Positions 1 through 57,810 of a stretch of DNA of 57,810 nucleotides are shown piece by piece. Made by a program: the position numbers and the translations under genes. Position 1 is the stretch's first letter. Each line of letters starts with the position of its first letter. Under the pieces are notes generated by a model. It did not search any database, was not told where the DNA came from, and saw nothing but the letters and a program-made list of their open reading frames with translations. Where the stretch lies: the NCBI GenBank assembly GCA_001657315.1, contig LYSV01000037.1, positions 1-57,810 on the forward strand, written 5' to 3'. The DNA is from Flammeovirgaceae bacterium BBD 1991-12 (GTDB lineage Bacteria; Bacteroidota; Bacteroidia; Cytophagales; Cyclobacteriaceae).

Positions 1-247
1 CTTTCAGCAGGTTGATCTTGTGCGTTGTGACCAGCGCACCAAGTGACAAAGGGTCATCTTTAATAAAGGTGACAGCCTCAATATAATCCTGCGGATCGGC
101 GTCCAGTGGAAAATCCATCCCCTTGATCTCGCAGTCGCCCAGTTCAATGAACCGTGCCCACTCCGGGAACACCTGCATGATCGAAGAACGGCCGGTGGTG
201 ACACCGATAAAATAGAGAGTAGGTTTCCGGGCTGCCTGGTATTTCAT
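1..247 (-). CDS. Shikimate dehydrogenase-like protein (5' part only, runs off window)
   Basis: Only the N-terminal 82 residues lie in the window; the gene continues past the left edge. The protein starts MKYQAARKPTLYFIGVTTG and includes a GRSSIMQVFPEW segment and ALVTTHK, which resemble the substrate-binding half of the AroE/shikimate dehydrogenase superfamily (a GVTTG-S opening and a conserved TxxHK lysine that acts in catalysis). It starts 2 nt after the stop of the upstream sugar kinase, so it is the fifth gene of the minus-strand sugar operon. In that setting it is more likely a sugar-catabolic or divergent paralogue than the aromatic biosynthesis enzyme. The family assignment is fairly sure; the substrate is not known. 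Confidence 0.7.
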   Translation of the reverse strand, partial: MKYQAARKPTLYFIGVTTGRSSIMQVFPEWARFIELGDCEIKGMDFPLDADPQDYIEAVTFIKDDPLSLGALVTTHKINLLK

Positions 248-249
248 TT

Positions 250-1776
250 TCAATATTCGTTTTCTGTGATCCGGTTGATAGCGTCCATAAAATCGGAGTA
301 TTTGGGTATAAGCTTTCTGTAGAATTTCTGTTTTTCGGGATCAGGTGTTAAGGCCGGCTCCCGTCTGATCCACTGCTGTACGGTATCATGGATATCATTG
401 AACAAGCCAACTCCATAGCCGGCCAGAATAGCCGACCCCATAGGTGCCCCCTTTGAGCGCTGTAGTTTGGTCACGTTTATGCCCAGTACGTCTGCCTTGA
501 TCTGGTTCCATAACCCGCTGTTGGTTCCACCACCTACTACATTGAGTTCACTCATGGCAAGCTCGGGATGCATTTTTCCGGTGATGTCGAGGTAGATCCC
601 GTATTCGAGAGCGATCCCTTCCAGAAGAGACCGGTAAAGATGTCCTACACCATGTGACCAGTTCAGATTTAACCATGCCCCGCGCAGCCAGGGCTGGCTG
701 GGGCAGACACGTCCGCCCAGGTGAGGTATGAATACAGGGTTGTCTATGCTAAATCCGGCTTCCTCTGCCAGCCGGTTCAATGCTGGAAAATCAATGCTTT
801 CCCTACTGTCAGGCAGGATATTGCTGATCTGATCCTTGAACCACTCCAGGTTTTGCCCGCCTCCGTTGATATAGGCATAGTTGTACCACAGCTCAGGGAT
901 GACCGATCGGCCGCAGGCCAGTACGGCATTCTCAGTGTCCGCTTTGAACTGGTCCACCGTAGCACAGAACACGGAAGCTGTTCCCGCTACGTCCACACAA
1001 ACTCCACGGCTGGTGGCACCTGCTGAAATAAAGCTTGCCACTGTGTCCCCACAGCCTGCCACTACCGGAGTACCTTCCTGCAAACCGGTCAGCGCAGACA
1101 TCTCGCATGTTACGGGCCCGATCACTTTGTGAGGCTCTACAATCCTCGGGAGTTTGCTTGTATCAAACTGGAACTGCCGGCACAGGTCCTCATCCCATGT
1201 TGAGCGGGCGTTATCTGCAAACCCGCTGAAATGAAGATAGGTTTTGTCAATAAAGGCCTCATTTCCATCCTTTCCGGTAAGTCGCATTGCAGCGTAGGCC
1301 CCCGGCTGAACAAATGAAGTAATATTCCTGTATACCTCCGGATGATTATGTTTCCACCAAAGCTTTTTCGGGCCATGATTTATACTGGGTGCACATCCTG
1401 TTTTCTGCAGTACCTCCCCGCCAGCCTCTGTTTCCATCTCCTTAATAAAAGGAGCGCAGCGGGTGTCCAGCCAGCTGTCATAGGGTGTGATGTTTTTGCC
1501 ATTGCTTCCAACACCAATGATCCCTGCCATTTGGCTGTCAATGGCCACACCGGATACATCGGAGGGTTCGATCCCGCCTTTTTCCAAACCATTTTTAAGT
1601 GTGTTGATCACAGATCCCAACTGTTTTTCCGGATCCTCCGTGATCGATCCTTCCGTACCATGTGACGGTTGGGAGGCCTCGAAAGTCTCGGAAAGTACGG
1701 TACCATGTTCGTCAAAAAAAGCTGTTTTGGTACCCTGAGTGCCTATGTCGATGCCTGCTACCACATTTTTAGCCAT
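250..1776 (-). CDS. FGGY-family carbohydrate kinase (xylulokinase-like)
   Basis: This 508-residue protein phosphorylates a sugar or polyol in the cytoplasm; the best guess is D-xylulose to xylulose 5-phosphate. The N-terminal ATPase signature is GIDIGTQGTKTA (residues 8-19). A DVAGTASVFCAT segment lies mid-protein, and the C-terminal half has VVGGGTNSGLWNQIKADVLG followed by an APMGSAILAG segment typical of xylulokinases. The ATG at 1776 is preferred over an in-frame upstream ATG at 1830, because the latter would add 18 residues (MILPPKPLIFW...) with no FGGY homology and would overlap the preceding gene by 62 nt. With the chosen start it overlaps the HAD gene by 8 nt. Ketopentose specificity is inferred from the isomerase and dehydrogenase genes nearby; other FGGY substrates such as ribulose or erythritol remain possible. 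Confidence 0.88.
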   Translation of the reverse strand: MAKNVVAGIDIGTQGTKTAFFDEHGTVLSETFEASQPSHGTEGSITEDPEKQLGSVINTLKNGLEKGGIEPSDVSGVAIDSQMAGIIGVGSNGKNITPYDSWLDTRCAPFIKEMETEAGGEVLQKTGCAPSINHGPKKLWWKHNHPEVYRNITSFVQPGAYAAMRLTGKDGNEAFIDKTYLHFSGFADNARSTWDEDLCRQFQFDTSKLPRIVEPHKVIGPVTCEMSALTGLQEGTPVVAGCGDTVASFISAGATSRGVCVDVAGTASVFCATVDQFKADTENAVLACGRSVIPELWYNYAYINGGGQNLEWFKDQISNILPDSRESIDFPALNRLAEEAGFSIDNPVFIPHLGGRVCPSQPWLRGAWLNLNWSHGVGHLYRSLLEGIALEYGIYLDITGKMHPELAMSELNVVGGGTNSGLWNQIKADVLGINVTKLQRSKGAPMGSAILAGYGVGLFNDIHDTVQQWIRREPALTPDPEKQKFYRKLIPKYSDFMDAINRITENEY

Positions 1777-2452
1777 TGTATTCCAGTTTTTGTTCTGCCA
1801 GAAAATTAATGGCTTCGGCGGTAGTATCAAACACTACATCGGCCAGTGATAAGTGACTCGTATTCTGTTCGTTGCCATTGGCTACACCGATGGTAAACAT
1901 TCCTGCCGCACGGGCTGACAGGAGCCCTGACACTGAATCTTCGATAGCCGCACATTCATTGGATGCCACATTCAACCCTATGGCAGCTTTCAGGTACGGC
2001 TCGGGATCAGGCTTGAAGTTTTCTACATCATCTGCTGTGACTATAGTCTTGAAGAAGGGTTGAATACCGGTCTTTTTCAGAGACATAAGGGCGTCCTGAC
2101 CAGGACTGGAGGTAGCAACTCCCATTTTGGTGTCACGGATCTTTCGTAATCCTTCGGTTACACCGTCAAAGGCTTTTAACTTCTCATTGGCAAAGGCTCT
2201 GAAAAGTTCCCTTTTCTCATTCAGGAAAGTAGCAGAGCCTATATCCAGGCTGTTTTTCGTTACGATATGGCGACTCATATCCACATCTGAAATGCCGATC
2301 CACTGGTGATACCACTCATCATCATAGTACAACCGGTGCCGGGCCAGTGCCTGCTTCCATGCCTCAAGGTGCAGGGGTTCGGAATTGACCAGCGTACCGT
2401 CCATATCGAATACTATTCCTTTAAATGAGTTGTCTGCCTGTGATCCCATCAT
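1769..2452 (-). CDS. HAD-superfamily phosphatase / beta-phosphoglucomutase-like protein
   Basis: This 227-residue protein is a HAD subfamily IA enzyme with a helical cap. Motif I is FDMDGTLVNSEP (nucleophile Asp16, acid/base Asp18). Motif II is the Ser in GVATSSPG, motif III the Lys in NFKPDPEPYL, and motif IV is AAIEDSVSG. The family includes beta-phosphoglucomutase and 2-deoxyglucose-6-phosphatase-type sugar phosphatases. The start overlaps the stop of the dehydrogenase gene as ATGA (2449-2452), which indicates translational coupling. In this operon it probably dephosphorylates or isomerises a sugar phosphate made by the adjacent kinase. The sequence alone does not separate mutase from phosphatase activity. 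Confidence 0.88.
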   Translation of the reverse strand: MMGSQADNSFKGIVFDMDGTLVNSEPLHLEAWKQALARHRLYYDDEWYHQWIGISDVDMSRHIVTKNSLDIGSATFLNEKRELFRAFANEKLKAFDGVTEGLRKIRDTKMGVATSSPGQDALMSLKKTGIQPFFKTIVTADDVENFKPDPEPYLKAAIGLNVASNECAAIEDSVSGLLSARAAGMFTIGVANGNEQNTSHLSLADVVFDTTAEAINFLAEQKLEYNG

Positions 2453-3516
2453 TCAAAGAAAATTGTATGCTTCATACCTTCTCCCCGCAGTGCCATATCG
2501 AAGGCATCGTTGATCTGATCCAGCCTGTGACGATGCGTAATGAGTTTTCTCACATCGATCAACCCTTTTGAGATCATATTCAGTGTTTTTCGAAACTGGA
2601 TGATGCTTTGGCGTGTGGTGCCTGTCACCCATAGCTGGCGGTAATGGATAAGATTGGTATTGATCCCCGATAGATCTGCGTCTCCGGGTATCCCACCAAA
2701 ATAGATCACACTTCCATTAATTGCCGTTAGTTCCAGAGCGATGATCTGTGCCTGTGGGGATGCATTGGCCGTAATACAGACCTCTACACCTTTTCCGCGT
2801 GTAAGATCCATAACCTTCTCCTTCATCCCTGACGACTCCACTGTGGTCAGGCCACTGTTCAATTCCTTTGCTGCTTTCAGTCTTTTTTCATTCACATCAT
2901 TGACCAGCACCATACCAGCCCCTGCACTTTGCAACATCATAGCATGCATTAGCCCGATAGGTCCTGCTCCAAGAATAAGCACGGCATCCCCGGGCTGTAT
3001 GCGGGTCCTTTCAAACCCGTTCAATACACAGGAAAGCGGTTCGGCGAGGGAGGCTTCTTCATAGCTGAGGTCATCGGGGAGCACGCTGATGTTCCCCTGT
3101 CGAACAGCCTTGCCCGGTACCTTGAAGTACTGAGCAAATGCTCCGTTCATATTGATACCCAGCGCCATGTAGTCAGGACACAGGTGGGTATGTCCGCTGA
3201 CGCACTGGTCACAGATACCACACCCCATGTTAGGGGCTATTGCTACACGCATTCCTTCACTGTAATGCATGCCGTTAGCATCACTTATCTCAGCAACGTT
3301 CTTACCAATCGCTACGATCTCGCCGCTCATCTCATGTCCGGTGATTAATGGAGTGCTTTTTGTGATTCCTCGGTAACCGTTACGGTACATGCGCAGATCT
3401 GTCCCACAAATAGAGGCGTTGGCGGTTTTTACCAGTATTTCATTTGCGTTGATCGTTGGTGTTTCAATGTCCAACACCCTCAGGTCTTCTTTGTCATACA
3501 TAAGTGCGGCCTGCAT
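2449..3516 (-). CDS. Zinc-dependent medium-chain polyol/sugar alcohol dehydrogenase
   Basis: This 355-residue protein belongs to the MDR zinc alcohol dehydrogenase family, close to sorbitol, L-threonine and galactitol-phosphate dehydrogenases. Catalytic zinc ligands are visible as Cys37 (SICGTD), His61 and Glu62 (GHE). The structural zinc site is Cys99, Cys102, Cys105 and Cys113. The nucleotide-binding motif GAGPIG is at 183-188. The likely reaction is NAD(P)-dependent interconversion of a polyol and a ketose, which would supply the ketose for the adjacent kinase. It starts 3 nt after the oxidoreductase gene and overlaps the HAD gene by 4 nt, so all are cotranscribed. The exact substrate cannot be read from the sequence. 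Confidence 0.9.
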   Translation of the reverse strand: MQAALMYDKEDLRVLDIETPTINANEILVKTANASICGTDLRMYRNGYRGITKSTPLITGHEMSGEIVAIGKNVAEISDANGMHYSEGMRVAIAPNMGCGICDQCVSGHTHLCPDYMALGINMNGAFAQYFKVPGKAVRQGNISVLPDDLSYEEASLAEPLSCVLNGFERTRIQPGDAVLILGAGPIGLMHAMMLQSAGAGMVLVNDVNEKRLKAAKELNSGLTTVESSGMKEKVMDLTRGKGVEVCITANASPQAQIIALELTAINGSVIYFGGIPGDADLSGINTNLIHYRQLWVTGTTRQSIIQFRKTLNMISKGLIDVRKLITHRHRLDQINDAFDMALRGEGMKHTIFFE

Positions 3517-3519
3517 GGT

Positions 3520-4554
3520 CTATGGATTATGGGTTATTGAGATAGGTTTCCTCTCTGCAATGGACTGATTGCCTGCGTTTACTACCCGCACGGCCTCGAG
3601 ACCATCTCTGCCACTTACCTGTGGTGAGGTATCAAGCAAAATACAATCTATAAACGCCTGATCTTCTGCCTGGTAGGCTTCGGTGAAAAGCGTTCGCCAG
3701 CTTTTTTGGAAAGGTGTAACAACACCCTTTACCCCATTGACAACCACCATATCATATTCCTGAGTACGTCCGATGAAGATCACGCCTTCAGTTCCTACAA
3801 TCTCCACTCGGGCATCATATCCGTACTTCACGGAAACCGCCCCGTCGATATGTCCCTGACAGCCGTTATTGAAGCGGCAGGTCATGATCACATTGTCATA
3901 AAAATCAGGGAATTCCGTGGCAGCTTCAGGACACCTGAAGTTACCGGCTACAGCATACACCTCGCTGATCTCTGCACCTGCCATCCACCTTAATGTGTCA
4001 ATATCATGGCTATTTACCTCGGCCAGCGGACCGTTACTGGCCTGGATGTCGTACTGCCATGGCTGTGGAATACTCGGACCTCTGGTAAGTGACTTTACCA
4101 GCACTACATTTCCGATGTGTCCCTCGTCAACCGCCTGCCTGGCGGCCAGAAAGCTCTGGTCAAACCTACGCATAAAACCGATCTGCAGTTTAACGCCATG
4201 ATCTTCCACGGCTTGCAGCATATCCCGGCATTCAGTTTCAGTTATAGCCATTGGCTTTTCACATAGTATATGTACACCATTATGTGCGCAGTCCAGTACA
4301 ATATCCCGGTGGAACCAGGTGGGAGTCACCACCACTGCAGCATCCAGAGACTCATTTTCCAGCAGCTCCCGATGATTTTGATAGGTATTTACCTCAAATT
4401 GTTGGGCGGCTGCTGCGGCTTTCTCATCATCCGGCTCTACCATGGCCACCAGCTTTGCTTCCGGAATGGAGAAGGCCAGATTACCGGCATGTATGAGCCC
4501 GGCCCGGCCACCACCAATCACGGCTACCTTTATTTGGTTCTTTCCTTTTAACAT
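3520..4554 (-). CDS. Gfo/Idh/MocA-family oxidoreductase (inositol dehydrogenase-like)
   Basis: This 344-residue NAD(P)-dependent sugar or inositol dehydrogenase is the first gene of the minus-strand operon. The Rossmann motif VIGGGRAGLIHAG lies at residues 12-24, and the family hallmark CEKPMA, with the catalytic Lys100 of the EKP motif, at 98-103. A segment with HDIDTLRWMAGAE matches the conserved region of IolG-type proteins that contains the catalytic histidine. It probably oxidises a cyclitol or pyranose hydroxyl to a keto sugar, consistent with the dehydrogenase and kinase genes downstream. The 467-bp upstream intergenic region is shared with the divergent isomerase-SusC operon, so the two may respond to the same inducer. 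Confidence 0.9.
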   Translation of the reverse strand: MLKGKNQIKVAVIGGGRAGLIHAGNLAFSIPEAKLVAMVEPDDEKAAAAAQQFEVNTYQNHRELLENESLDAAVVVTPTWFHRDIVLDCAHNGVHILCEKPMAITETECRDMLQAVEDHGVKLQIGFMRRFDQSFLAARQAVDEGHIGNVVLVKSLTRGPSIPQPWQYDIQASNGPLAEVNSHDIDTLRWMAGAEISEVYAVAGNFRCPEAATEFPDFYDNVIMTCRFNNGCQGHIDGAVSVKYGYDARVEIVGTEGVIFIGRTQEYDMVVVNGVKGVVTPFQKSWRTLFTEAYQAEDQAFIDCILLDTSPQVSGRDGLEAVRVVNAGNQSIAERKPISITHNP

Positions 4555-5021
4555 CTGATAACAATAATAAATAAAAGAAAATTATAAATAAAAATAAACA
4601 AATGAAAATAAAAGAAAATTTGGTTAAATCAATAATCTGTGACGAGTGGTTTTAATATTTAACCAAACCATTTAGCTTATAATTATCTGATTTTCAGATA
4701 TTAATGTATTTATAATCTCCTGTGGGATTTGTATGTTTATAGGTATTCCATCTAGTTTCTATAAAGCTTTCTTATAGAAAGGAGGAAGGCGTGGAATAAA
4801 AATAGTGATCAAAAAATGCTGTTTATCTTTGTTAAAACATTGATGATTAGCGTAAAAAATGTAATAACTTATAAAAAGCGCTGCATCCCATTCAAAATGA
4901 TATTAAATGATATTAATCAATAATAAATACGTTTATTAAATATTATCAATTTTTATTGTGTGTTACCTGACTATGAACTAGTTTGGTGGTTGTATATGGA
5001 ATGTTGACCGATTGCTGTACT
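4555..5021. promoter_or_regulatory. Very AT-rich divergent control region of the glycan locus
   Basis: No gene is visible in this 467-bp stretch between divergent operons; it is far richer in A and T than its flanks. Features seen: CAATAATAAAT at 4562-4572 near the minus-strand gene and again at 4918-4928; two direct copies of ATAAAAGAAAATT around 4570 and 4606; an inverted repeat TTTCTATAA/TTATAGAAA (4757-4765 and 4772-4780); and a perfect-armed palindrome TAATAAA-TACG-TTTATTA at 4921-4938, about 85 bp before the isomerase start. These are candidate binding sites for a regulator of the utilisation locus; no regulator gene is present in this part of the window. No clear TAnnTTTG promoter was assigned. 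Confidence 0.55.
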
Positions 5022-5564
5022 ATGTTATCTGATAATTTAATCCAGGAGGCCCAGGAGCGAACAAGGAAAATGCTCAGGGCAGCCAATATCGAGCTTACGG
5101 AGGAGGAGGCTGCAGAGATCGAAGTATGTGACTACGAATTGGGGGATCACGCGCGCATTGGCACACAGATCGTTATTTATGAGAACAATGATCGCTATTG
5201 TGCCAAGGAACTTATCATGTTCCCTGGACAAATATGTCCTGAACACTATCATCCTCGTATCGGGGATTATCCGGGGAAACGGGAAACATTCAGATGCCGT
5301 TCCGGTGAGGTATACCTGTATGTACCCGGAGAGCCTACGAAAAATCCCCGGGCAGAAGTGCCTGCGGAACGAAGGGAACATTTCAAGGTATGGAGAGAGA
5401 TCATCCTGAAACCCGGTGACCAGTATACCATCATGGAAGGCACTCCTCACTGGTTCCAGGGTGGGCCGGAAGGTTGTATTGTTTCAGAATTCTCATCACC
5501 AAGCTTTGACGATAAGGATGTATTTACCGATCCGGATATTCAACGCACCTCCAATATTCAGTAA
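5022..5564 (+). CDS. D-lyxose isomerase family (cupin sugar isomerase)
   Basis: This 180-residue protein belongs to the D-lyxose isomerase family (cupin fold, Mn-dependent), which interconverts D-lyxose and D-xylulose and often D-mannose and D-fructose. The metal-binding set is visible: His75 and His77 in PEHYHPR, Glu88 in GKRETFRC, and His143 in EGTPHWFQ. The ATG at 5022 is chosen; the upstream in-frame TTG at 4983 adds 13 residues of no recognisable homology. It is the first gene of the plus-strand operon, 18 nt ahead of susC. D-xylulose would be the substrate expected for the FGGY kinase on the other strand. A mannose/fructose role is also possible given the GH38-like gene in the same operon. 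Confidence 0.85.
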   Translation: MLSDNLIQEAQERTRKMLRAANIELTEEEAAEIEVCDYELGDHARIGTQIVIYENNDRYCAKELIMFPGQICPEHYHPRIGDYPGKRETFRCRSGEVYLYVPGEPTKNPRAEVPAERREHFKVWREIILKPGDQYTIMEGTPHWFQGGPEGCIVSEFSSPSFDDKDVFTDPDIQRTSNIQ

Positions 5565-5582
5565 AGAACTAATCCAACAACT

Positions 5583-8500
5583 ATGAAGAAGCTTTTACTC
5601 ATTACTATTTTATTTAGTTGTATTCTCACACAGGCATGGACACAGCAGCGTGTTACAGGCACCGTTTCCGACGAGAACGGACAGCCTTTGCCAGGCGCCA
5701 ATGTTCTGATCAAGGGCAGCGCGGCCGGCACCGTCACAGACGTTGAGGGTAACTACAGTCTGGAGGTCACCGGTGGTGATGCTGAATTGATATTTTCCTT
5801 TGTGGGATATCTTGCCGAACAGGTAAGGGTAGGGGGGCAGTCAGTGATCAACATTACCATGTATCCGGATATTACCCAGTTGCAGGACGTTGTGGTTATT
5901 GGGTATGGTACACAGGAAAGAAAAGACCTGACCGGTTCGATCTCTTCGGTGCAGGAGCAACAGATCAAGGAGATTCCCACGACCAATTTTCAGCAGGCAT
6001 TACAAGGGCGTACACCCGGAGTGTTTGTTAATCAGAATGGTGGCGACCCCAGAGGTACCTATTCCATTCAGGTGAGAGGGGTTAACTCGCTGAACTTTGA
6101 CAGCAGCCCGTTGTTTGTGGTGGACGGTGTGCCGCTATTTGAAAGCTCTCTATACCATATTGATCCCGATAATATTGAGTCGATCGATGTATTAAAAGAT
6201 GCCTCAGCCTCTGCCATTTACGGAGCCCGGGCGGCCAATGGCGTGGTGATCATCACTACCAGGACAGGAAAACCAGGTCAGGCTACCATTAATTTTTCTG
6301 CAGACCTTGGGTGGCAGAGTATGGCCAATCCGCTGGAGTTGATGAACTCCGAAGAGTATGCCCAGGTATGGATCAATGCCCGTGAGATCAGAGGACAGGC
6401 GATACCTCCCGAATTTGATGATCCAGAGTTTTTCGAAGAAGACAATGACTATCAGGACCTGATCACACGCACGGCATTTTGGGAAAAATACACCCTCAGC
6501 GCCACGGTTGGCAGTGAAAATACTACTTATTCAATACTGGGTTCCTATACCAACAGGGAAGGAGTACTCATCAATACGGATTTTCAGCGGGCCAATCTGA
6601 ATGTAAAGGTGGAATCCGATATCAAGAACAAACTAAAAGTGGGGGCCAATATGGGACTCTCCGGCTATTGGGGAAACCTTAGCCAAAATAATCAGGTTGC
6701 ATTCAGCCGGGAAAATACATTTCTCGAGGCGCTTTTTGCCAAGCCATGGGTGCCGGTATTTGATGAAAACGGTAATCTGACCGGTCCGCCCAAAACTGCC
6801 GCCGGTAATGGTCCTTTCGGATTCTTTACACCAGCACCTATACATACCCAATTGCTGGTGGACCGTGAAGATTCTGAGTTCCGGTTTCTGGGGTCTGTTT
6901 TTGCCGAGTATGAAATTGTAGAGGGCCTGCGTTTCAAGTCCAGCCTTGGTGTGGATATCTTTAACCGGGAAGTCTACAGGTTTAATCCTTCCTATGATTT
7001 TGGCCGTGGGATCTTTACCAAAGTGCAGTCCAGCGTATCAAGAAGGTTTGCCAAAAACCACAACTGGGTAGCAGACCAGACACTCACCTATGACAGGCGA
7101 TTTGGAAAACACGGTTTGACAGCATTGGCAGGACTCTCCACCCAGGAATTTGAGAATGTGGGACTTAACGTGAGCCGGCGGGGAGCGACGGATAACATTT
7201 TCAATCAACCCAACAATAATCAACCGGATCTGAATGAGAATGCTGGTGGTGACGGTCCTATTACCACCCGTTTGTTTTCCTGGTTCGGTCGCTTGATCTA
7301 TGATTTCGACGATCGTTATCTCATCACTGCCACTGTAAGGAGAGACGGGTCTTCCCGTTTTGCCAGAAACAACCGTTTCGGTACTTTTCCTTCCGTTTCA
7401 GCTGGCTGGAAACTGAGCAATGAATCCTTTATGCCGGATCTGCCGGCGGTGGATGATATTAAACTGCGGGTCAGTTATGGCGAATCAGGGAATCAGAATT
7501 TTGCTTCCTTCTCTGATCTTGGAACTATCGGTGCGAATAATGTAGTGCTCAATAACCAGCTGATCACGGCATTTTCACTGCAATCGCTTAGCAATGCAGA
7601 CCTGCAATGGGAAACGAACAGGCAGTTTAACCTGGGGCTGGATCTTGGGCTGCTGAAGGGCAAGATCAACCTGACTGTTGATTATTTTCATAAAAGAAAT
7701 GATGATCTGCTGCTCGAGCAGCCTATTTCAGGTACCTCAGGGGTGAACGAGACCAACCTTCTGGTAAATTTCGGATCCATTGAAAACCGGGGGATCGAGC
7801 TGGGGATAGATTCCGAGGTACAGTTTGGCAAATTCACGTGGAATTCCGGCTTCACCATTTCCAGGTACAGAAATGAGGTCATCGATTTTGGCCGGAATGA
7901 GAATGGTGAACCCATTCCGTTTTTCGGTGCTACGCTTCCTGAGATCAATCTACCTACCAATATATCCGTGGAAGGTCATCCTATTGGTGCCTTTTACGGA
8001 GTGCTTTTTGACGGAGTCTACCAGACCGGAGAAACTATCAATGTGAATAATCCGGGAGTAAGCGCAGGTGATTTCCGGTTTGTTGACCTGAACGATGACG
8101 GCACCATCAACACGGAGGACCGCACCTTCATTGGCGACCCCAATCCTGATTTTTACGGTGGTTGGTCGAATTCCCTGTCATGGAAAGGGCTGACCCTGTC
8201 CATGTTCTGGACCTTCTCCTATGGCAACGATATTTATAATGTATATAAAAACTGGGCATTGAGCGGCTTTCCAGGCTTTAACAGTCTGCGTGAATACAAT
8301 GATCACTGGACCCCGGATAATCCGAGTCAGCGGTATCCGAAACCATGGTCGCCTATTCACTTTAGCTACAACACCACCCCTTCCGACCGTTTTGTGGAAG
8401 ATGGTTCGTATCTCAGGCTCAAAAACCTTTCACTGGCCTACAACATTCCCAAAAATCTGACAGACCGAATAGGAGTTACCGGCCTGCGTCTGACGCTGAC

Positions 8501-8654
8501 CGGCAGTAACCTGATCACGATCACCGATTACTCCGGTCTGGATCCTGAAAACAACAGTGGACTGGGTTTTGGTAACGCACGGTCGCTGGGTGTGGACTAC
8601 ATCCCATATCCTTTTACCAAGAACTACAACGTAAAACTTGATCTCACCTTTTAA
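5583..8654 (+). CDS. SusC/RagA-family TonB-linked outer membrane glycan transporter
   Basis: This 1023-residue outer membrane receptor imports oligosaccharides with energy from TonB. It has a signal peptide (MKKLLLITILFSCILTQAWT), a carboxypeptidase-regulatory-like domain from about 22 to 105 (VTGTVSDENGQPLPGANV), the SusC-specific QLQDVVVIGYG linker, a plug domain (DGVPLFESSLYHIDPDNIESIDVLKDASASAIYGARAANGV pattern, about 180-225), and a long beta-barrel ending in an aromatic residue (KLDLTF). It is followed 13 nt later by its SusD partner. The pair is the hallmark of a Bacteroidota polysaccharide utilisation locus. Substrate cannot be inferred from the barrel, but the neighbouring sulfatases point to a sulfated glycan. 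Confidence 0.97.
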   Translation: MKKLLLITILFSCILTQAWTQQRVTGTVSDENGQPLPGANVLIKGSAAGTVTDVEGNYSLEVTGGDAELIFSFVGYLAEQVRVGGQSVINITMYPDITQLQDVVVIGYGTQERKDLTGSISSVQEQQIKEIPTTNFQQALQGRTPGVFVNQNGGDPRGTYSIQVRGVNSLNFDSSPLFVVDGVPLFESSLYHIDPDNIESIDVLKDASASAIYGARAANGVVIITTRTGKPGQATINFSADLGWQSMANPLELMNSEEYAQVWINAREIRGQAIPPEFDDPEFFEEDNDYQDLITRTAFWEKYTLSATVGSENTTYSILGSYTNREGVLINTDFQRANLNVKVESDIKNKLKVGANMGLSGYWGNLSQNNQVAFSRENTFLEALFAKPWVPVFDENGNLTGPPKTAAGNGPFGFFTPAPIHTQLLVDREDSEFRFLGSVFAEYEIVEGLRFKSSLGVDIFNREVYRFNPSYDFGRGIFTKVQSSVSRRFAKNHNWVADQTLTYDRRFGKHGLTALAGLSTQEFENVGLNVSRRGATDNIFNQPNNNQPDLNENAGGDGPITTRLFSWFGRLIYDFDDRYLITATVRRDGSSRFARNNRFGTFPSVSAGWKLSNESFMPDLPAVDDIKLRVSYGESGNQNFASFSDLGTIGANNVVLNNQLITAFSLQSLSNADLQWETNRQFNLGLDLGLLKGKINLTVDYFHKRNDDLLLEQPISGTSGVNETNLLVNFGSIENRGIELGIDSEVQFGKFTWNSGFTISRYRNEVIDFGRNENGEPIPFFGATLPEINLPTNISVEGHPIGAFYGVLFDGVYQTGETINVNNPGVSAGDFRFVDLNDDGTINTEDRTFIGDPNPDFYGGWSNSLSWKGLTLSMFWTFSYGNDIYNVYKNWALSGFPGFNSLREYNDHWTPDNPSQRYPKPWSPIHFSYNTTPSDRFVEDGSYLRLKNLSLAYNIPKNLTDRIGVTGLRLTLTGSNLITITDYSGLDPENNSGLGFGNARSLGVDYIPYPFTKNYNVKLDLTF

Positions 8655-8667
8655 AGCAACAGACACG

Positions 8668-10188
8668 ATGAAAAGAATAAACCATATACTCAGCCTGATC
8701 ATCCTGATAGGATTTGGATGTGATGATTTTCTGGATACGGAGCTTGAAGGAGTAGCTACACAGGACAACGTATTTAACTCTGTAGAGGGAGCGATCAATA
8801 TGTCCACTGGCTTGTATGAAAATATGAGGGCATTTTACAATAATACCTACTACAATCTGTATGAGATCCCCATGGATGATGCCTTTACCCGCAGAGATGA
8901 CCGTCCTTTGGAAAACTTTGCCTTTGCACCTAGCATTGGTTCCGTCCGTAGTTTGTGGAACAGCCACTATCAGGGCATAGGGCGGGCCAATTTTATCATT
9001 ACCAAAATTGATGATGTGTCCTTCAGGGAAGATCAGGAAGAGCTGAAAAATATGATCATGGGGCAGGCCCGTTTCTTCAGGGCATTTTATTACTTTAATC
9101 TTGTACGGTCCTTTGGAAATGTACCTATTTATACGGGTATAGTAGAAACACCTGATGGTGCATTTAACCAAAGAGAGTCGATAGTCACCGTTTATGAGGA
9201 GCAGATAGAACCCGACCTGCTGGCAGCGATAGACCTGCTGCCGGATAAAACGGCGCTGGGTAACACACAGGGTTTTGAAGCCGGACGGGTGACACGGGAA
9301 GTGGCACAAACACTGCTGGCGTGGGTGTACCTTACGGAAGAAAAATGGGCGCTTTCCCATCAGATGGCAGCCAACGTGATTGGGGCGTATTCCCTTACAC
9401 CCGTTTATGCTGATCTTTTTGGCGGAAGAGAACTACTGAATGACGAGTCGATGCTGGAGGTACAGAATATATTGCTGGATGCCGGTACAATATTGCCCAG
9501 ATTAGGCGCTCCCGGGCCGGTACTTCCTTCTCCTTCGGGCATATTTGCAGAGTTGATCGCCACGGATGATGACATCACCTGGCTTCCGGGTAAACCAGCC
9601 TCAGGAAATGGGTTGGTTCAGGTATTTGATCCGGGTGACCTCAGACGAGATGTATCGGTGTCTAAATACGGTCTTACTGAAAGTGACCTCGCGCCCGGAC
9701 AGCCTTCAGAGTTTTATAGCTTCAAGTTTTGGAATGATGACCCGGTGAACGCGGGTAGGGCAGGCGTCAACTTCCCTGTGATCCGCTATGCGGATGTGCT
9801 ACTGATCTATGCAGAAGCAAAGAATGAGGATATGGCGTTGGATGCAGATGCACTGGAGAAATTGAATATGATACGGAGGCGGGCCTTAGGAGTGGATATT
9901 AACACTCCTGACCCTGCTGTGGATCTGACCCCTGCTACACAGGAAGAATTCCGATTGGCGGTGTGGAAGGAAAGAAGGGCAGAATTTTGCTTTGAAGGCA
10001 AACGCTTCTTTGATGTGAACCGCCGGGGAACCATGATCGAGACTATGGCGCTACAGGGTGTGACAGTACCGGCAGGGGCTGTAGTCCCCAACCCTGCAAG
10101 TCCGTCAGGAAAAAGGCAGTTTCTCATGCCCATACCGGAGCGGGAACTGCAGATCAATCCTGACCTTGGACAAAATGACGGATATTAA
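8668..10188 (+). CDS. SusD/RagB-family surface glycan-binding lipoprotein
   Basis: This 506-residue lipoprotein caps the SusC barrel and captures oligosaccharides. After the signal peptide MKRINHILSLIILIGFGC the cysteine starts CDDFLDTELEGVATQDNVF, the usual SusD opening. TPR-like helices follow, with QARFFRAFYYFNLVRSFG (about 136-153) and AWVYLTEEKW. The C-terminal part carries IRYADVLLIYAEAKNE and a WKERRAEFCFEGKRFFDVNR segment, both SusD hallmarks. The ATG at 8668 is chosen because the reading frame upstream overlaps the end of susC and lacks a signal sequence. The lipobox is loose (GFGC). Confidence 0.96.
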   Translation: MKRINHILSLIILIGFGCDDFLDTELEGVATQDNVFNSVEGAINMSTGLYENMRAFYNNTYYNLYEIPMDDAFTRRDDRPLENFAFAPSIGSVRSLWNSHYQGIGRANFIITKIDDVSFREDQEELKNMIMGQARFFRAFYYFNLVRSFGNVPIYTGIVETPDGAFNQRESIVTVYEEQIEPDLLAAIDLLPDKTALGNTQGFEAGRVTREVAQTLLAWVYLTEEKWALSHQMAANVIGAYSLTPVYADLFGGRELLNDESMLEVQNILLDAGTILPRLGAPGPVLPSPSGIFAELIATDDDITWLPGKPASGNGLVQVFDPGDLRRDVSVSKYGLTESDLAPGQPSEFYSFKFWNDDPVNAGRAGVNFPVIRYADVLLIYAEAKNEDMALDADALEKLNMIRRRALGVDINTPDPAVDLTPATQEEFRLAVWKERRAEFCFEGKRFFDVNRRGTMIETMALQGVTVPAGAVVPNPASPSGKRQFLMPIPERELQINPDLGQNDGY

Positions 10189-10279
10189 TACGGTATGTGA
10201 TAAGCTAGTCAGAAGTGATTAATTTCATGGTCAATGAAAAGTTACTTGTGGTCATACCTGGAGTGGGATGACATTTATC

Positions 10280-10382
10280 CAACTCACCCCAATTCCACCG
10301 GAGGTGGAATATCCCTTCCCTTCCCGATAGCTATCGGGATAGAGAGGGGAATGTTCAGACCTGTCTGAACGAGGGTGAGTTG
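10280..10382. repeat. Inverted-repeat-bounded element with three nested hairpins
   Basis: A 103-bp unit is bounded by the perfect inverted repeat CAACTCACCC (10280-10289) and GGGTGAGTTG (10373-10382). Inside are three separate palindromes: ATTCCACC-GGA-GGTGGAAT (10292-10310), the perfect 18-mer TCCCGATAGCTATCGGGA (10322-10339), and GTTCAGAC-CT-GTCTGAAC (10353-10370). As RNA it would fold into a closed stem carrying three arms. It resembles REP/BIME or MITE-like dispersed elements and may reduce read-through from susD into the sulfatase gene. Function is inferred. Confidence 0.8.
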
Positions 10383-10488
10383 ATATGCCGGAACTTGCAA
10401 ACTGAACATTGACAATCATTTCTTGCAAAAATAGGTGGTGACCACCTTTAAAAAATGCAAGAGTTGGAATTGCAAATAAAAAAATATG

Positions 10489-10634
10489 GTCGCTGCAGCG
10501 AGGCTGGCGATGCTTTGCGTGTGGGTTACGAAGCTGTCTCCCTCTCGTCTGTATTAAACGTACTCTATCCTCATGGTTCGAGTAGGGGATCGCTTCACAC
10601 CCGGCTGAAGCCAACCCACGAAGTTCGCGATGAC
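10489..10634. repeat. Degenerate inverted pair of a GTCATTGCGA-type dispersed repeat
   Basis: The left arm begins GTCGCTGCAGCGAGGCTGG and contains GTGGGTTACGAAGC; the right arm, read on the minus strand, begins GTCATCGCGAACTTCG and contains GTGGGTTGGCTTC and GAAGCGATCCC. The two face each other around a centre near 10560. This is the pattern of the widespread bacterial intergenic repeat that reads roughly GTCATTGCGAGG...CGAAGCAATCTC. No coding capacity is seen. Divergence between the arms suggests it is old. Confidence 0.5.
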
Positions 10635-10704
10635 GATAAAAACATATGTATGTCATAGGTAGTGGCCACATTAAAAAAATGTAGATATCCTTAATGACAA
10701 GGTG

Positions 10705-12233
10705 ATGAAACGATCTTATGAGTACGGTTTAGCCATCCTGGTGATGGCTTTCTTTGTTTCCTGCCAGAAGGGAGCGGGTGATAGTCCGGATGGGGAATCC
10801 GACACGAGAGAAGACGATCCCCGTCCCAATATAGTGCTCATTCTTGCGGATGACATGGGGTACGGGGATATCAGCTTTTATGGCGCACTAAAATCACTAC
10901 CCCCCGCATTGATGAACTGGCTCATAACGGACTGGCATTTTTGGATGCCCATACGGCAGGAGCGGTTTGCCAGCCCAGCCGGTACAGTCTGCTCACCGGC
11001 ACCTATTTCTGGCGCAGTGAAAAGGCACGGACGGCCTTTGAAAAACGGGACCTGATGGGGCATATGCCCGAAATGCTGGAAAGGGGCCGGCAAACGCTGG
11101 CTACACTGCTCAGTAATGGAGGCTATCAAACCGCCTATCTTGGTAAATGGCATCTGGGGCTGTCCTGGCAAACGAAAAACGACGAGGAGCCTATGGATGA
11201 CGGCACAAATGTGGATTACACTCAACCCTTTTCCGGTGGTCCTTTGGACCACGGATTTGATTACTACCATGGTATTGCCGCCTCACTCGATATGCCTCCC
11301 TATGTTTTCCTGAAAAATGACAGGGCTGTGAAAGTGCCTGATGTATACTGGGATCGCTTCAGGACATTCCGTCAGCCAGGGTTGAAGACTGCAGACTGGC
11401 AGGATGAAGCTTTTAATACCATCGTCACTGAGCAGGCCACTAAGTTGATCGGAGAATATGGAAAAAACCTTGATCCCTGGTTTATCTATGTGGCGCTGGC
11501 GGCTCCGCATACTCCTCACAGGCCTTCTGAACGGGTGAAGGGAAAAAGCGAGGCGGGAGCCCGTGGGGACATGGTGCTGGAGGTAGACTGGACAGTAGGT
11601 GAAGTGATGGAAGCCCTGAAAAGATCAGGTCAATACAATAATACCCTGCTTATCATTACCAGCGATAACGGAGCGATCACTAATGGGATGCCCAAGTGGG
11701 CCGGCAACCCGGCGTGGTACGAGGTACAGGACTATGGCCACGCGGCCAACGGATATTTCAGGGGGCAGAAGGGAGATGTTTACGAAGGAGGCCACAGGGT
11801 GCCAATGGTGATGCACTGGCCGGACAAGATAAGGAAACCAGGAACGATAGACCATATCGTTTCCCTTACAGACCTCTTTTCCACATTCGCTACTCTTGTG
11901 GATCAGCCGGTCAGGGACGCGACGGACAGCTATGATCTTTCTGCTTACTTTGTTCATGACACTGTAAAGTCTCCGGTACGAAAAAGCGTTACGCACTATG
12001 CCTATCATTATGACCTTTATGCTTTTCGTACGGATACGCTCAAGTACGTCAATGGGCTGGGCTCCGGTGGTTTTATGGGGGCCTATATGGAAGAAGACAG
12101 CGTGCGATCAGGTGTTCAGCTTTATAATATGGCCATGGACCCCACCGAGCAAACCAACATAGCTCAGGGTAATCCTGCGCTGCTTGGTAAGCTGGATAGT
12201 GCGCTGAAGGCCGATCTTGTAAAAGTAAAATGA
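10705..12233 (+). pseudogene. Arylsulfatase (S1 family) split by a single-base frameshift
   Basis: The two halves form one sulfatase lipoprotein. The first frame has a lipoprotein signal ending AFFVSC and NIVLILADDMGYGDISFYGAL with the metal-binding Asp pair. The second frame resumes with TTPRIDELAHNGLAFLDAHT and the formylglycine motif Cys-Gln-Pro-Ser-Arg in AVCQPSRYSLLTG, then GKWHLG and later SDNGAI. The reading frame changes at the A-run 10890-10893: adding one A gives an uninterrupted ALKITTPRIDEL. As sequenced, translation from 10705 stops at 11055. It would remove sulfate from a glycan in the periplasm. The start is ATG 10705, after a possible GTG at 10702. It could be a real inactivating mutation or a homopolymer sequencing error; everything else in the gene looks intact. 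Confidence 0.88.
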
Positions 12234-12244
12234 ATTGAACCGAT

Positions 12245-14752
12245 ATGATGAAGCTTAAAACGGCATTGCTGCTGATAACATCCACTGGCTTTTTCGCTTC
12301 TGCCCGGGGACAACAGGAAGCGGAACCGCTTGCCCCTGTGTATATTCTCAACTACGATCATCTGGGAGTGATCCTTTGGGGGGAGGAAAGTATTAACTGG
12401 GCGCTTGACGTGGAATTTGACCGGCTTAAAAAGTACGATGACTATACGATAGGCTGGGATCATGAAGCCTATACCTACGATTACCTCGCAGCCAACAGCC
12501 CTGATGTACTGGAACGCATGCAAAAAGGAATAAAGGATCATCCGGGGCGGCTCTCTGTGGGCACCAGCACCTACGGGCAGCCATTGTCACGTTTTATCAA
12601 TGAGGAGTCCAACATCCGTCAGCTTACCTTAGGTAGGTCAACGGTGGAGCAGTATTTTGGCAAGGCGCCTGATGTTTACCTGATGGGGGAGCATGCCTTC
12701 CATAGCCAGATGCCTCAACTGCTGAAGGGAGCAGGTTATACCGGGGCCATTATGCGCACACACTTCATGATGTTCGGTTACAATCCCACCTTCAAGGCAC
12801 CTGTGGCGCGGTGGGAAGGGATGGACGGCTCTATGATCACTACGATACCCACCTATCCCGGACAGGAGCATTTTGCTGTGCCGGCTTCTCCGTATCCCTA
12901 CGGAGCGGTGACCGTTGATGGTGTGATCATGACCGATTTTGTACGAAGGAAGAGCGCTACGCTACAACATTTCCGGGAGCAGTTTGGGCACGATATCCGA
13001 CCACTGGTGGCTTCCCGTGCAGATGATCCACGTCAGCCTGATGAGATAATTGAGGTCCACCAGGGAGATCCGAACTACATCTGGACAGTAGCCGACAGCA
13101 TTTTTAACTACCTGCCTGCACCCCGTAAGACGTTTTTTACCGCACCGAAGGATTTTGCCGAGCGGATGCCATGGGGGTACTGTGGCAACTGGATATGGAA
13201 TAAGAGCCGTCTGGCCGAGGTAAATGTGTTGACGGCGGAGCGTCTTGCGGCTATTCACCATGCGGTAGGTGGGAATACCCGTGAGAAGGAAATTACAAAA
13301 GCATGGAAAAATCTGCTGGTGGCCCAGCATCACGACATACAGATCGTAGGTATAGAAAAGGCAGGCAGAGTATTTCTGGATGCCAGCCTGGCACAGTCGC
13401 AGGCTATTATCGATGAAGCCATGACGGGGATAGGAGCCCGGATGACGGGGCCGAAGGATGGGTGGCTCACCTTTAACCCATTGAACTGGCCAAGGAAGGA
13501 TGTGGTGAGGCTGGGAGATGGCCGCGAGATGATCATGGAGGCAGAAGGGCTGGGTTTCAGGGTTACAGAGCCTACGGAACAGGTGATACCGGACCAGTTT
13601 CAGTGGGACGAGGAAAAGCGGGAGTTGGTCACTCCTTTTTACAATATCAGGCTGGCCATGGAAGGAGGTTTTTTACAAATGGAGGACCGTAAGTCCGGCC
13701 GGAAGGTAATAACAACAGGCCGTCGAAGTGGGGTGCTTGAGGCATACATTAACGGCAAGTCAGAAAGCAGTGTGGGTAAGACGCAGGTCCATCAAAAAAA
13801 CGTTGGTATGGTCGTGGTGGAAAAAGGGAATATCGGGTCCATACCCTACGAGCTGTCATGGACGTTCTATGCCTTTAGTCCGCGGGTTGATTACGCCTTG
13901 AAGATCAGCGTAAAAGATGAAAAGATCGGCAAAATGACCGATGACCCGGCAGACCCGTATTCATCCTTTGAGCATGATCAAAAGCTGCGATTGAAATTCT
14001 ACCCTGAGTTGTATGATCAGGTGGTGGGTGTCGAGGATCATCCTTTTATAGTCACGGAGACAAAGCGTGAGGTTTTGCAGGGGAATTACTGGAATGCCAT
14101 TACCGATGGCAGCATGGGACTGGCTTACTTTAATAAAGGTACGATGTGTTCCATCAGGGAGCAGGACGGCAGCTTTTCCGTACCGCTGGCATTTTCCACG
14201 GCTTTTATCTGGAATACCGTGCCCATGAAAGGTGATTATACCTATGAATTGGCACTGTACCCCTTTTCCGGCGACTGGCGGGCAGCAGAACTTCATAAAA
14301 AAGCACTGGAGTTCAACTATCCGGTCATAAGTGCTAAAGTGAATGGTAATAAAAAGGGCAGACTGGGCAGTGAATGGTCCCCCCTTAAAATCACAGGTGA
14401 TGGTGCTATCCTGTCCGCCCTGTACACGGTCAATGATGAGACCTTTGCGCGCTTTTATGAATATAGAGGAGGAAACACTGCCTTGACCGGTACCTGGCTG
14501 GACAGGCCTATAGAATTTACAGAAGTAGATTTCAATCATAATTTTCAGGCAAGGCAGGGGGGAAGCGGTGTTCTAAGTCCGTGGCAGATCAGCACCTTCA
14601 GGATTGGCGAAAGGATAGAGGGAAAAGACTACAGCAGGATCGATATTCCGCTCACAATTGACTTTAAATATGAGCATGACTGGACGGAGTCAAAGTGGCT
14701 GAAACCCAATGGTATTACTGAGGAGGAGTTGAAAAGGAGTGTTGTGAAATGA
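12245..14752 (+). CDS. GH38-like (alpha-mannosidase superfamily) secreted protein with atypical active site
   Basis: This 835-residue protein has a signal peptide (MMKLKTALLLITSTGFFASA) and the overall layout of family GH38: an N-terminal alpha/beta domain, a helical part with LLVAQHHD (zinc-ligand His region, 361-364), and C-terminal beta domains. Segments such as GTSTYGQPLSRF and EESNIRQL (105-126) align with the conserved GH38 block that carries the -ES-RQ- pattern. The usual HxD zinc motif is replaced by Asn36-Tyr-Asp38, and where GH38 enzymes have WxPDxFG with the catalytic Asp this protein has MGEHAFHSQMPQLL (147-160). It starts 11 nt after the sulfatase and is probably cotranscribed. 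It may cleave a different sugar or have lost metal-dependent activity. Confidence 0.75.
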   Translation: MMKLKTALLLITSTGFFASARGQQEAEPLAPVYILNYDHLGVILWGEESINWALDVEFDRLKKYDDYTIGWDHEAYTYDYLAANSPDVLERMQKGIKDHPGRLSVGTSTYGQPLSRFINEESNIRQLTLGRSTVEQYFGKAPDVYLMGEHAFHSQMPQLLKGAGYTGAIMRTHFMMFGYNPTFKAPVARWEGMDGSMITTIPTYPGQEHFAVPASPYPYGAVTVDGVIMTDFVRRKSATLQHFREQFGHDIRPLVASRADDPRQPDEIIEVHQGDPNYIWTVADSIFNYLPAPRKTFFTAPKDFAERMPWGYCGNWIWNKSRLAEVNVLTAERLAAIHHAVGGNTREKEITKAWKNLLVAQHHDIQIVGIEKAGRVFLDASLAQSQAIIDEAMTGIGARMTGPKDGWLTFNPLNWPRKDVVRLGDGREMIMEAEGLGFRVTEPTEQVIPDQFQWDEEKRELVTPFYNIRLAMEGGFLQMEDRKSGRKVITTGRRSGVLEAYINGKSESSVGKTQVHQKNVGMVVVEKGNIGSIPYELSWTFYAFSPRVDYALKISVKDEKIGKMTDDPADPYSSFEHDQKLRLKFYPELYDQVVGVEDHPFIVTETKREVLQGNYWNAITDGSMGLAYFNKGTMCSIREQDGSFSVPLAFSTAFIWNTVPMKGDYTYELALYPFSGDWRAAELHKKALEFNYPVISAKVNGNKKGRLGSEWSPLKITGDGAILSALYTVNDETFARFYEYRGGNTALTGTWLDRPIEFTEVDFNHNFQARQGGSGVLSPWQISTFRIGERIEGKDYSRIDIPLTIDFKYEHDWTESKWLKPNGITEEELKRSVVK

Positions 14753-14944
14753 TGTTTCTTTGGGCCAAAGTCGGCAATTGGCAGTAGTCGGTCGGCAAGG
14801 GGGGATGACAGATGGGGCAAGAGACCGTTTTGGAAGGGGCAGGCTTCCTTATCTTGATTGACATGGCCGCAGGGGCTCCCAAACTGTGCGCCATTGGCTT
14901 ATATGGCTGTGAAATCTGTTGTTTCTGTATCTGATGAGTTTGCT

Positions 14945-14992
14945 CAGGTTCGGAGAACCTGAATATTGGTTGGCACAGGTTCAGAGAACCTG
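14945..14992. repeat. Tandem pair of CAGGTTC hairpins between convergent genes
   Basis: Two copies of the palindrome CAGGTTC-NNN-GAACCTG lie at 14945-14961 and 14976-14992, with loops GGA and AGA. They sit in the 278-bp gap between the convergent GH38-like and sulfatase genes. They could act as a bidirectional terminator or be a dispersed repeat; no T-run follows, so a classical intrinsic terminator is not supported. The rest of the gap (14753-14944) shows only short repeated words such as AGTCGGCAA. Confidence 0.6.
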
Positions 14993-15030
14993 CGCCAGAT
15001 GAGGAGATGTAGTGTACGGACAGAGCCGCC

Positions 15031-16821
15031 TCATAATGCCGTAACGTACACGTAGTATGCCCCGCAGAGTTGATTCCTGTTTTTGTCATAGAACCACGTT
15101 TGCATTTGGGTTTTGCCTGCCTTTAGCTCTACTTCAAAGGTGGCGGCGAGTGCGTCTTCTTCTATTTTTTGCCAGTGTGTCTGTCCGGCAATACGTAGGT
15201 TGGCGTGCTGTATGGGTAAGGCCTTTCCTTCCTTGAACCTGGCGTCTACCGCCTGATACGCCGGTGCTGCACCTCTTAGGGGAGTTTCTGCTTCTTTAGG
15301 CCATCTGTGCAGGGCTATTTCGTACTTGCCGTCTTTTTTTACCTCTATATTCCATGCTCCGGAGCGGTTGATCCCCTCCCGTATCCACCATGAATTGGAG
15401 GAGTTCATCAGTAACCAGTCGTGGGAGGTGATCGTTACCGGGTTTTCATATGGGCTGCCGATGGCGATGTGATTGATGTGCTGTAGGTCAGGTTGTACCT
15501 TGTCCCACCAGGCGTTATAGTAGTCTTTCATTTCCTTCACTACTTCCGGATGCTGATCATAAACATTGTTTTCCTGTGCCTTGTCTGCTTCGATGTCATA
15601 TAGCTCCTCACCTCGGATCAGCCGCCATTTGTTCCATAGCACGGCGGCATCGCCTTTTTTGGGTAACTCCAGCCGGAAAAAGGGCTTTCTTCCATATTGT
15701 ATCACTACTTTCCTGTCATCCAGCTCTGGCTGTGGTGACCGCTTTAATACCCCGGCTATGCTTAAGCCACCAAAATCCTGCACGGGCTCATATTGTACAT
15801 CGCACAGATCGGCCAGGGTAGGTAAAAGGTCTTTTACATCGGTTAACTGATTGATTTCCTTACGTGTCAGCTTACCTGCCGGCCATCTCATAAAGAAAGG
15901 TACACGGTGCCCGCCTTCATACAGGCTCTCTTTTCCACCTCGTAGCCCGGCGTTGTAGTACTTGACACTACTTGCATTGCCATTGTCAGTGGTAAAGATC
16001 AGGATGGTATTTTTACGTAATCCAGTGCTTTTCAAAAACTCCTCCAGCCGGCCCACGTTATCATCCAGGTTTTCGATCATGCCGAAGTAGCTGGCCAGGT
16101 GCCGGTTCAGTCCCATGTCCAGATAGGTCTTTCTGTACTTTTCAGGAAGGTATAATGGCCCATGGGGTGCATTCGTAGGGATCAATGTAAGGAACCGTTC
16201 CCCTTTTTTGTTCATCTCCTTCATCCATTGCATAGCTTCGGAAAACCAGATATCTGTGCAATAGCCCTCGTATTGTTCCAGCTCTCCATTGTGCCAGTAG
16301 TAGTCATCGAAATAGTCATTGTTCCAATGGTCTGAAGAGCAGGTGATACCCCAGCCTTTGTGGATGACGCTTTCTTCAAACCCTCGGTCCTGGGGACGGT
16401 AAGGATAGTTGTCACCGAGATGCCACTTGCCAAACAGGCCGGTCCGGTAGCCGTCAGCCTTGAAATAGTCGGCCAGTGTGGGAATATCCTCACGAATAAA
16501 GGTATAACCGGAGCATACCATATGCGCTCCATTGGACAGTGCATGACGCCCGGTAAGCAACTGGCTTCTGGTGGGAGTACACATGGGAGTGACATGAAAA
16601 TTGGTAAGTCTGGTGCTTTCTTTGCCCAGTTTGTCAAGGTGAGGGGTTCTCAATGTGGGATGACCGTGTATACCCACATCTCCATATCCCTGATCATCTG
16701 TCATAATGATGATCACATTGGGTTTTTCGGCCTTTCCCACTTTGTCAGGAAGATAGAAGGACGTGCCGATTGCGAGGATGATGAGCGATGAGAGTAGCCA
16801 CAGAGGTTTCATTTTTATCAT
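15031..16821 (-). CDS. Sulfatase (S1 family arylsulfatase)
   Basis: This 596-residue periplasmic sulfatase has an N-terminal membrane/signal segment (PLWLLSSLIILAIGTSFYL). Metal-binding Asp42 and Asp43 lie in IIIMTDDQGYGDVG. The formylglycine site is Cys81 in MCTPTRSQLLTGR, a CxPxR motif with Thr at the fourth position instead of the common Ser. GKWHLGDNYPYRP and TTDNGNASS carry further conserved active-site residues. About 130 C-terminal residues after the sulfatase core (from roughly 465) form an extra domain. It is the last gene of the GH2-esterase-sulfatase operon, with a 30-bp gap after the esterase. Substrate unknown; likely sulfated glycan. Confidence 0.93.
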   Translation of the reverse strand: MIKMKPLWLLSSLIILAIGTSFYLPDKVGKAEKPNVIIIMTDDQGYGDVGIHGHPTLRTPHLDKLGKESTRLTNFHVTPMCTPTRSQLLTGRHALSNGAHMVCSGYTFIREDIPTLADYFKADGYRTGLFGKWHLGDNYPYRPQDRGFEESVIHKGWGITCSSDHWNNDYFDDYYWHNGELEQYEGYCTDIWFSEAMQWMKEMNKKGERFLTLIPTNAPHGPLYLPEKYRKTYLDMGLNRHLASYFGMIENLDDNVGRLEEFLKSTGLRKNTILIFTTDNGNASSVKYYNAGLRGGKESLYEGGHRVPFFMRWPAGKLTRKEINQLTDVKDLLPTLADLCDVQYEPVQDFGGLSIAGVLKRSPQPELDDRKVVIQYGRKPFFRLELPKKGDAAVLWNKWRLIRGEELYDIEADKAQENNVYDQHPEVVKEMKDYYNAWWDKVQPDLQHINHIAIGSPYENPVTITSHDWLLMNSSNSWWIREGINRSGAWNIEVKKDGKYEIALHRWPKEAETPLRGAAPAYQAVDARFKEGKALPIQHANLRIAGQTHWQKIEEDALAATFEVELKAGKTQMQTWFYDKNRNQLCGAYYVYVTAL

Positions 16822-16851
16822 TTGTAGAAAGATTATGTCTTGTTATATATT

Positions 16852-17706
16852 TTAGTCTGTATCAGCTTTCAGATAACCCAGGGAGGTGAGAAACCGCTGT
16901 GCTTCAAGTAATGTTTCATTAAAAAACTTCCGGTTCCTGAAATTGAAAAAACCGTGCTCCTGGCCATCATATAAAAGCAGTTCGCAACGGCCGCCTGTTC
17001 TTTCCATCGTCATTTTGTAATATTCCATGGCCTCCACCGGGACGAGCTCATCCTTTGTTCCCAGGAAAATCAGGGTAGGAGGGGCTCCTGCCCGGATGTT
17101 ATGTAACGGGGAAAAGTTTTTGTATTGAGTGCCGATCCTTTCATGCCCATACCCTCCCGGGCCGTTGTCAAGCACCGGGTTAAAAAGTACAAGAGCATCC
17201 AGTGCTGTACTGATTGTTGTATCATCTTTTGGATTATTGTACCCATTGATCAGGCAGCTGGCTGCCGCCAGCTGTCCGCCGGCAGAAGCTCCGATACCGA
17301 TCAGCCGGTTGGGAGCAATATGGAACCTCTCTGTATGTTTCTTTATAAACCGAATGGCCGACTTTGCATCGGAAAGGGCTTCAAAGGGTGTAGTGCGGTG
17401 TCGTGAATACACCCGGTAATCTACCAGAAAGCCGACAATGCCACGGCTCGCAAAATACTTTGCCTGGGGTAGAAGGTGATGCATAGTACCGCTTTTCCAG
17501 CCTCCCCCGAAAAAGTAGACCGCTGCAGGCCAGGTGTCCGAAGAACTAAATGATGGTGGATATATCACCTTAAGATACAGATCGACAGAATCCACCCGTT
17601 TATAAATGATGCTGTCTGAGGAGAACGATCCAGGCTGAGCATGACCTGAAAAGCCGGTAACGGCCAGGGTCAAAAGTGACAGCGACCTGTAGCGGACACT
17701 TTTCAT
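16852..17706 (-). CDS. Secreted alpha/beta-hydrolase, carbohydrate-esterase-like
   Basis: This 284-residue protein has a signal peptide (MKSVRYRSLSLLTLAVTGFSGHA) followed by an alpha/beta-hydrolase of the BD-FAE/acetyl-esterase type. The oxyanion-hole region is YFFGGGWKSGT, the nucleophile Ser lies in GIGASAGGQLAA, the acid Asp in GTKDELVP and the His in GQEHGFFNF. The ATG at 17706 is chosen because it gives a normal signal peptide and leaves 10 nt after the GH2 stop; the longer frame from 17730 would overlap that gene. It probably removes acetyl or other ester groups from the glycan handled by the flanking GH2 and sulfatase. Confidence 0.85.
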   Translation of the reverse strand: MKSVRYRSLSLLTLAVTGFSGHAQPGSFSSDSIIYKRVDSVDLYLKVIYPPSFSSSDTWPAAVYFFGGGWKSGTMHHLLPQAKYFASRGIVGFLVDYRVYSRHRTTPFEALSDAKSAIRFIKKHTERFHIAPNRLIGIGASAGGQLAAASCLINGYNNPKDDTTISTALDALVLFNPVLDNGPGGYGHERIGTQYKNFSPLHNIRAGAPPTLIFLGTKDELVPVEAMEYYKMTMERTGGRCELLLYDGQEHGFFNFRNRKFFNETLLEAQRFLTSLGYLKADTD

Positions 17707-17716
17707 CAATATGTAC

Positions 17717-20695
17717 CTAAGGGCGTCCAACGTCTGGATTGCGGTTTTTTATAGCGCGTTTAATCTTATCCATTTCGCTCCTTGAAGCTGTTGGTCTTAT
17801 TTCTACGGTATCCCTGAGCTTACTTCCCTTCTCCAGCACACGCTGGTCATAGGCTACTCCGAAATTCTGTACAAAATTTTCATATCCACCTCCGTAGAAA
17901 TCACTTATGACCCAGGTAAGGGATGTTTCATTATGGTCGTAATAGCTGCGGGAATGCTGATGACCGCCGGAAATGAGGGCCAGTCCCTCATGATTGGAAT
18001 TGCTCAGTGCCATGTAACGAATATTGGTTTTGGTGCTTCTGAAATCACGTGTACCATAAACGGAATCATCATTTTTCCAGTCTGTAATCAGAGGGGAGAA
18101 CCTGTCGCTTTCCACAGTAGTACCCATGGAGGCCGAGCCCTCAGGCCGTCCGATATGTTGATCAGGATATACTGTCCAGTAGCTGTCTTTTATCCACTCC
18201 AGTTGGGTGAGTCCCGGATCAGCTTTAAAGGCAATACCTGTTTCACGCACATCCCCTGTGGCTGGTCTGGGAGGCCTTTCACTATCCAGCAACCATTCAA
18301 AATCATAGTGAATACCGAATCTGCCGTCTGCATGGAAGGTATAGGTGAAAATGCCGCGTGCTTCTTTGTATGCTCCAGATACCCTTACCTGCAGACTATC
18401 GCTAAGCCTTTGTGTAGAGATGTTCTTTAGATTCCATTCACTGCACAGCGTGGCCTTATCCGCATAATAACGGGTAGCTACAAGGTGTGGGCCACTTTTA
18501 AGTACATGTTGCCCCTTTATACGGATATCCCCGATCAACCCTGTGGATGTATTGATCCTGTATTCAAAATGATCTCCCGAGATCTGCAGGGTACTGTCCG
18601 TTTCAGTTATAACAAGAGGTTTACTTTGATCTGTTGTGGTAGGTTCAGGCCGGGCTGTGGCGTTCTCATTTTTTAATGGAATGCTGTATTCATCCACCAG
18701 ATAGCCTGAAGGGTGAACAAATTTCAGCTTGAGTGACGTGGATCGTTGATCTGCGTCCATCACAACAGGGACGGACAGTATACCCTTCCTTTGCGCAGGG
18801 ATATCTGCACTGATCTCTCCTTGTTGCCGGGCATATTGCCATAAAACCTTAAGCTCCTTCAGGTTGGAGAAATTGTACCTGTTAAATACCTCCAGTTGAA
18901 CAGGTTTTCCGGGTTCAGTCCTGATCCTGCCATGATTGACACGTACGGGGCTGTATGCCTTTTTAGTATGCCAGTATTCAGGCTTGGCCCTCCTCCAGCT
19001 GTCCCGGATGCCGAAGGCCAGGTACTGTTTGCCTTTGTCCGGCGCTCTGTATTTGATGCCGTCATTCCCTGAAAAAATACAGCCTCCAACCACTCCGTCA
19101 GTTGTGTAAGTGTAATCCATGTGTTTTTCCATATACCGGTACCAGTAGTCCCGGATGCCAGGGTCCGCGTGGTGCTCTTTGGCATTGTTCAGGAAAATAT
19201 GGCTCCACTCGCCATAGATCATGGGCCTGTCCGCCGGCACGGAACGGTCCCTGAGATTGGGATAATGCACGTTGTCAATGTCCGTATAGGGCAGACCTAT
19301 CCCGAATTTATCCAGGTGCGCTTCTGCCATCACTGGTCTGGAGTCATCGGCCAGTTGTGTAGCTTCACCCGCAGTAGTGAAGGCCTCCAGGGTAAAGTCG
19401 GATTCATTACCCACGGTCCAGATAATGACGGAGGGATGGTTCCTGAACACCTCTATCTTCTCCAGGGTGAGTTTTTTAAGCGCTTTGGTATAGGCTTCAT
19501 CTTCTCCCAGCCCTTTGTGGGCCTTGAAAAAATCTACATCAATGAACGTGACCGGTGTTTCCATGGACATGAAAAGTCCCATTTCATCGCACAGTGCGGG
19601 AAGGGCTTCTGTTGAGGGAAAAGGCCTGACATAGTTGATATTAGCTTCTCTAAAGGCCTGCAGATCGTTTCCAACCTCTTCCCGGGTGATGGCATGTCCC
19701 TTCAGTGGAAAGCGGGTGTGGTAGTTGGTACCGTGAAGCTTTACAGGTGTATTGTTGATGTATAACTCCCTTCCCCGTACTTCTACCTGCCGGAAACCGA
19801 TCTTTTGACGGACGGTGATTTTTTCTGCACCGGAGTGGTGCAATGTGAGTTCAAGTTCGTACAGGTACGGATGTTCACTCTCCCAGTGTTTCGGTGATTC
19901 CACTGGCAGATCCAATGCGATTGTTTCCTTTTTATTTGAAAGAATACGGGCAATTCGATGATGATCCGGTGAGATGGGAACAATATTGCCGTCCGGACCA
20001 GTCAGCCGCATGGTAAGTTCCGTATTTCTGACGGTGTGACGGCCCTCGTTGATCACGTCAAGATCGAGGGCCAGATTGGCATTGACAAAGTTTTTGTCAA
20101 AAGTAGTGTTTACGTGGAGCCTGGACAGATGCACCTGCGGCAGTGCCATGAGGTATGCACTTTGGGTCATGCCCAGAAAATCCCGGGTAGAGGTGCGGCT
20201 CAGGTCAGAACGTGATACCTTCAGCGTGATCACATTGGATTCAGCCACATGGACCAGCGCTGTAATGTCCAGCTCAAAGGGAATATAACCCCCATCATGT
20301 TCGCCTGCCCTTTTGCCGTTGATCCAGACTTCAGCCAACCCTTCCACTGATCCAAACCTCAGCTTAATGCTTTTTTCTTTCCATGAGTCCGGTACTAAAA
20401 AGGATCTTTGATAAGCTGCACTGGCGAGGTTTTTCGCTCCTGTATATTGTGGGTATACCGCAGTGAGCTGGCAGGGTATAGTAATGTCGAGGGTTTCGGG
20501 CCAAAAGCTGTGATCTGTTTTACTAAAATCGTCCGGTGGGTTCGGCACAAAGGTCCACGGACCATCAAGAGATAATGTGGTCTGCTCCAGGTCTGTAATC
20601 ATAGACGGTTTAGGGGTGTACCTTATCTGTGACAGACCACAAATGCTGTTGATGGTGATCAGAATGATGCCCGGAAATAATGCCTTTGACTTCAT
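17717..20695 (-). CDS. Glycoside hydrolase family 2 (beta-galactosidase/glucuronidase/mannosidase type)
   Basis: This 992-residue secreted enzyme has an N-terminal signal (FPGIILITINSICGLSQ), a sugar-binding jelly roll with GLAEVWINGKRAGEHDGGYI (119-138), an Ig-like domain, and the GH2 TIM barrel from about 305. Catalytic residues are Glu431 in WTVGNES (acid/base, 427-432) and Glu496 in MIYGEWSH (nucleophile). LHGTNYHTRFP (320-330) is the conserved barrel entry. A long C-terminal part from about 640 resembles the bgal small-chain-like domain. It is the first gene of its operon. The family covers several beta-sugars, so the linkage cleaved is not determined. Confidence 0.93.
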   Translation of the reverse strand: MKSKALFPGIILITINSICGLSQIRYTPKPSMITDLEQTTLSLDGPWTFVPNPPDDFSKTDHSFWPETLDITIPCQLTAVYPQYTGAKNLASAAYQRSFLVPDSWKEKSIKLRFGSVEGLAEVWINGKRAGEHDGGYIPFELDITALVHVAESNVITLKVSRSDLSRTSTRDFLGMTQSAYLMALPQVHLSRLHVNTTFDKNFVNANLALDLDVINEGRHTVRNTELTMRLTGPDGNIVPISPDHHRIARILSNKKETIALDLPVESPKHWESEHPYLYELELTLHHSGAEKITVRQKIGFRQVEVRGRELYINNTPVKLHGTNYHTRFPLKGHAITREEVGNDLQAFREANINYVRPFPSTEALPALCDEMGLFMSMETPVTFIDVDFFKAHKGLGEDEAYTKALKKLTLEKIEVFRNHPSVIIWTVGNESDFTLEAFTTAGEATQLADDSRPVMAEAHLDKFGIGLPYTDIDNVHYPNLRDRSVPADRPMIYGEWSHIFLNNAKEHHADPGIRDYWYRYMEKHMDYTYTTDGVVGGCIFSGNDGIKYRAPDKGKQYLAFGIRDSWRRAKPEYWHTKKAYSPVRVNHGRIRTEPGKPVQLEVFNRYNFSNLKELKVLWQYARQQGEISADIPAQRKGILSVPVVMDADQRSTSLKLKFVHPSGYLVDEYSIPLKNENATARPEPTTTDQSKPLVITETDSTLQISGDHFEYRINTSTGLIGDIRIKGQHVLKSGPHLVATRYYADKATLCSEWNLKNISTQRLSDSLQVRVSGAYKEARGIFTYTFHADGRFGIHYDFEWLLDSERPPRPATGDVRETGIAFKADPGLTQLEWIKDSYWTVYPDQHIGRPEGSASMGTTVESDRFSPLITDWKNDDSVYGTRDFRSTKTNIRYMALSNSNHEGLALISGGHQHSRSYYDHNETSLTWVISDFYGGGYENFVQNFGVAYDQRVLEKGSKLRDTVEIRPTASRSEMDKIKRAIKNRNPDVGRP

Positions 20696-20968
20696 CAGGG
20701 AAAAAGTGGATCTGGTGGTTCGCTAAGTTAAATCATAAATGATTAAAAACAATAATAAATGAAAGTATTTGAAATTATATTTGTTATTGATTTTGGAAAA
20801 TATGCTTCTCTGAATCCATCAAAATCCAGCATTGTAAGTACATTTAGCATGAGCATCTTAAATAATTTCAACTCTGTTTTTTGTGCTTTTGAAGCCTCCT
20901 GAACTGATTAAAATGGGCTATGTTTATTGCCGTATTAATACTACATGAATTCATAATTTATTACAGAA
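20696..20968. promoter_or_regulatory. AT-rich upstream region of the GH2 operon
   Basis: No gene is seen in these 273 bp. AACAATAATAAATGAAAG at 20748-20765 differs by one base from AACAATAATAAATAAAAG at 4560-4577, in the same orientation and at a similar distance (50-70 versus about 10 bp) upstream of a minus-strand operon of the same locus. An adjacent near-palindrome ATCATAAATGAT lies at 20732-20743. These are candidate operator sequences. The part from 20800 to 20968 shows nothing further. Confidence 0.45.
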
Positions 20969-21451
20969 ATGCCCCGACCTACCAACAGGACCCAGCTCGT
21001 AGAACCGGGTAACAGCAATTATTAAAAACTACTCGACTTTGTGGACTCTTTTTTAAAAGAGGAAGTGCATGCGGAATTTTCCGGAAGGCACATTAAACAG
21101 AAATATCCGCGATGTGCTGGCACACCTGCACGAATGGCATCTTATGGTACAGGGTGGGTATGACAGAGAAAAGCCTGATATTCCGGCCAAAGGATATACC
21201 TGGAAGACCACACCGGATCTGAACAGAGAGATCCAGAAAATACAGTAAAACAGACCCAACAGAGGTAAGATGTTTGTTGCAGGATTCATTTGAAGCGATC
21301 CGGAAACTCATAGAAAAGCATACGGATAAGGAGCTTTTTGAAAAAAGCGCTACAGGTGGACGGGTACTACCTCGGTGGGCGCCTACTTCGTTTCTGCCAC
21401 TTCCAGCCATTAAGATTGGGCCTACAACTGATCAGGCGTGCAGGAATATAG
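20969..21451 (+). pseudogene. ClbS/DfsB-family (DUF1706) four-helix-bundle protein, decayed
   Basis: Pieced together across frames, the region reads MPRPTNRTQL, then a stop, KLLDFVDS, a frameshift near 21078, PEGTLNRNIRDVLAHLHEWH, PAKGYTWKTTPDLNREIQ, another shift, LLQDSFEAIRKLIEKHTDKE, a shift, WTGTTSVGAYFVSATSSH, an in-frame stop, DWAYN, a shift, LIRRAG and stop. This order and wording match the ClbS/DfsB family (PRPTTKxQL, HLHEWH, KGYxWKTTP, HTDxEL, SLGAYxxSATSSHYDWA), some members of which hydrolyse the colibactin cyclopropane. At least four frame changes and internal stops are present, too many for sequencing error, so the gene is dead. Confidence 0.85.
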
Positions 21452-21541
21452 TGCAAGACGACAGATGGAATACCGGATTCAATCATTCCTCCGGTAATTT
21501 GACCACACTTTGCATCATGATAAAAGATAAATATATAGATT

Positions 21542-21556
21542 TGCAACAATGTTGCA
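21542..21556. promoter_or_regulatory. Zur-like palindrome at the TonB receptor start
   Basis: TGCAACA-A-TGTTGCA is a perfect-armed palindrome. It recurs twice upstream of the next gene (23941-23955 and 23979-23993), and the genes it precedes look like zinc-uptake genes. The ATG of the receptor (21549) lies inside it. Repression by a Fur-family zinc regulator is inferred; no such regulator gene is in the window. Confidence 0.65.
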
Positions 21557-23936
21557 TTTGTATACCGCCGTCTTCGTCAGCATTTTAGTCTTAGTTCCCA
21601 ATTGGCTGGTGGGCCAGGAACAGCAGCTGGACCTTAGCGGAACTATTTCAGATGAAACAGGTAGTCCGATAGAGGCGGCAGCTGTCAGGGTTTCTCAGGG
21701 TGAGGGACATGCTGTATCCGATGAGCATGGAAGGTTTTCAATATCCTTTCAAACCAGTGGACAAACCGTATTTCTGGAGATCTCACATGTTTCCTATGAA
21801 CCTGTCCGCATCCCGGTTACTCAATTTGAAGATCATTCCGGAATACAGATCACGCTTAGGGAAGCGGTCAGGGTCCTTGAAGGAATAGAAGTATATCAGG
21901 ATCTGTTGACAATGCTGCTGCATGAAAGCCAGCCTGTATTGGTGATTGATAGGGAGTTCATCGAAAGGAACAACGCCGGTACCTTTTCAGGTGCGTTGGC
22001 CTCTCTGCCGGGTGTCAGCACCATAAACCTTGGCGTGGGTATAGCCAAACCTGTGATCAGGGGAATGAGCTTTAATCGCATACTGGTCAACAACCGGGGG
22101 ATAAAGCAGGAAGGGCAGCAGTGGGGAGCCGACCACGGATTGGAAATCGATCCATTTGATGTTGAATCTGTAGAGATCATCAAAGGGCCGGCGTCGCTTC
22201 TGTATGGTTCCGATGGTCTTGGAGGTGTGATCAATATCAGGGAGGAGAAGTTCCCTGAAACTGAAGGCAACAGGATCGAATGGATCTCTTCTTACCAGTC
22301 GAATAATAGTGCTTTTTCCAATTCGCTCAGCTGGCAGGGCAGAAAGCACAACTGGTTGTACAGTGCCCGTGTTACCCACCAGGATTACGGGGATTATACC
22401 GTACCGGCCGATGAATTTACCTATGCGGGCTTTAATCTGCCCATTTACGAAAACAGGTTGAAGAACACCGCCGGAAAGGAACTTCACTACAGTGTGATGA
22501 CCGGGTATACCAATGAGGACATAACTTCTACATTGCGGTTTTCTGCTTTTAATCAGGAGGCAGGCATTTTCACGGGCGCCATAGGCCTGCCCAGAAGCTA
22601 TAATCTCAGGCATGAAAACCGTCACAGGGATATTGATTTTCCCAGGCAGGAAAACCAGCATTTGATGCTGATCAGCAGCACTACACTTTCCTTAGGCAAA
22701 AACAGGCTGGAAGTGGACCTGGGTATTCAGTGGAACCGGCGGGAAGAGCTTTCTTTTCCAGGGGCCCACGGCATTGACGCATCAGTAGTGAACAGTAATC
22801 TTGCTTTAGGCCTTGGGCTCACTACCTATACATCCAATGTGCGCTATCAGCTCAACCCGGCGCCGGGCTACAGTGTCCTGTTGGGCGGCCAGTTCCAGTA
22901 CATGGATAATGAACGGGACGGTTTCGAATTTTTGCTGCCCGATTTTAATTCTACCCAGCTGGGCTTCTTTAGTTATCATGTCTGGGAGGTGGACCGGAAA
23001 TGGGTGTTCAATGCAGGCATACGATATGATCACGGGCGACATACCATCCGGCAGCATCTGCAACCACTGTATGACCGGGGTACTTTGCAGCCTACAGGCG
23101 AGTTTGAGGAAAGGGTGCCGGGCTTTGACAGAGCGTTTGAAAACTTCAGCGGTGGTGCCGGTGCCACCTTTATTCTAAATGCTTCCAGCAATTTCAAATT
23201 GAATTTAGGGAATAGTTTCAGGTTCCCGTCCGCTATCGAGCTCTCCAGCAATGGTGTCCATCATGGAAACTTCAGGCATGAGGTCGGTGACCCCTCCCTG
23301 GATATAGAAAGAGGGTACCAGGCAGACTTCACCTTCCAGCACCGGGAAGAAGATCTACTGCTTGAGTTCTCGGCATTCTACGCCTTTTACCAGCAATATA
23401 TTTATCTGGCGCCAACCGGCCGTTTTTCCTATCTGGCATCAGGAGGCACTATGTGGCAATACCGGCAGGATGACGCGATCTTTAATGGTATGGAGCTGAT
23501 GGCCAGCTATCGGTTGCCCTTGAATTTAAAAGCGGAGCTGGCTGCCGAGTGGGTGCAGAATATTAATCGTAATACTGATCTTCCTTTGCCACTCACACCG
23601 GCTGCATCAGTTCTGACCCATCTGGAATACAACGGGTTTAAATGGGCTGGCCGAACGATAAGTGATGCTTATGTCTTTGCGGAGGGGCGGCAGCTGTTTG
23701 ATCAGAACCGGGTAGACCGAAATGAAAGAACAACGTCCGGCAGCTTTATACTGAATGCAGGAATGGGTTGTCGTCTTCAGGTGGGTGAACGAAAATTGCA
23801 GTTCAGGCTGAACATCAGTAACCTTCTGAATACATCCTATTTCAATCACATCAGCAGATACCGGCTTATCAACTTACCCGAGCAGGGAAGGAATCTGGTC
23901 CTGTCCCTGAAAATACCGGTTCATCCTGGAAAATAA
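21549..23936 (+). CDS. TonB-dependent outer membrane receptor, probable zinc (ZnuD-like) importer
   Basis: This 795-residue receptor has a signal peptide (MLHLYTAVFVSILVLVPNWLVGQ), a carboxypeptidase-regulatory-like domain (about 28-110), a plug with GIAKPVIRGMSFNRILVNN and the metal-receptor-like GQQWGADHGLEID (about 175-205), and a 22-strand-type barrel ending SLKIPVHPGK. A His-rich stretch, LRHENRHRDIDFPRQENQH, occurs in a predicted extracellular loop. The start at 21549 is the only ATG giving a signal peptide, although it sits in the Zur-like palindrome. Zinc specificity rests on that palindrome and on the downstream AztD-like gene; copper is the main alternative. Confidence 0.85.
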   Translation: MLHLYTAVFVSILVLVPNWLVGQEQQLDLSGTISDETGSPIEAAAVRVSQGEGHAVSDEHGRFSISFQTSGQTVFLEISHVSYEPVRIPVTQFEDHSGIQITLREAVRVLEGIEVYQDLLTMLLHESQPVLVIDREFIERNNAGTFSGALASLPGVSTINLGVGIAKPVIRGMSFNRILVNNRGIKQEGQQWGADHGLEIDPFDVESVEIIKGPASLLYGSDGLGGVINIREEKFPETEGNRIEWISSYQSNNSAFSNSLSWQGRKHNWLYSARVTHQDYGDYTVPADEFTYAGFNLPIYENRLKNTAGKELHYSVMTGYTNEDITSTLRFSAFNQEAGIFTGAIGLPRSYNLRHENRHRDIDFPRQENQHLMLISSTTLSLGKNRLEVDLGIQWNRREELSFPGAHGIDASVVNSNLALGLGLTTYTSNVRYQLNPAPGYSVLLGGQFQYMDNERDGFEFLLPDFNSTQLGFFSYHVWEVDRKWVFNAGIRYDHGRHTIRQHLQPLYDRGTLQPTGEFEERVPGFDRAFENFSGGAGATFILNASSNFKLNLGNSFRFPSAIELSSNGVHHGNFRHEVGDPSLDIERGYQADFTFQHREEDLLLEFSAFYAFYQQYIYLAPTGRFSYLASGGTMWQYRQDDAIFNGMELMASYRLPLNLKAELAAEWVQNINRNTDLPLPLTPAASVLTHLEYNGFKWAGRTISDAYVFAEGRQLFDQNRVDRNERTTSGSFILNAGMGCRLQVGERKLQFRLNISNLLNTSYFNHISRYRLINLPEQGRNLVLSLKIPVHPGK

Positions 23937-23940
23937 TTAT

Positions 23941-23993
23941 TGCAACATTGTTGCGTTTAGAAATGTCGTATTTATATTTACAACATTGTTGCA
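23941..23993. promoter_or_regulatory. Two Zur-like palindromes upstream of the DUF4625 lipoprotein
   Basis: TGCAACATTGTTGCG (23941-23955) and TACAACATTGTTGCA (23979-23993) each match the palindrome TGCAACATTGTTGCA with one mismatch. Their centres are 38 bp apart, between the receptor stop (23936) and the ATG at 24013. This implies a separate regulated promoter for the downstream genes. Confidence 0.7.
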
Positions 23994-24012
23994 TTTAAGG
24001 TATGCCCATTCC

Positions 24013-24906
24013 ATGAAAAAGAGTTTATCCCCATTCGTTGTTCTATTACCCTTATGTCTGTTTACCGCGTGCCTGGAATCAGGTGACGATGACAGTGTGG
24101 ACCTGATCAGTCCTGAAATAAGCCCGGTGGCCGGTACGCAGGATATCATGCCCGGACACTTTATTGAAGTAAGTGCGGATGTGAAAAGTGTTCCGCTCGC
24201 CTTTCAGGTAGCAGATGGAACAGGTATTTCAGAGATCCTTCTGGAAGCGCACAGTGGTTTTGACGGTCATACCCATGGCAGAAAGACCAACGGTGATTTT
24301 GTGTTGTTTGGTTATTATCATGTCATTACTGCCGATGAGCTTGAGGATCCCCGGTTTTTTGAAAGTGACGCTACGGATGATCTCACAATTTATCTGGACG
24401 AACGAAACACACTTATCCCGGATGAGGCGCTGATACTCGCAGGTCCTTATCATTTTTCTATCAAAGCTACGGATACAGAAGGCAACGAGACTTCTTATGC
24501 AGACAACTCGACCTACCATACCACCCTCTACATCCAACGGGAATACGCGCCTTTGATCAATGTAAACGCAATAGATAAGACCGTAGGCACAGTGGAAGGA
24601 AGCGTAAGCAGGAATGCGGACCATGAGTTTTCATCAGATATTGTATTCTTATGGGTCTACATTTCACGGCCTAACGCCAGCAATCCTGCCCAGGAAGGAG
24701 AGGTCCTCAGAGAGTGGGTATGGGGGGAATCAAACTGGCCACACCAGTTTAGAGATGATACCGGCACAGGCCTGGCCGATCCTCAAAACATAGACCTTTC
24801 TGAATTATTGGCAGGAGAAGAGGCAGTACGTCAAATGGACGATACGGAGCTCCTTACGGTCTGGGCCGAAGATGCAAACGGGAATATTTCCGTCAGATCC
24901 TTTTAA
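24013..24906 (+). CDS. DUF4625-type lipoprotein, probable metal-binding partner
   Basis: This 297-residue lipoprotein has the signal MKKSLSPFVVLLPLCLFTAC and then Ig-like repeats of the DUF4625 type. The characteristic metal-binding-looking segment HSGFDGHTHGRK (about residues 80-91) is present. A second Ig-like unit begins near 175. The ATG at 24013 gives a normal lipoprotein signal; the frame stays open upstream to a TTG at 23986 inside the second palindrome. Placement between a TonB receptor and an AztD-like gene, behind two Zur-like boxes, suggests surface or periplasmic zinc capture. No enzymatic motif is seen. Confidence 0.75.
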   Translation: MKKSLSPFVVLLPLCLFTACLESGDDDSVDLISPEISPVAGTQDIMPGHFIEVSADVKSVPLAFQVADGTGISEILLEAHSGFDGHTHGRKTNGDFVLFGYYHVITADELEDPRFFESDATDDLTIYLDERNTLIPDEALILAGPYHFSIKATDTEGNETSYADNSTYHTTLYIQREYAPLINVNAIDKTVGTVEGSVSRNADHEFSSDIVFLWVYISRPNASNPAQEGEVLREWVWGESNWPHQFRDDTGTGLADPQNIDLSELLAGEEAVRQMDDTELLTVWAEDANGNISVRSF

Positions 24907-25032
24907 AAAATTACAACTCTTTTTTAACAAGTTATAACCATATCATGACCCAGGTGAAAAGAAGATTGACCTAAGTCTCATTTGTCAAGCTTCGTCAGCT
25001 AAAAGTTGTGATCACCAATAACAATCAAAACT

Positions 25033-26343
25033 ATGACTATAATGAAAAACCTAACGTTAAAATTTTGGCCTATGATGGCTTTGCTCGTCTTTATGGCAGC
25101 CTGTGACGATGATGACTCTACAGAAGTTGAACCGGAAGAACCAGTTAGCTTTGCAGACTTTGAAGACGAATGGGTACGGCTTTCCTTAATCCAGGAAGAT
25201 CAAATTGAAGTGATGCAAGCCGCAAGAGAGGAAATGATTGGCTCTGTAGACACCGGCTTACCGAAAGGCGCACGTTATTACCCTAGCAACTCAGGCAGAT
25301 ACCTTACGGTAATTAATACAAGTAATAATGAAGTAAGGTTTTTTGACACGGGTGTGGTCAACCATGCTGACCACGGGCATCAAAACCAGGTACGCTGGTT
25401 AGATTTAATCCTGCAAACCGCTGCGCCTGTACACTATACGAGCGTAAATGGCAACATAGTGATCTTCAATGATGGTGATGGATCTATTACCTACGTGAGG
25501 GAGGTAAATGGACTGGAATTGCCGGCTTATACACCAATAACCATGCAACTGGAAAATACAAAGGCACATCACGGCGTAGGGATTGCACTAAATAGTGGGA
25601 AGTTTGCCGTAACATTTCAAAGTGATACCCCTCCAAATGGATATGAATGGGGGCCACAGATGGTTAAATATGTAACCAGCGAAGGTGCTGTGATAGATGA
25701 CAATGGAGGAGTTGAAGTAAAGGGGATTCATGGGAGCGCTAACAATGGTAGCTACGGAGCCTTTGGTTCAACCGATGGTGTTATCATTGTAGATGATCAA
25801 GACAATATTGACCTTGTTCCTAATATTGGCGATGACCTCCGAGACGAAAGCGGTTATTGGATAGGTACTTTAAAAAGTCATGTCAATAGTCAGGTATTCT
25901 ATGGTAGAGCAAGAAACCTCGGCATTTACATAGTAAACCCCGAACAGAAAAGTATGTCCCTTTTATACGAAGGAAGTAACGTAGCAAATGACATGTTTAG
26001 CTTTAATGGTGAATTTTATTTGCTCCATACAGATGATGGAAGAATCAGGGTTTACGATGCTAATACGAGTAACCTGGTAACTGAAAGAGTGGTGAAGATG
26101 GCCGAAATTCCAGATTCTCCTATCACAAGTGGCAGATCAGCAGGCTCAGAAGTAGCGCAGTTGCGACAACTTGAGGAGGAGAGTCCGGTACTGGTGTGCT
26201 CCGATAAATTTCTTTATGTACTGGCTCCCAACCGAACCGATATAAAAGTACTTTCCATAGCTGATTTAAACCACGTGCATACTATAAAGCTTGAAAATGC
26301 TGTTCAAAGCATTGCTAAAAATGGTTTTACAGTTAATAATTGA
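25033..26343 (+). CDS. AztD-like zinc metallochaperone lipoprotein (beta-propeller)
   Basis: This 436-residue lipoprotein has the signal MKNLTLKFWPMMALLVFMAAC (possible second start ATG 25042). The mature part resembles the AztD zinc chaperone: a His-rich loop VNHADHGHQ (about 108-116), VHYTSVNGNIVIFNDGDG, AHHGVGIAL, KGIHGSANNGSYGAFGSTDG and a C-terminal propeller repeat with DIKVLSIADLNHVHTI. AztD proteins bind zinc in the periplasm and hand it to an ABC-transporter binding protein. No znuABC/aztABC genes are near, so it may serve the outer membrane receptor instead. The gene is more AT-rich than the glycan locus. Family call is by remembered motif pattern, not by a search. Confidence 0.75.
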   Translation: MTIMKNLTLKFWPMMALLVFMAACDDDDSTEVEPEEPVSFADFEDEWVRLSLIQEDQIEVMQAAREEMIGSVDTGLPKGARYYPSNSGRYLTVINTSNNEVRFFDTGVVNHADHGHQNQVRWLDLILQTAAPVHYTSVNGNIVIFNDGDGSITYVREVNGLELPAYTPITMQLENTKAHHGVGIALNSGKFAVTFQSDTPPNGYEWGPQMVKYVTSEGAVIDDNGGVEVKGIHGSANNGSYGAFGSTDGVIIVDDQDNIDLVPNIGDDLRDESGYWIGTLKSHVNSQVFYGRARNLGIYIVNPEQKSMSLLYEGSNVANDMFSFNGEFYLLHTDDGRIRVYDANTSNLVTERVVKMAEIPDSPITSGRSAGSEVAQLRQLEEESPVLVCSDKFLYVLAPNRTDIKVLSIADLNHVHTIKLENAVQSIAKNGFTVNN

Positions 26344-26439
26344 ATAGGTCATGTAGTAATTAGTATTAATAAAAGTTTTACTTGCATTTTTTAATAAGTA
26401 ATATATTTAATATTTAACAGATGAAAAACCAACACAATT

Positions 26440-27963
26440 ATGAAAAATCAACACACCTCCTATTTAATCATTGTAGTTTTACTCATATTCGGCTCTTGTC
26501 AACATGATCTGGAGGATGCAATCGATGTTCAACCACTAGAACAGGATAGCTCGTTAGAGTTTGAAGAAAACGAACTGTATCAAGAGTTTGCCAGGTCCTT
26601 GGCTATTGCCGTAAATGAAGAAGCAGCACTTAGACCATTCCTTAAAAAGGAAGGAATGAAGATGTTTGACAACGATTATGACATACTCTATTTATCGGTA
26701 AAGGATGAGATAGTTACCGCAGATGGTCTCAGTTTTTATCAACTGATAACGAAACACGCCAGTAATCCTTCACTGATAGATGCCATTGAGAAAGAATTGC
26801 CTTTGTTGAATATTTACATTCCGGAACTACCCAGTGGCTTTTCTTGTGATACATGGAATAGCAGTGACGAGGTGCCTATGGTAACCTATACCGATAGAGA
26901 TGCAGACAGTTACTTGGTATACGATGCAAGTGGTGATTATGAGGCCATATCCAATGAGCTTATCCCTGGCTTTCCTATTTTGGTCCTTAAAAAGAATGAA
27001 AGAGTAAGGATCACAAGCAATCCCCGTGCAAGAGCAGGATCCGGCTTTACCTTTGAATTTGCTGATGCTGTCTTTGATGGCTCGAAAGATTTTAAAAGGC
27101 AGCATAATGGAAGGCAATCTTTTAACGGCAGAATACCTTTAATAGATCTCTCTGGTAGAGTAGGTTCTGCTGCATGGCGCTTCAGGGATTTTAACAATGC
27201 TGGTAAATGGCAAAGAGATTTTATTTATTATGGGATAGATGATGAAGATGAGAGAGGTCCATTTGACCATTCCTATTCGGAATTCATTTACTCAATGAGG
27301 TTTCTCAATTCAGACGGTTTGATACAAATTTCAGATGCATCTAATGACCCTTCTACTTGGGGTGGTGGCTGGAATAGTATTCCAGGATGGACAGATGGGA
27401 TTTTTGAGTTCAACTTAACAGCTGTTAGGTCAGCTCAGAATGGGACTGGTGAAACCTTAAAAAAGGCATTTACCGCACGTGGAAGTGACCTATTCAATAT
27501 CAATTATGATTACACTGATTATGGTCGTTTGGGAAAGGTTTATTTCATCACTTCAATAACGCCCAAAATCTTTTATCCGGATGATCTTGAATTTACTGAA
27601 TGGGATTTATCGGTTTATGGTACTTCCTGGAAGTTTATATTTGAAGAGCTTGACCCATCGGAAATATTTACCAAGTCTTACTCGGTTAGCTCCAAGTTAG
27701 CGACTAATTTTGGTTTTGATATAGGCTTTGGTGAGAACGTAAAAATAGGATTGAAGTTTGGCGCAACTCTGGAAAATAGTAAAAGCGAAACATTTACAAC
27801 GGAAACTACGGTTGAATCTGATTTCCTGGGGGAATGTATTGTTGATTTTGGTGACCCAATTTTTATACGTGAAGTTTGGGATGGTGAGTTTCTTAGTTAT
27901 GAGACAAGGAAATATAGCACGGGTAGCTTAGAGATGGATTTAGTACCGTTCAAAACCTTTTAA
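26440..27963 (+). CDS. Large lipoprotein of unknown function
   Basis: This 507-residue protein has a clear lipoprotein signal (HTSYLIIVVLLIFGSCQ). No family is recognised. The N-terminal 140 residues are helical and acidic (EENELYQEFARSLAIAVNEE); the rest is rich in aromatic and Asp/Asn residues and looks like beta-sandwich material, including DFIYYGIDDEDERGPFDHSYSEF-type and FGDPIFIREVWDGEFLSYE-type segments. Near the C-terminus, SSKLATNFGFDIGFG and a run of Ser/Thr/Glu resemble an aerolysin-like or adhesin beta region, but this is weak. It lies between the AztD-like gene and a decayed AztD-like copy, 96 bp after the former, and shares their AT-rich composition. Confidence 0.8.
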   Translation: MKNQHTSYLIIVVLLIFGSCQHDLEDAIDVQPLEQDSSLEFEENELYQEFARSLAIAVNEEAALRPFLKKEGMKMFDNDYDILYLSVKDEIVTADGLSFYQLITKHASNPSLIDAIEKELPLLNIYIPELPSGFSCDTWNSSDEVPMVTYTDRDADSYLVYDASGDYEAISNELIPGFPILVLKKNERVRITSNPRARAGSGFTFEFADAVFDGSKDFKRQHNGRQSFNGRIPLIDLSGRVGSAAWRFRDFNNAGKWQRDFIYYGIDDEDERGPFDHSYSEFIYSMRFLNSDGLIQISDASNDPSTWGGGWNSIPGWTDGIFEFNLTAVRSAQNGTGETLKKAFTARGSDLFNINYDYTDYGRLGKVYFITSITPKIFYPDDLEFTEWDLSVYGTSWKFIFEELDPSEIFTKSYSVSSKLATNFGFDIGFGENVKIGLKFGATLENSKSETFTTETTVESDFLGECIVDFGDPIFIREVWDGEFLSYETRKYSTGSLEMDLVPFKTF

Positions 27964-28023
27964 TTGATTTCTGTTTTTCAAAAAAAACTGGTGAAGTTCA
28001 TTTTTCAATTCCCAGCCACTGGA

Positions 28024-28218
28024 GACTTTAACAGTGAAAGTGGGAATTGGTTTGGGCTTATATGTTGTAGATCAGATTGTACAAAGTATCTCTCCTTTAT
28101 ATGATATGATGGGAGTGATGTAGCAAAGTGTTGTCCATCAGTGATCTAAAACATGTTCATACCATTCAAACCGGTAAGGTGGTCAATAGTATGGTTAAAA
28201 TGGTTTTATGGAAATGTA
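28024..28218 (+). pseudogene. Remnant of a second AztD-like gene
   Basis: Three blocks in order match the C-terminal half of the intact AztD-like protein. DFNSESGNWFG (28024-28056) matches DLRDESGYWIG; LGLYVVDQIVQSISPLYD (28052-28105, another frame) matches LGIYIVNPEQKSMSLLYE; KVLSISDLKHVHTIQ (28125 on) matches KVLSIADLNHVHTIK. After a one-A deletion in the run near 28196 the ending would read VKNGFMEM-stop, matching AKNGFTVNN. The sequences between blocks are deleted. It is therefore a decayed paralogue, not a chance match. The 160 bp to either side hold no gene. Confidence 0.8.
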
Positions 28219-28265
28219 GCAGGATACTTCCAGGGTTGAAACGATAACATGAATTGCAACAACGG

Positions 28266-28311
28266 GGCACTGAACGGTACTTGTCATGTGGTACAAATTG
28301 GGTTCAGTGCC
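28266..28311 (+). terminator. Hairpin GGCACTGAAC/GTTCAGTGCC, possible terminator
   Basis: A perfect 10-bp stem (28266-28275 with 28302-28311) encloses a 26-nt loop and is followed by ATTTTAACC. It lies after the zinc-locus genes and ahead of the convergent regulator gene. The large loop and short T-run make termination plausible but not certain. Confidence 0.5.
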
Positions 28312-28410
28312 ATTTTAACCTGAATTATTCAGGATTGTTTTAAATACATAGGATTTTAAATTTAATGAGCAGCTTGATCGGGTAATAGGTAAACAGTGAC
28401 AAACCATCAG

Positions 28411-29670
28411 TTACCCATCAAAACCATCTTCAAAAACCACCTGTCCATCGATCCCCTCCATTCTTACATGATCCAGTGATCCGGTACCTTCAAAGAGATA
28501 GATCAGGCCTACCACCTTGCCAAAGTCTTCCTGAAATGTCTGCCGGAATGCTGTTTCTCCATTGAGTATTATCTCAGCGTTTTTGTTTTCTACACGTATA
28601 CCCAGCTCCTGCCATTCAAATACATCCACCCCCAGGGCAGAAAGGTCATTGTGCTTTCCGTATCGCTCTATTTCACCCAACTTATAGCTTGCACTGTGCT
28701 CACAGCCCTGTTTTTTCAGAAATACCCAGAAAATGTGCCGCTCGGTCACTACGATCAGTTCCATCCACGGGCAGAGCGTGTTCATCACACTATCCACCTT
28801 CATGCGGGAGATAATACTGAAATTGTCGGAAGACACCTCGAATTCCTGACTGTTGGTGATCCTGGTAAAATAATATCTGGAAGGATCCACATTCCGCTTT
28901 TCCAGAAGCGCCTTGTTCAAATGCAGTTGGCCGTTGGCCACGAAACTTTCGTTTTTGAAATCGATCGGTTCCCTGTCTTTATAGCTGTAGTAGACATGGG
29001 GTTCCCAACCATCGCTCAGTATGTGTATCGGTTGCATGGCGATGACCGAGTCATTGGCGACAAGCTTAGCCCGGTGGTATCCTGATTCATAATAAATGCT
29101 GGAAAAAGCCTCACCATTCGGATCTATGGCTTCCTTGTGAAAATCATTCCATGTTTGCTGAATGAAAAAACTATCTGCTTCTACATTGGACAGGTCGTAG
29201 TTAAAAATTACCGTATTCGGTATACCCGAGGTAACGGTTTTCTCCACTGAGAAATGTACCCGTCCCTTCACTTTTGGACGGTCTGGCTTCACTGCATTTC
29301 CCTGTGGGGCGGTGAGCAGGACTATGACAACTGAGATCAGTATCAGCGCTGTTCCGGCAAATATCCAGTGCTTTCCGGAGAAGGGAAGTCCTCTCAGTTG
29401 TTGGTTGCGTTGTTTGAATTCCTGCCAGTCTTTGTATTCCAAAACAACGGCAAGGGCATTCAGGGTGGCCAGTTGAGGACTTTGTTTGTAATTGTCTTTC
29501 CACAACCTCTTGAGGGTGGAAAGACTTATCATGACCCCGGTTTTTTCCTGAATATGTTGGGATAATATTTCGAGATCTCTCTGGGTGTAGCCTTTACCGT
29601 TCCCAAATGAGAACTTCTTTTCTATTTCCTTTCTGATCTGTGAAATATATTGCTTTTCTGAAAGTGCCAT
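28411..29670 (-). CDS. Membrane-anchored HTH regulator with extracytoplasmic LamG-like sensor
   Basis: This 419-residue protein has three parts. Residues 1-95 are a basic helical region with a helix-turn-helix look (GYTQRDLEILSQHI, then SLSTLKRLWKDN). Residues 102-120 form one membrane helix (WIFAGTALILISVVIVLLT). Residues 125-419 are extracytoplasmic: an Ig/PKD-like unit, then a LamG-like unit ending LDHVRMEGIDGQVVFEDGFDG. The layout is ToxR-like: DNA binding inside, sensing outside. It is divergent from a secreted protein whose fold also looks LamG/DUF1080-like, and the 87-bp gap holds three spaced repeats. No precise family is recognised. DNA binding is inferred from layout. Confidence 0.75.
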   Translation of the reverse strand: MALSEKQYISQIRKEIEKKFSFGNGKGYTQRDLEILSQHIQEKTGVMISLSTLKRLWKDNYKQSPQLATLNALAVVLEYKDWQEFKQRNQQLRGLPFSGKHWIFAGTALILISVVIVLLTAPQGNAVKPDRPKVKGRVHFSVEKTVTSGIPNTVIFNYDLSNVEADSFFIQQTWNDFHKEAIDPNGEAFSSIYYESGYHRAKLVANDSVIAMQPIHILSDGWEPHVYYSYKDREPIDFKNESFVANGQLHLNKALLEKRNVDPSRYYFTRITNSQEFEVSSDNFSIISRMKVDSVMNTLCPWMELIVVTERHIFWVFLKKQGCEHSASYKLGEIERYGKHNDLSALGVDVFEWQELGIRVENKNAEIILNGETAFRQTFQEDFGKVVGLIYLFEGTGSLDHVRMEGIDGQVVFEDGFDG

Positions 29671-29684
29671 GCCTTAATATATAC

Positions 29685-29713
29685 TTTGACCGGATTTTGA
29701 CCTCATTTTGATC
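29685..29713. promoter_or_regulatory. Three TTTGACC repeats at 11-bp period
   Basis: TTTGACC (29685-29691), TTTGACC (29696-29702) and TTTGATC (29707-29713) are spaced exactly 11 bp apart, one helical turn. They lie between the divergent membrane regulator and the secreted protein, just upstream of the latter's promoter. They are probable binding sites for an oligomeric regulator, most simply the adjacent one. Confidence 0.7.
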
Positions 29714-29736
29714 CCTCTGGCCCTGACCACCGTCCG

Positions 29737-29744
29737 TACTTTTG
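29737..29744 (+). promoter_or_regulatory. Bacteroidota -7 promoter element TACTTTTG
   Basis: TACTTTTG fits TAnnTTTG exactly and ends 13 bp before the ATG at 29758. The three TTTGACC repeats end 23 bp upstream, where an activator would touch polymerase. Confidence 0.6.
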
Positions 29745-29757
29745 CCAAAAAAAGATC

Positions 29758-30399
29758 ATGAAAACCACCCAACTATTCCCTCTCATTTGTATTGTTATCT
29801 GTTGTGGACATGCTCAGGCCCAGAAGGAAAATCTGGTTGCCGGAGCAGATCCCGATGACTGGACGGTCTTCAACCGGAAAGTTACGTTCAAAAAAGAAAC
29901 AATTCATTTAAATGCAAAAGCCAGTGACGGTTTACTGATACTGAACGATGTTGATTTCAAAAATGGTACCATAGAACTGGACATAAAGGGGAAAAATACT
30001 CCGGGTCGAAGCTTTGTAGGCATGGCCTTCCATGTACTGGATAACAGCACTTTTGACGCTGTTTACTTCAGGCCTTTTAATTTCAGGAATCCTCAGAGAA
30101 ACTCACATTCCATCCAGTATATCTCAATGCCGGACAATGACTGGTCGATTTTGAGAAAGTCATTTCCCGGTAAGTATGAGCATACCATTGATCCCGTTCC
30201 CGAGCCAGTGGATGGTTGGTTCCATGTAAGAATAGAGGTGGAGCACCCTGAGGTGAAGGTGTTTGTGAACGGTGCTGAAAAACCTACCCTGCAGGTAGAG
30301 CAGATCAGTGAAAGAAAGCATGGGAAATTAGGTTTTTGGGTTGGCAATGGTTCTGAAGGCTGGTTCAGGGATCTGAAGATCACACATGCAGGTCAGTAG
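29758..30399 (+). CDS. Secreted LamG / DUF1080-like protein
   Basis: This 213-residue protein has a signal peptide (MKTTQLFPLICIVICCGHAQA) and one concanavalin-like beta-sandwich domain. GTIELDIKGKNTPGRSFVGM, NSTFDAVYFRPFNFRNP and LGFWVGNGSEGWFRDLKI are typical of the DUF1080 (3-keto-disaccharide hydrolase-like) and LamG groups. It is divergent from the membrane-anchored regulator, and 30 nt upstream of an alpha/beta hydrolase. It may bind or act on a carbohydrate and could feed the signal sensed by the regulator. The enzymatic role is not established from sequence. Confidence 0.8.
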   Translation: MKTTQLFPLICIVICCGHAQAQKENLVAGADPDDWTVFNRKVTFKKETIHLNAKASDGLLILNDVDFKNGTIELDIKGKNTPGRSFVGMAFHVLDNSTFDAVYFRPFNFRNPQRNSHSIQYISMPDNDWSILRKSFPGKYEHTIDPVPEPVDGWFHVRIEVEHPEVKVFVNGAEKPTLQVEQISERKHGKLGFWVGNGSEGWFRDLKITHAGQ

Positions 30400-30429
30400 T
30401 ATTTTTTACGTCTTAACTTCCTTTACACC

Positions 30430-31260
30430 ATGATAAAAGTGTGGTTTTTGCTGATCATATGGATCGGTTCTGCCTTGTTCGTGATGGCACAAAAGGTACC
30501 TTACGGAAACAACCCAAAGGCAGGGGATTACTTTGATGCTGGTGACGTTAAACTATATTATGAAGTTTACGGAGAAGGCAAACCCATATTAATGCTGCAT
30601 GGCGGGGTTTATGGCTATATCGATGAATTTGAGTTTTTCATCCCTAAACTTGCTGAGCATCATCAGGTAATTTGCCTGGCTACCCGTGGGCATGGAAAAT
30701 CCGGGATCGGGCAGGAGCCCTACACCTTTCGGCAGCGGGCAGAGGATGCATGGAAGCTTATCCGGCATTTGCAGTTGGACAGCGCCATAGTCATAGGTTT
30801 TAGTGACGGGGGATCTACTGCTCTAAAGCTGGCAGCGCTGTATCCGGAAGTGGTGGAAAGAGTGATTGCCATGGGGGTAGGGGATGTGCCAAAGGACAGC
30901 CGGAAGAACACATTCCATTATTCGGCAGAACAGCTTTTGGGAGAAAGCAAAAACTACTTTGAAAACCTTTTGAAACTTATGCCGGAGCCTGACCGGTGGG
31001 ATGAAAGCCTTCGAATGCTGAGCGAACTCTACAATGAAGATTACCTGAGCACGGAAACTTTTGAAAGGATCCAATGTCCCGTATTGCTGATGAACGGTGA
31101 GAATGATCAATACCAGACCCTGAACTCGCTGATGCTGTGTTACAGGAGTATTCCCAATGCTGATGTATCCGTTATTCCGGCCTGTGGCCATCTCATCTTT
31201 TATTGTAACTTCCCGGCTGTCTGGGAAAGTATGAAGCCATTTATCTGCCGTCAACGGTGA
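30430..31260 (+). CDS. Secreted alpha/beta-fold hydrolase
   Basis: This 276-residue protein has a signal peptide (VWFLLIIWIGSALFVMA) and a classical alpha/beta hydrolase: LHGG oxyanion region, CLATRGHGKS, nucleophile Ser in IGFSDGGS (about 120-127), acid in NGENDQY and His in PACGHLIFY. It is probably cotranscribed with the upstream LamG-like gene (30-nt gap). A paralogue without signal peptide lies at 50298-51071; the two share RGHGKS and GFSDGG. Substrate unknown. Confidence 0.88.
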   Translation: MIKVWFLLIIWIGSALFVMAQKVPYGNNPKAGDYFDAGDVKLYYEVYGEGKPILMLHGGVYGYIDEFEFFIPKLAEHHQVICLATRGHGKSGIGQEPYTFRQRAEDAWKLIRHLQLDSAIVIGFSDGGSTALKLAALYPEVVERVIAMGVGDVPKDSRKNTFHYSAEQLLGESKNYFENLLKLMPEPDRWDESLRMLSELYNEDYLSTETFERIQCPVLLMNGENDQYQTLNSLMLCYRSIPNADVSVIPACGHLIFYCNFPAVWESMKPFICRQR

Positions 31261-31403
31261 CCACTTTCGCTGGTGTTCCCAGGAGATTGGGTATGAGACG
31301 GCACCCTATTCTTGTTTTAGGAATGAAGGAGATGTATTTTGGCGATCTTAATGCAATAATGCACGGAAAAGCCCGTAACAGATGAGGCCGGATCCGGGTT
31401 TTC

Positions 31404-34064
31404 ATGAGGTTTCTTTATTTTATAGCGTTTTGCGTAACAATACAATCTTTACCTGCACAAACACCTCTGGTGTTAACAGGAAAAGTAATGGACCGGTCCA
31501 CAGGAGAGGCATTGCCCTATGCTGGTGTTTATCTTGAAGGAGCAGGCAAAGGAACAACTACGAACAGATCGGGAGAATTTGTACTTAGGATCACCTCCGG
31601 TGCTGACAGTATAGTCCTTTCAATATCCCATTTGGGATTTAAAACGTACAAGGCAGCACTTTCCCGGGTGCGGGATCAATACTTACGAATATCCCTTGAG
31701 CCCGAGTTGCTGCAGCTGCAGGAAGTAGTGGTCCGGCCGCCTGATCCATTGGAAATTATTAATTCAGCTCTCGACAGAATACCCCTGAACTACTACTTGA
31801 AACCTTACAGGGCTGAGGGCTTTCAACGTGAATATGTCACCTCCGGCGAAAGATTCCTTCAGTTAATGGAGGTGGCCTTCCGGACAAAGAGGACATCCGG
31901 CTCACAATCTTCCCAAGTATTAAGTGCGCGGTATATTGAGGACAAGGAAGAGAAAGAGCCTCTCTGGGACCCTGCAAGGGGAGGTTTCTATACCTTCGGC
32001 TGGACTGAGGTCTCAGGCATAGCCCACCCATCGCAGAAAAACTTTCTGGGTGTTGAGCTCAAAAGGAAAACTGACCTTGGCAGGTATTACGAATTTGAAT
32101 GGAAGGGATCGGTAGGCCTTGAAAATAGCGAGGTTCACATTATTGCCTTTGACCAAAGAAAGGGGGTGAAGGAAGCTCTGATGAAGGGTACCTTATATGT
32201 TGATGCGGAATCCTATGCCATCGTCAAACTGAGCTACCAGCTAAGCCCCCGGGGGGTGAAATTCCTGAGACCACATAAGACGCGTGGTGGAATAAGGGTG
32301 AGTAAGCCGCCTAAGAAGATCCGAATTCAGCAGGATCAGGGTGAGATCACCTTTAAAAGGTTCGGCAAAAAATGGTTTATGCACAGCCTGATCATGAATG
32401 CTCAGTTTGATGCCGCTTTGGTTTTTCTTGGGGCAACACTGGCTGAAAAGAATGACCTCCGGTTTCACTCCGAACGTGTGGTGACGTCTATTGATACCAC
32501 CGGAACTATGGGAGGTAGTCCGACCAATATATCGGAAGTCGGCAGCCTTCCCACACTTCAGAATTTCATTAAAAGGGAGTTTGAAAATTATGATGCCGAT
32601 GAAACGTGGTCCGAATTCAATATCATCAAGTCAGACACATCGTTTGCTCAGATAGCAGAACAGCTCAGGCTGAATAATGACAAATGGGAGCAGCAGCAGA
32701 AAAAACTGGCAGCACAACAGGCCTTGTCTATGGCATATGACCGAAAGCAGATCATCCAGGATCTGGATTACTTGCAGGAATCACTGGAAAATTTACACCC
32801 CGGACTGCACTGGTATACCGGTAAAGACTATTATGAAGAACAGCTTGGTCTGATAAAAAAAGGCCTGAAGAAAAAGACAACCGAAGGGGAGTTATTTCAG
32901 TTGCTTGGTCCGTTGATAGAAAGTATCAATTGTGGACATACCGGGATATATCCGTCAAAAGACACTGAAAAGTACCATGAATTCCACCCCCATCAATTCC
33001 CTCTGAACCTCTGGTTTAGTAGTAACAGCGCTTTTGTGATCAATAATTATAAAGGCATTCCCAGAGGGTCTGAGTTGATTTCCATTAATGACCATACGGT
33101 GAGCGATATCGCTGGTCATCTCAGGTCGGTCATACCGTCCGATGGGTACAACAGTACATACAAGGAGTTTCATTTGCAAAAGGATTTTTCGCACCTGTAT
33201 TCCTGGTATTATCCCGCAACAGACACATTCACTGTCAGCTTCCGTGATCGGGATCATCAGACCCATACCACGAAAGTACCTGGCAGGGTCCGAAAAGTTG
33301 ATGAAAGTGCTCGTCATGCCTCGTTCATGACCATTGATTCTATGGGTGTAGGATTGTTAAAAATACCTTCCCTGGCTACCGACCAGGACTTTCCCTCATT
33401 TTTGGAAGCAACATTTCAAAAACTGGAAAAGGCAGACCTTGAATTCCTTATCATTGACCTTAGGGATAATGAGGGGGGAAGGGATGATCATAGCAGCCTT
33501 TTGTACTCTTACCTTGCCAATGGATCTTACAGGTTTTATGATCAGATCATGGTAGCTACGGCAGATACCACATGGTTAAACCGTTTGTCTTTTGGAAACC
33601 TTCAATTTGGCGAGGCACTTCCGGGGTATGTGCCTTCCCTTGTGCAGGAGAATGATCAGTATCACTATAAAGACCATCAAAATCTTAAACTACATTATCC
33701 ACAACCCCATCCTTTTGCAGGGACCGTTTACATTCTGATCAATGGCGGCACTTTTTCGGCTGCGGCCGAATTTGCCGCCATGGCACGTTCTACCGGCCGG
33801 GCTACATTTATTGGCCAGGAAACCGGAGGAGGATACTATGGCAATTGCAGTCTGGGAACCCCTTTGCTGACATTGCCGAATTCAAAGCTCAGGGTGGCTA
33901 TCCCCCTGGGACGGTACGAAATGGCTGTTCGCGAGGACGTTCCACCCGGACATGGTGTGATCCCGGATCACGAGACTGTATATCACCTGGAGGATGTACT
34001 GGCAGGAAGAGACAAGGAGTTGGAATTATGTTTTAGGTTGATGAGGTCAGTCAAAGACCGATGA
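31404..34064 (+). CDS. CarboxypepD_reg-like domain fused to an S41 tail-specific protease
   Basis: This 886-residue secreted protein begins with a signal peptide (MRFLYFIAFCVTIQSLPA), a carboxypeptidase-regulatory-like domain (about 20-105; VLTGKVMDRSTGEALPYAGV) and a middle region of the kind found in Bacteroidota outer-membrane proteins (about 110-350). From about 445 it is an S41-like peptidase: ESLENLHPGLHWYTGK, IDLRDNEGGRDD (core strand), and the nucleophile Ser785 in NGGTFSAAAEFA, then GQETGGGYYG. The usual S41 catalytic Lys is not obvious. Neighbours give no pathway. The fusion puts a protease on a surface-type scaffold. Confidence 0.85.
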   Translation: MRFLYFIAFCVTIQSLPAQTPLVLTGKVMDRSTGEALPYAGVYLEGAGKGTTTNRSGEFVLRITSGADSIVLSISHLGFKTYKAALSRVRDQYLRISLEPELLQLQEVVVRPPDPLEIINSALDRIPLNYYLKPYRAEGFQREYVTSGERFLQLMEVAFRTKRTSGSQSSQVLSARYIEDKEEKEPLWDPARGGFYTFGWTEVSGIAHPSQKNFLGVELKRKTDLGRYYEFEWKGSVGLENSEVHIIAFDQRKGVKEALMKGTLYVDAESYAIVKLSYQLSPRGVKFLRPHKTRGGIRVSKPPKKIRIQQDQGEITFKRFGKKWFMHSLIMNAQFDAALVFLGATLAEKNDLRFHSERVVTSIDTTGTMGGSPTNISEVGSLPTLQNFIKREFENYDADETWSEFNIIKSDTSFAQIAEQLRLNNDKWEQQQKKLAAQQALSMAYDRKQIIQDLDYLQESLENLHPGLHWYTGKDYYEEQLGLIKKGLKKKTTEGELFQLLGPLIESINCGHTGIYPSKDTEKYHEFHPHQFPLNLWFSSNSAFVINNYKGIPRGSELISINDHTVSDIAGHLRSVIPSDGYNSTYKEFHLQKDFSHLYSWYYPATDTFTVSFRDRDHQTHTTKVPGRVRKVDESARHASFMTIDSMGVGLLKIPSLATDQDFPSFLEATFQKLEKADLEFLIIDLRDNEGGRDDHSSLLYSYLANGSYRFYDQIMVATADTTWLNRLSFGNLQFGEALPGYVPSLVQENDQYHYKDHQNLKLHYPQPHPFAGTVYILINGGTFSAAAEFAAMARSTGRATFIGQETGGGYYGNCSLGTPLLTLPNSKLRVAIPLGRYEMAVREDVPPGHGVIPDHETVYHLEDVLAGRDKELELCFRLMRSVKDR

Positions 34065-34194
34065 TGATGTTTAGATGATATATCCATCGGGCAAACCATT
34101 TTGGAACACTTATTGGATGCGTTCGACAGTATTAAACAAAATCCTTCACTCAATTTTTTAAATTTTGAAACCTTGCAATTTAAAATACCGTTCC

Positions 34195-34217
34195 TATCTT
34201 TGTAAGTGATTACTCAC
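34195..34217 (+). promoter_or_regulatory. Promoter TATCTTTG with TetR operator
   Basis: TATCTTTG (34195-34202) is an exact TAnnTTTG element, with TTG about 19 bp upstream (34173). GTGATTACTCAC (34206-34217) lies at the expected transcription start. A near-copy, GTAAGTACTCAC, precedes the downstream SDR gene at 34773-34784, so this is probably the operator of the TetR protein encoded at 34225. Confidence 0.7.
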
Positions 34218-34224
34218 AATATTA

Positions 34225-34752
34225 ATGACTGAAAAGCAGGAGAAGATACTGACAGCGGCGCTGGAGCTATTTGCACAGGAAGGGTTTAAAAGTACTTCCA
34301 CCAGCAAGGTAGCCAAAAAAGCCGGTGTGTCAGAAGGGCTGATCTTCAGGCATTTTGAAAATAAGGATGGATTGCTGGAGGCGATCATCAGGGAAGGAGA
34401 GGAACGGGCTAAAGCGCTTTTTGCGGATATTGTACTGGAAACTGACCCGAAGGAGGTGATCAGAAAAACTCTCGAATTGGGTAAGAAAACAGGTTTTAAT
34501 AGGGAAAGTGACAATTTCTGGAAACTCCAGTACAAGATCAAATGGGAGTTGGAGCAATATGGGGAGCATAAGATGGAGCCTCTGCAAAGAGCCCTTACCG
34601 ATGCATTCTCGAAACTGGGATATGATCAGCCTGAGCTTGAGGCTCAGCTGCTGTTGATCAATCTGGATGGACTGGCAACAAGGTTCTATCTGCAAACAAA
34701 CTTTGACATTGAACCGCTGATCTCATTCATAAAATCAAAATATGGTCTGTAA
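34225..34752 (+). CDS. TetR/AcrR-family transcriptional regulator
   Basis: This 175-residue protein has the TetR N-terminal helix-turn-helix: KILTAALELFAQEGFKSTST, VAKKAGVSEGLIFRHFENKDGLLE (about 8-50). The ligand-binding C-terminal domain is helical and unspecific. Matching palindromes lie upstream of its own gene and of the following SDR gene, so it most likely represses both and responds to the SDR's substrate. It is 48 bp upstream of that gene and in the same direction. Confidence 0.92.
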   Translation: MTEKQEKILTAALELFAQEGFKSTSTSKVAKKAGVSEGLIFRHFENKDGLLEAIIREGEERAKALFADIVLETDPKEVIRKTLELGKKTGFNRESDNFWKLQYKIKWELEQYGEHKMEPLQRALTDAFSKLGYDQPELEAQLLLINLDGLATRFYLQTNFDIEPLISFIKSKYGL

Positions 34753-34772
34753 AAAATTTTGAAAAATTATAA

Positions 34773-34784
34773 GTAAGTACTCAC
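34773..34784. promoter_or_regulatory. Second TetR operator copy before the SDR gene
   Basis: GTAAGTACTCAC matches GTGATTACTCAC at 34206 in 10 of 12 positions, with the shared core TACTCAC, and sits 16 bp before the SDR start. Confidence 0.65.
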
Positions 34785-34800
34785 ATAAAAAATCTTCATT

Positions 34801-35628
34801 ATGAAAACAAAAAAAGTGATCCTTATCACCGGAGCATCCTCAGGGATAGGGAAGGAAACCGCCCTTAAACTGCTTAAAGAAGGGCACATCGTTTACGGCG
34901 CAGCCCGCAGGGTAGAGAAGATGCAGGACCTGGCAACGGCGGGAGGGTATGCCTTGGCCATGGACGTCACAGACGATGCCGCCATGCAGAACGGTGTGAA
35001 ACAGATCATTGAAGAGCACGGACGTATCGATGTACTGGTGAATAACGCTGGGTACGCCATTTACGGGTCAGTGGAGGAGACCACAATTGATGAGGCCAGG
35101 AGGCAATTTGAAGTGAATATTTTCGGGCTGGCCAGGCTGACACAATTGGTACTGCCTTACATGCGGGAGAAAAAGAGTGGAACCATCATTAACATCTCTT
35201 CTATGGGAGGCAAAGTGTATTTTCCATTGGGAGCGTGGTATCATGGCACCAAGCATGCGCTCGAGGGTTGGTCCGATAGCCTTAGACTGGAGCTTAAGCA
35301 GTTTGGGATAAATGTGGTGATCATTGAGCCGGGAGCAATAAAAACAGAATTTGGCGATGTGATGGCCGCACCTATGATGGAACGCTCGGGGCAGGGGCCT
35401 TATGCGAACATAGCACGAGCACTGGAAAAAGGAGTGACCGATTCCTACAACAAGCCCAATGCCAGCTCTCCTCCATCCGTCATTGCTCATGTGATCTCAA
35501 AAGCGATAAAGGCCGGAAAACCAAAAACACGTTATGTAGCCGGTAAAATGGCCAAACCGATGATGTGGATCAGAAAATACATGGGAGACCGTATATATGA
35601 TAAGGCCGTAATGAGCCGGGTAAAGTAA
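34801..35628 (+). CDS. Short-chain dehydrogenase/reductase
   Basis: This 275-residue classical SDR has the cofactor motif ITGASSGIGKET (8-19), the NNAGYA motif, the catalytic Ser in INISSMGG and the YxxxK pair in WYHGTKHALEG. An acidic/basic pattern after the second strand (AARRVEKM) suggests NADP(H). It is under the adjacent TetR protein, judged from the shared palindrome. A C-terminal basic segment (KAGKPKTRYVAGKMAKPMMW) is common in SDRs acting on steroids, lipids or similar hydrophobic compounds, but the substrate cannot be named. Confidence 0.93.
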   Translation: MKTKKVILITGASSGIGKETALKLLKEGHIVYGAARRVEKMQDLATAGGYALAMDVTDDAAMQNGVKQIIEEHGRIDVLVNNAGYAIYGSVEETTIDEARRQFEVNIFGLARLTQLVLPYMREKKSGTIINISSMGGKVYFPLGAWYHGTKHALEGWSDSLRLELKQFGINVVIIEPGAIKTEFGDVMAAPMMERSGQGPYANIARALEKGVTDSYNKPNASSPPSVIAHVISKAIKAGKPKTRYVAGKMAKPMMWIRKYMGDRIYDKAVMSRVK

Positions 35629-35763
35629 AACAGTGAGTTCTGGGGTAAGCGTTACTGCCTGAACATGCTCGGGTTAAGCGGCTATTTACATGCTTCCTGG
35701 AAGCCGCCTGACCCTCTTCGATATCAGGATAAACAAACAGTTCAACTATTAAACCTATCAAAT

Positions 35764-36261
35764 ATGGATTTTATTCAACACACAGTCAATTGGTGCAAAG
35801 GCGAGATCTTTGAAGGAAAGATGAGCCTGCTTTTTGGGGCCATTGTTCTGGTGATCAGTCTGGTTTACTGGAAGCTGGGTAGTACTCCCTATGCCAAAGC
35901 CATGTTCCTGCCACTGCTTATGGTAGCGTTACTGGCCATTGGCGCAGGAATATACCTGATCTCTGCTAACAGGACTCGCATCCCGGTATACACTGAGGCC
36001 TATAACGCAGACCCCGAACGGTTCATTCAACATGAAAAAGAGCGAACGGAAGCATTCATAAAATGGTATCCGCGTTCCCAGTACATTTTCTTAGGTGTGC
36101 TGATCGTCGGGGCTATGGAGATGATCCTTTCTCATGGTGCCATGTTCAGGGCAGTGGGTATAGGTTTGATGATTTTATCTCTTTACGTTTTTGTTCTGGA
36201 CCATTTTTCTGAAGAAAGGGCTGCCGTCTATCATGGGCATATTGTACGGGCGTTGAAATAG
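35764..36261 (+). CDS. Small membrane protein of unknown function
   Basis: This 165-residue protein has about four membrane helices: SLLFGAIVLVISLVYW, MFLPLLMVALLAIGAGIYLI, YIFLGVLIVGAMEMIL and AVGIGLMILSLYVFVL. The ATG at 35764 (MDFIQHTVNW) is preferred; the upstream extension from 35665 has no homology and no reason to be coding. It lies 135 bp after the SDR gene and could belong to the same TetR-controlled unit. No named family is recognised. Confidence 0.75.
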   Translation: MDFIQHTVNWCKGEIFEGKMSLLFGAIVLVISLVYWKLGSTPYAKAMFLPLLMVALLAIGAGIYLISANRTRIPVYTEAYNADPERFIQHEKERTEAFIKWYPRSQYIFLGVLIVGAMEMILSHGAMFRAVGIGLMILSLYVFVLDHFSEERAAVYHGHIVRALK

Positions 36262-36413
36262 CTAGGGTCGTGGTGAACGGCTGCCTGTTTTCAGATCATC
36301 AGGTTGGCAGATCACGAAAAGAAGGAAGTGCAGGGTTGCGGTGTGAATTATGGTGTTTTAAGTAGACCTCAATAAAGATACCCACGTCATTTTGCCATTT
36401 TAAGATAGATCAT

Positions 36414-36444
36414 TAAATTTGTTGCAACAATTTTCGTTAAAACA
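36414..36444 (+). promoter_or_regulatory. marR-type gene promoter TAAATTTG with overlapping palindromes
   Basis: TAAATTTG (36414-36421) fits TAnnTTTG, with TTTTG at 36390-36394 about 19 bp upstream. The perfect palindrome TTGTTGCAACAA (36420-36431) and TTCGTTAAAACAA follow at the transcription start; the latter resembles the palindrome downstream of the marR gene and may be the autoregulatory site. Confidence 0.55.
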
Positions 36445-36450
36445 AGTATA

Positions 36451-36906
36451 ATGGAACTGGAGAAGATCGTAGATATCGCGCAAATTGATAAAGACCTGGA
36501 TCAGAGGAAAAAGGTAATTGCCAATCTTCAGGTGCGGGGCAACTGGTTTTTCTCCTTGTTCCAGCGTACACTGAAGCCTTATGACATAAGTGAGGTGCAG
36601 TTCAATGTATTGAAGATACTAAAGGCCAAACATCCGGCTCCGTTGTCAGCCGGTGCTATTTCAAGCCTGCTGATCAGTCAGGCATCAGATGTAACGCGGA
36701 TCATTGACAGAATGATCAGGAAAGGATTGGTGGAAAGAAAAGTACTGGAGGAAAACCGGCGTATGATCGCGGTTTCACTGACCCGGAAAGGGCTGAAGAA
36801 GGTGGAAGAAACAAATAATGTAGTCAGTGAGATCGTGACCAGGACCAAAGTCTGGACGGATGAAGAGGTGAAACTTTTAAACAGGTTGCTGGACAGGTTG
36901 GAATAA
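36451..36906 (+). CDS. MarR-family transcriptional regulator
   Basis: This 151-residue winged-helix protein has the MarR pattern: LSAGAISSLLISQASDVTRI (recognition helix, about 70-90), DRMIRKGLVERKVLEENRRM (wing) and VSLTRKGLKKVEET. It stands directly upstream of an outer-membrane-type protein and a Bcr/CflA drug transporter. A 16-bp perfect palindrome lies between it and those genes. It probably represses the efflux pair and itself until a toxic ligand is bound. Confidence 0.93.
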   Translation: MELEKIVDIAQIDKDLDQRKKVIANLQVRGNWFFSLFQRTLKPYDISEVQFNVLKILKAKHPAPLSAGAISSLLISQASDVTRIIDRMIRKGLVERKVLEENRRMIAVSLTRKGLKKVEETNNVVSEIVTRTKVWTDEEVKLLNRLLDRLE

Positions 36907-36922
36907 AAAAATTTGAGCAAAC

Positions 36923-36938
36923 ATTTGTTTAAACAAAT
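36923..36938. promoter_or_regulatory. Perfect palindrome ATTTGTTTAAACAAAT, probable MarR operator
   Basis: This 16-bp perfect palindrome lies 17 bp after the marR stop and 39 bp before the next gene. A related TTTAAACGAATTACGTTAAAA segment follows at about 36942. Spacing and symmetry suit a MarR dimer. Confidence 0.7.
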
Positions 36939-36976
36939 TTAGTTTAAACGAATTACGTTAAAACAATAAGTAAAGT

Positions 36977-37621
36977 GTGAGAAAATTCAAGCTGACCATG
37001 ACAATATGCTTTTTACTATCCATGAAAAGTATGTCACAGAGAGCTGAGGTACCGGTGCAGCCTCCAATTCCTGTTGAGATCCTTGCGGGACACCGGGCAT
37101 TTTCCTATCAGCATGTCATCAATAAAAATTTACGGGGGGAGAAGTTCAGTTTTTTCAACGTGACCTCTTTTGATGCGGACTATGACCGGAATGAGGATAA
37201 TGTTTTTCTTATCTCCGGTTTTTTCTCCTACAGCCCGGGGAAAGGTTTTTCAGCAGGTCTTGGTGGCGAGATACAAAGGCCCGGTGCATTTGTCATAGCC
37301 GGAGCTCAATATGCCTACGTATCGAACCAACTGCTGATCGTGGTTTTTCCTTCGGTAAACCTGAATGGCGATACGCAGTACTCGCAACTGAATCTGTTGG
37401 AATACCGGCCAAATATCAGCAGATCTCTTCGCGGCTACTTCCGGGCTCAGGTCCTCGTTATCACGGATTTCAACGTCTACAACAGAGGCTATCAGCAGGT
37501 CAGACTGGGGTTGCAAATGAAGCAAACCCAGATTGGGCTGGCAGCTACCTTTGATCAGTTTGACTCCGGTACGATCGCCACCACCAATTATGGTGCCTTT
37601 GTCCGCCTGCTTGTTTTCTAG
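36977..37621 (+). CDS. Small outer-membrane beta-barrel-like protein
   Basis: This 214-residue protein starts with GTG and has a signal peptide (MRKFKLTMTICFLLSMKSMS). The rest alternates polar and hydrophobic residues in short strands (GKGFSAGLGGEI, GAFVIAGAQYAYV, RGYFRAQVLVITDF, QIGLAATFDQF) and ends with Phe, like an 8-10-strand outer-membrane barrel. The GTG is preferred because the next ATG (36998) would cut into the signal peptide. It lies between the MarR palindrome and an efflux gene, so it may be a regulated export-related protein. Function unknown. Confidence 0.75.
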   Translation: MRKFKLTMTICFLLSMKSMSQRAEVPVQPPIPVEILAGHRAFSYQHVINKNLRGEKFSFFNVTSFDADYDRNEDNVFLISGFFSYSPGKGFSAGLGGEIQRPGAFVIAGAQYAYVSNQLLIVVFPSVNLNGDTQYSQLNLLEYRPNISRSLRGYFRAQVLVITDFNVYNRGYQQVRLGLQMKQTQIGLAATFDQFDSGTIATTNYGAFVRLLVF

Positions 37622-37665
37622 CGCGACGGGGCCAACTTCTGATTCTTTATTTAAAAACAGTTCTC

Positions 37666-38868
37666 ATGTTAAATTCTGCAAGACTGAAAAAACGATCTCC
37701 TTCTCAACTCGAATTTATAGCATTGATGGCCTTTTTGATGTCCAACGTGGCCTTGTCCATAGACGCCATCCTCCCTGGACTGGCGGATATAGGAGCCTCC
37801 GTTCAGCATACCAATGACACCCATCTGCAGTTGATCATCACCATGATCTTTCTGGGATTGGGCGTAGGAGAATTGTTTTTTGGGACACTTTCAGACAGTT
37901 TTGGAAGAAAACCTGTCGTCTATACCGGGTTGGGCGTGTTTGTACTGGCCAGTATACTTTGTGTGACAGCTTCGGGTCTGGAGATCATGCTGGTCGGCAG
38001 GGTTTTGCAGGGTATTGGACTATCTACGGCAAGGACAGTCAGTATTTCCATTATCCGTGACTCCTACAGTGGTGACAGGATGGCCCGGATCATGTCTTTT
38101 GTCACTGCTATTTTCATCCTGGTACCGATGATCGCCCCGATAATAGGGCAGGTGATCCTGAATATCTTCAACTGGCAGGCCATCTTTTATTTTCAGTTAC
38201 TGTTTGTATCCATCACCATTATCTGGTTTGGCTTCCGTCAGCAGGAGACCCTGCCCGGGGAGCGGCGGATCATCCTGTCAAAAACGCTTTTTACCGATGG
38301 ATTGAAAGAGTTTTTCAGATTCAGAAATACTGTTATCTATACGCTGGTTTCAGGTCTTATGGAGGGAGCATTTATTTTATACCTGAGCGCTTCCAGGCAG
38401 ATCTTTCAGGATCAATATCAGCTGGTACGAGAGTTTCCCTATGTGTTTGCCGCCATCTCTTTTGTATTGGGAATATCGACTTTTTTCAACGGTTCATTAG
38501 TACTCAAATACGGCATGAGACGACTGGCCACATTGGCACTGTACCTTTTCTGTTTTTCTGCGCTCGCTTACCTGTTTGTTTTCTGGAATAGAGAAAATCC
38601 TTCACTTATAATCCTGTTGTTCTTTCTTTTTGTACAGTTTCTGTCCATGGGCTTCATTTTCGGTAACCTGAGTGCGCTGGCCATGCGACCTATTGGTCAT
38701 ATAGCAGGTATAGGAGCGGCGACCTTCAGCTTTCTGTCCATGATCGTGGCCGTGCCTCTTGCCATTCTTACAGGCACATTCATTACCACTTCCGTGATGC
38801 CGCTATTCGCAGGTTTCTTTTTTTGCGGTCTTTTTTCGCTTATTTTACTGGATCGTGTACGGAAATAA
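37666..38868 (+). CDS. Bcr/CflA-family MFS multidrug efflux transporter
   Basis: This 400-residue protein has 12 predicted membrane helices. GTLSDSFGRKPVVYTG (about 73-88) is the MFS motif A between helices 2 and 3, and GRVLQGIGLSTARTVS is typical of the Bcr/CflA drug/H+ antiporters. It is 44 bp after the outer-membrane-like gene and downstream of the MarR palindrome. Expected role: proton-driven export of a drug or toxic compound. Substrate unknown. Confidence 0.93.
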   Translation: MLNSARLKKRSPSQLEFIALMAFLMSNVALSIDAILPGLADIGASVQHTNDTHLQLIITMIFLGLGVGELFFGTLSDSFGRKPVVYTGLGVFVLASILCVTASGLEIMLVGRVLQGIGLSTARTVSISIIRDSYSGDRMARIMSFVTAIFILVPMIAPIIGQVILNIFNWQAIFYFQLLFVSITIIWFGFRQQETLPGERRIILSKTLFTDGLKEFFRFRNTVIYTLVSGLMEGAFILYLSASRQIFQDQYQLVREFPYVFAAISFVLGISTFFNGSLVLKYGMRRLATLALYLFCFSALAYLFVFWNRENPSLIILLFFLFVQFLSMGFIFGNLSALAMRPIGHIAGIGAATFSFLSMIVAVPLAILTGTFITTSVMPLFAGFFFCGLFSLILLDRVRK

Positions 38869-38908
38869 GGCAGAACCACCTGATCGTGATCAACCGGAAA
38901 CAGCACCC

Positions 38909-39490
38909 ATGGATATACAGATGCTGGTAGATAGCTTTTCCAGGTATTGGCCACTGGAACCGGAGGCCACTAAGGCGCTCAAGGAATGTACGATCCAACA
39001 GGTATTAAAACGAAGGGAACTTGTTTTGAAACCGGGGGAGCAATGCCGGCATTTCAACTTTGTACTCCATGGCTGCCTTAAAATGTACAAGGTGGATGAT
39101 CAGGGGAACAGACATAACCTCCAGTTTGCCGTGGAAAATGACTGGATCGTTGATTATGGGAGTTTCTATTCAGAAGAGCCGAGTGATGTTTATATTGAAA
39201 CCCTCGAAACTTCTACGCTTTTGCGGATTAGGAATAAAGACCTGTTTTATCTCTACGACCATTTTCCGGTGTTTGACAGGAACTTCAGGATCATTATTGA
39301 AAATGCCTTCATCGAGCAGCAGAAAAGAGTGCTGCAAAACATCAGTTCTACCGCAGAAGAGCGATATCTGTATTTCATGAAGAAATATCCACATCTGTTC
39401 AACCGGATCTCGAACGTACAGATTGCGTCATATATAGGAGTAACACCGGAATTTCTGAGCACGATCCGGAAGAAGCTAACCTCTGGATAA
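38909..39490 (+). CDS. Crp/Fnr-family transcriptional regulator
   Basis: This 193-residue protein has an N-terminal cyclic-nucleotide-binding-like domain (LKPGEQCRHFNFVLHGCLKM, about 41-60) and a C-terminal winged helix (EERYLYFMKKYPHLF, then VQIASYIGVTPEFLSTIRKK). No iron-sulfur cysteines are present. Such short Crp-like proteins are common in Bacteroidota and often pair with a small exporter or detoxification gene. The ATG at 38909 is chosen over an upstream start at 38855 that overlaps the transporter end. Confidence 0.9.
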   Translation: MDIQMLVDSFSRYWPLEPEATKALKECTIQQVLKRRELVLKPGEQCRHFNFVLHGCLKMYKVDDQGNRHNLQFAVENDWIVDYGSFYSEEPSDVYIETLETSTLLRIRNKDLFYLYDHFPVFDRNFRIIIENAFIEQQKRVLQNISSTAEERYLYFMKKYPHLFNRISNVQIASYIGVTPEFLSTIRKKLTSG

Positions 39491-39660
39491 TATGTTTCTC
39501 CCGGGTTTATCTTTAATGCCCAAAGCACCGTGGTGCAGCAACTGTTCTGATACATGGTTTCGTTTATGAATAAATATTGTATTTGCCCTACCTGTTTCTT
39601 AAACTACCTTATAGGTATAGTGTATTTCCCTTTATCATCTTTGTGAGAAAGAGATAGTTT

Positions 39661-40050
39661 ATGAAAAATGCATTTAAAGGTCTTAGAACCACCATTTACC
39701 GTGTTTCAAATATTCAGGAAGCCACAAGGTGGTATACAGATGTGTTTGGAACGAAGCCTTATTTTACAGATGCCGGCTATGTTGGATTCAATATCGGAGG
39801 GTACGAACTGGGGCTGATGGCTGACGAGGTACCTAAGCGTGAAAAAACAGGAAACGTACTTTCCTACTGGGGAGTGGAAGATGTGGAGACGATGTATCAG
39901 GCCCTGATAACGGCAGGTGCTACGGGATATGAGTCTCCGCACAATGTAGGGGGAGAGATTGTAGTAGGGGCTGTGAAAGATCCATGGGATAATGTGATAG
40001 GCATCATTTACAACCCTGAATTCAAGGCTGATCCTCCTGCTGGAGATTGA
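39661..40050 (+). CDS. VOC-family (glyoxalase/bleomycin-resistance fold) protein
   Basis: This 129-residue protein has the paired beta-alpha-beta-beta-beta layout of the VOC superfamily: TTIYRVSNIQEATRWYTDVF at the start and GGEIVVGAVKDPWDNVIGII near the end. It may bind metal and a small toxic compound. The upstream gap contains ACCT-TAT-AGGT (39606-39616) and a weak promoter-like ATCTTTG just before the start. It appears to be a single-gene unit, convergent with the DoxX gene. Confidence 0.88.
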   Translation: MKNAFKGLRTTIYRVSNIQEATRWYTDVFGTKPYFTDAGYVGFNIGGYELGLMADEVPKREKTGNVLSYWGVEDVETMYQALITAGATGYESPHNVGGEIVVGAVKDPWDNVIGIIYNPEFKADPPAGD

Positions 40051-40067
40051 GCAGTAGCACTGCAGGG

Positions 40068-40490
40068 TCACATCTTACCTTTTTTAAGCAAGAGCTGGTC
40101 CAGTTCGAGGTACTTTTCTTTCATTACGCTTAATGCAAATGCAGCAAAAACGGAAAAATCAAAGGCACGCTTTATCCCGATTGAAAAGGCAAACGCCAGC
40201 GCAAAAATGAGCATTAGATAACCGCTTAACTTTGCCATCAGTTCAGTTCTGAAGCCGGTAATAAGGCACAGGCCAAATACAATTTCCGCCAGGGTGGCAA
40301 TCACTTCCAAAGCCGGGATCAATGGTGCTGGAACAAGCGGATTGATCAGTTGCGTATATTCCAAAAAACTATGCCAGTTGCCCCATGCTGAAATTTCCCG
40401 GGGCCAGAAGCCGAACCTGTCCGCTACCGCGGATAAAAAGCCTGTTCCAATGCCTGTTCTTAAATAGAGCTTGACGATTTTTGTTTTCAT
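40068..40490 (-). CDS. DoxX-family membrane protein
   Basis: This 140-residue protein has four membrane helices with the DoxX pattern: GIGTGFLSAVADRFGFW, then ALEVIATLAEIVFGLCLITG and AKLSGYLMLIFALAFAFSIG. DoxX-like proteins take part in quinone/sulfur redox or stress processes. It is the last gene of the minus-strand operon, 51 bp after a rhodanese-like gene. The pairing with a rhodanese suggests sulfur or redox stress, but this is an inference. Confidence 0.85.
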   Translation of the reverse strand: MKTKIVKLYLRTGIGTGFLSAVADRFGFWPREISAWGNWHSFLEYTQLINPLVPAPLIPALEVIATLAEIVFGLCLITGFRTELMAKLSGYLMLIFALAFAFSIGIKRAFDFSVFAAFALSVMKEKYLELDQLLLKKGKM

Positions 40491-40541
40491 AGGATAGTCA
40501 GTGGGGAATTATTTATCCGGTCCATTGTTGATCACCGGATA

Positions 40542-40916
40542 TTATTTGTTGGGGCTTTTGCTTTCCCTGATGATCTTCTCAAGATCATGCCATGTTCCTC
40601 CGTTATACACCTTTTTGAATCCCCGCTCCCTGAGCAGGTTTCTTACTTTAATACTTCTCAGACCATGACTACAGCATGTGATGTAGGTTTTGCCGGTATC
40701 CAGTTCCACGTACCGTTCCCTTATTTCGCCAAGCGATATATTGATCGAGTTTTCAATATGTCCTGAAGCATATTCCGGACCTGTTCTGACATCCAGAATA
40801 ACAGCACCGTCAGCAACCAACTGCTCCAGATCCGGGGCGATGTGTTTTCGCTGATATAGCTTGTACAATACGTAAACAGCGCCAAGTACAAGGATGATGA
40901 GCAGAGATTTATTCAT
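40542..40916 (-). CDS. Membrane-anchored rhodanese-like protein
   Basis: This 124-residue protein has an N-terminal membrane helix (LLIILVLGAVYVLYKLY) and a single rhodanese domain. ILDVRTGPEYASGHIENSIN is the typical opening. The active loop is Cys82-Ser-His-Gly-Leu-Arg87, matching CxxGxR, so sulfur transfer is expected. It overlaps the DUF3817 gene by 4 nt. The domain should face the side opposite the short N-terminus; topology is not certain. Confidence 0.9.
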   Translation of the reverse strand: MNKSLLIILVLGAVYVLYKLYQRKHIAPDLEQLVADGAVILDVRTGPEYASGHIENSINISLGEIRERYVELDTGKTYITCCSHGLRSIKVRNLLRERGFKKVYNGGTWHDLEKIIRESKSPNK

Positions 40917-41230
40917 GGTCGCGTATTATGAATTATGGAGAGTATTTTCCTGTCAATGTAGAACGTGCCGAAAGGGAAAAAGCTGGCCAGTATTACCTTC
41001 CAGGTGATCTTACTGAAGACCCATTTTTCTTCTACACCCACTTTCAGGGCGTTTATAACAAACAGGATAAACAGAATTCCGTGGATCTGTCCCACCCATT
41101 TTACAAGTATGGGGTTACCCAGCATATACTTGACCGGAACAGCCAGGAACAGCAGTATCAGTAGTGAGGCGCCTTCCAGAAATCCCAGAATTCTAAGGCG
41201 TCCGATATTTGAGTCAATGTATCTTTTCAT
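40913..41230 (-). CDS. DUF3817 membrane protein
   Basis: This 105-residue protein has three membrane helices and matches the DUF3817 pattern: RILGFLEGASLLILLFLAVP, WVGQIHGILFILFV with the conserved His, and ASFFPFGTFYIDRKI with the FPFGxF motif. Function is unknown in the family. It sits 3 nt after the preceding gene and overlaps the rhodanese gene by 4 nt, so it is in the same operon. Confidence 0.9.
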   Translation of the reverse strand: MKRYIDSNIGRLRILGFLEGASLLILLFLAVPVKYMLGNPILVKWVGQIHGILFILFVINALKVGVEEKWVFSKITWKVILASFFPFGTFYIDRKILSIIHNTRP

Positions 41231-41233
41231 TTC

Positions 41234-41698
41234 TCATAAGGGTCTGAACCATGGCCTGGTGGCTAAAGGTGAGAAGGGCCACGGAATAGCGATCAGGATC
41301 ACCAGCAGTGCAATGGAAAAGAAGATCAGCATGGTCCTGAACTTTTCACTGTCCCGGGCTTTCCGCCGGGCTGCTGCGGAACCTATGGTGAGTAAGACTA
41401 TTGCCAGTAACATCAATGCCGTATGAATGAACCCGAAAAAGACCAGATCCATGTTGCCGAAGGATGTACTGAAATTTGACCAGAAGTACAAAGCGACCGG
41501 GCTCCGTGAGAACAGTACGATGCCGAAGATCAGTTGAATATGTGCTATGGTAGCCGTCCAGTGCCTTATGGCGTTGTCAACGTTGGTAAAAGCCCTCGAT
41601 TGAGAGTAGCCACGCCATGCGCAGAAAATGCCTGTAAAAAGGGCCAGTAGCACAAGCCACCTTAACAGGGAGTGAATGATCAGAACTGTGTTGTACAT
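41234..41698 (-). CDS. Four-helix membrane protein of unknown function
   Basis: This 154-residue protein has four or five membrane helices: TVLIIHSLLRWLVLLALFTG, IRHWTATIAHIQLIFGIVLF, IHTALMLLAIVLLTIG and MLIFFSIALLVILIAIPW. Conserved-looking His residues fall within the first two helices (IIHSLLRW, IAHIQLI), which could coordinate haem, but no family is named. The ATG at 41698 is chosen because the longer frame from 41725 would start inside the TetR operator. It is the first gene of the operon repressed by the adjacent TetR protein. Confidence 0.75.
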   Translation of the reverse strand: MYNTVLIIHSLLRWLVLLALFTGIFCAWRGYSQSRAFTNVDNAIRHWTATIAHIQLIFGIVLFSRSPVALYFWSNFSTSFGNMDLVFFGFIHTALMLLAIVLLTIGSAAARRKARDSEKFRTMLIFFSIALLVILIAIPWPFSPLATRPWFRPL

Positions 41699-41714
41699 GT
41701 TGTGTTGAGTTATA

Positions 41715-41732
41715 AAACTGACCATTTGGTCA
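41715..41732. promoter_or_regulatory. TetR operator ACTGACCATTTGGTCAGT
   Basis: The arms ACTGACCA and TGGTCAGT are perfectly inverted around TT, 17 bp upstream of the four-gene operon. A partial copy lies at the start of the tetR gene (42340-42357). ACTGACCA/TGGTCAGT is a common operator form for this TetR subgroup. Confidence 0.85.
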
Positions 41733-41750
41733 GTTAGTGATTAAAAAAAA

Positions 41751-42338
41751 TTATCGTAAACCTTCCAGGTACGCCTTTAGTCCGTTCAGGTAGATGCTGT
41801 AGCATTTAACACCATACAACTTGCCCAATGCACGGACACCCATGTACCCGGTGATGATGAATGTTGCCGCCTGCCTGGCACTACCCATGCGCGTTATCTT
41901 TCCGCATTTCTCTCCGTTTGTCAGGAGCGATTCTATAGTTGCGGTTATTTCATCCGTCAGCTTCCTGATCTCCTTTTTAAACGCAGGATGTAACGGTGCC
42001 ATTTCCTCGATCATATTCACTGCCGGACAGCCCAGTCTTGAGTCAAAGAGTGGATCTTCCGTCAAAATGGTTTTGATCATCTCATAGATACTCACCAACG
42101 GATCTTCAATGGTGTACAGGGGTGATACCAATGACTGTTTCATGCCCGGATACATGATCTCCCTGATCATGGCAAGCCCCATCTGCTCTTTGCTTTTGAA
42201 ATGATAAAAGAAAGAACCCTTGGATACCGTAGTGAGATTGATGATGTCATCGACACTCGTCGCCTGATAGCCCTGCTGATAGGATAATTCGAAAGCTTTA
42301 CGAAGTATGGTATGACGTGTATTTTCTCCTTTTTTCAA
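41751..42338 (-). CDS. TetR/AcrR-family transcriptional regulator
   Basis: This 195-residue protein has the HTH segment TRHTILRKAFELSYQQGYQA, TSVDDIINLTTVSKGSFFYHFKSKEQ (about 7-53), close to the AcuR/NemR-like group. Translation must begin at TTG (42338), since no in-frame ATG exists upstream before a stop; the next Met lies after the HTH. The gene is flanked by two copies of its probable operator, one before its own start and one before the downstream operon, which implies repression of both. The inducer is unknown; related regulators respond to electrophiles. Confidence 0.9.
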   Translation of the reverse strand: MKKGENTRHTILRKAFELSYQQGYQATSVDDIINLTTVSKGSFFYHFKSKEQMGLAMIREIMYPGMKQSLVSPLYTIEDPLVSIYEMIKTILTEDPLFDSRLGCPAVNMIEEMAPLHPAFKKEIRKLTDEITATIESLLTNGEKCGKITRMGSARQAATFIITGYMGVRALGKLYGVKCYSIYLNGLKAYLEGLR

Positions 42339-42339
42339 A

Positions 42340-42357
42340 ACTGACCATTTGGTATGT
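42340..42357. promoter_or_regulatory. Half-conserved TetR operator at the tetR start
   Basis: ACTGACCATTTGGTATGT matches the intact operator at 41715 in 16 of 18 positions, with the second arm weakened. It directly abuts the TTG start codon, so binding there would also affect translation start or transcription start of tetR. Confidence 0.65.
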
Positions 42358-42467
42358 TTGCAATTCTAGGGATCAGATCATTTTAAACCAAGGAAAATGA
42401 CTTCAAACATTTTGTTGCGTCCGTTTTTTAGTCATAAATTCAGTGTATATACCCATATTTGTGTCTG

Positions 42468-42854
42468 ATGGGATTTATCAGAAATACGGCCGTTGTTTTT
42501 TTGGTGCTCAATATTCTTGGCAGCTCACTGATGGTTCCCTTGATCTACCTGGATTTTGAACTCCGCAGGGACTATATAGCTGAGGTGCTGTGTATCAATC
42601 GTGACGAGCCCATTACCGTTTGTGGCGGTAAATGTTACCTCGATCTTAGATTGGAAAAGGCAACCGAACACCAGGAATCAGAATCTGCCACCCATGAGAG
42701 ACAGCCTGAACTGTCCTTTTTCAGCCAGGAAGTAGCACTTTTGGAATTTGAAGGCTCTCCGAATAGCGGAGACTCCAGCCCACCGTCCATGGATGATCCC
42801 TGCTGTACCCGTTCCTTTATTGAAGATGTTTTCCATCCTCCCCGGTCCTGTTAG
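42468..42854 (+). CDS. Small membrane-anchored protein with Cys motif CGGKCYL
   Basis: This 128-residue protein has an N-terminal membrane/signal helix (NTAVVFLVLNILGSSLMVPLIYL) and the motif VLCINRDEPITVCGGKCYLD (about 43-62). The C-x3-C pair with GGKCYL recurs in small Bacteroidota proteins near metal-uptake genes, as far as recalled. A further Cys pair lies near the C-terminus (DPCCTRSF). It starts the block that continues with a His-rich lipoprotein and MbnP/MbnH, so a copper-related role is inferred. The ATG at 42468 is preferred over a TTG at 42459. Confidence 0.75.
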   Translation: MGFIRNTAVVFLVLNILGSSLMVPLIYLDFELRRDYIAEVLCINRDEPITVCGGKCYLDLRLEKATEHQESESATHERQPELSFFSQEVALLEFEGSPNSGDSSPPSMDDPCCTRSFIEDVFHPPRSC

Positions 42855-42917
42855 TATTCTCACTTAAGTCCCAGCCTCCGGGCTATTTACATTTTACAGA
42901 TTTTAAACTAACAGATA

Positions 42918-43385
42918 ATGAAAAAATACATGTATCTGCTGGTCATTGGTGTGTTTGCCTGCCAATCCAAAACAGCAGACGAGAATCCTTTATTAAAAGA
43001 AGTAATCACGATCCATGATCTGGCCATGGATGAGATGGGGCCGGTAATGAGCCTCAAAATACAACTCGGGGAATCGATCGATTCAACAAGACTGGAAGAG
43101 TATGAAAGTGTGATGAGCGAACTGGACCAGTCCCATGAAGCTATGATGGTTTGGATGCGGAGTTTTTCCAGACAATTTCCCAATGCTGTTCTGAAAGGTG
43201 GCGGATCACATCACAACGGTCATGGTCATACAGGGCACGGGAATCATGATAAGCACTCCCGTTCACCGGAAGAGGAGAAGCGACTGCTGGAAGCTGAAAA
43301 GACAAAGGTGACAGCGCTGAGAAAAAAGATGGCTATGGCCATTGAAAGTGCAAACCAACTTTTAAAACAGAAGGAGGAGAAATGA
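42918..43385 (+). CDS. His-rich lipoprotein of the copper block
   Basis: This 155-residue lipoprotein has the signal MKKYMYLLVIGVFAC. The helical body ends in a His-rich stretch, GSHHNGHGHTGHGNHDKHS (about 98-116), then a basic coiled-coil-like tail (EEEKRLLEAEKTKVTALRKK). The His run could bind copper or zinc. Its stop overlaps the ATG of mbnP (43382-43385), so the two are translationally coupled. Related proteins are sometimes labelled viral A-type inclusion protein-like; this is only a resemblance. Confidence 0.8.
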   Translation: MKKYMYLLVIGVFACQSKTADENPLLKEVITIHDLAMDEMGPVMSLKIQLGESIDSTRLEEYESVMSELDQSHEAMMVWMRSFSRQFPNAVLKGGGSHHNGHGHTGHGNHDKHSRSPEEEKRLLEAEKTKVTALRKKMAMAIESANQLLKQKEEK

Positions 43386-44239
43386 AAACGTGCGTAATAG
43401 TAATACTCATGGCAGGTCTCATGCTCGGTTGTGATCAGCAGAAAGATGTCCGGCTCAGGTTTTCCGCAGAGGTGGATGGTACGCCTCTGACCTGCGACAG
43501 ATGGTATGCCGGATATGATTCGTCAGGGGATGCCAGCATACAGATCAAGGATTTCAGATTCTTTGTTTCCGATGTTCGATTGATCAATGACAGGAATGAA
43601 GAAGTACCGGTCTTGCTGGAGCAGGACAGCATATGGCAGTTTCAGGATATTGCCTTGCTTGATTTTGAAGACGGCACGGGAGAGTGCGAGGAGAAAGGAA
43701 CGGCCCAAATCAACTCAATGATCAAGGGTAGAGTAGAGGGTAGCCGTTTTAAAGGTATTGTCTTCAAAATGGGACTTCCTTTTGAATGGAACCATGTCGA
43801 CAATGTGGCTGTGCCTTCTCCGTTGAACATAGGGGCCATGTTCTGGAACTGGCAGTATGGCTATAAATTCGCCCGCTTCGATCTGGTAACGGATCGTGAA
43901 GATGATCGAAAGTTTTGGTTCATTCACCTGGGCAGTACCGGATGCACGTCCGGTGCAGCAGGTATGGCACCGGACTCAGCCTGCCTGAAGACCAACATTC
44001 CTGAGATACGGATCGATAATTTTGACATTGAGAATGATGTTATTGTGGCAGACCTGGGCTCCCTGATCAGAGGTCTGAAGATCGGTACCTGTATGTCCGG
44101 GCCGGCAAATCCTTTTTGTGAAGAACTGTTTCCAGGGTTCGGGCTTTCACTAGCGTCAGGAACATGTAAAGAGGACTGCGAAGATCAGCAGCTTTTTCGC
44201 AGGCGATCTTCCAAAAACGTGGCATATGCCGCTGAGTAG
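43382..44239 (+). CDS. mbnP: MbnP-family copper-associated lipoprotein
   Basis: This 285-residue lipoprotein (signal MKTCVIVILMAGLMLGC) matches the MbnP family. The body has IKDFRFFVSDVRLI, then GRVEGSRFKGIVFKMGLPFEWNH and the conserved aromatic block MFWNWQYGYKFARFD, in which Trp residues are expected to be oxidised. STGCTSGAAG and CMSGPANPFC carry the conserved cysteines. In known MbnP/MbnH pairs the dihaem enzyme converts a Trp of MbnP to kynurenine, giving a copper site. The MbnH-like gene follows with an overlap, which supports the pairing. No methanobactin peptide or MbnB/C gene is in the window. Confidence 0.85.
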   Translation: MKTCVIVILMAGLMLGCDQQKDVRLRFSAEVDGTPLTCDRWYAGYDSSGDASIQIKDFRFFVSDVRLINDRNEEVPVLLEQDSIWQFQDIALLDFEDGTGECEEKGTAQINSMIKGRVEGSRFKGIVFKMGLPFEWNHVDNVAVPSPLNIGAMFWNWQYGYKFARFDLVTDREDDRKFWFIHLGSTGCTSGAAGMAPDSACLKTNIPEIRIDNFDIENDVIVADLGSLIRGLKIGTCMSGPANPFCEELFPGFGLSLASGTCKEDCEDQQLFRRRSSKNVAYAAE

Positions 44240-45911
44240 GATGTCCAGGGGCCTGGTATGGCTTGCATTTGCGGGTCTGGCAACAGCAGGTTGGGTGCAT
44301 ATGGACATTGTGCCCTTCCACTTTGCACATATGCCTGCACATGGGATCTTCTTTGCATTTCTTGGATTGGCGCAGTTGGCTTACCTACCGGTACTGCTTC
44401 GCTATCCTGAAAATCGGAGCACCATGGGGTGGGGGATGATGATGACCGGCGGAGTAGTTGTTCTCTGGGGCCTCACTCAGTTGGGTATTACACCGTTCAC
44501 CCGCTCGGGGGAGCCTGTAGATACTCCAACAGTTATCAGCAAGATCGCTGAGCTCACGGGATTCACAGCTTTTGTCATTCTACATTTTCAGCAAAAGCTG
44601 CCGAACCTGCTGTATCGTATCGGGCAAACGCTGGTAGGTGTGCTTATCGTACAGTCTGTAGGTTTTGCGGCAGAAGCAGTTACCGGAGGAGCGTCTCAGT
44701 CACACCATCCGGGTGTGGCTCACGGGGTACCGGGAGAAGGAGAGGAAGGAGGACATACTCATGGTTCGTACGCCAATGATTATACCTCGGATTATGACTG
44801 GGGCGATGTATTTGGAAGTATTAAGAGCTACCTGACATCAAGGACGAAAACAGGCTATACCTGGGATCTCCCTCCTGGCTTCCCGGAACCCCGGGTGCCG
44901 GAGGACAACCCGATCACAGAAGACAAGGTCGTTCTGGGAAGGCATTTGTTTTACGACAAGAAGCTTTCCGGAAACGGTACGTTCAGTTGTGGGAGCTGTC
45001 ATCATCAGGATAAAGCGTTTGCAGACGGTCTGAAATTACCCAGAGGGTCTACGGGAATGGTCCATCCCAGAAACTCACTTACCCTGACCAATTCAGCCTA
45101 CAGCTCTACCCTTACATGGGCCAACCCGTCCCTGGGGACTATTGAAAAACAGGTGTTGGTTCCCATGTTTGGCGAGTTTCCTGTGGAGCTGGGAATTACC
45201 GGAAACGAAGAGAAAGTCCTGCACAGGTTCAAAGAAGATACCCGGTATCAGCAGTTGTTTGCCGAGGCTTTTCCGGATGAGCAGAACCCCTTTCACTTTG
45301 TGAATTTTGCGAAAGCCCTGGCTTCTTTCACCCGTACAATGATATCCGGTAATTCTCCCTATGACAGGTTCATTTATCAGCGGGATACCTCAGCATTGAC
45401 CGATCAGGAACAAAGGGGGTTGAAAACGTTCCTTTCTGAAGAGCTGGAGTGCCACCATTGCCATGGAGGGTTTAATTTTACTTTGTCGACTGTGCATGAT
45501 AAAACCGTATTTGTAGAAAAACCATTTCACAATACAGGATTGTACAACCTCGATGATAAGGGTTCCTATCCGGCGGACAATACCGGCATGTTTGAATTTA
45601 CCGGCAGGGAGAAAGATATGGGCAGGTTCCGAGCTCCCACGTTACGTAACATTGCTCTGACAGCGCCCTACATGCATGATGGAAGTATGGAAACGCTGGA
45701 GGAGGTCATCGACTTTTACGCGAGGGGCGGGCGAAAGATCGGGCAGGGGAAATTGGCAGGTGATGGAAAAGTTAACCCTTTCAAAAGCGGTTTTGTTGCC
45801 GGTTTCAGAATCACCGACCAGGAAAAGGAAGATCTGATCGCCTTTTTGCACGCACTCACTGATAGGGAATTCGTTGGAGATCCGAGGTTTTCCGATCCTT
45901 TTGAGCATTAA
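44226..45911 (+). CDS. mbnH: MbnH-type dihaem cytochrome c peroxidase with extra membrane domain
   Basis: This 561-residue protein has an unusual N-terminal 150-residue membrane region (helices near 10-28, 38-58, 68-88, 108-122 and 132-152), a His-rich linker (SHHPGVAHGVPGEGEEGGHTHG, 159-180), and then a dihaem peroxidase of the MauG/MbnH type. Haem sites are Cys255-Gly-Ser-Cys258-His259 and Cys409-His-His-Cys412-His413. PTLRNIALTAPYMHDGSMETL is the conserved C-terminal block. Expected role: oxidise Trp in MbnP. The start at 44226 overlaps mbnP by 14 nt; ATG 44241 is possible. The membrane part resembles small copper-associated membrane proteins seen elsewhere; the fusion looks unusual for MbnH. 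Confidence 0.85.
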   Translation: MPLSRMSRGLVWLAFAGLATAGWVHMDIVPFHFAHMPAHGIFFAFLGLAQLAYLPVLLRYPENRSTMGWGMMMTGGVVVLWGLTQLGITPFTRSGEPVDTPTVISKIAELTGFTAFVILHFQQKLPNLLYRIGQTLVGVLIVQSVGFAAEAVTGGASQSHHPGVAHGVPGEGEEGGHTHGSYANDYTSDYDWGDVFGSIKSYLTSRTKTGYTWDLPPGFPEPRVPEDNPITEDKVVLGRHLFYDKKLSGNGTFSCGSCHHQDKAFADGLKLPRGSTGMVHPRNSLTLTNSAYSSTLTWANPSLGTIEKQVLVPMFGEFPVELGITGNEEKVLHRFKEDTRYQQLFAEAFPDEQNPFHFVNFAKALASFTRTMISGNSPYDRFIYQRDTSALTDQEQRGLKTFLSEELECHHCHGGFNFTLSTVHDKTVFVEKPFHNTGLYNLDDKGSYPADNTGMFEFTGREKDMGRFRAPTLRNIALTAPYMHDGSMETLEEVIDFYARGGRKIGQGKLAGDGKVNPFKSGFVAGFRITDQEKEDLIAFLHALTDREFVGDPRFSDPFEH

Positions 45912-45934
45912 GACTGCCGGATTCATGTAATAGG

Positions 45935-45968
45935 AAGGCTGCCTCGGAAAGGGGCAGCCTTATTTTTT
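45935..45968 (+). terminator. Intrinsic terminator after the copper block
   Basis: AAGGCTGCC (45935-45943) pairs with GGCAGCCTT (45953-45961) around a 9-nt loop and is followed by ATTTTTT. It closes the transcription unit that ends with the dihaem enzyme at 45911. Confidence 0.9.
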
Positions 45969-46022
45969 AAGATGGAAGAATTAAATAGATTTAAACCATA
46001 ATAACATAACCAAATTGAATTA

Positions 46023-46394
46023 ATGGCAAAAAAGGAGCAAAAGACCATACCAAAGGACAAGTATGACCTTTATGAAAAACTGGTTCAAAGTATTCCCGGG
46101 TTGTCCGTCAACTCAACTTTTGGTTTTCCCTATACTTCACATAACGGTCACATGTATTCTCTGCTGTCAAAAAGTGGTTATGTGGGAATCCGTATGCCCA
46201 AAGAAGAGCGGGAACAGTTTTTGGAAAAGTACAAAACTTCCCTTTACAAACCCGAGCCGGGCCCGCTGCTAAAAGAGTATGTTACCGTACCCGATGATCT
46301 TCTAAATAATACAGAAACACTAAAGCATTATTTGGAATTAAGTTTGGATTATGTGAAATCGCTGAAACCCAAGCCTCAGAAGAAGGGGAAATAA
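46023..46394 (+). CDS. TfoX N-terminal-domain-like protein
   Basis: This 123-residue cytoplasmic protein resembles the TfoX_N fold: LSVNSTFGFPYTSHNGHMYSLL (about 26-47), IRMPKEEREQFL, then LLKEYVTVPDDLL and SLDYVKSLKPKPQKKG. Free-standing TfoX_N proteins are small and of unknown function; they lack the C-terminal part of the competence regulator. It stands alone between the terminator and the amine oxidase gene. Confidence 0.8.
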   Translation: MAKKEQKTIPKDKYDLYEKLVQSIPGLSVNSTFGFPYTSHNGHMYSLLSKSGYVGIRMPKEEREQFLEKYKTSLYKPEPGPLLKEYVTVPDDLLNNTETLKHYLELSLDYVKSLKPKPQKKGK

Positions 46395-46685
46395 ACCATT
46401 TGCACTGCACCCTTGATCGGGGATTCATGTTCATTCCGGTTCAACCTGGATCTCTCAGTCATCAGACCTTTGCTTCATTTTTACAAAATACCGGGCGCCC
46501 GCTTTTCCTCTTTACCCTTTCCTTTACCCATAAAACCTCTTCACCAATACATGGTAGTTGTCGATATCCTTGATACTCAAGGTTTTTGATCTGAACATCC
46601 AGATAAGAGACCTTTTGGATTAATTTTTGTTCTATCAATGATGTTTTTTTATTCCGGGCGGTTAAAGACAAAAAGGTTATACCAA

Positions 46686-47861
46686 ATGACAAGAAAAGAA
46701 TTTTTAAAAGTAGCCTCAGTACTGGGAATTCAGCTATCTGCTTTTCCCACCTTTAGTGGTCACCTTAGCAAAGCTGGCCATTGCAATTCTTCAGATCAGG
46801 TCATCATCATTGGTGCCGGCGCTGCCGGACTTTCAGCCGGCTATTTGCTGGATCAGCAGGATATTGATTTCAGGATCCTTGAGGCAACATCCGGTTATGG
46901 AGGGAGAATGAAAAAGACCGATAACTTTACAGATTTTCCGATCCCATTGGGAGCGGAGTGGCTAACTGTTAACACCAGTATTTTTGATGAAATTGTTAAT
47001 GATCAAGCTGTTTCCGTTAATGTTGATACCATCGGATACAATCAAAATGATGATTATGGCCTGTGGGAAAATGGAAAGCTGCTGCTAAGTGATCTGGGCT
47101 CCTTTAACTACAGGAAATTTGTAGGTGGAACATGGTTCGATTTTTTTAATGAGTATATCGTTCCTCCCATATCCAAAAATATTGTTTATGATTCCGCTGT
47201 GCATGCTGTTGATTATGCCGGCAGGAAAGTGGTTGTAAAAACGGAAGATGAGGAATACACCGCAGATAAAATAATTGTGACCGTGCCACTGAAAATGATC
47301 CAGAATGGTGCTGTCGATTTCACTCCACCGTTACCAAAAAGTAAATTAAGAGCTATCAGTAACGCTGTTGTCTGGGACGGCATAAAAGTCTTCCTGGAGT
47401 TTTCGGAAAGGTTTTATCCTGCTTACACTGATTTCACCATAACCCCGGAAACAGCCGGCCAGGTTTCCTATTTTGATGCAGCATACGGCCAGGCAACCAA
47501 TAAAAAAATATTGGGCTTGTTTGCTGTAGGCGAACCCGCAAAAAACTACACCTCGTTAAGCAACGACGATTTGAAAAGTTATATCCTGGAGGAATTGGAT
47601 GAGATCTTTTCAAATCAGGCCACGCCCAATTACATCGATCACATCGTTCAGAACTGGTCGGAGGAGCCCTACATAAAGGGAGCGTATCTCAATGATCATG
47701 AAGACTGGAGGATCGTAAGAACACTGTTCAAACCTGTTGCGGATAAGATCTACTTTGCAGGAGAAGCTTATACCTCCGGCGATGATTGGGGGAGTGTACA
47801 TACTGCTGTTCAGGCGGCGAGGGAAACAGTGGATAAAATCACAAACCGGGCAAACAACTAA
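46686..47861 (+). CDS. Flavin-dependent amine oxidase
   Basis: This 391-residue FAD enzyme starts MTRKEFLKVASVLGIQLSAFP, a probable export signal. The dinucleotide-binding motif is VIIIGAGAAGLSAGYLL (about 39-55), followed by GYGGRMKK and PLGAEWLTV. The C-terminal FAD motif is YFAGEAYTSGDDWGSVHTAV (about 355-374). It belongs to the monoamine-oxidase/polyamine-oxidase superfamily and would oxidise an amine with release of hydrogen peroxide. The upstream extension to 46638 has no homology. The 290-bp region before it (46395-46685) holds no gene that can be supported. Confidence 0.88.
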   Translation: MTRKEFLKVASVLGIQLSAFPTFSGHLSKAGHCNSSDQVIIIGAGAAGLSAGYLLDQQDIDFRILEATSGYGGRMKKTDNFTDFPIPLGAEWLTVNTSIFDEIVNDQAVSVNVDTIGYNQNDDYGLWENGKLLLSDLGSFNYRKFVGGTWFDFFNEYIVPPISKNIVYDSAVHAVDYAGRKVVVKTEDEEYTADKIIVTVPLKMIQNGAVDFTPPLPKSKLRAISNAVVWDGIKVFLEFSERFYPAYTDFTITPETAGQVSYFDAAYGQATNKKILGLFAVGEPAKNYTSLSNDDLKSYILEELDEIFSNQATPNYIDHIVQNWSEEPYIKGAYLNDHEDWRIVRTLFKPVADKIYFAGEAYTSGDDWGSVHTAVQAARETVDKITNRANN

Positions 47862-47965
47862 CGGCTCAATGACAAGCAGGTGAGCATCACATTTAACTAC
47901 CAGAATAAAATGCAGGCAGGACCAATATATACACGTCCCGAAGTAAGATTTACAGACCAACCAAT

Positions 47966-48361
47966 ATGACAAACGAAATAAAAAAAGTAACCGTATTCAT
48001 CGCATTCTCAGTTTTATCCATGCACTGTACGTATGCTCAAAAAATTGATAAAAACGATCTGTTCAATACATGGTACCTCGATAAATATGCTGATGAAAAT
48101 GATTATTACAAGGTTCCCAAAGCAGAGCAGGAGGATTATATCCTGTTGAAGGATGATATGACCTTTGAATCAAAAACCGAAGGTGAACCACGTGAGGGGA
48201 CATGGATGCTGAATACCAACGGAACCTACATAGAAATAAAGTACGAGAGCGGTGAGTCCGAAAAAATGTATATCATCTACGCTGCATCGAGAACATTGGT
48301 AGTAATGTATGACGTGGATGAGTACAGAGAGTTGGAAGCACATTATGTATCATGCATGTAA
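47966..48361 (+). CDS. Lipocalin-like secreted protein
   Basis: This 131-residue protein has a signal peptide (VTVFIAFSVLSMHCTYA) and a lipocalin-like fold: LFNTWYLDKYADEN at the start (the family's GxW-like opening), EDYILLKDDMTFES, GTWMLNTNGTYIEIKYESG and TLVVMYDVDEY. These occur commonly in Bacteroidota, with no known ligand. It lies 12 nt upstream of the next gene and is probably cotranscribed. Confidence 0.75.
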   Translation: MTNEIKKVTVFIAFSVLSMHCTYAQKIDKNDLFNTWYLDKYADENDYYKVPKAEQEDYILLKDDMTFESKTEGEPREGTWMLNTNGTYIEIKYESGESEKMYIIYAASRTLVVMYDVDEYRELEAHYVSCM

Positions 48362-48373
48362 CCCCCATTGAAT

Positions 48374-49447
48374 ATGAAATATAATTTGTTCCTGACCCTG
48401 TTCCTGATCGTGGTCACTGAGGTTTTTGCCCAGGATAATATTACCTTAAAAACAGTTCCCTTTGAGGTTGGAGATCAGCCTTTTTACATGGAAGAAGTCA
48501 TTGACGACAGGGAAGAGAAGCATTTGGGTTATCATAAAGATCCCGATGGCTATAAAGTGAAGCTAAGGCTGGACGGGGGAGCTGCTAAAGCAGTAAAGGA
48601 ATTTGCAGATGTCTCTTTTCCCCCTTTGGAAAACAAACAGCCAATATACGTTAGGATCAAGGCCCTGAATGTGCAGGAATCCAAAAGAAGGATGAATGAT
48701 GGTATTGTAAGGGTTGCCAGAGCACATATTGAACTAACCTTTTTTGAGAAAAAGGCAGGTGAGACCCACGAACTTTTCAGCCTGAAACATAACGAAGATC
48801 AGATTTTTTATCTGTTGGAAAAGGAAGAACTGTACAACACCCATGAACAACGGATCAGAGCCGCCCTGGAATACAGTATGCTGGCCTTTGCTGATAATTA
48901 CCAAAAGGAGAGCAAAGACACCCGGCCCTCACATTTTCCAAAGGAGCAAATGGTGGCCGGGTTTGATGCGAAATTGGGTAATTGGTTCAATCTCATCACG
49001 TTAAAGGCTATGAACAGCACATATCGTGAAGGCTGGTCCATTGGCTACACGGGATTTGTGGATAGTAAAAAGGGTTTTATCTTACCCTATGAGATCTCTT
49101 ATGAGGAGGAATATATTAAATCAGATCCGGCAAGAGAAAGAGGGTACGCTTCGGCAGATCTAAGGATCATTCGTCCGAGATTCTACTACTTGTATAAAAA
49201 AATAATACCCGGTGTATATGCTGCCCTTAGTCTGAACGTACCACTGGGGTACGAAGAGCTGGAAGATACAGGAGGCGATGAATCATTCAACTTTATAATT
49301 GGTGTAGGTGCCAGTCAGGGAATAAGGATCATCCCATGGGAAAATTTCGGGGTTGTGATAGGCGCTGATTTTTTGCAACAGTTCCAGACTTCCAATGCAT
49401 ACAGAAGAGACCTTGGTTTTGAGTTGGTACTTGGAGTTAACTTTTAA
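48374..49447 (+). CDS. Secreted protein of unknown function, possible outer-membrane component
   Basis: This 358-residue protein has a signal peptide (MKYNLFLTLFLIVVTEVFA). The first half contains PIYVRIKALNVQESKRR and a helical stretch (EQRIRAALEYSMLAFADNYQ). The second half is rich in aromatic strands (WSIGYTGFVDSKKGFILPYE, YYLYKKIIPGVYAALSLNVP) and ends GFELVLGVNF, like a small barrel. No family is recognised. The ATG at 48374 is chosen over a TTG at 48368. It is probably cotranscribed with the lipocalin-like gene. Confidence 0.7.
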   Translation: MKYNLFLTLFLIVVTEVFAQDNITLKTVPFEVGDQPFYMEEVIDDREEKHLGYHKDPDGYKVKLRLDGGAAKAVKEFADVSFPPLENKQPIYVRIKALNVQESKRRMNDGIVRVARAHIELTFFEKKAGETHELFSLKHNEDQIFYLLEKEELYNTHEQRIRAALEYSMLAFADNYQKESKDTRPSHFPKEQMVAGFDAKLGNWFNLITLKAMNSTYREGWSIGYTGFVDSKKGFILPYEISYEEEYIKSDPARERGYASADLRIIRPRFYYLYKKIIPGVYAALSLNVPLGYEELEDTGGDESFNFIIGVGASQGIRIIPWENFGVVIGADFLQQFQTSNAYRRDLGFELVLGVNF

Positions 49448-49531
49448 AAAAGCACACAACTCCCGTAGGTGATTGAACCAGACTCTTTATGAGAGTAATC
49501 ATTCCTGCTGGTGACAAGGCTCATCGTCATC

Positions 49532-50269
49532 ATGGATCCTGAAAAACAACTTTGGAGCGTTGTAAAAGAAGCTTTGACACCTAAAGTAAATACCATGGGA
49601 TACTATATCGATCTGGAAAGTATAAGTATTGACCAATACAAGGAAACCTTAAAAGCTGCCGACCTTCTTCCAAGCTGGAAGATCCTGGAGGAAGATATTG
49701 ATGAAAATCTTGATCGTATCAAAAAACATAATGTCAGCAATCTTGATGAACTACTCAGCGCCTTAAAGGATAAGGCCAGACTTCATGCATTTTCAGAACA
49801 GAGTGGTTTACCGGAAAATTACCTGGCAGTACTCAAAAGAGTAGTAAACGGCTATCGGCCAAAACCCAACAGGATAAAGGATTTTCCTTGTATTGATGAA
49901 GATATCAAAGGTAAACTGGAAGCGCTGGGACTCACGAATACACTTAAACTGTATGAGCGGATCCTGACCGCTGAAAAAAGAAATGAACTTTCTGATACCA
50001 CAGGAATCAGCAAGCATGAAATCATGAAGCTTACCAAACTAACCGACCTTTCCAGAATAAAATGGGTCAATCACACTTTTGCCTGGGTGCTGCTGGAGGC
50101 TGGCTATGATACCGCAGAAAAAGTGGCCAATGCCGATTACCAGGAATTATACGAGACGGTAAAGCAACTTAATAAGGAAAGACAGCTGTTTAATGCTCAT
50201 ATCGGCGCCCGTGATATGAAACTGTGCGTGGTAGCTGCCAGAACTTTGGATCTGGAGGTAGAATACTAA
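49532..50269 (+). CDS. DUF4332-like helical protein
   Basis: This 245-residue cytoplasmic protein has two helix-hairpin-helix-like units of the DUF4332 kind: IKGKLEALGLTNTLKLYERI, LSDTTGISKHEIMKLTKLTDLSRIKWV and LLEAGYDTAEKVANADYQELYETVKQLN. DUF4332 domains often bind nucleic acid or other proteins, but no function is known. The ATG at 49532 is chosen; a GTG at 49511 would add seven residues. It precedes an alpha/beta hydrolase by 28 nt. Confidence 0.78.
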   Translation: MDPEKQLWSVVKEALTPKVNTMGYYIDLESISIDQYKETLKAADLLPSWKILEEDIDENLDRIKKHNVSNLDELLSALKDKARLHAFSEQSGLPENYLAVLKRVVNGYRPKPNRIKDFPCIDEDIKGKLEALGLTNTLKLYERILTAEKRNELSDTTGISKHEIMKLTKLTDLSRIKWVNHTFAWVLLEAGYDTAEKVANADYQELYETVKQLNKERQLFNAHIGARDMKLCVVAARTLDLEVEY

Positions 50270-50297
50270 CTGCATTGGTCCTTTAAAACAACACTGA

Positions 50298-51071
50298 ATG
50301 ATAAAGTTTGATCATAAATCCGGAGAGTACTTCAGGGTCAATGATGTTAAGATCTATGTAGAATGCCATGGTAACAGCGATAAACCTGTGTTATTGTTAT
50401 TGCATGGCGGCTTTGAAAGTATTGAAAACATGAGTTTGTTTGCTCAGGTATTCTCCGGTGATTTTTACATCATAGGAATAGACAGCAGAGGTCATGGCAA
50501 ATCAGCCATAGGTGATGGTACATTGACGTATCAACAATTGCAATACGATGTTGAATCCATACTTGCTCAGCTTAACATTGATACTGTCAATATAATAGGA
50601 TTCAGTGATGGCGGGATTGTAGGGTACAGGCTGGCATCGGCTAAAAATATAAAAGTAGAAAAACTGGTGGCCATAGGAGCCTCATGGCAAAACAAAGATA
50701 TCACGGACTCCGGGGAAGCATTAAAGAGCATAACCGTTGAAAATGTAAATGAGTTCTTCCCGGCCAATATGAATAGATACAAGCAGTTAAACCCGGAAGC
50801 AAATATTGAAAGCTTTGTGAAATCGGTGATAACCATGTGGTTGGATACTTCGGAAACAGGATATCCAAACGAGCGGGTCAAAGCGATTGAATCAGATACA
50901 TTATTGATACGTGGAGATAGTGATTTTTTGGTTTCATTGAAAAGTTTAAATGAATTGCAGGAACGTATAGCGAATTCCTCTTTATTAAATGTGCCTTTTG
51001 CAGAACACGTGGTCCATGAGGAGCAACCATTGATTGTAGAGACGGTAATCAGGCAATTTCTGACCGGATAG
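50298..51071 (+). CDS. Cytoplasmic alpha/beta-fold hydrolase
   Basis: This 257-residue enzyme lacks a signal peptide. LLLLHGGFESIENM contains the oxyanion region, IDSRGHGKS follows, the nucleophile Ser lies in IIGFSDGGIVGY (about 95-106), the acid in IRGDSDFLV and the His near FAEHVVHEEQP. It is a paralogue of the secreted hydrolase at 30430-31260. Substrate unknown. It is probably cotranscribed with the DUF4332-like gene. Confidence 0.88.
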   Translation: MIKFDHKSGEYFRVNDVKIYVECHGNSDKPVLLLLHGGFESIENMSLFAQVFSGDFYIIGIDSRGHGKSAIGDGTLTYQQLQYDVESILAQLNIDTVNIIGFSDGGIVGYRLASAKNIKVEKLVAIGASWQNKDITDSGEALKSITVENVNEFFPANMNRYKQLNPEANIESFVKSVITMWLDTSETGYPNERVKAIESDTLLIRGDSDFLVSLKSLNELQERIANSSLLNVPFAEHVVHEEQPLIVETVIRQFLTG

Positions 51072-51593
51072 TACTGACACCATATCAGTTAGGTAACAGC
51101 GTGTGCTGCAATGGTATACTGGTTATAGCTTCACCATATTGGTTTTTGGTTCAGCACATCTGTGACTTCCGGAGTGGTCTGAAGGATAGAGCAGTCCCAT
51201 GATCCAAAACATCCGGAGGGTGCCCGTTTGGACATTGCCCTTTGCCCGATAGGTAACAACTCGTCAGCATGGCCGGGATCCTGTTGACAGATATTCTATT
51301 ATGGTGCTGAATAGAGCGACTCCTCGCCGGACCAAAGCATGAACTGTTATCCAAAAAGCTATCCATGGAGCCCATAAGGCATAAAAACGTTGTCTTCATT
51401 GCCCGCAAAACGGACTACGATACAGCGGACTACTGCCTATCATCCGCCAACCAGGCAATAAGTCCCATCGCGAACTATTCCACTCAGGTAAATTGATTGG
51501 ATAAAATTTTAAGCCATGGTTTGGGATTGACCGATTTACATTTAAATTTACCACTATTTAAATTTAGTCTAAATAAAAATAAATCCATAAACA
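51072..51593. promoter_or_regulatory. Upstream region of the iron operon with probable metal box
   Basis: No gene is supported in these 522 bp. Near the receptor start lies ATTTAG-T-CTAAAT (51562-51574), a 13-bp palindrome of the kind bound by DtxR- or Fur-type iron regulators, overlapped by two direct copies of ATTTAAATTTA (51540-51550 and 51556-51566), 16 bp apart. The rest (51072-51500) shows no recognisable element. Confidence 0.55.
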
Positions 51594-53930
51594 ATGAAAC
51601 AAACATGCCTCCTATCCCTGTTTTTACTACTGGGAGCAAGCAGTGTAATAGCGCAAACCGGTGCCATTTCCGGTACTGTAACCAACGAAACCGGAGGGCC
51701 ACTGGAATATGTCAATATAAATCTGGAAGGTACCCCAAAAGGGACCACTACGAACAAAAGTGGCGTTTACCGAATTGATAATGTGCCGCCAGGACAATAT
51801 TACCTGATCTTTTCCATGGTAGGATATGAGTCCCGGAAAATCGTAGTAGAAGTTGCTGCCAATCAAACGGAAAAAGTCTCTCCCCTGACCATGGCGGTTG
51901 AAGAGAAAAGGCTTGCAGAGGTAATTGTGACCGATGACAGATACAGGTATGTAGCGAATAAAGTTTCCCCTTCTTTGCGACAGCGGATTGAAATTGCTAA
52001 ACTTCCTCAAAATATTCAGATCGTTGACAGTGACCTGCTGCAGGACCAGCAGGTAACCAGTATCATGGAGGGAGTGATCAGAAATGTGAGCGGGGTGACC
52101 ATGGCGGAACACTGGGGACATTTTGCCAATCTTCGTATGAGAGGGTTTAGATTACCTGCTTTCAGAAACGGTATCAACGTTAGCGACAGCTGGGGTCCAT
52201 TATCAGAAGATATGGCGCTGATAGAGCAGATAGAATTTGTGAAGGGACCTTCCGGATTTATGCTGGCCGCGGGCGAACCGGGAGGTTTTTACAATGTGGT
52301 CACAAAAAAGCCAACGGATAAAACCATAGCTACAGCGAACCTGATGCTCGGAAGCTATGACTTCTATCGTGGTTCTGTGGATTTTGGAGGCAAGCTCACT
52401 GACGATGGAAAGATACTCTATCGGCTGAATGGTCTCTATCAAACGGCGGACACCCACCGGGGTGATGAAAATGCGCAACGTTTGGCAATAGCGCCTGCAC
52501 TTACCTACAATCTTTCGAACAGAACATCTTTCACGGCAGAGCTGAATTATCAGCAGGCTGAAAGTTATATTGGTTCTGCCTATGTGTTTGCGCCGACTGA
52601 GGCAGGTTTTGGCAGCGTAGGCAGGAACTTCAAAATGACGGATACAGACTATCCGGCAACGGATATCAGCGAAACGGCTATTTATCTGAACTTTCAGCAT
52701 CAGTTTTCAGAAAATTGGCACGGTACCGTACAGCTCTCTCATCTGAATTACAATCAGGAAGGTAATTCGGCCTGGGTAAATAGTGTAAGTGATAATGGAG
52801 ATGCTTTCCGTTCCATCAGCAAGTGGGATGCCCTGTCCCTCGGCTATTATGCACAGGCTTTTGTCAACGGAAAAGTGCAGACAGGCCCCGTTAGCCATAC
52901 GATTTTAGCAGGGTTTGATTATACCGATAAAGAGTATTGGGCTGACTTTTTTGAGAGAGCGGATGACACAGTAGCATTTAATATTTTCAACCCGACATAT
53001 GGAAGGATACAGGCGGTTCGTTTTGATCGATCGCTGGAGGTACAGGATCGGTCTGAAGATCCATGGGATGGTTTTACCACACGCGCTTTCTATCTGCAGG
53101 ACCAGTTTGGATTCATGGATGATCGCATTCGTCTTACATTGGCTGGTAGGTACACACACATAGACACAGAAGGAAAAGATGAAGATGATAAGATATTCAC
53201 TCCAAGAGTGGGATTAAGTGTGGATATCCTGCCTGATCTTACGGTGTATGGTCTCTATGACCAATCATTCCTTCCCCAGCCAGGTACCACCTTCGATGGT
53301 GAAGCATTCGATGAAGAAAACGCATACGACATCGAAGGGGGGATCAAAAAATCATTTTTTGACGGTAAGGTCAGGGCCACATTGGGCGCTTTCTTTATTA
53401 CCAAGGAAAATGTATTGGTAGCAGATCCTGAAAATGCTTTCTTTTCCCTGCAGTTGGGAGAGGTACAATCCAACGGTATAGAATTTGACGTACAGGGAGA
53501 GATCATCGATGGATTAAATGTAGTATTGAACTACGCACATACGAATGTAGAAATAACGGAAGACGAGGCCAATCCTGAAAATGTGGGTGACAGGGTAGCA
53601 GGACATGCCCGTCATATGACCAACGGATGGTTTACCTATAATTTTACTGAAAACTCTTTCCTGTCTGGTTTTGGGGTTTCACTTGGCTATCAGTACCAGA
53701 TAGATCGCTCAACATGGAATTGGGGAGCTGATAATGATGCACTGTTACCGGATTACTTCAGATTGGACGGCGGCGTCTTCTGGGGGAACGAGAAGTTGAG
53801 AGTTCAGTTGAACGTCAACAATATACTGGATGAATATCTTTATTCCGGCGCTCCGTTCGGTAACTATGTCTACTGGCAGTCTGAACCGGGGATAAATGGA
53901 CGGGTATCGCTTACTTATAATATTAAATAA
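51594..53930 (+). CDS. TonB-dependent siderophore receptor
   Basis: This 778-residue outer-membrane receptor has a signal peptide (MKQTCLLSLFLLLGASSVIA), a carboxypeptidase-regulatory-like domain (about 22-110; GTVTNETGGPLEYVNI), a plug with LPQNIQIVDSDLLQDQQVTS and FRNGINVSDSWGPLSEDMAL, the AGEPGGFYNVVTKKP motif typical of siderophore receptors, and a barrel ending RVSLTYNIK. GNYVYWQSEPGINGRVSLTY is the usual C-terminal siderophore-receptor wording. Downstream genes (DUF4198, DUF3325-like, DUF3649-like, PepSY) are those that accompany iron-siderophore receptors. The cognate siderophore is unknown. Confidence 0.94.
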   Translation: MKQTCLLSLFLLLGASSVIAQTGAISGTVTNETGGPLEYVNINLEGTPKGTTTNKSGVYRIDNVPPGQYYLIFSMVGYESRKIVVEVAANQTEKVSPLTMAVEEKRLAEVIVTDDRYRYVANKVSPSLRQRIEIAKLPQNIQIVDSDLLQDQQVTSIMEGVIRNVSGVTMAEHWGHFANLRMRGFRLPAFRNGINVSDSWGPLSEDMALIEQIEFVKGPSGFMLAAGEPGGFYNVVTKKPTDKTIATANLMLGSYDFYRGSVDFGGKLTDDGKILYRLNGLYQTADTHRGDENAQRLAIAPALTYNLSNRTSFTAELNYQQAESYIGSAYVFAPTEAGFGSVGRNFKMTDTDYPATDISETAIYLNFQHQFSENWHGTVQLSHLNYNQEGNSAWVNSVSDNGDAFRSISKWDALSLGYYAQAFVNGKVQTGPVSHTILAGFDYTDKEYWADFFERADDTVAFNIFNPTYGRIQAVRFDRSLEVQDRSEDPWDGFTTRAFYLQDQFGFMDDRIRLTLAGRYTHIDTEGKDEDDKIFTPRVGLSVDILPDLTVYGLYDQSFLPQPGTTFDGEAFDEENAYDIEGGIKKSFFDGKVRATLGAFFITKENVLVADPENAFFSLQLGEVQSNGIEFDVQGEIIDGLNVVLNYAHTNVEITEDEANPENVGDRVAGHARHMTNGWFTYNFTENSFLSGFGVSLGYQYQIDRSTWNWGADNDALLPDYFRLDGGVFWGNEKLRVQLNVNNILDEYLYSGAPFGNYVYWQSEPGINGRVSLTYNIK

Positions 53931-53948
53931 TTTTCTGGAACAAACAGG

Positions 53949-53974
53949 CACCTGATCCCTTCGCGGGTCAGGTG
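53949..53974 (+). terminator. Hairpin inside the iron operon
   Basis: CACCTGA (53949-53955) pairs with TCAGGTG (53968-53974); the loop CCC...GGG adds inner pairing around TTCGC. TTTAAAC follows. It sits between the receptor and the DUF4198 gene and may reduce transcription of the downstream genes or stabilise the receptor mRNA. Confidence 0.6.
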
Positions 53975-53990
53975 TTTAAACTATTGAAAA

Positions 53991-54710
53991 ATGAAAAGAT
54001 CTTTTGCAACGATCATCGTTATATTGCTTGCCGCAGGGCATTCCTTCGCTCATTATCTTTGGGTAGAAACCCATTCTCGGGGAAAAGTTGGCGAGGAGCA
54101 TGAAATCCGGATCTATTTTGGTGAATATACCTATGGAGTGACAGAAAAAGTCGAAGATGAGGCGTACTCAAAAGTAAAGGACTTTACACTGTGGGTAGTA
54201 AACGCCTCAGGTAAAAAAACAAAACTGAAGCCAAAGTCGAGGGCCACTTATTACCTGGCCGCCTTCACACCTGAAGCGGAAGGTACCTACACCGTAATGT
54301 TGGATAACGACAATATCGATGTCATTGATTATTCCCAATATGATTTTGGTATTTTCAAAACACATTATCACGCGGTTGCCAAAGTTCAGGTGGGTGAAAA
54401 GTTGAGTGAGACGGTGGCCGGTAATCAAGCCGGCGTCACCGTTAAAAATGTACCGGCAGAAGCAGGTATGATCAAATTGCAGGTGATCTACAAAAACGAA
54501 GCTTTACCAAAAAATGAGGTAAAGGTTTTTGTTGCCGATCAATGGTCCAAAACGCTGGAAACGGATGAAAATGGTTATGTATCCTTTAACCTGCCATGGC
54601 CCACAAAATACATTGTGGAAATAACCAAAAAAGAGGAGGTCCCAGGTAATTACCGGGGGACAGATTATAAATTTATCTGGCATTGTGTCATCCACTACCT
54701 GACCCAATAG
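53991..54710 (+). CDS. DUF4198-family periplasmic protein
   Basis: This 239-residue protein has a signal peptide (FATIIVILLAAGHSFA) followed by HYLWVETHSR, the DUF4198 opening in which the N-terminal His of the mature protein may bind metal. EAEGTYTVMLDNDN and KVFVADQWSKTLETDENGYV follow, as in Ig-like NikM-type domains. Members accompany metal or siderophore receptors. It is the second gene of the iron operon, 60 bp after the receptor. Confidence 0.85.
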   Translation: MKRSFATIIVILLAAGHSFAHYLWVETHSRGKVGEEHEIRIYFGEYTYGVTEKVEDEAYSKVKDFTLWVVNASGKKTKLKPKSRATYYLAAFTPEAEGTYTVMLDNDNIDVIDYSQYDFGIFKTHYHAVAKVQVGEKLSETVAGNQAGVTVKNVPAEAGMIKLQVIYKNEALPKNEVKVFVADQWSKTLETDENGYVSFNLPWPTKYIVEITKKEEVPGNYRGTDYKFIWHCVIHYLTQ

Positions 54711-54713
54711 GTT

Positions 54714-55061
54714 TTGATATCATTCACTTTTATATTGACCTTTTCAGGATTTTATCTGTGGTATATCACAACTAAAAGAATGGAAGTCCAAAGCATCTTT
54801 GGCTTTGAGATATGGTGGAAACAAAGGCAGAGGGCATCCAGATTATCGGGTTCCCTTTGTTTGCTCACTGCATGCGGGCTTGCCATCGTCTGTTTTGGTA
54901 CAGCAGCAGGTATATTTGCCTTTTTGATCGCCTTAATGACCATCGCAAGTCTTATTATTTTATTGGTACCGCTGGGTATTTTAAACAAGACTACTTTTTC
55001 GGTGGCGACGATATTGTCTGTAATGATGGAATTTCTGATAACAAATGCCGCCAAATCCTAA
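54714..55061 (+). CDS. DUF3325-like small membrane protein
   Basis: This 115-residue protein starts with TTG; the first helix (ISFTFILTFSGFYLWYI) would be lost if the next ATG (54780) were used. Two more helices follow (LCLLTACGLAIVCFGTAAGI, ALMTIASLIILLVPLGI). The KQRQRASRLSG segment before helix 2 resembles DUF3325, a family that accompanies iron-siderophore receptors and PepSY proteins in other phyla. It overlaps the next gene by 17 nt. Confidence 0.65.
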   Translation: MISFTFILTFSGFYLWYITTKRMEVQSIFGFEIWWKQRQRASRLSGSLCLLTACGLAIVCFGTAAGIFAFLIALMTIASLIILLVPLGILNKTTFSVATILSVMMEFLITNAAKS

Positions 55062-55320
55062 ATACCTTACCCGTTCCAAATGGCAGCGTTTTGCCAAAAT
55101 ATCTGCCGGCTTTCTGGGAGGCTTTCTGGTGACCATCTCTTTTCATGTAGCATTGGGAGCATGGTTTAGCCGGTCTTATGTAGTGATCACAGGCTATTTT
55201 TCCATATTCTTGCTGTGGGCAGGATTGATGATACTGGCTTTTTTATCCAGGAACGGCTGGAAGCTCTGGGGCATCTATCTGCTGATTACCCTGCTTTTTG
55301 TCGCTGTTGATTATTTCTGA
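55045..55320 (+). CDS. DUF3649-like small membrane protein
   Basis: This 91-residue protein has three helices: FAKISAGFLGGFLVTISFHVA, YFSIFLLWAGLMILAFLS and LWGIYLLITLLFVAVDYF. Size, layout and position between a DUF3325-like and a PepSY gene match the DUF3649 family of iron-operon proteins. Function unknown; probably part of an inner-membrane reductase or export complex. Confidence 0.65.
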   Translation: MPPNPKYLTRSKWQRFAKISAGFLGGFLVTISFHVALGAWFSRSYVVITGYFSIFLLWAGLMILAFLSRNGWKLWGIYLLITLLFVAVDYF

Positions 55321-55354
55321 AGGTCCGGTTGTTCACGAATGATAAACTAAAGCT

Positions 55355-56998
55355 ATGGATATGAGTAAAAGAGCTTACAATATTTTGTTTCATACACACA
55401 CGGTAAGCGGTATTGTGATAAGTGTGGCATTGTATGTCATTTTTTTTGCAGGTTCGTTTTCTTTTTTCCGGGATGAGATTGTCAATTGGGAAAGAGGGCA
55501 CACCCCTGGTGTACAGGATGAAATAGGCATAGATCTGGATACGATCATCCATAGCCTGAGCAAAACCTATGATCTTTATGGCAGGGATATCAATCTAAGG
55601 CATTATTACAATGAAAGAAGAGTTAATGTAGACCTGAGCGCTTCCAAAGATTCGACCGCAACGGATGCTGCCAAAACCGGAGCTTTTTTCTATATGGACA
55701 CCGCCGGGAAGTCCACCTCAGGCTACGTGGAGTCTTATACGTTGGGAGAGTTTTTATACCGTTTACATTTTTTTGCCCAGATCCCTTATCCCTATGGTTA
55801 TTATCTCTCTGGCCTGGTCGCCTTCTTTTTTCTTTTTGCCATATTGACGGGCATCATCGTGCACTGGAAAAACATAATTTCCAATTTTTATGTCTTTCGC
55901 CCCTGGGCAAAGTTAAAAACGATATGGACCGACTCACACACAGCCCTGGGATTGATCGGCTTTCCGTTTCAACTGGTCTATGCCGTAACCGGAGCTTTCC
56001 TCATTTTGCAGACCTTGCTGATAGCTCCCGTTATGGTTTTTGGTCTGTATGACGGCGATGAGCAGAAATTCTACCAGGAGCTGGAGTCCGGTCCTCCAAC
56101 CTATGAATTGAGTTACAGGAAGCTGCCGCCGGACTTATCCTTCCATCAATATGTGACAAAAACCATGGATCAATGGAAAGATTTCAAAATAACCGAAGTG
56201 GGGATCTTTAATTATGGCGACGCTAATATGCATATTTTGATTTCGGGGAATATGCCTTACAGCAACAAAATGAACGGCATTGGGAAGATCATATATAAAA
56301 CTTCTGACGCAAGTGTGGCGTACCAAAAAGATCCCCTGAAAAAAAGCAGCTATCCGGATGGGGTCAAAAACATGCTATATCGATTACATCTGGCTGATTA
56401 CGCAGGTTTGGGTGTAAGGATTATATCCTTTATACTGGGTCTGGTTTCCTGTTTTGTCATTTTGTCAGGAGTAATGATCTGGCTGGTGGCCAGAGACAAA
56501 AAAAATATTCCTGAAAAGCAACGACGCTTCAATCAGAAAGTGGTCTGGTGGTATCTGGCCATCTGCCTGAGTATGTTCCCGATGGTTGCCCTGGAGTTCA
56601 TACTGGTAAAGCTATTCCCATCAGCGGGTATGTACTTTATTTATCGTACATTTTTCATTGGCTGGCTTCTGCTAAGTGTGTTGTTTTACCTGAAAAAAGA
56701 TAATGGATTCATTATCAGGTGGTCATTACTATTGGGTGGCTCATTAGGCTTTATGATCCCTGTGGTTAATGGCATTGTAAGCAATAACTGGTTATGGGTA
56801 AGTTGGGAGAATCGGCTTTATCACGTTTTGTTTATTGACGTTTTTTGGATAGCATTATCTGCTTTGTCTGTAATGGTTGCCATTAAATTGAGGACCAGGG
56901 AGACTGCAACCTGCACCCCGGATAAGGCAGAAGTATTGAAGAATACAATTGTCATCAGGCAAGATGTTAAATCCATATCAAAAAGATTATCGAACTAA
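55355..56998 (+). CDS. PepSY-associated transmembrane protein (siderophore reductase-like)
   Basis: This 547-residue inner-membrane protein has an N-terminal helix (HTVSGIVISVALYVIFFAGS), PepSY-type periplasmic segments, LHFFAQIPYPYGYYLSGLVA with conserved His and helices near 150 and 210, and LYRLHLADYAGLGVRIISFI near 340. Several more C-terminal helices follow. PepSY TM proteins of this type reduce ferric siderophores in the periplasm. It is the last gene of the iron operon. Confidence 0.88.
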   Translation: MDMSKRAYNILFHTHTVSGIVISVALYVIFFAGSFSFFRDEIVNWERGHTPGVQDEIGIDLDTIIHSLSKTYDLYGRDINLRHYYNERRVNVDLSASKDSTATDAAKTGAFFYMDTAGKSTSGYVESYTLGEFLYRLHFFAQIPYPYGYYLSGLVAFFFLFAILTGIIVHWKNIISNFYVFRPWAKLKTIWTDSHTALGLIGFPFQLVYAVTGAFLILQTLLIAPVMVFGLYDGDEQKFYQELESGPPTYELSYRKLPPDLSFHQYVTKTMDQWKDFKITEVGIFNYGDANMHILISGNMPYSNKMNGIGKIIYKTSDASVAYQKDPLKKSSYPDGVKNMLYRLHLADYAGLGVRIISFILGLVSCFVILSGVMIWLVARDKKNIPEKQRRFNQKVVWWYLAICLSMFPMVALEFILVKLFPSAGMYFIYRTFFIGWLLLSVLFYLKKDNGFIIRWSLLLGGSLGFMIPVVNGIVSNNWLWVSWENRLYHVLFIDVFWIALSALSVMVAIKLRTRETATCTPDKAEVLKNTIVIRQDVKSISKRLSN

Positions 56999-57133
56999 TA
57001 AGTGTATTCCACTCAGATAAAAAGCCCTGAAAAAGCCTGAAACAGCACTGATCTTCGCTTCCTGGGTTGTCATTATACTTCCTAATGTGAGTTCGAATCT
57101 AAAATATGCCAGACTCAGACAGGAAAGAAAATA

Positions 57134-57514
57134 TCTTTGTGTTTTAGTGGCTAAGCCAGGTGCTGTCTTTCAACTAATTGACAAATCTTCTGATCCCACT
57201 CTTGATCTTAGGCACATCAAAAATTGATGAGAAAACCGGCATTTACTTGTCTGTAAGGAATGGTGGGTTAAGGGCCACAAAGACACGAAGTCACTAAGTC
57301 CACAAAGAAAACCATGATATTGAATACAAACGGCTTTTGTGCTTCTTTGTGTCTTTCTGCCTTAGTGGCTGGGCTACATTCTGTTTTTACTCTGCTTCTC
57401 AATTAATTGACAATCTCCTAATCACACTCCTGATCTTAGGCACATCAAAAATTGACGAGAAAACCGGCATTTACTTGTCTGTATGGAATGGTGGGTTAAG
57501 GGCCACAAAGACAC
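57134..57514 (+). repeat. Imperfect direct duplication of a TCTTTGTG-bounded element
   Basis: Copy 1 spans 57134-57286 and copy 2 57344-57514. An 84-bp core (57203-57286 and 57431-57514) differs at only two positions. Each copy begins TCTTTGTG and ends with CACAAAGA (57276-57283 and 57504-57511), an 8-bp terminal inverted repeat. Left halves are more diverged. It looks like a MITE-like or CTTTGTGTC-type dispersed repeat. Open frames through it are not genes. The flanks 56999-57133 and 57515-57771 hold nothing else that can be supported. Confidence 0.8.
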
Positions 57515-57771
57515 TAAAGCACAAAGGTTCACTAAGTGTCATAGATAAAACTATCCTGGATATACTTAAAGCCAGAAATGATTATCGAATTCAGGTTACT
57601 AAGCTAACTGTGAGACTAAAACAAACTGTGAGACTAAAACAGCTTGACGACAATAGTCGGGTAAATTAATTAAAGATGTTAGTTGTAAACACGTACCCAC
57701 CCGGAAATTTTGACTTTCCATAAAGTCTGATGCAACGGTATTCTGATCTTTAGCATCTAAGTCATTGAAAA

Positions 57772-57810
57772 ATGGAAAGAAGATATGACATAGACTGGAT
57801 CAGAGTGATC
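57772..57810 (+). CDS. Acyltransferase-3-like membrane protein (first 13 codons only)
   Basis: The window ends inside a frame that starts MERRYDIDWIRVI. This opening (RYDIDWxRVI) is typical of acyltransferase family 3 / OpgC-type membrane acyltransferases. Nothing more can be checked because the gene runs off the right edge. Confidence 0.5.
   Translation, partial: MERRYDIDWIRVI

Follow-up and report, generated by a model that had tools for sequence, protein, structure and literature searches.

A dihaem MbnH fused to a five-helix membrane domain and a His-rich linker in a Bacteroidota MbnP/MbnH pair

Why would the dihaem enzyme MbnH carry a membrane domain and a His-rich linker in front of its catalytic part? 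The question is raised by a locus of Flammeovirgaceae bacterium BBD 1991-12, contained in contig LYSV01000037.1; the window, meaning the whole stretch of DNA analysed, is 57,810 nucleotides long. As described in PMC3912023, CorA and MopE of methanotrophs hold copper via kynurenine and two His residues, and a neighbouring dihaem protein was suggested as the kynurenine maker, although a knock-out in M. alcaliphilum was read there as a hint that copper can be bound without the dihaem protein. MbnP/MbnH was presented in 2013 (PMC3621798) as a comparable but wider-spread pair of unclear role, conserved far outside methanobactin producers. The methanobactin-independent setting stressed in the original prediction is therefore known for such pairs, and is not new (PMC3621798). 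MbnB of Methylocystis used as a query, in a search run without a positive control, gave zero matches in the genome.

The first gene, mbnP (43382-44239, + strand), encodes the copper-binding partner, which matched TIGR04052 with 239.6 bits (cut-off 140) and PF20243 with 117.2 bits (cut-off 27). In the alignment with the solved MbnP-type protein 7l6g (E 1.6e-26), His138, His182, Trp155 and Trp157 corresponded to identical residues of the His pair and the WxW region. The window MbnP differs in being a probable lipoprotein, as judged by eye from its lipobox LMLGC. The second gene encodes the fused MbnH, whose residues 224-559 covered positions 1-336 of the 336 in TIGR04039 with 530.3 bits (cut-off 362.85). 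The MbnH dihaem enzyme domain (44850-45908, +) contains CxxCH motifs at residues 255 and 409, namely CGSCH (44988-45002, +) and CHHCH (45450-45464, +). The closest solved sequence was 6e1c (410 bits), with which the window protein shares the whole catalytic domain, both haem motifs and the pairing with mbnP; the peroxidase YhjA (9qdt) shares the dihaem peroxidase core but belongs to a different family. By these profile matches the two genes are a true MbnP/MbnH pair, and the pair predicted at 43382-45911, with both haem motifs, was recovered as two adjacent genes, each over its family cut-off. The arrangement resembles MopE-SACCP and CorA-CorB, where a kynurenine-bearing copper protein also lies beside a dihaem enzyme, although MbnP is not markedly similar to MopE or CorA in sequence (PMC3912023 and PMC3621798, in the parts dealing with these pairs). 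The former also places CorB mostly in the periplasm and SACCP on the cell surface, whereas the window MbnH is fused to a membrane domain.

The fused mbnH (44226-45911, +) is a single open frame of 561 aa starting at ATG 44226, which overlaps mbnP by 14 nt, or at ATG 44241, where the genes abut. It encodes the N-terminal five-helix membrane domain (44241-44675, +), a His motif of His25, His32, His35 and His39 around the TM1-TM2 turn (44298-44342, +), and the His-rich linker of residues 151-208 with five His (44676-44849, +), followed by the enzyme. The frame has zero internal stops, and 3′ of the codons for the fifth helix the only in-frame starts are GTG 44715 and GTG 44895, neither of which is followed by a signal sequence recognisable by eye. 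We also considered that the membrane part might be a separate gene, and rejected this because the frame is open throughout and the same fusion occurs in six other genomes.

Upstream lie ORF131 (42468-42854, +; ATG 42468 preferred, TTG 42459 alternative), a small membrane protein in which the motif CxGKCYL occurs, and ORF155 (42918-43385, +), by eye a probable lipoprotein with the His-rich stretch HHNGHGHTGHGNHDKH, which overlaps mbnP by 4 nt. Neither matched a Pfam family. A terminator-like hairpin of 11 pairs followed by a T run stands 3′ of mbnH (45935-45961, +); it is suggestive only, since the region has seven such sites and shuffled versions average 4.2. None of the 19 window proteins scanned was a copper transporter. 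Elsewhere in the window (5583-14752), a SusC/SusD-type pair precedes a sulfatase and a GH57/GH38-like hydrolase, probably a glycan-use locus.

AlphaFold modelled residues ~1-150 as five helices both in the full-length protein (mean pLDDT 61.9; helices 3-35, 37-59, 64-86, 100-124 and 127-152) and in the domain alone (four sequences, mean pLDDT 76.7), where helices 1-4 were mostly >80 and the fifth was ~63-73. The expected ~150 residues of membrane helices and His-rich linker ahead of MbnH are thus present in one frame. No Pfam or NCBIfam family matched the membrane domain alone at E 0.01. The sole named membrane family matched by the whole fused protein was DUF998, with 14.7 bits and below its cut-off of 30, and DUF5368 was matched by one of 12 relatives of the domain. 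An H/P/G/Q/E pattern was kept in 11 or 12 of the 12 aligned relatives. Among the seven MbnH fusions, His25 is His in seven, His32 in six, His35 in six and His39 in seven, and each of the seven shows, by eye, a cluster of His after the membrane domain. In the 12-row alignment, His35 and His39 appeared as an exclusive signature (six and seven of seven fusions vs none of the five others). The wider count of 14 non-MbnH relatives, which leaves aside two L168 copies of L155 frames, broke this exclusivity: His was found at the His35 position in one (L162) and at the His39 position in two (L162 and a short L155 frame), so both residues are enriched in MbnH fusions but not exclusive to them. In L162, a short relative of the domain (1492-1758) carries a His motif of the fusion type together with a His-rich tail; ~700 bases away lies a gene that by eye is probably of the cation-efflux (CDF-like) kind (2447-3184).

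The fusion is not a product of chance: when 11,333 frames were searched with phmmer, homologues of the membrane domain were detected in other MbnH fusions at E 7e-21, 1.5e-19 and 9.6e-7. We found it in six other genomes, one Allomuricauda MAG (L070) and five Chloroflexota, with TIGR04039 scores of 506-519 bits, all over the cut-off. L070, L072 and L118 share the part order of the window protein; they are three of 79 MbnH loci in a scan of the best matches only (best 80 kept), where frames cut at contig ends could hide further fusions. In 301 genomes of the phylum of L072, the domain profile found 16, of which three had MbnH fusions (L072 again, L153 and L154); in 346 genomes of its class, 12 had MbnH over the cut-off and two carried the domain (L072 again and L180). 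Neither L175, with a His-rich stretch at the contig edge, nor L186, also cut, was counted as a fusion. Within the window's own phylum the profile matched only one of 296 genomes, that of the window. A neighbourhood check covered five of these further fusions: mbnP adjoins the fused mbnH in L070 and L118, as it does for the L153 gene (in L169) and the L154 gene (in L170), whereas in L072 one cytochrome gene separates the two. The MbnH membrane fusion is therefore real but rare, occurring in six other genomes and yet in only three of the 79 loci, and it is recurrent; the proposed search for the N-terminal domain, alone and as fusions, yielded these six further MbnH fusions together with multicopper-oxidase fusions and other proteins.

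The expectation that known MbnH proteins are soluble was roughly right: in most other MbnH frames the enzyme is preceded by a short leader or by a single hydrophobic stretch (a signal peptide or an anchor), and the four aligned plasmid MbnH have a short leader where the window protein has its five-helix domain and His linker. An exception is the MbnH of L107 (frame 5509-7347), whose N-terminal extension by eye resembles a cytochrome c domain (CANCH). Several side observations concern the same set of loci. In plasmids L066, L068 and L069, PLSDB names MbnH 'methanobactin export MATE transporter MbnM', likely a naming error. L074 (5875-8294) contains a tandem pair of MbnH-like genes with a 4-nt overlap. 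The titles 'Bifidobacterium breve' (L104) and 'Bordetella parapertussis' (L142) on MAG contigs look doubtful because the MbnH of these contigs fall in with MAG rows titled Acidobacteria and Burkholderiales.

How did the fusion reach this genome? MbnH over the TIGR04039 cut-off was present in one of 390 genomes of the order, the window's own, and three congeners were without it; a MauG/MbnH-like match at 1e-70 was found in 173 of the 390, own included. The window MbnH grouped with that of L070 in both trees (support 98-99). In the first tree, from which the length filter dropped L118, the nearest group to these two was gammaproteobacterial MbnH (support 90) rather than the fusions of Chloroflexota. 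The second tree includes L118 and omits two long outgroup rows; here all fusions and their Chloroflexota kin lay on one side of a branch, with a support of 65 that is not significant. Neither placement of the two is firm. The fused state needs four changes in either tree. The rarity of MbnH in the order and of the domain in the phylum, together with the grouping with L070, indicates that the mbnP-mbnH pair was probably acquired horizontally.

The operon is not wholly foreign, as relatives of ORF131 and ORF155 occur throughout the order (matches in 86 and 28 of 148 genomes, respectively, own included). ORF131 had a MauG/MbnH-like gene at most 12 kb away in 13 of the 42 genomes that had both kinds among the matches listed, against 0.32 expected, which links it, as a putative Bacteroidota accessory gene, to MbnP/MauG-type loci. 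Six Bacteroidota loci (L199-L204), picked for the closeness of ORF131 and a MauG/MbnH-like gene, likewise contain an MbnH-like enzyme, and five of the six bear a labelled ORF131. An MbnP family protein (PF20243) was confirmed in all five tested (L199, L200, L201, L202 and L204), and in L202 an ORF155 homologue stands beside the MbnP/MbnH-like pair. These loci differ from the window in that the MbnH-like proteins scored 227-286 bits, under the TIGR04039 cut-off (three tested), and that no frame in the six matched the membrane domain.

An MbnH missing from the other 389 genomes of its order, in an assembly of 282 contigs with 2.31% contamination, could also be explained by two genes joined through an assembly error or by a contaminating contig. 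We rejected an assembly artefact because six other genomes carry the same fusion. Contamination is unlikely since the composition of the window fits four other 20-kb stretches of the assembly (window GC 45.8%, tetranucleotide correlation 0.886-0.969), and Bacteroidota-type accessory genes precede the pair. On the whole, we regard an artefact of either kind as hardly credible.

The relatives of the fusion bear on its function. In L072 and L118, a PCuAC domain (PF04314; 78.6 and 77.4 bits, cut-off 29.4) is inserted between the His linker and MbnH; this chaperone domain is absent from the window protein, which gave no PF04314 row at E up to 1. In L071, a single hydrophobic stretch leads into PCuAC (44.7 bits), which is followed by MbnH; directly 5′ of the mbnP and the PCuAC-MbnH fusion of this locus, one polypeptide (2050-4437) combines CopC, CopD and PCuAC. 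In L157 and L158, from the phylum of L072, a membrane domain of the same type stands N-terminal to multicopper oxidases. Weak plasmid matches to the relative L156 (E 1e-5 to 4e-3) had metal-transport genes within 6 kb in five of seven records. 5′ of its mbnP, L118 also encodes a DeoR-type regulator (4271-4861) whose C-terminal part is a NosL domain. Taken by their sequences, the relatives suggest membrane copper handling.

The original prediction proposed tethering to copper or to electron transfer. PCuAC, the multicopper oxidases and the metal-transport neighbours support the copper half, but electron transfer found no support. Were the membrane domain a redox module, it would connect the quinone pool with the MbnH haems by electron transfer. 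Dihaem peroxidases require an electron donor, the conserved His residues located within or close to helices 1 and 2 might serve as haem b ligands, and in L070 (21-5004) the neighbours of the fused MbnH are genes for a cbb3-type oxidase (COX1, FixO) and for a ScdA/hemerythrin protein. Neither the fused protein nor its membrane domain, however, matched a cytochrome b family in Pfam or NCBIfam, and the plasmid relatives lie near metal transporters in five of the seven records. A redox role thus appears improbable to us.

The domain could also be a mere anchor that keeps MbnH beside the lipoprotein MbnP. Chloroflexota are not known to have an outer membrane; an unanchored enzyme would be lost from such cells, and the fusion would have moved later to Bacteroidota. 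In favour of anchoring, several related Anaerolineae MbnH (e.g. L177 and L179) have a single N-terminal hydrophobic stretch, either an anchor or a signal peptide. The bacterial peroxidase YhjA (9qdt) offers an example of a membrane-anchored enzyme, and by eye a lipobox is present in several Bacteroidota MbnH-like proteins. For anchoring, however, one helix would do where five are present, and an anchor accounts poorly for the H/P/G/Q/E pattern kept across the aligned relatives, for the enrichment of His35 and His39 in MbnH fusions, and for multicopper oxidases among the other partners of the domain. We consider a pure anchor rather unlikely.

We favour a membrane-integrated MbnP/MbnH copper system, to which we assign a probability of roughly one half: MbnH would sit in the inner membrane, and its added module would bind copper and assist in loading MbnP. 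Besides the copper-linked relatives, the enrichment of His35 and His39 in MbnH fusions, the MbnP residues shared with 7l6g and the mbnP genes at or near the fused mbnH of other genomes speak for this view; the lack of PCuAC in the window protein and of a copper transporter among the 19 window proteins scanned speaks against it. The fused protein would insert via its first helix, and five helices would put the C-terminus outside, so that the dihaem MbnH may act on the nearby lipoprotein MbnP from the outer side of the cytoplasmic membrane. MbnH would convert one conserved Trp of MbnP into kynurenine, and this residue together with two His would form the copper site. The membrane domain, the His residues near the TM1-TM2 turn and the linker may bind copper and hand it to the newly modified MbnP; in the two Chloroflexota relatives, the added PCuAC chaperone domain would serve the copper-passing step. 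More tentatively, we propose that the five-helix segment is a so far unnamed copper module, by which a single protein would both make the kynurenine site and deliver copper to MbnP.

In relatives, the same kind of segment precedes either PCuAC and MbnH or a multicopper oxidase. An unnamed, metal-associated membrane domain common to MbnH and multicopper oxidases is, to us, the most interesting point of the analysis: the fusions reveal a membrane domain that has no Pfam or NCBIfam model and whose partners include copper-related enzymes of different kinds. PCuAC and this domain, on the same polypeptide as MbnH, tie the MbnP/MbnH pair to membrane copper delivery. If the proposed mechanism is true, the fusion would represent a membrane copper-loading station for a metal site that is made post-translationally.
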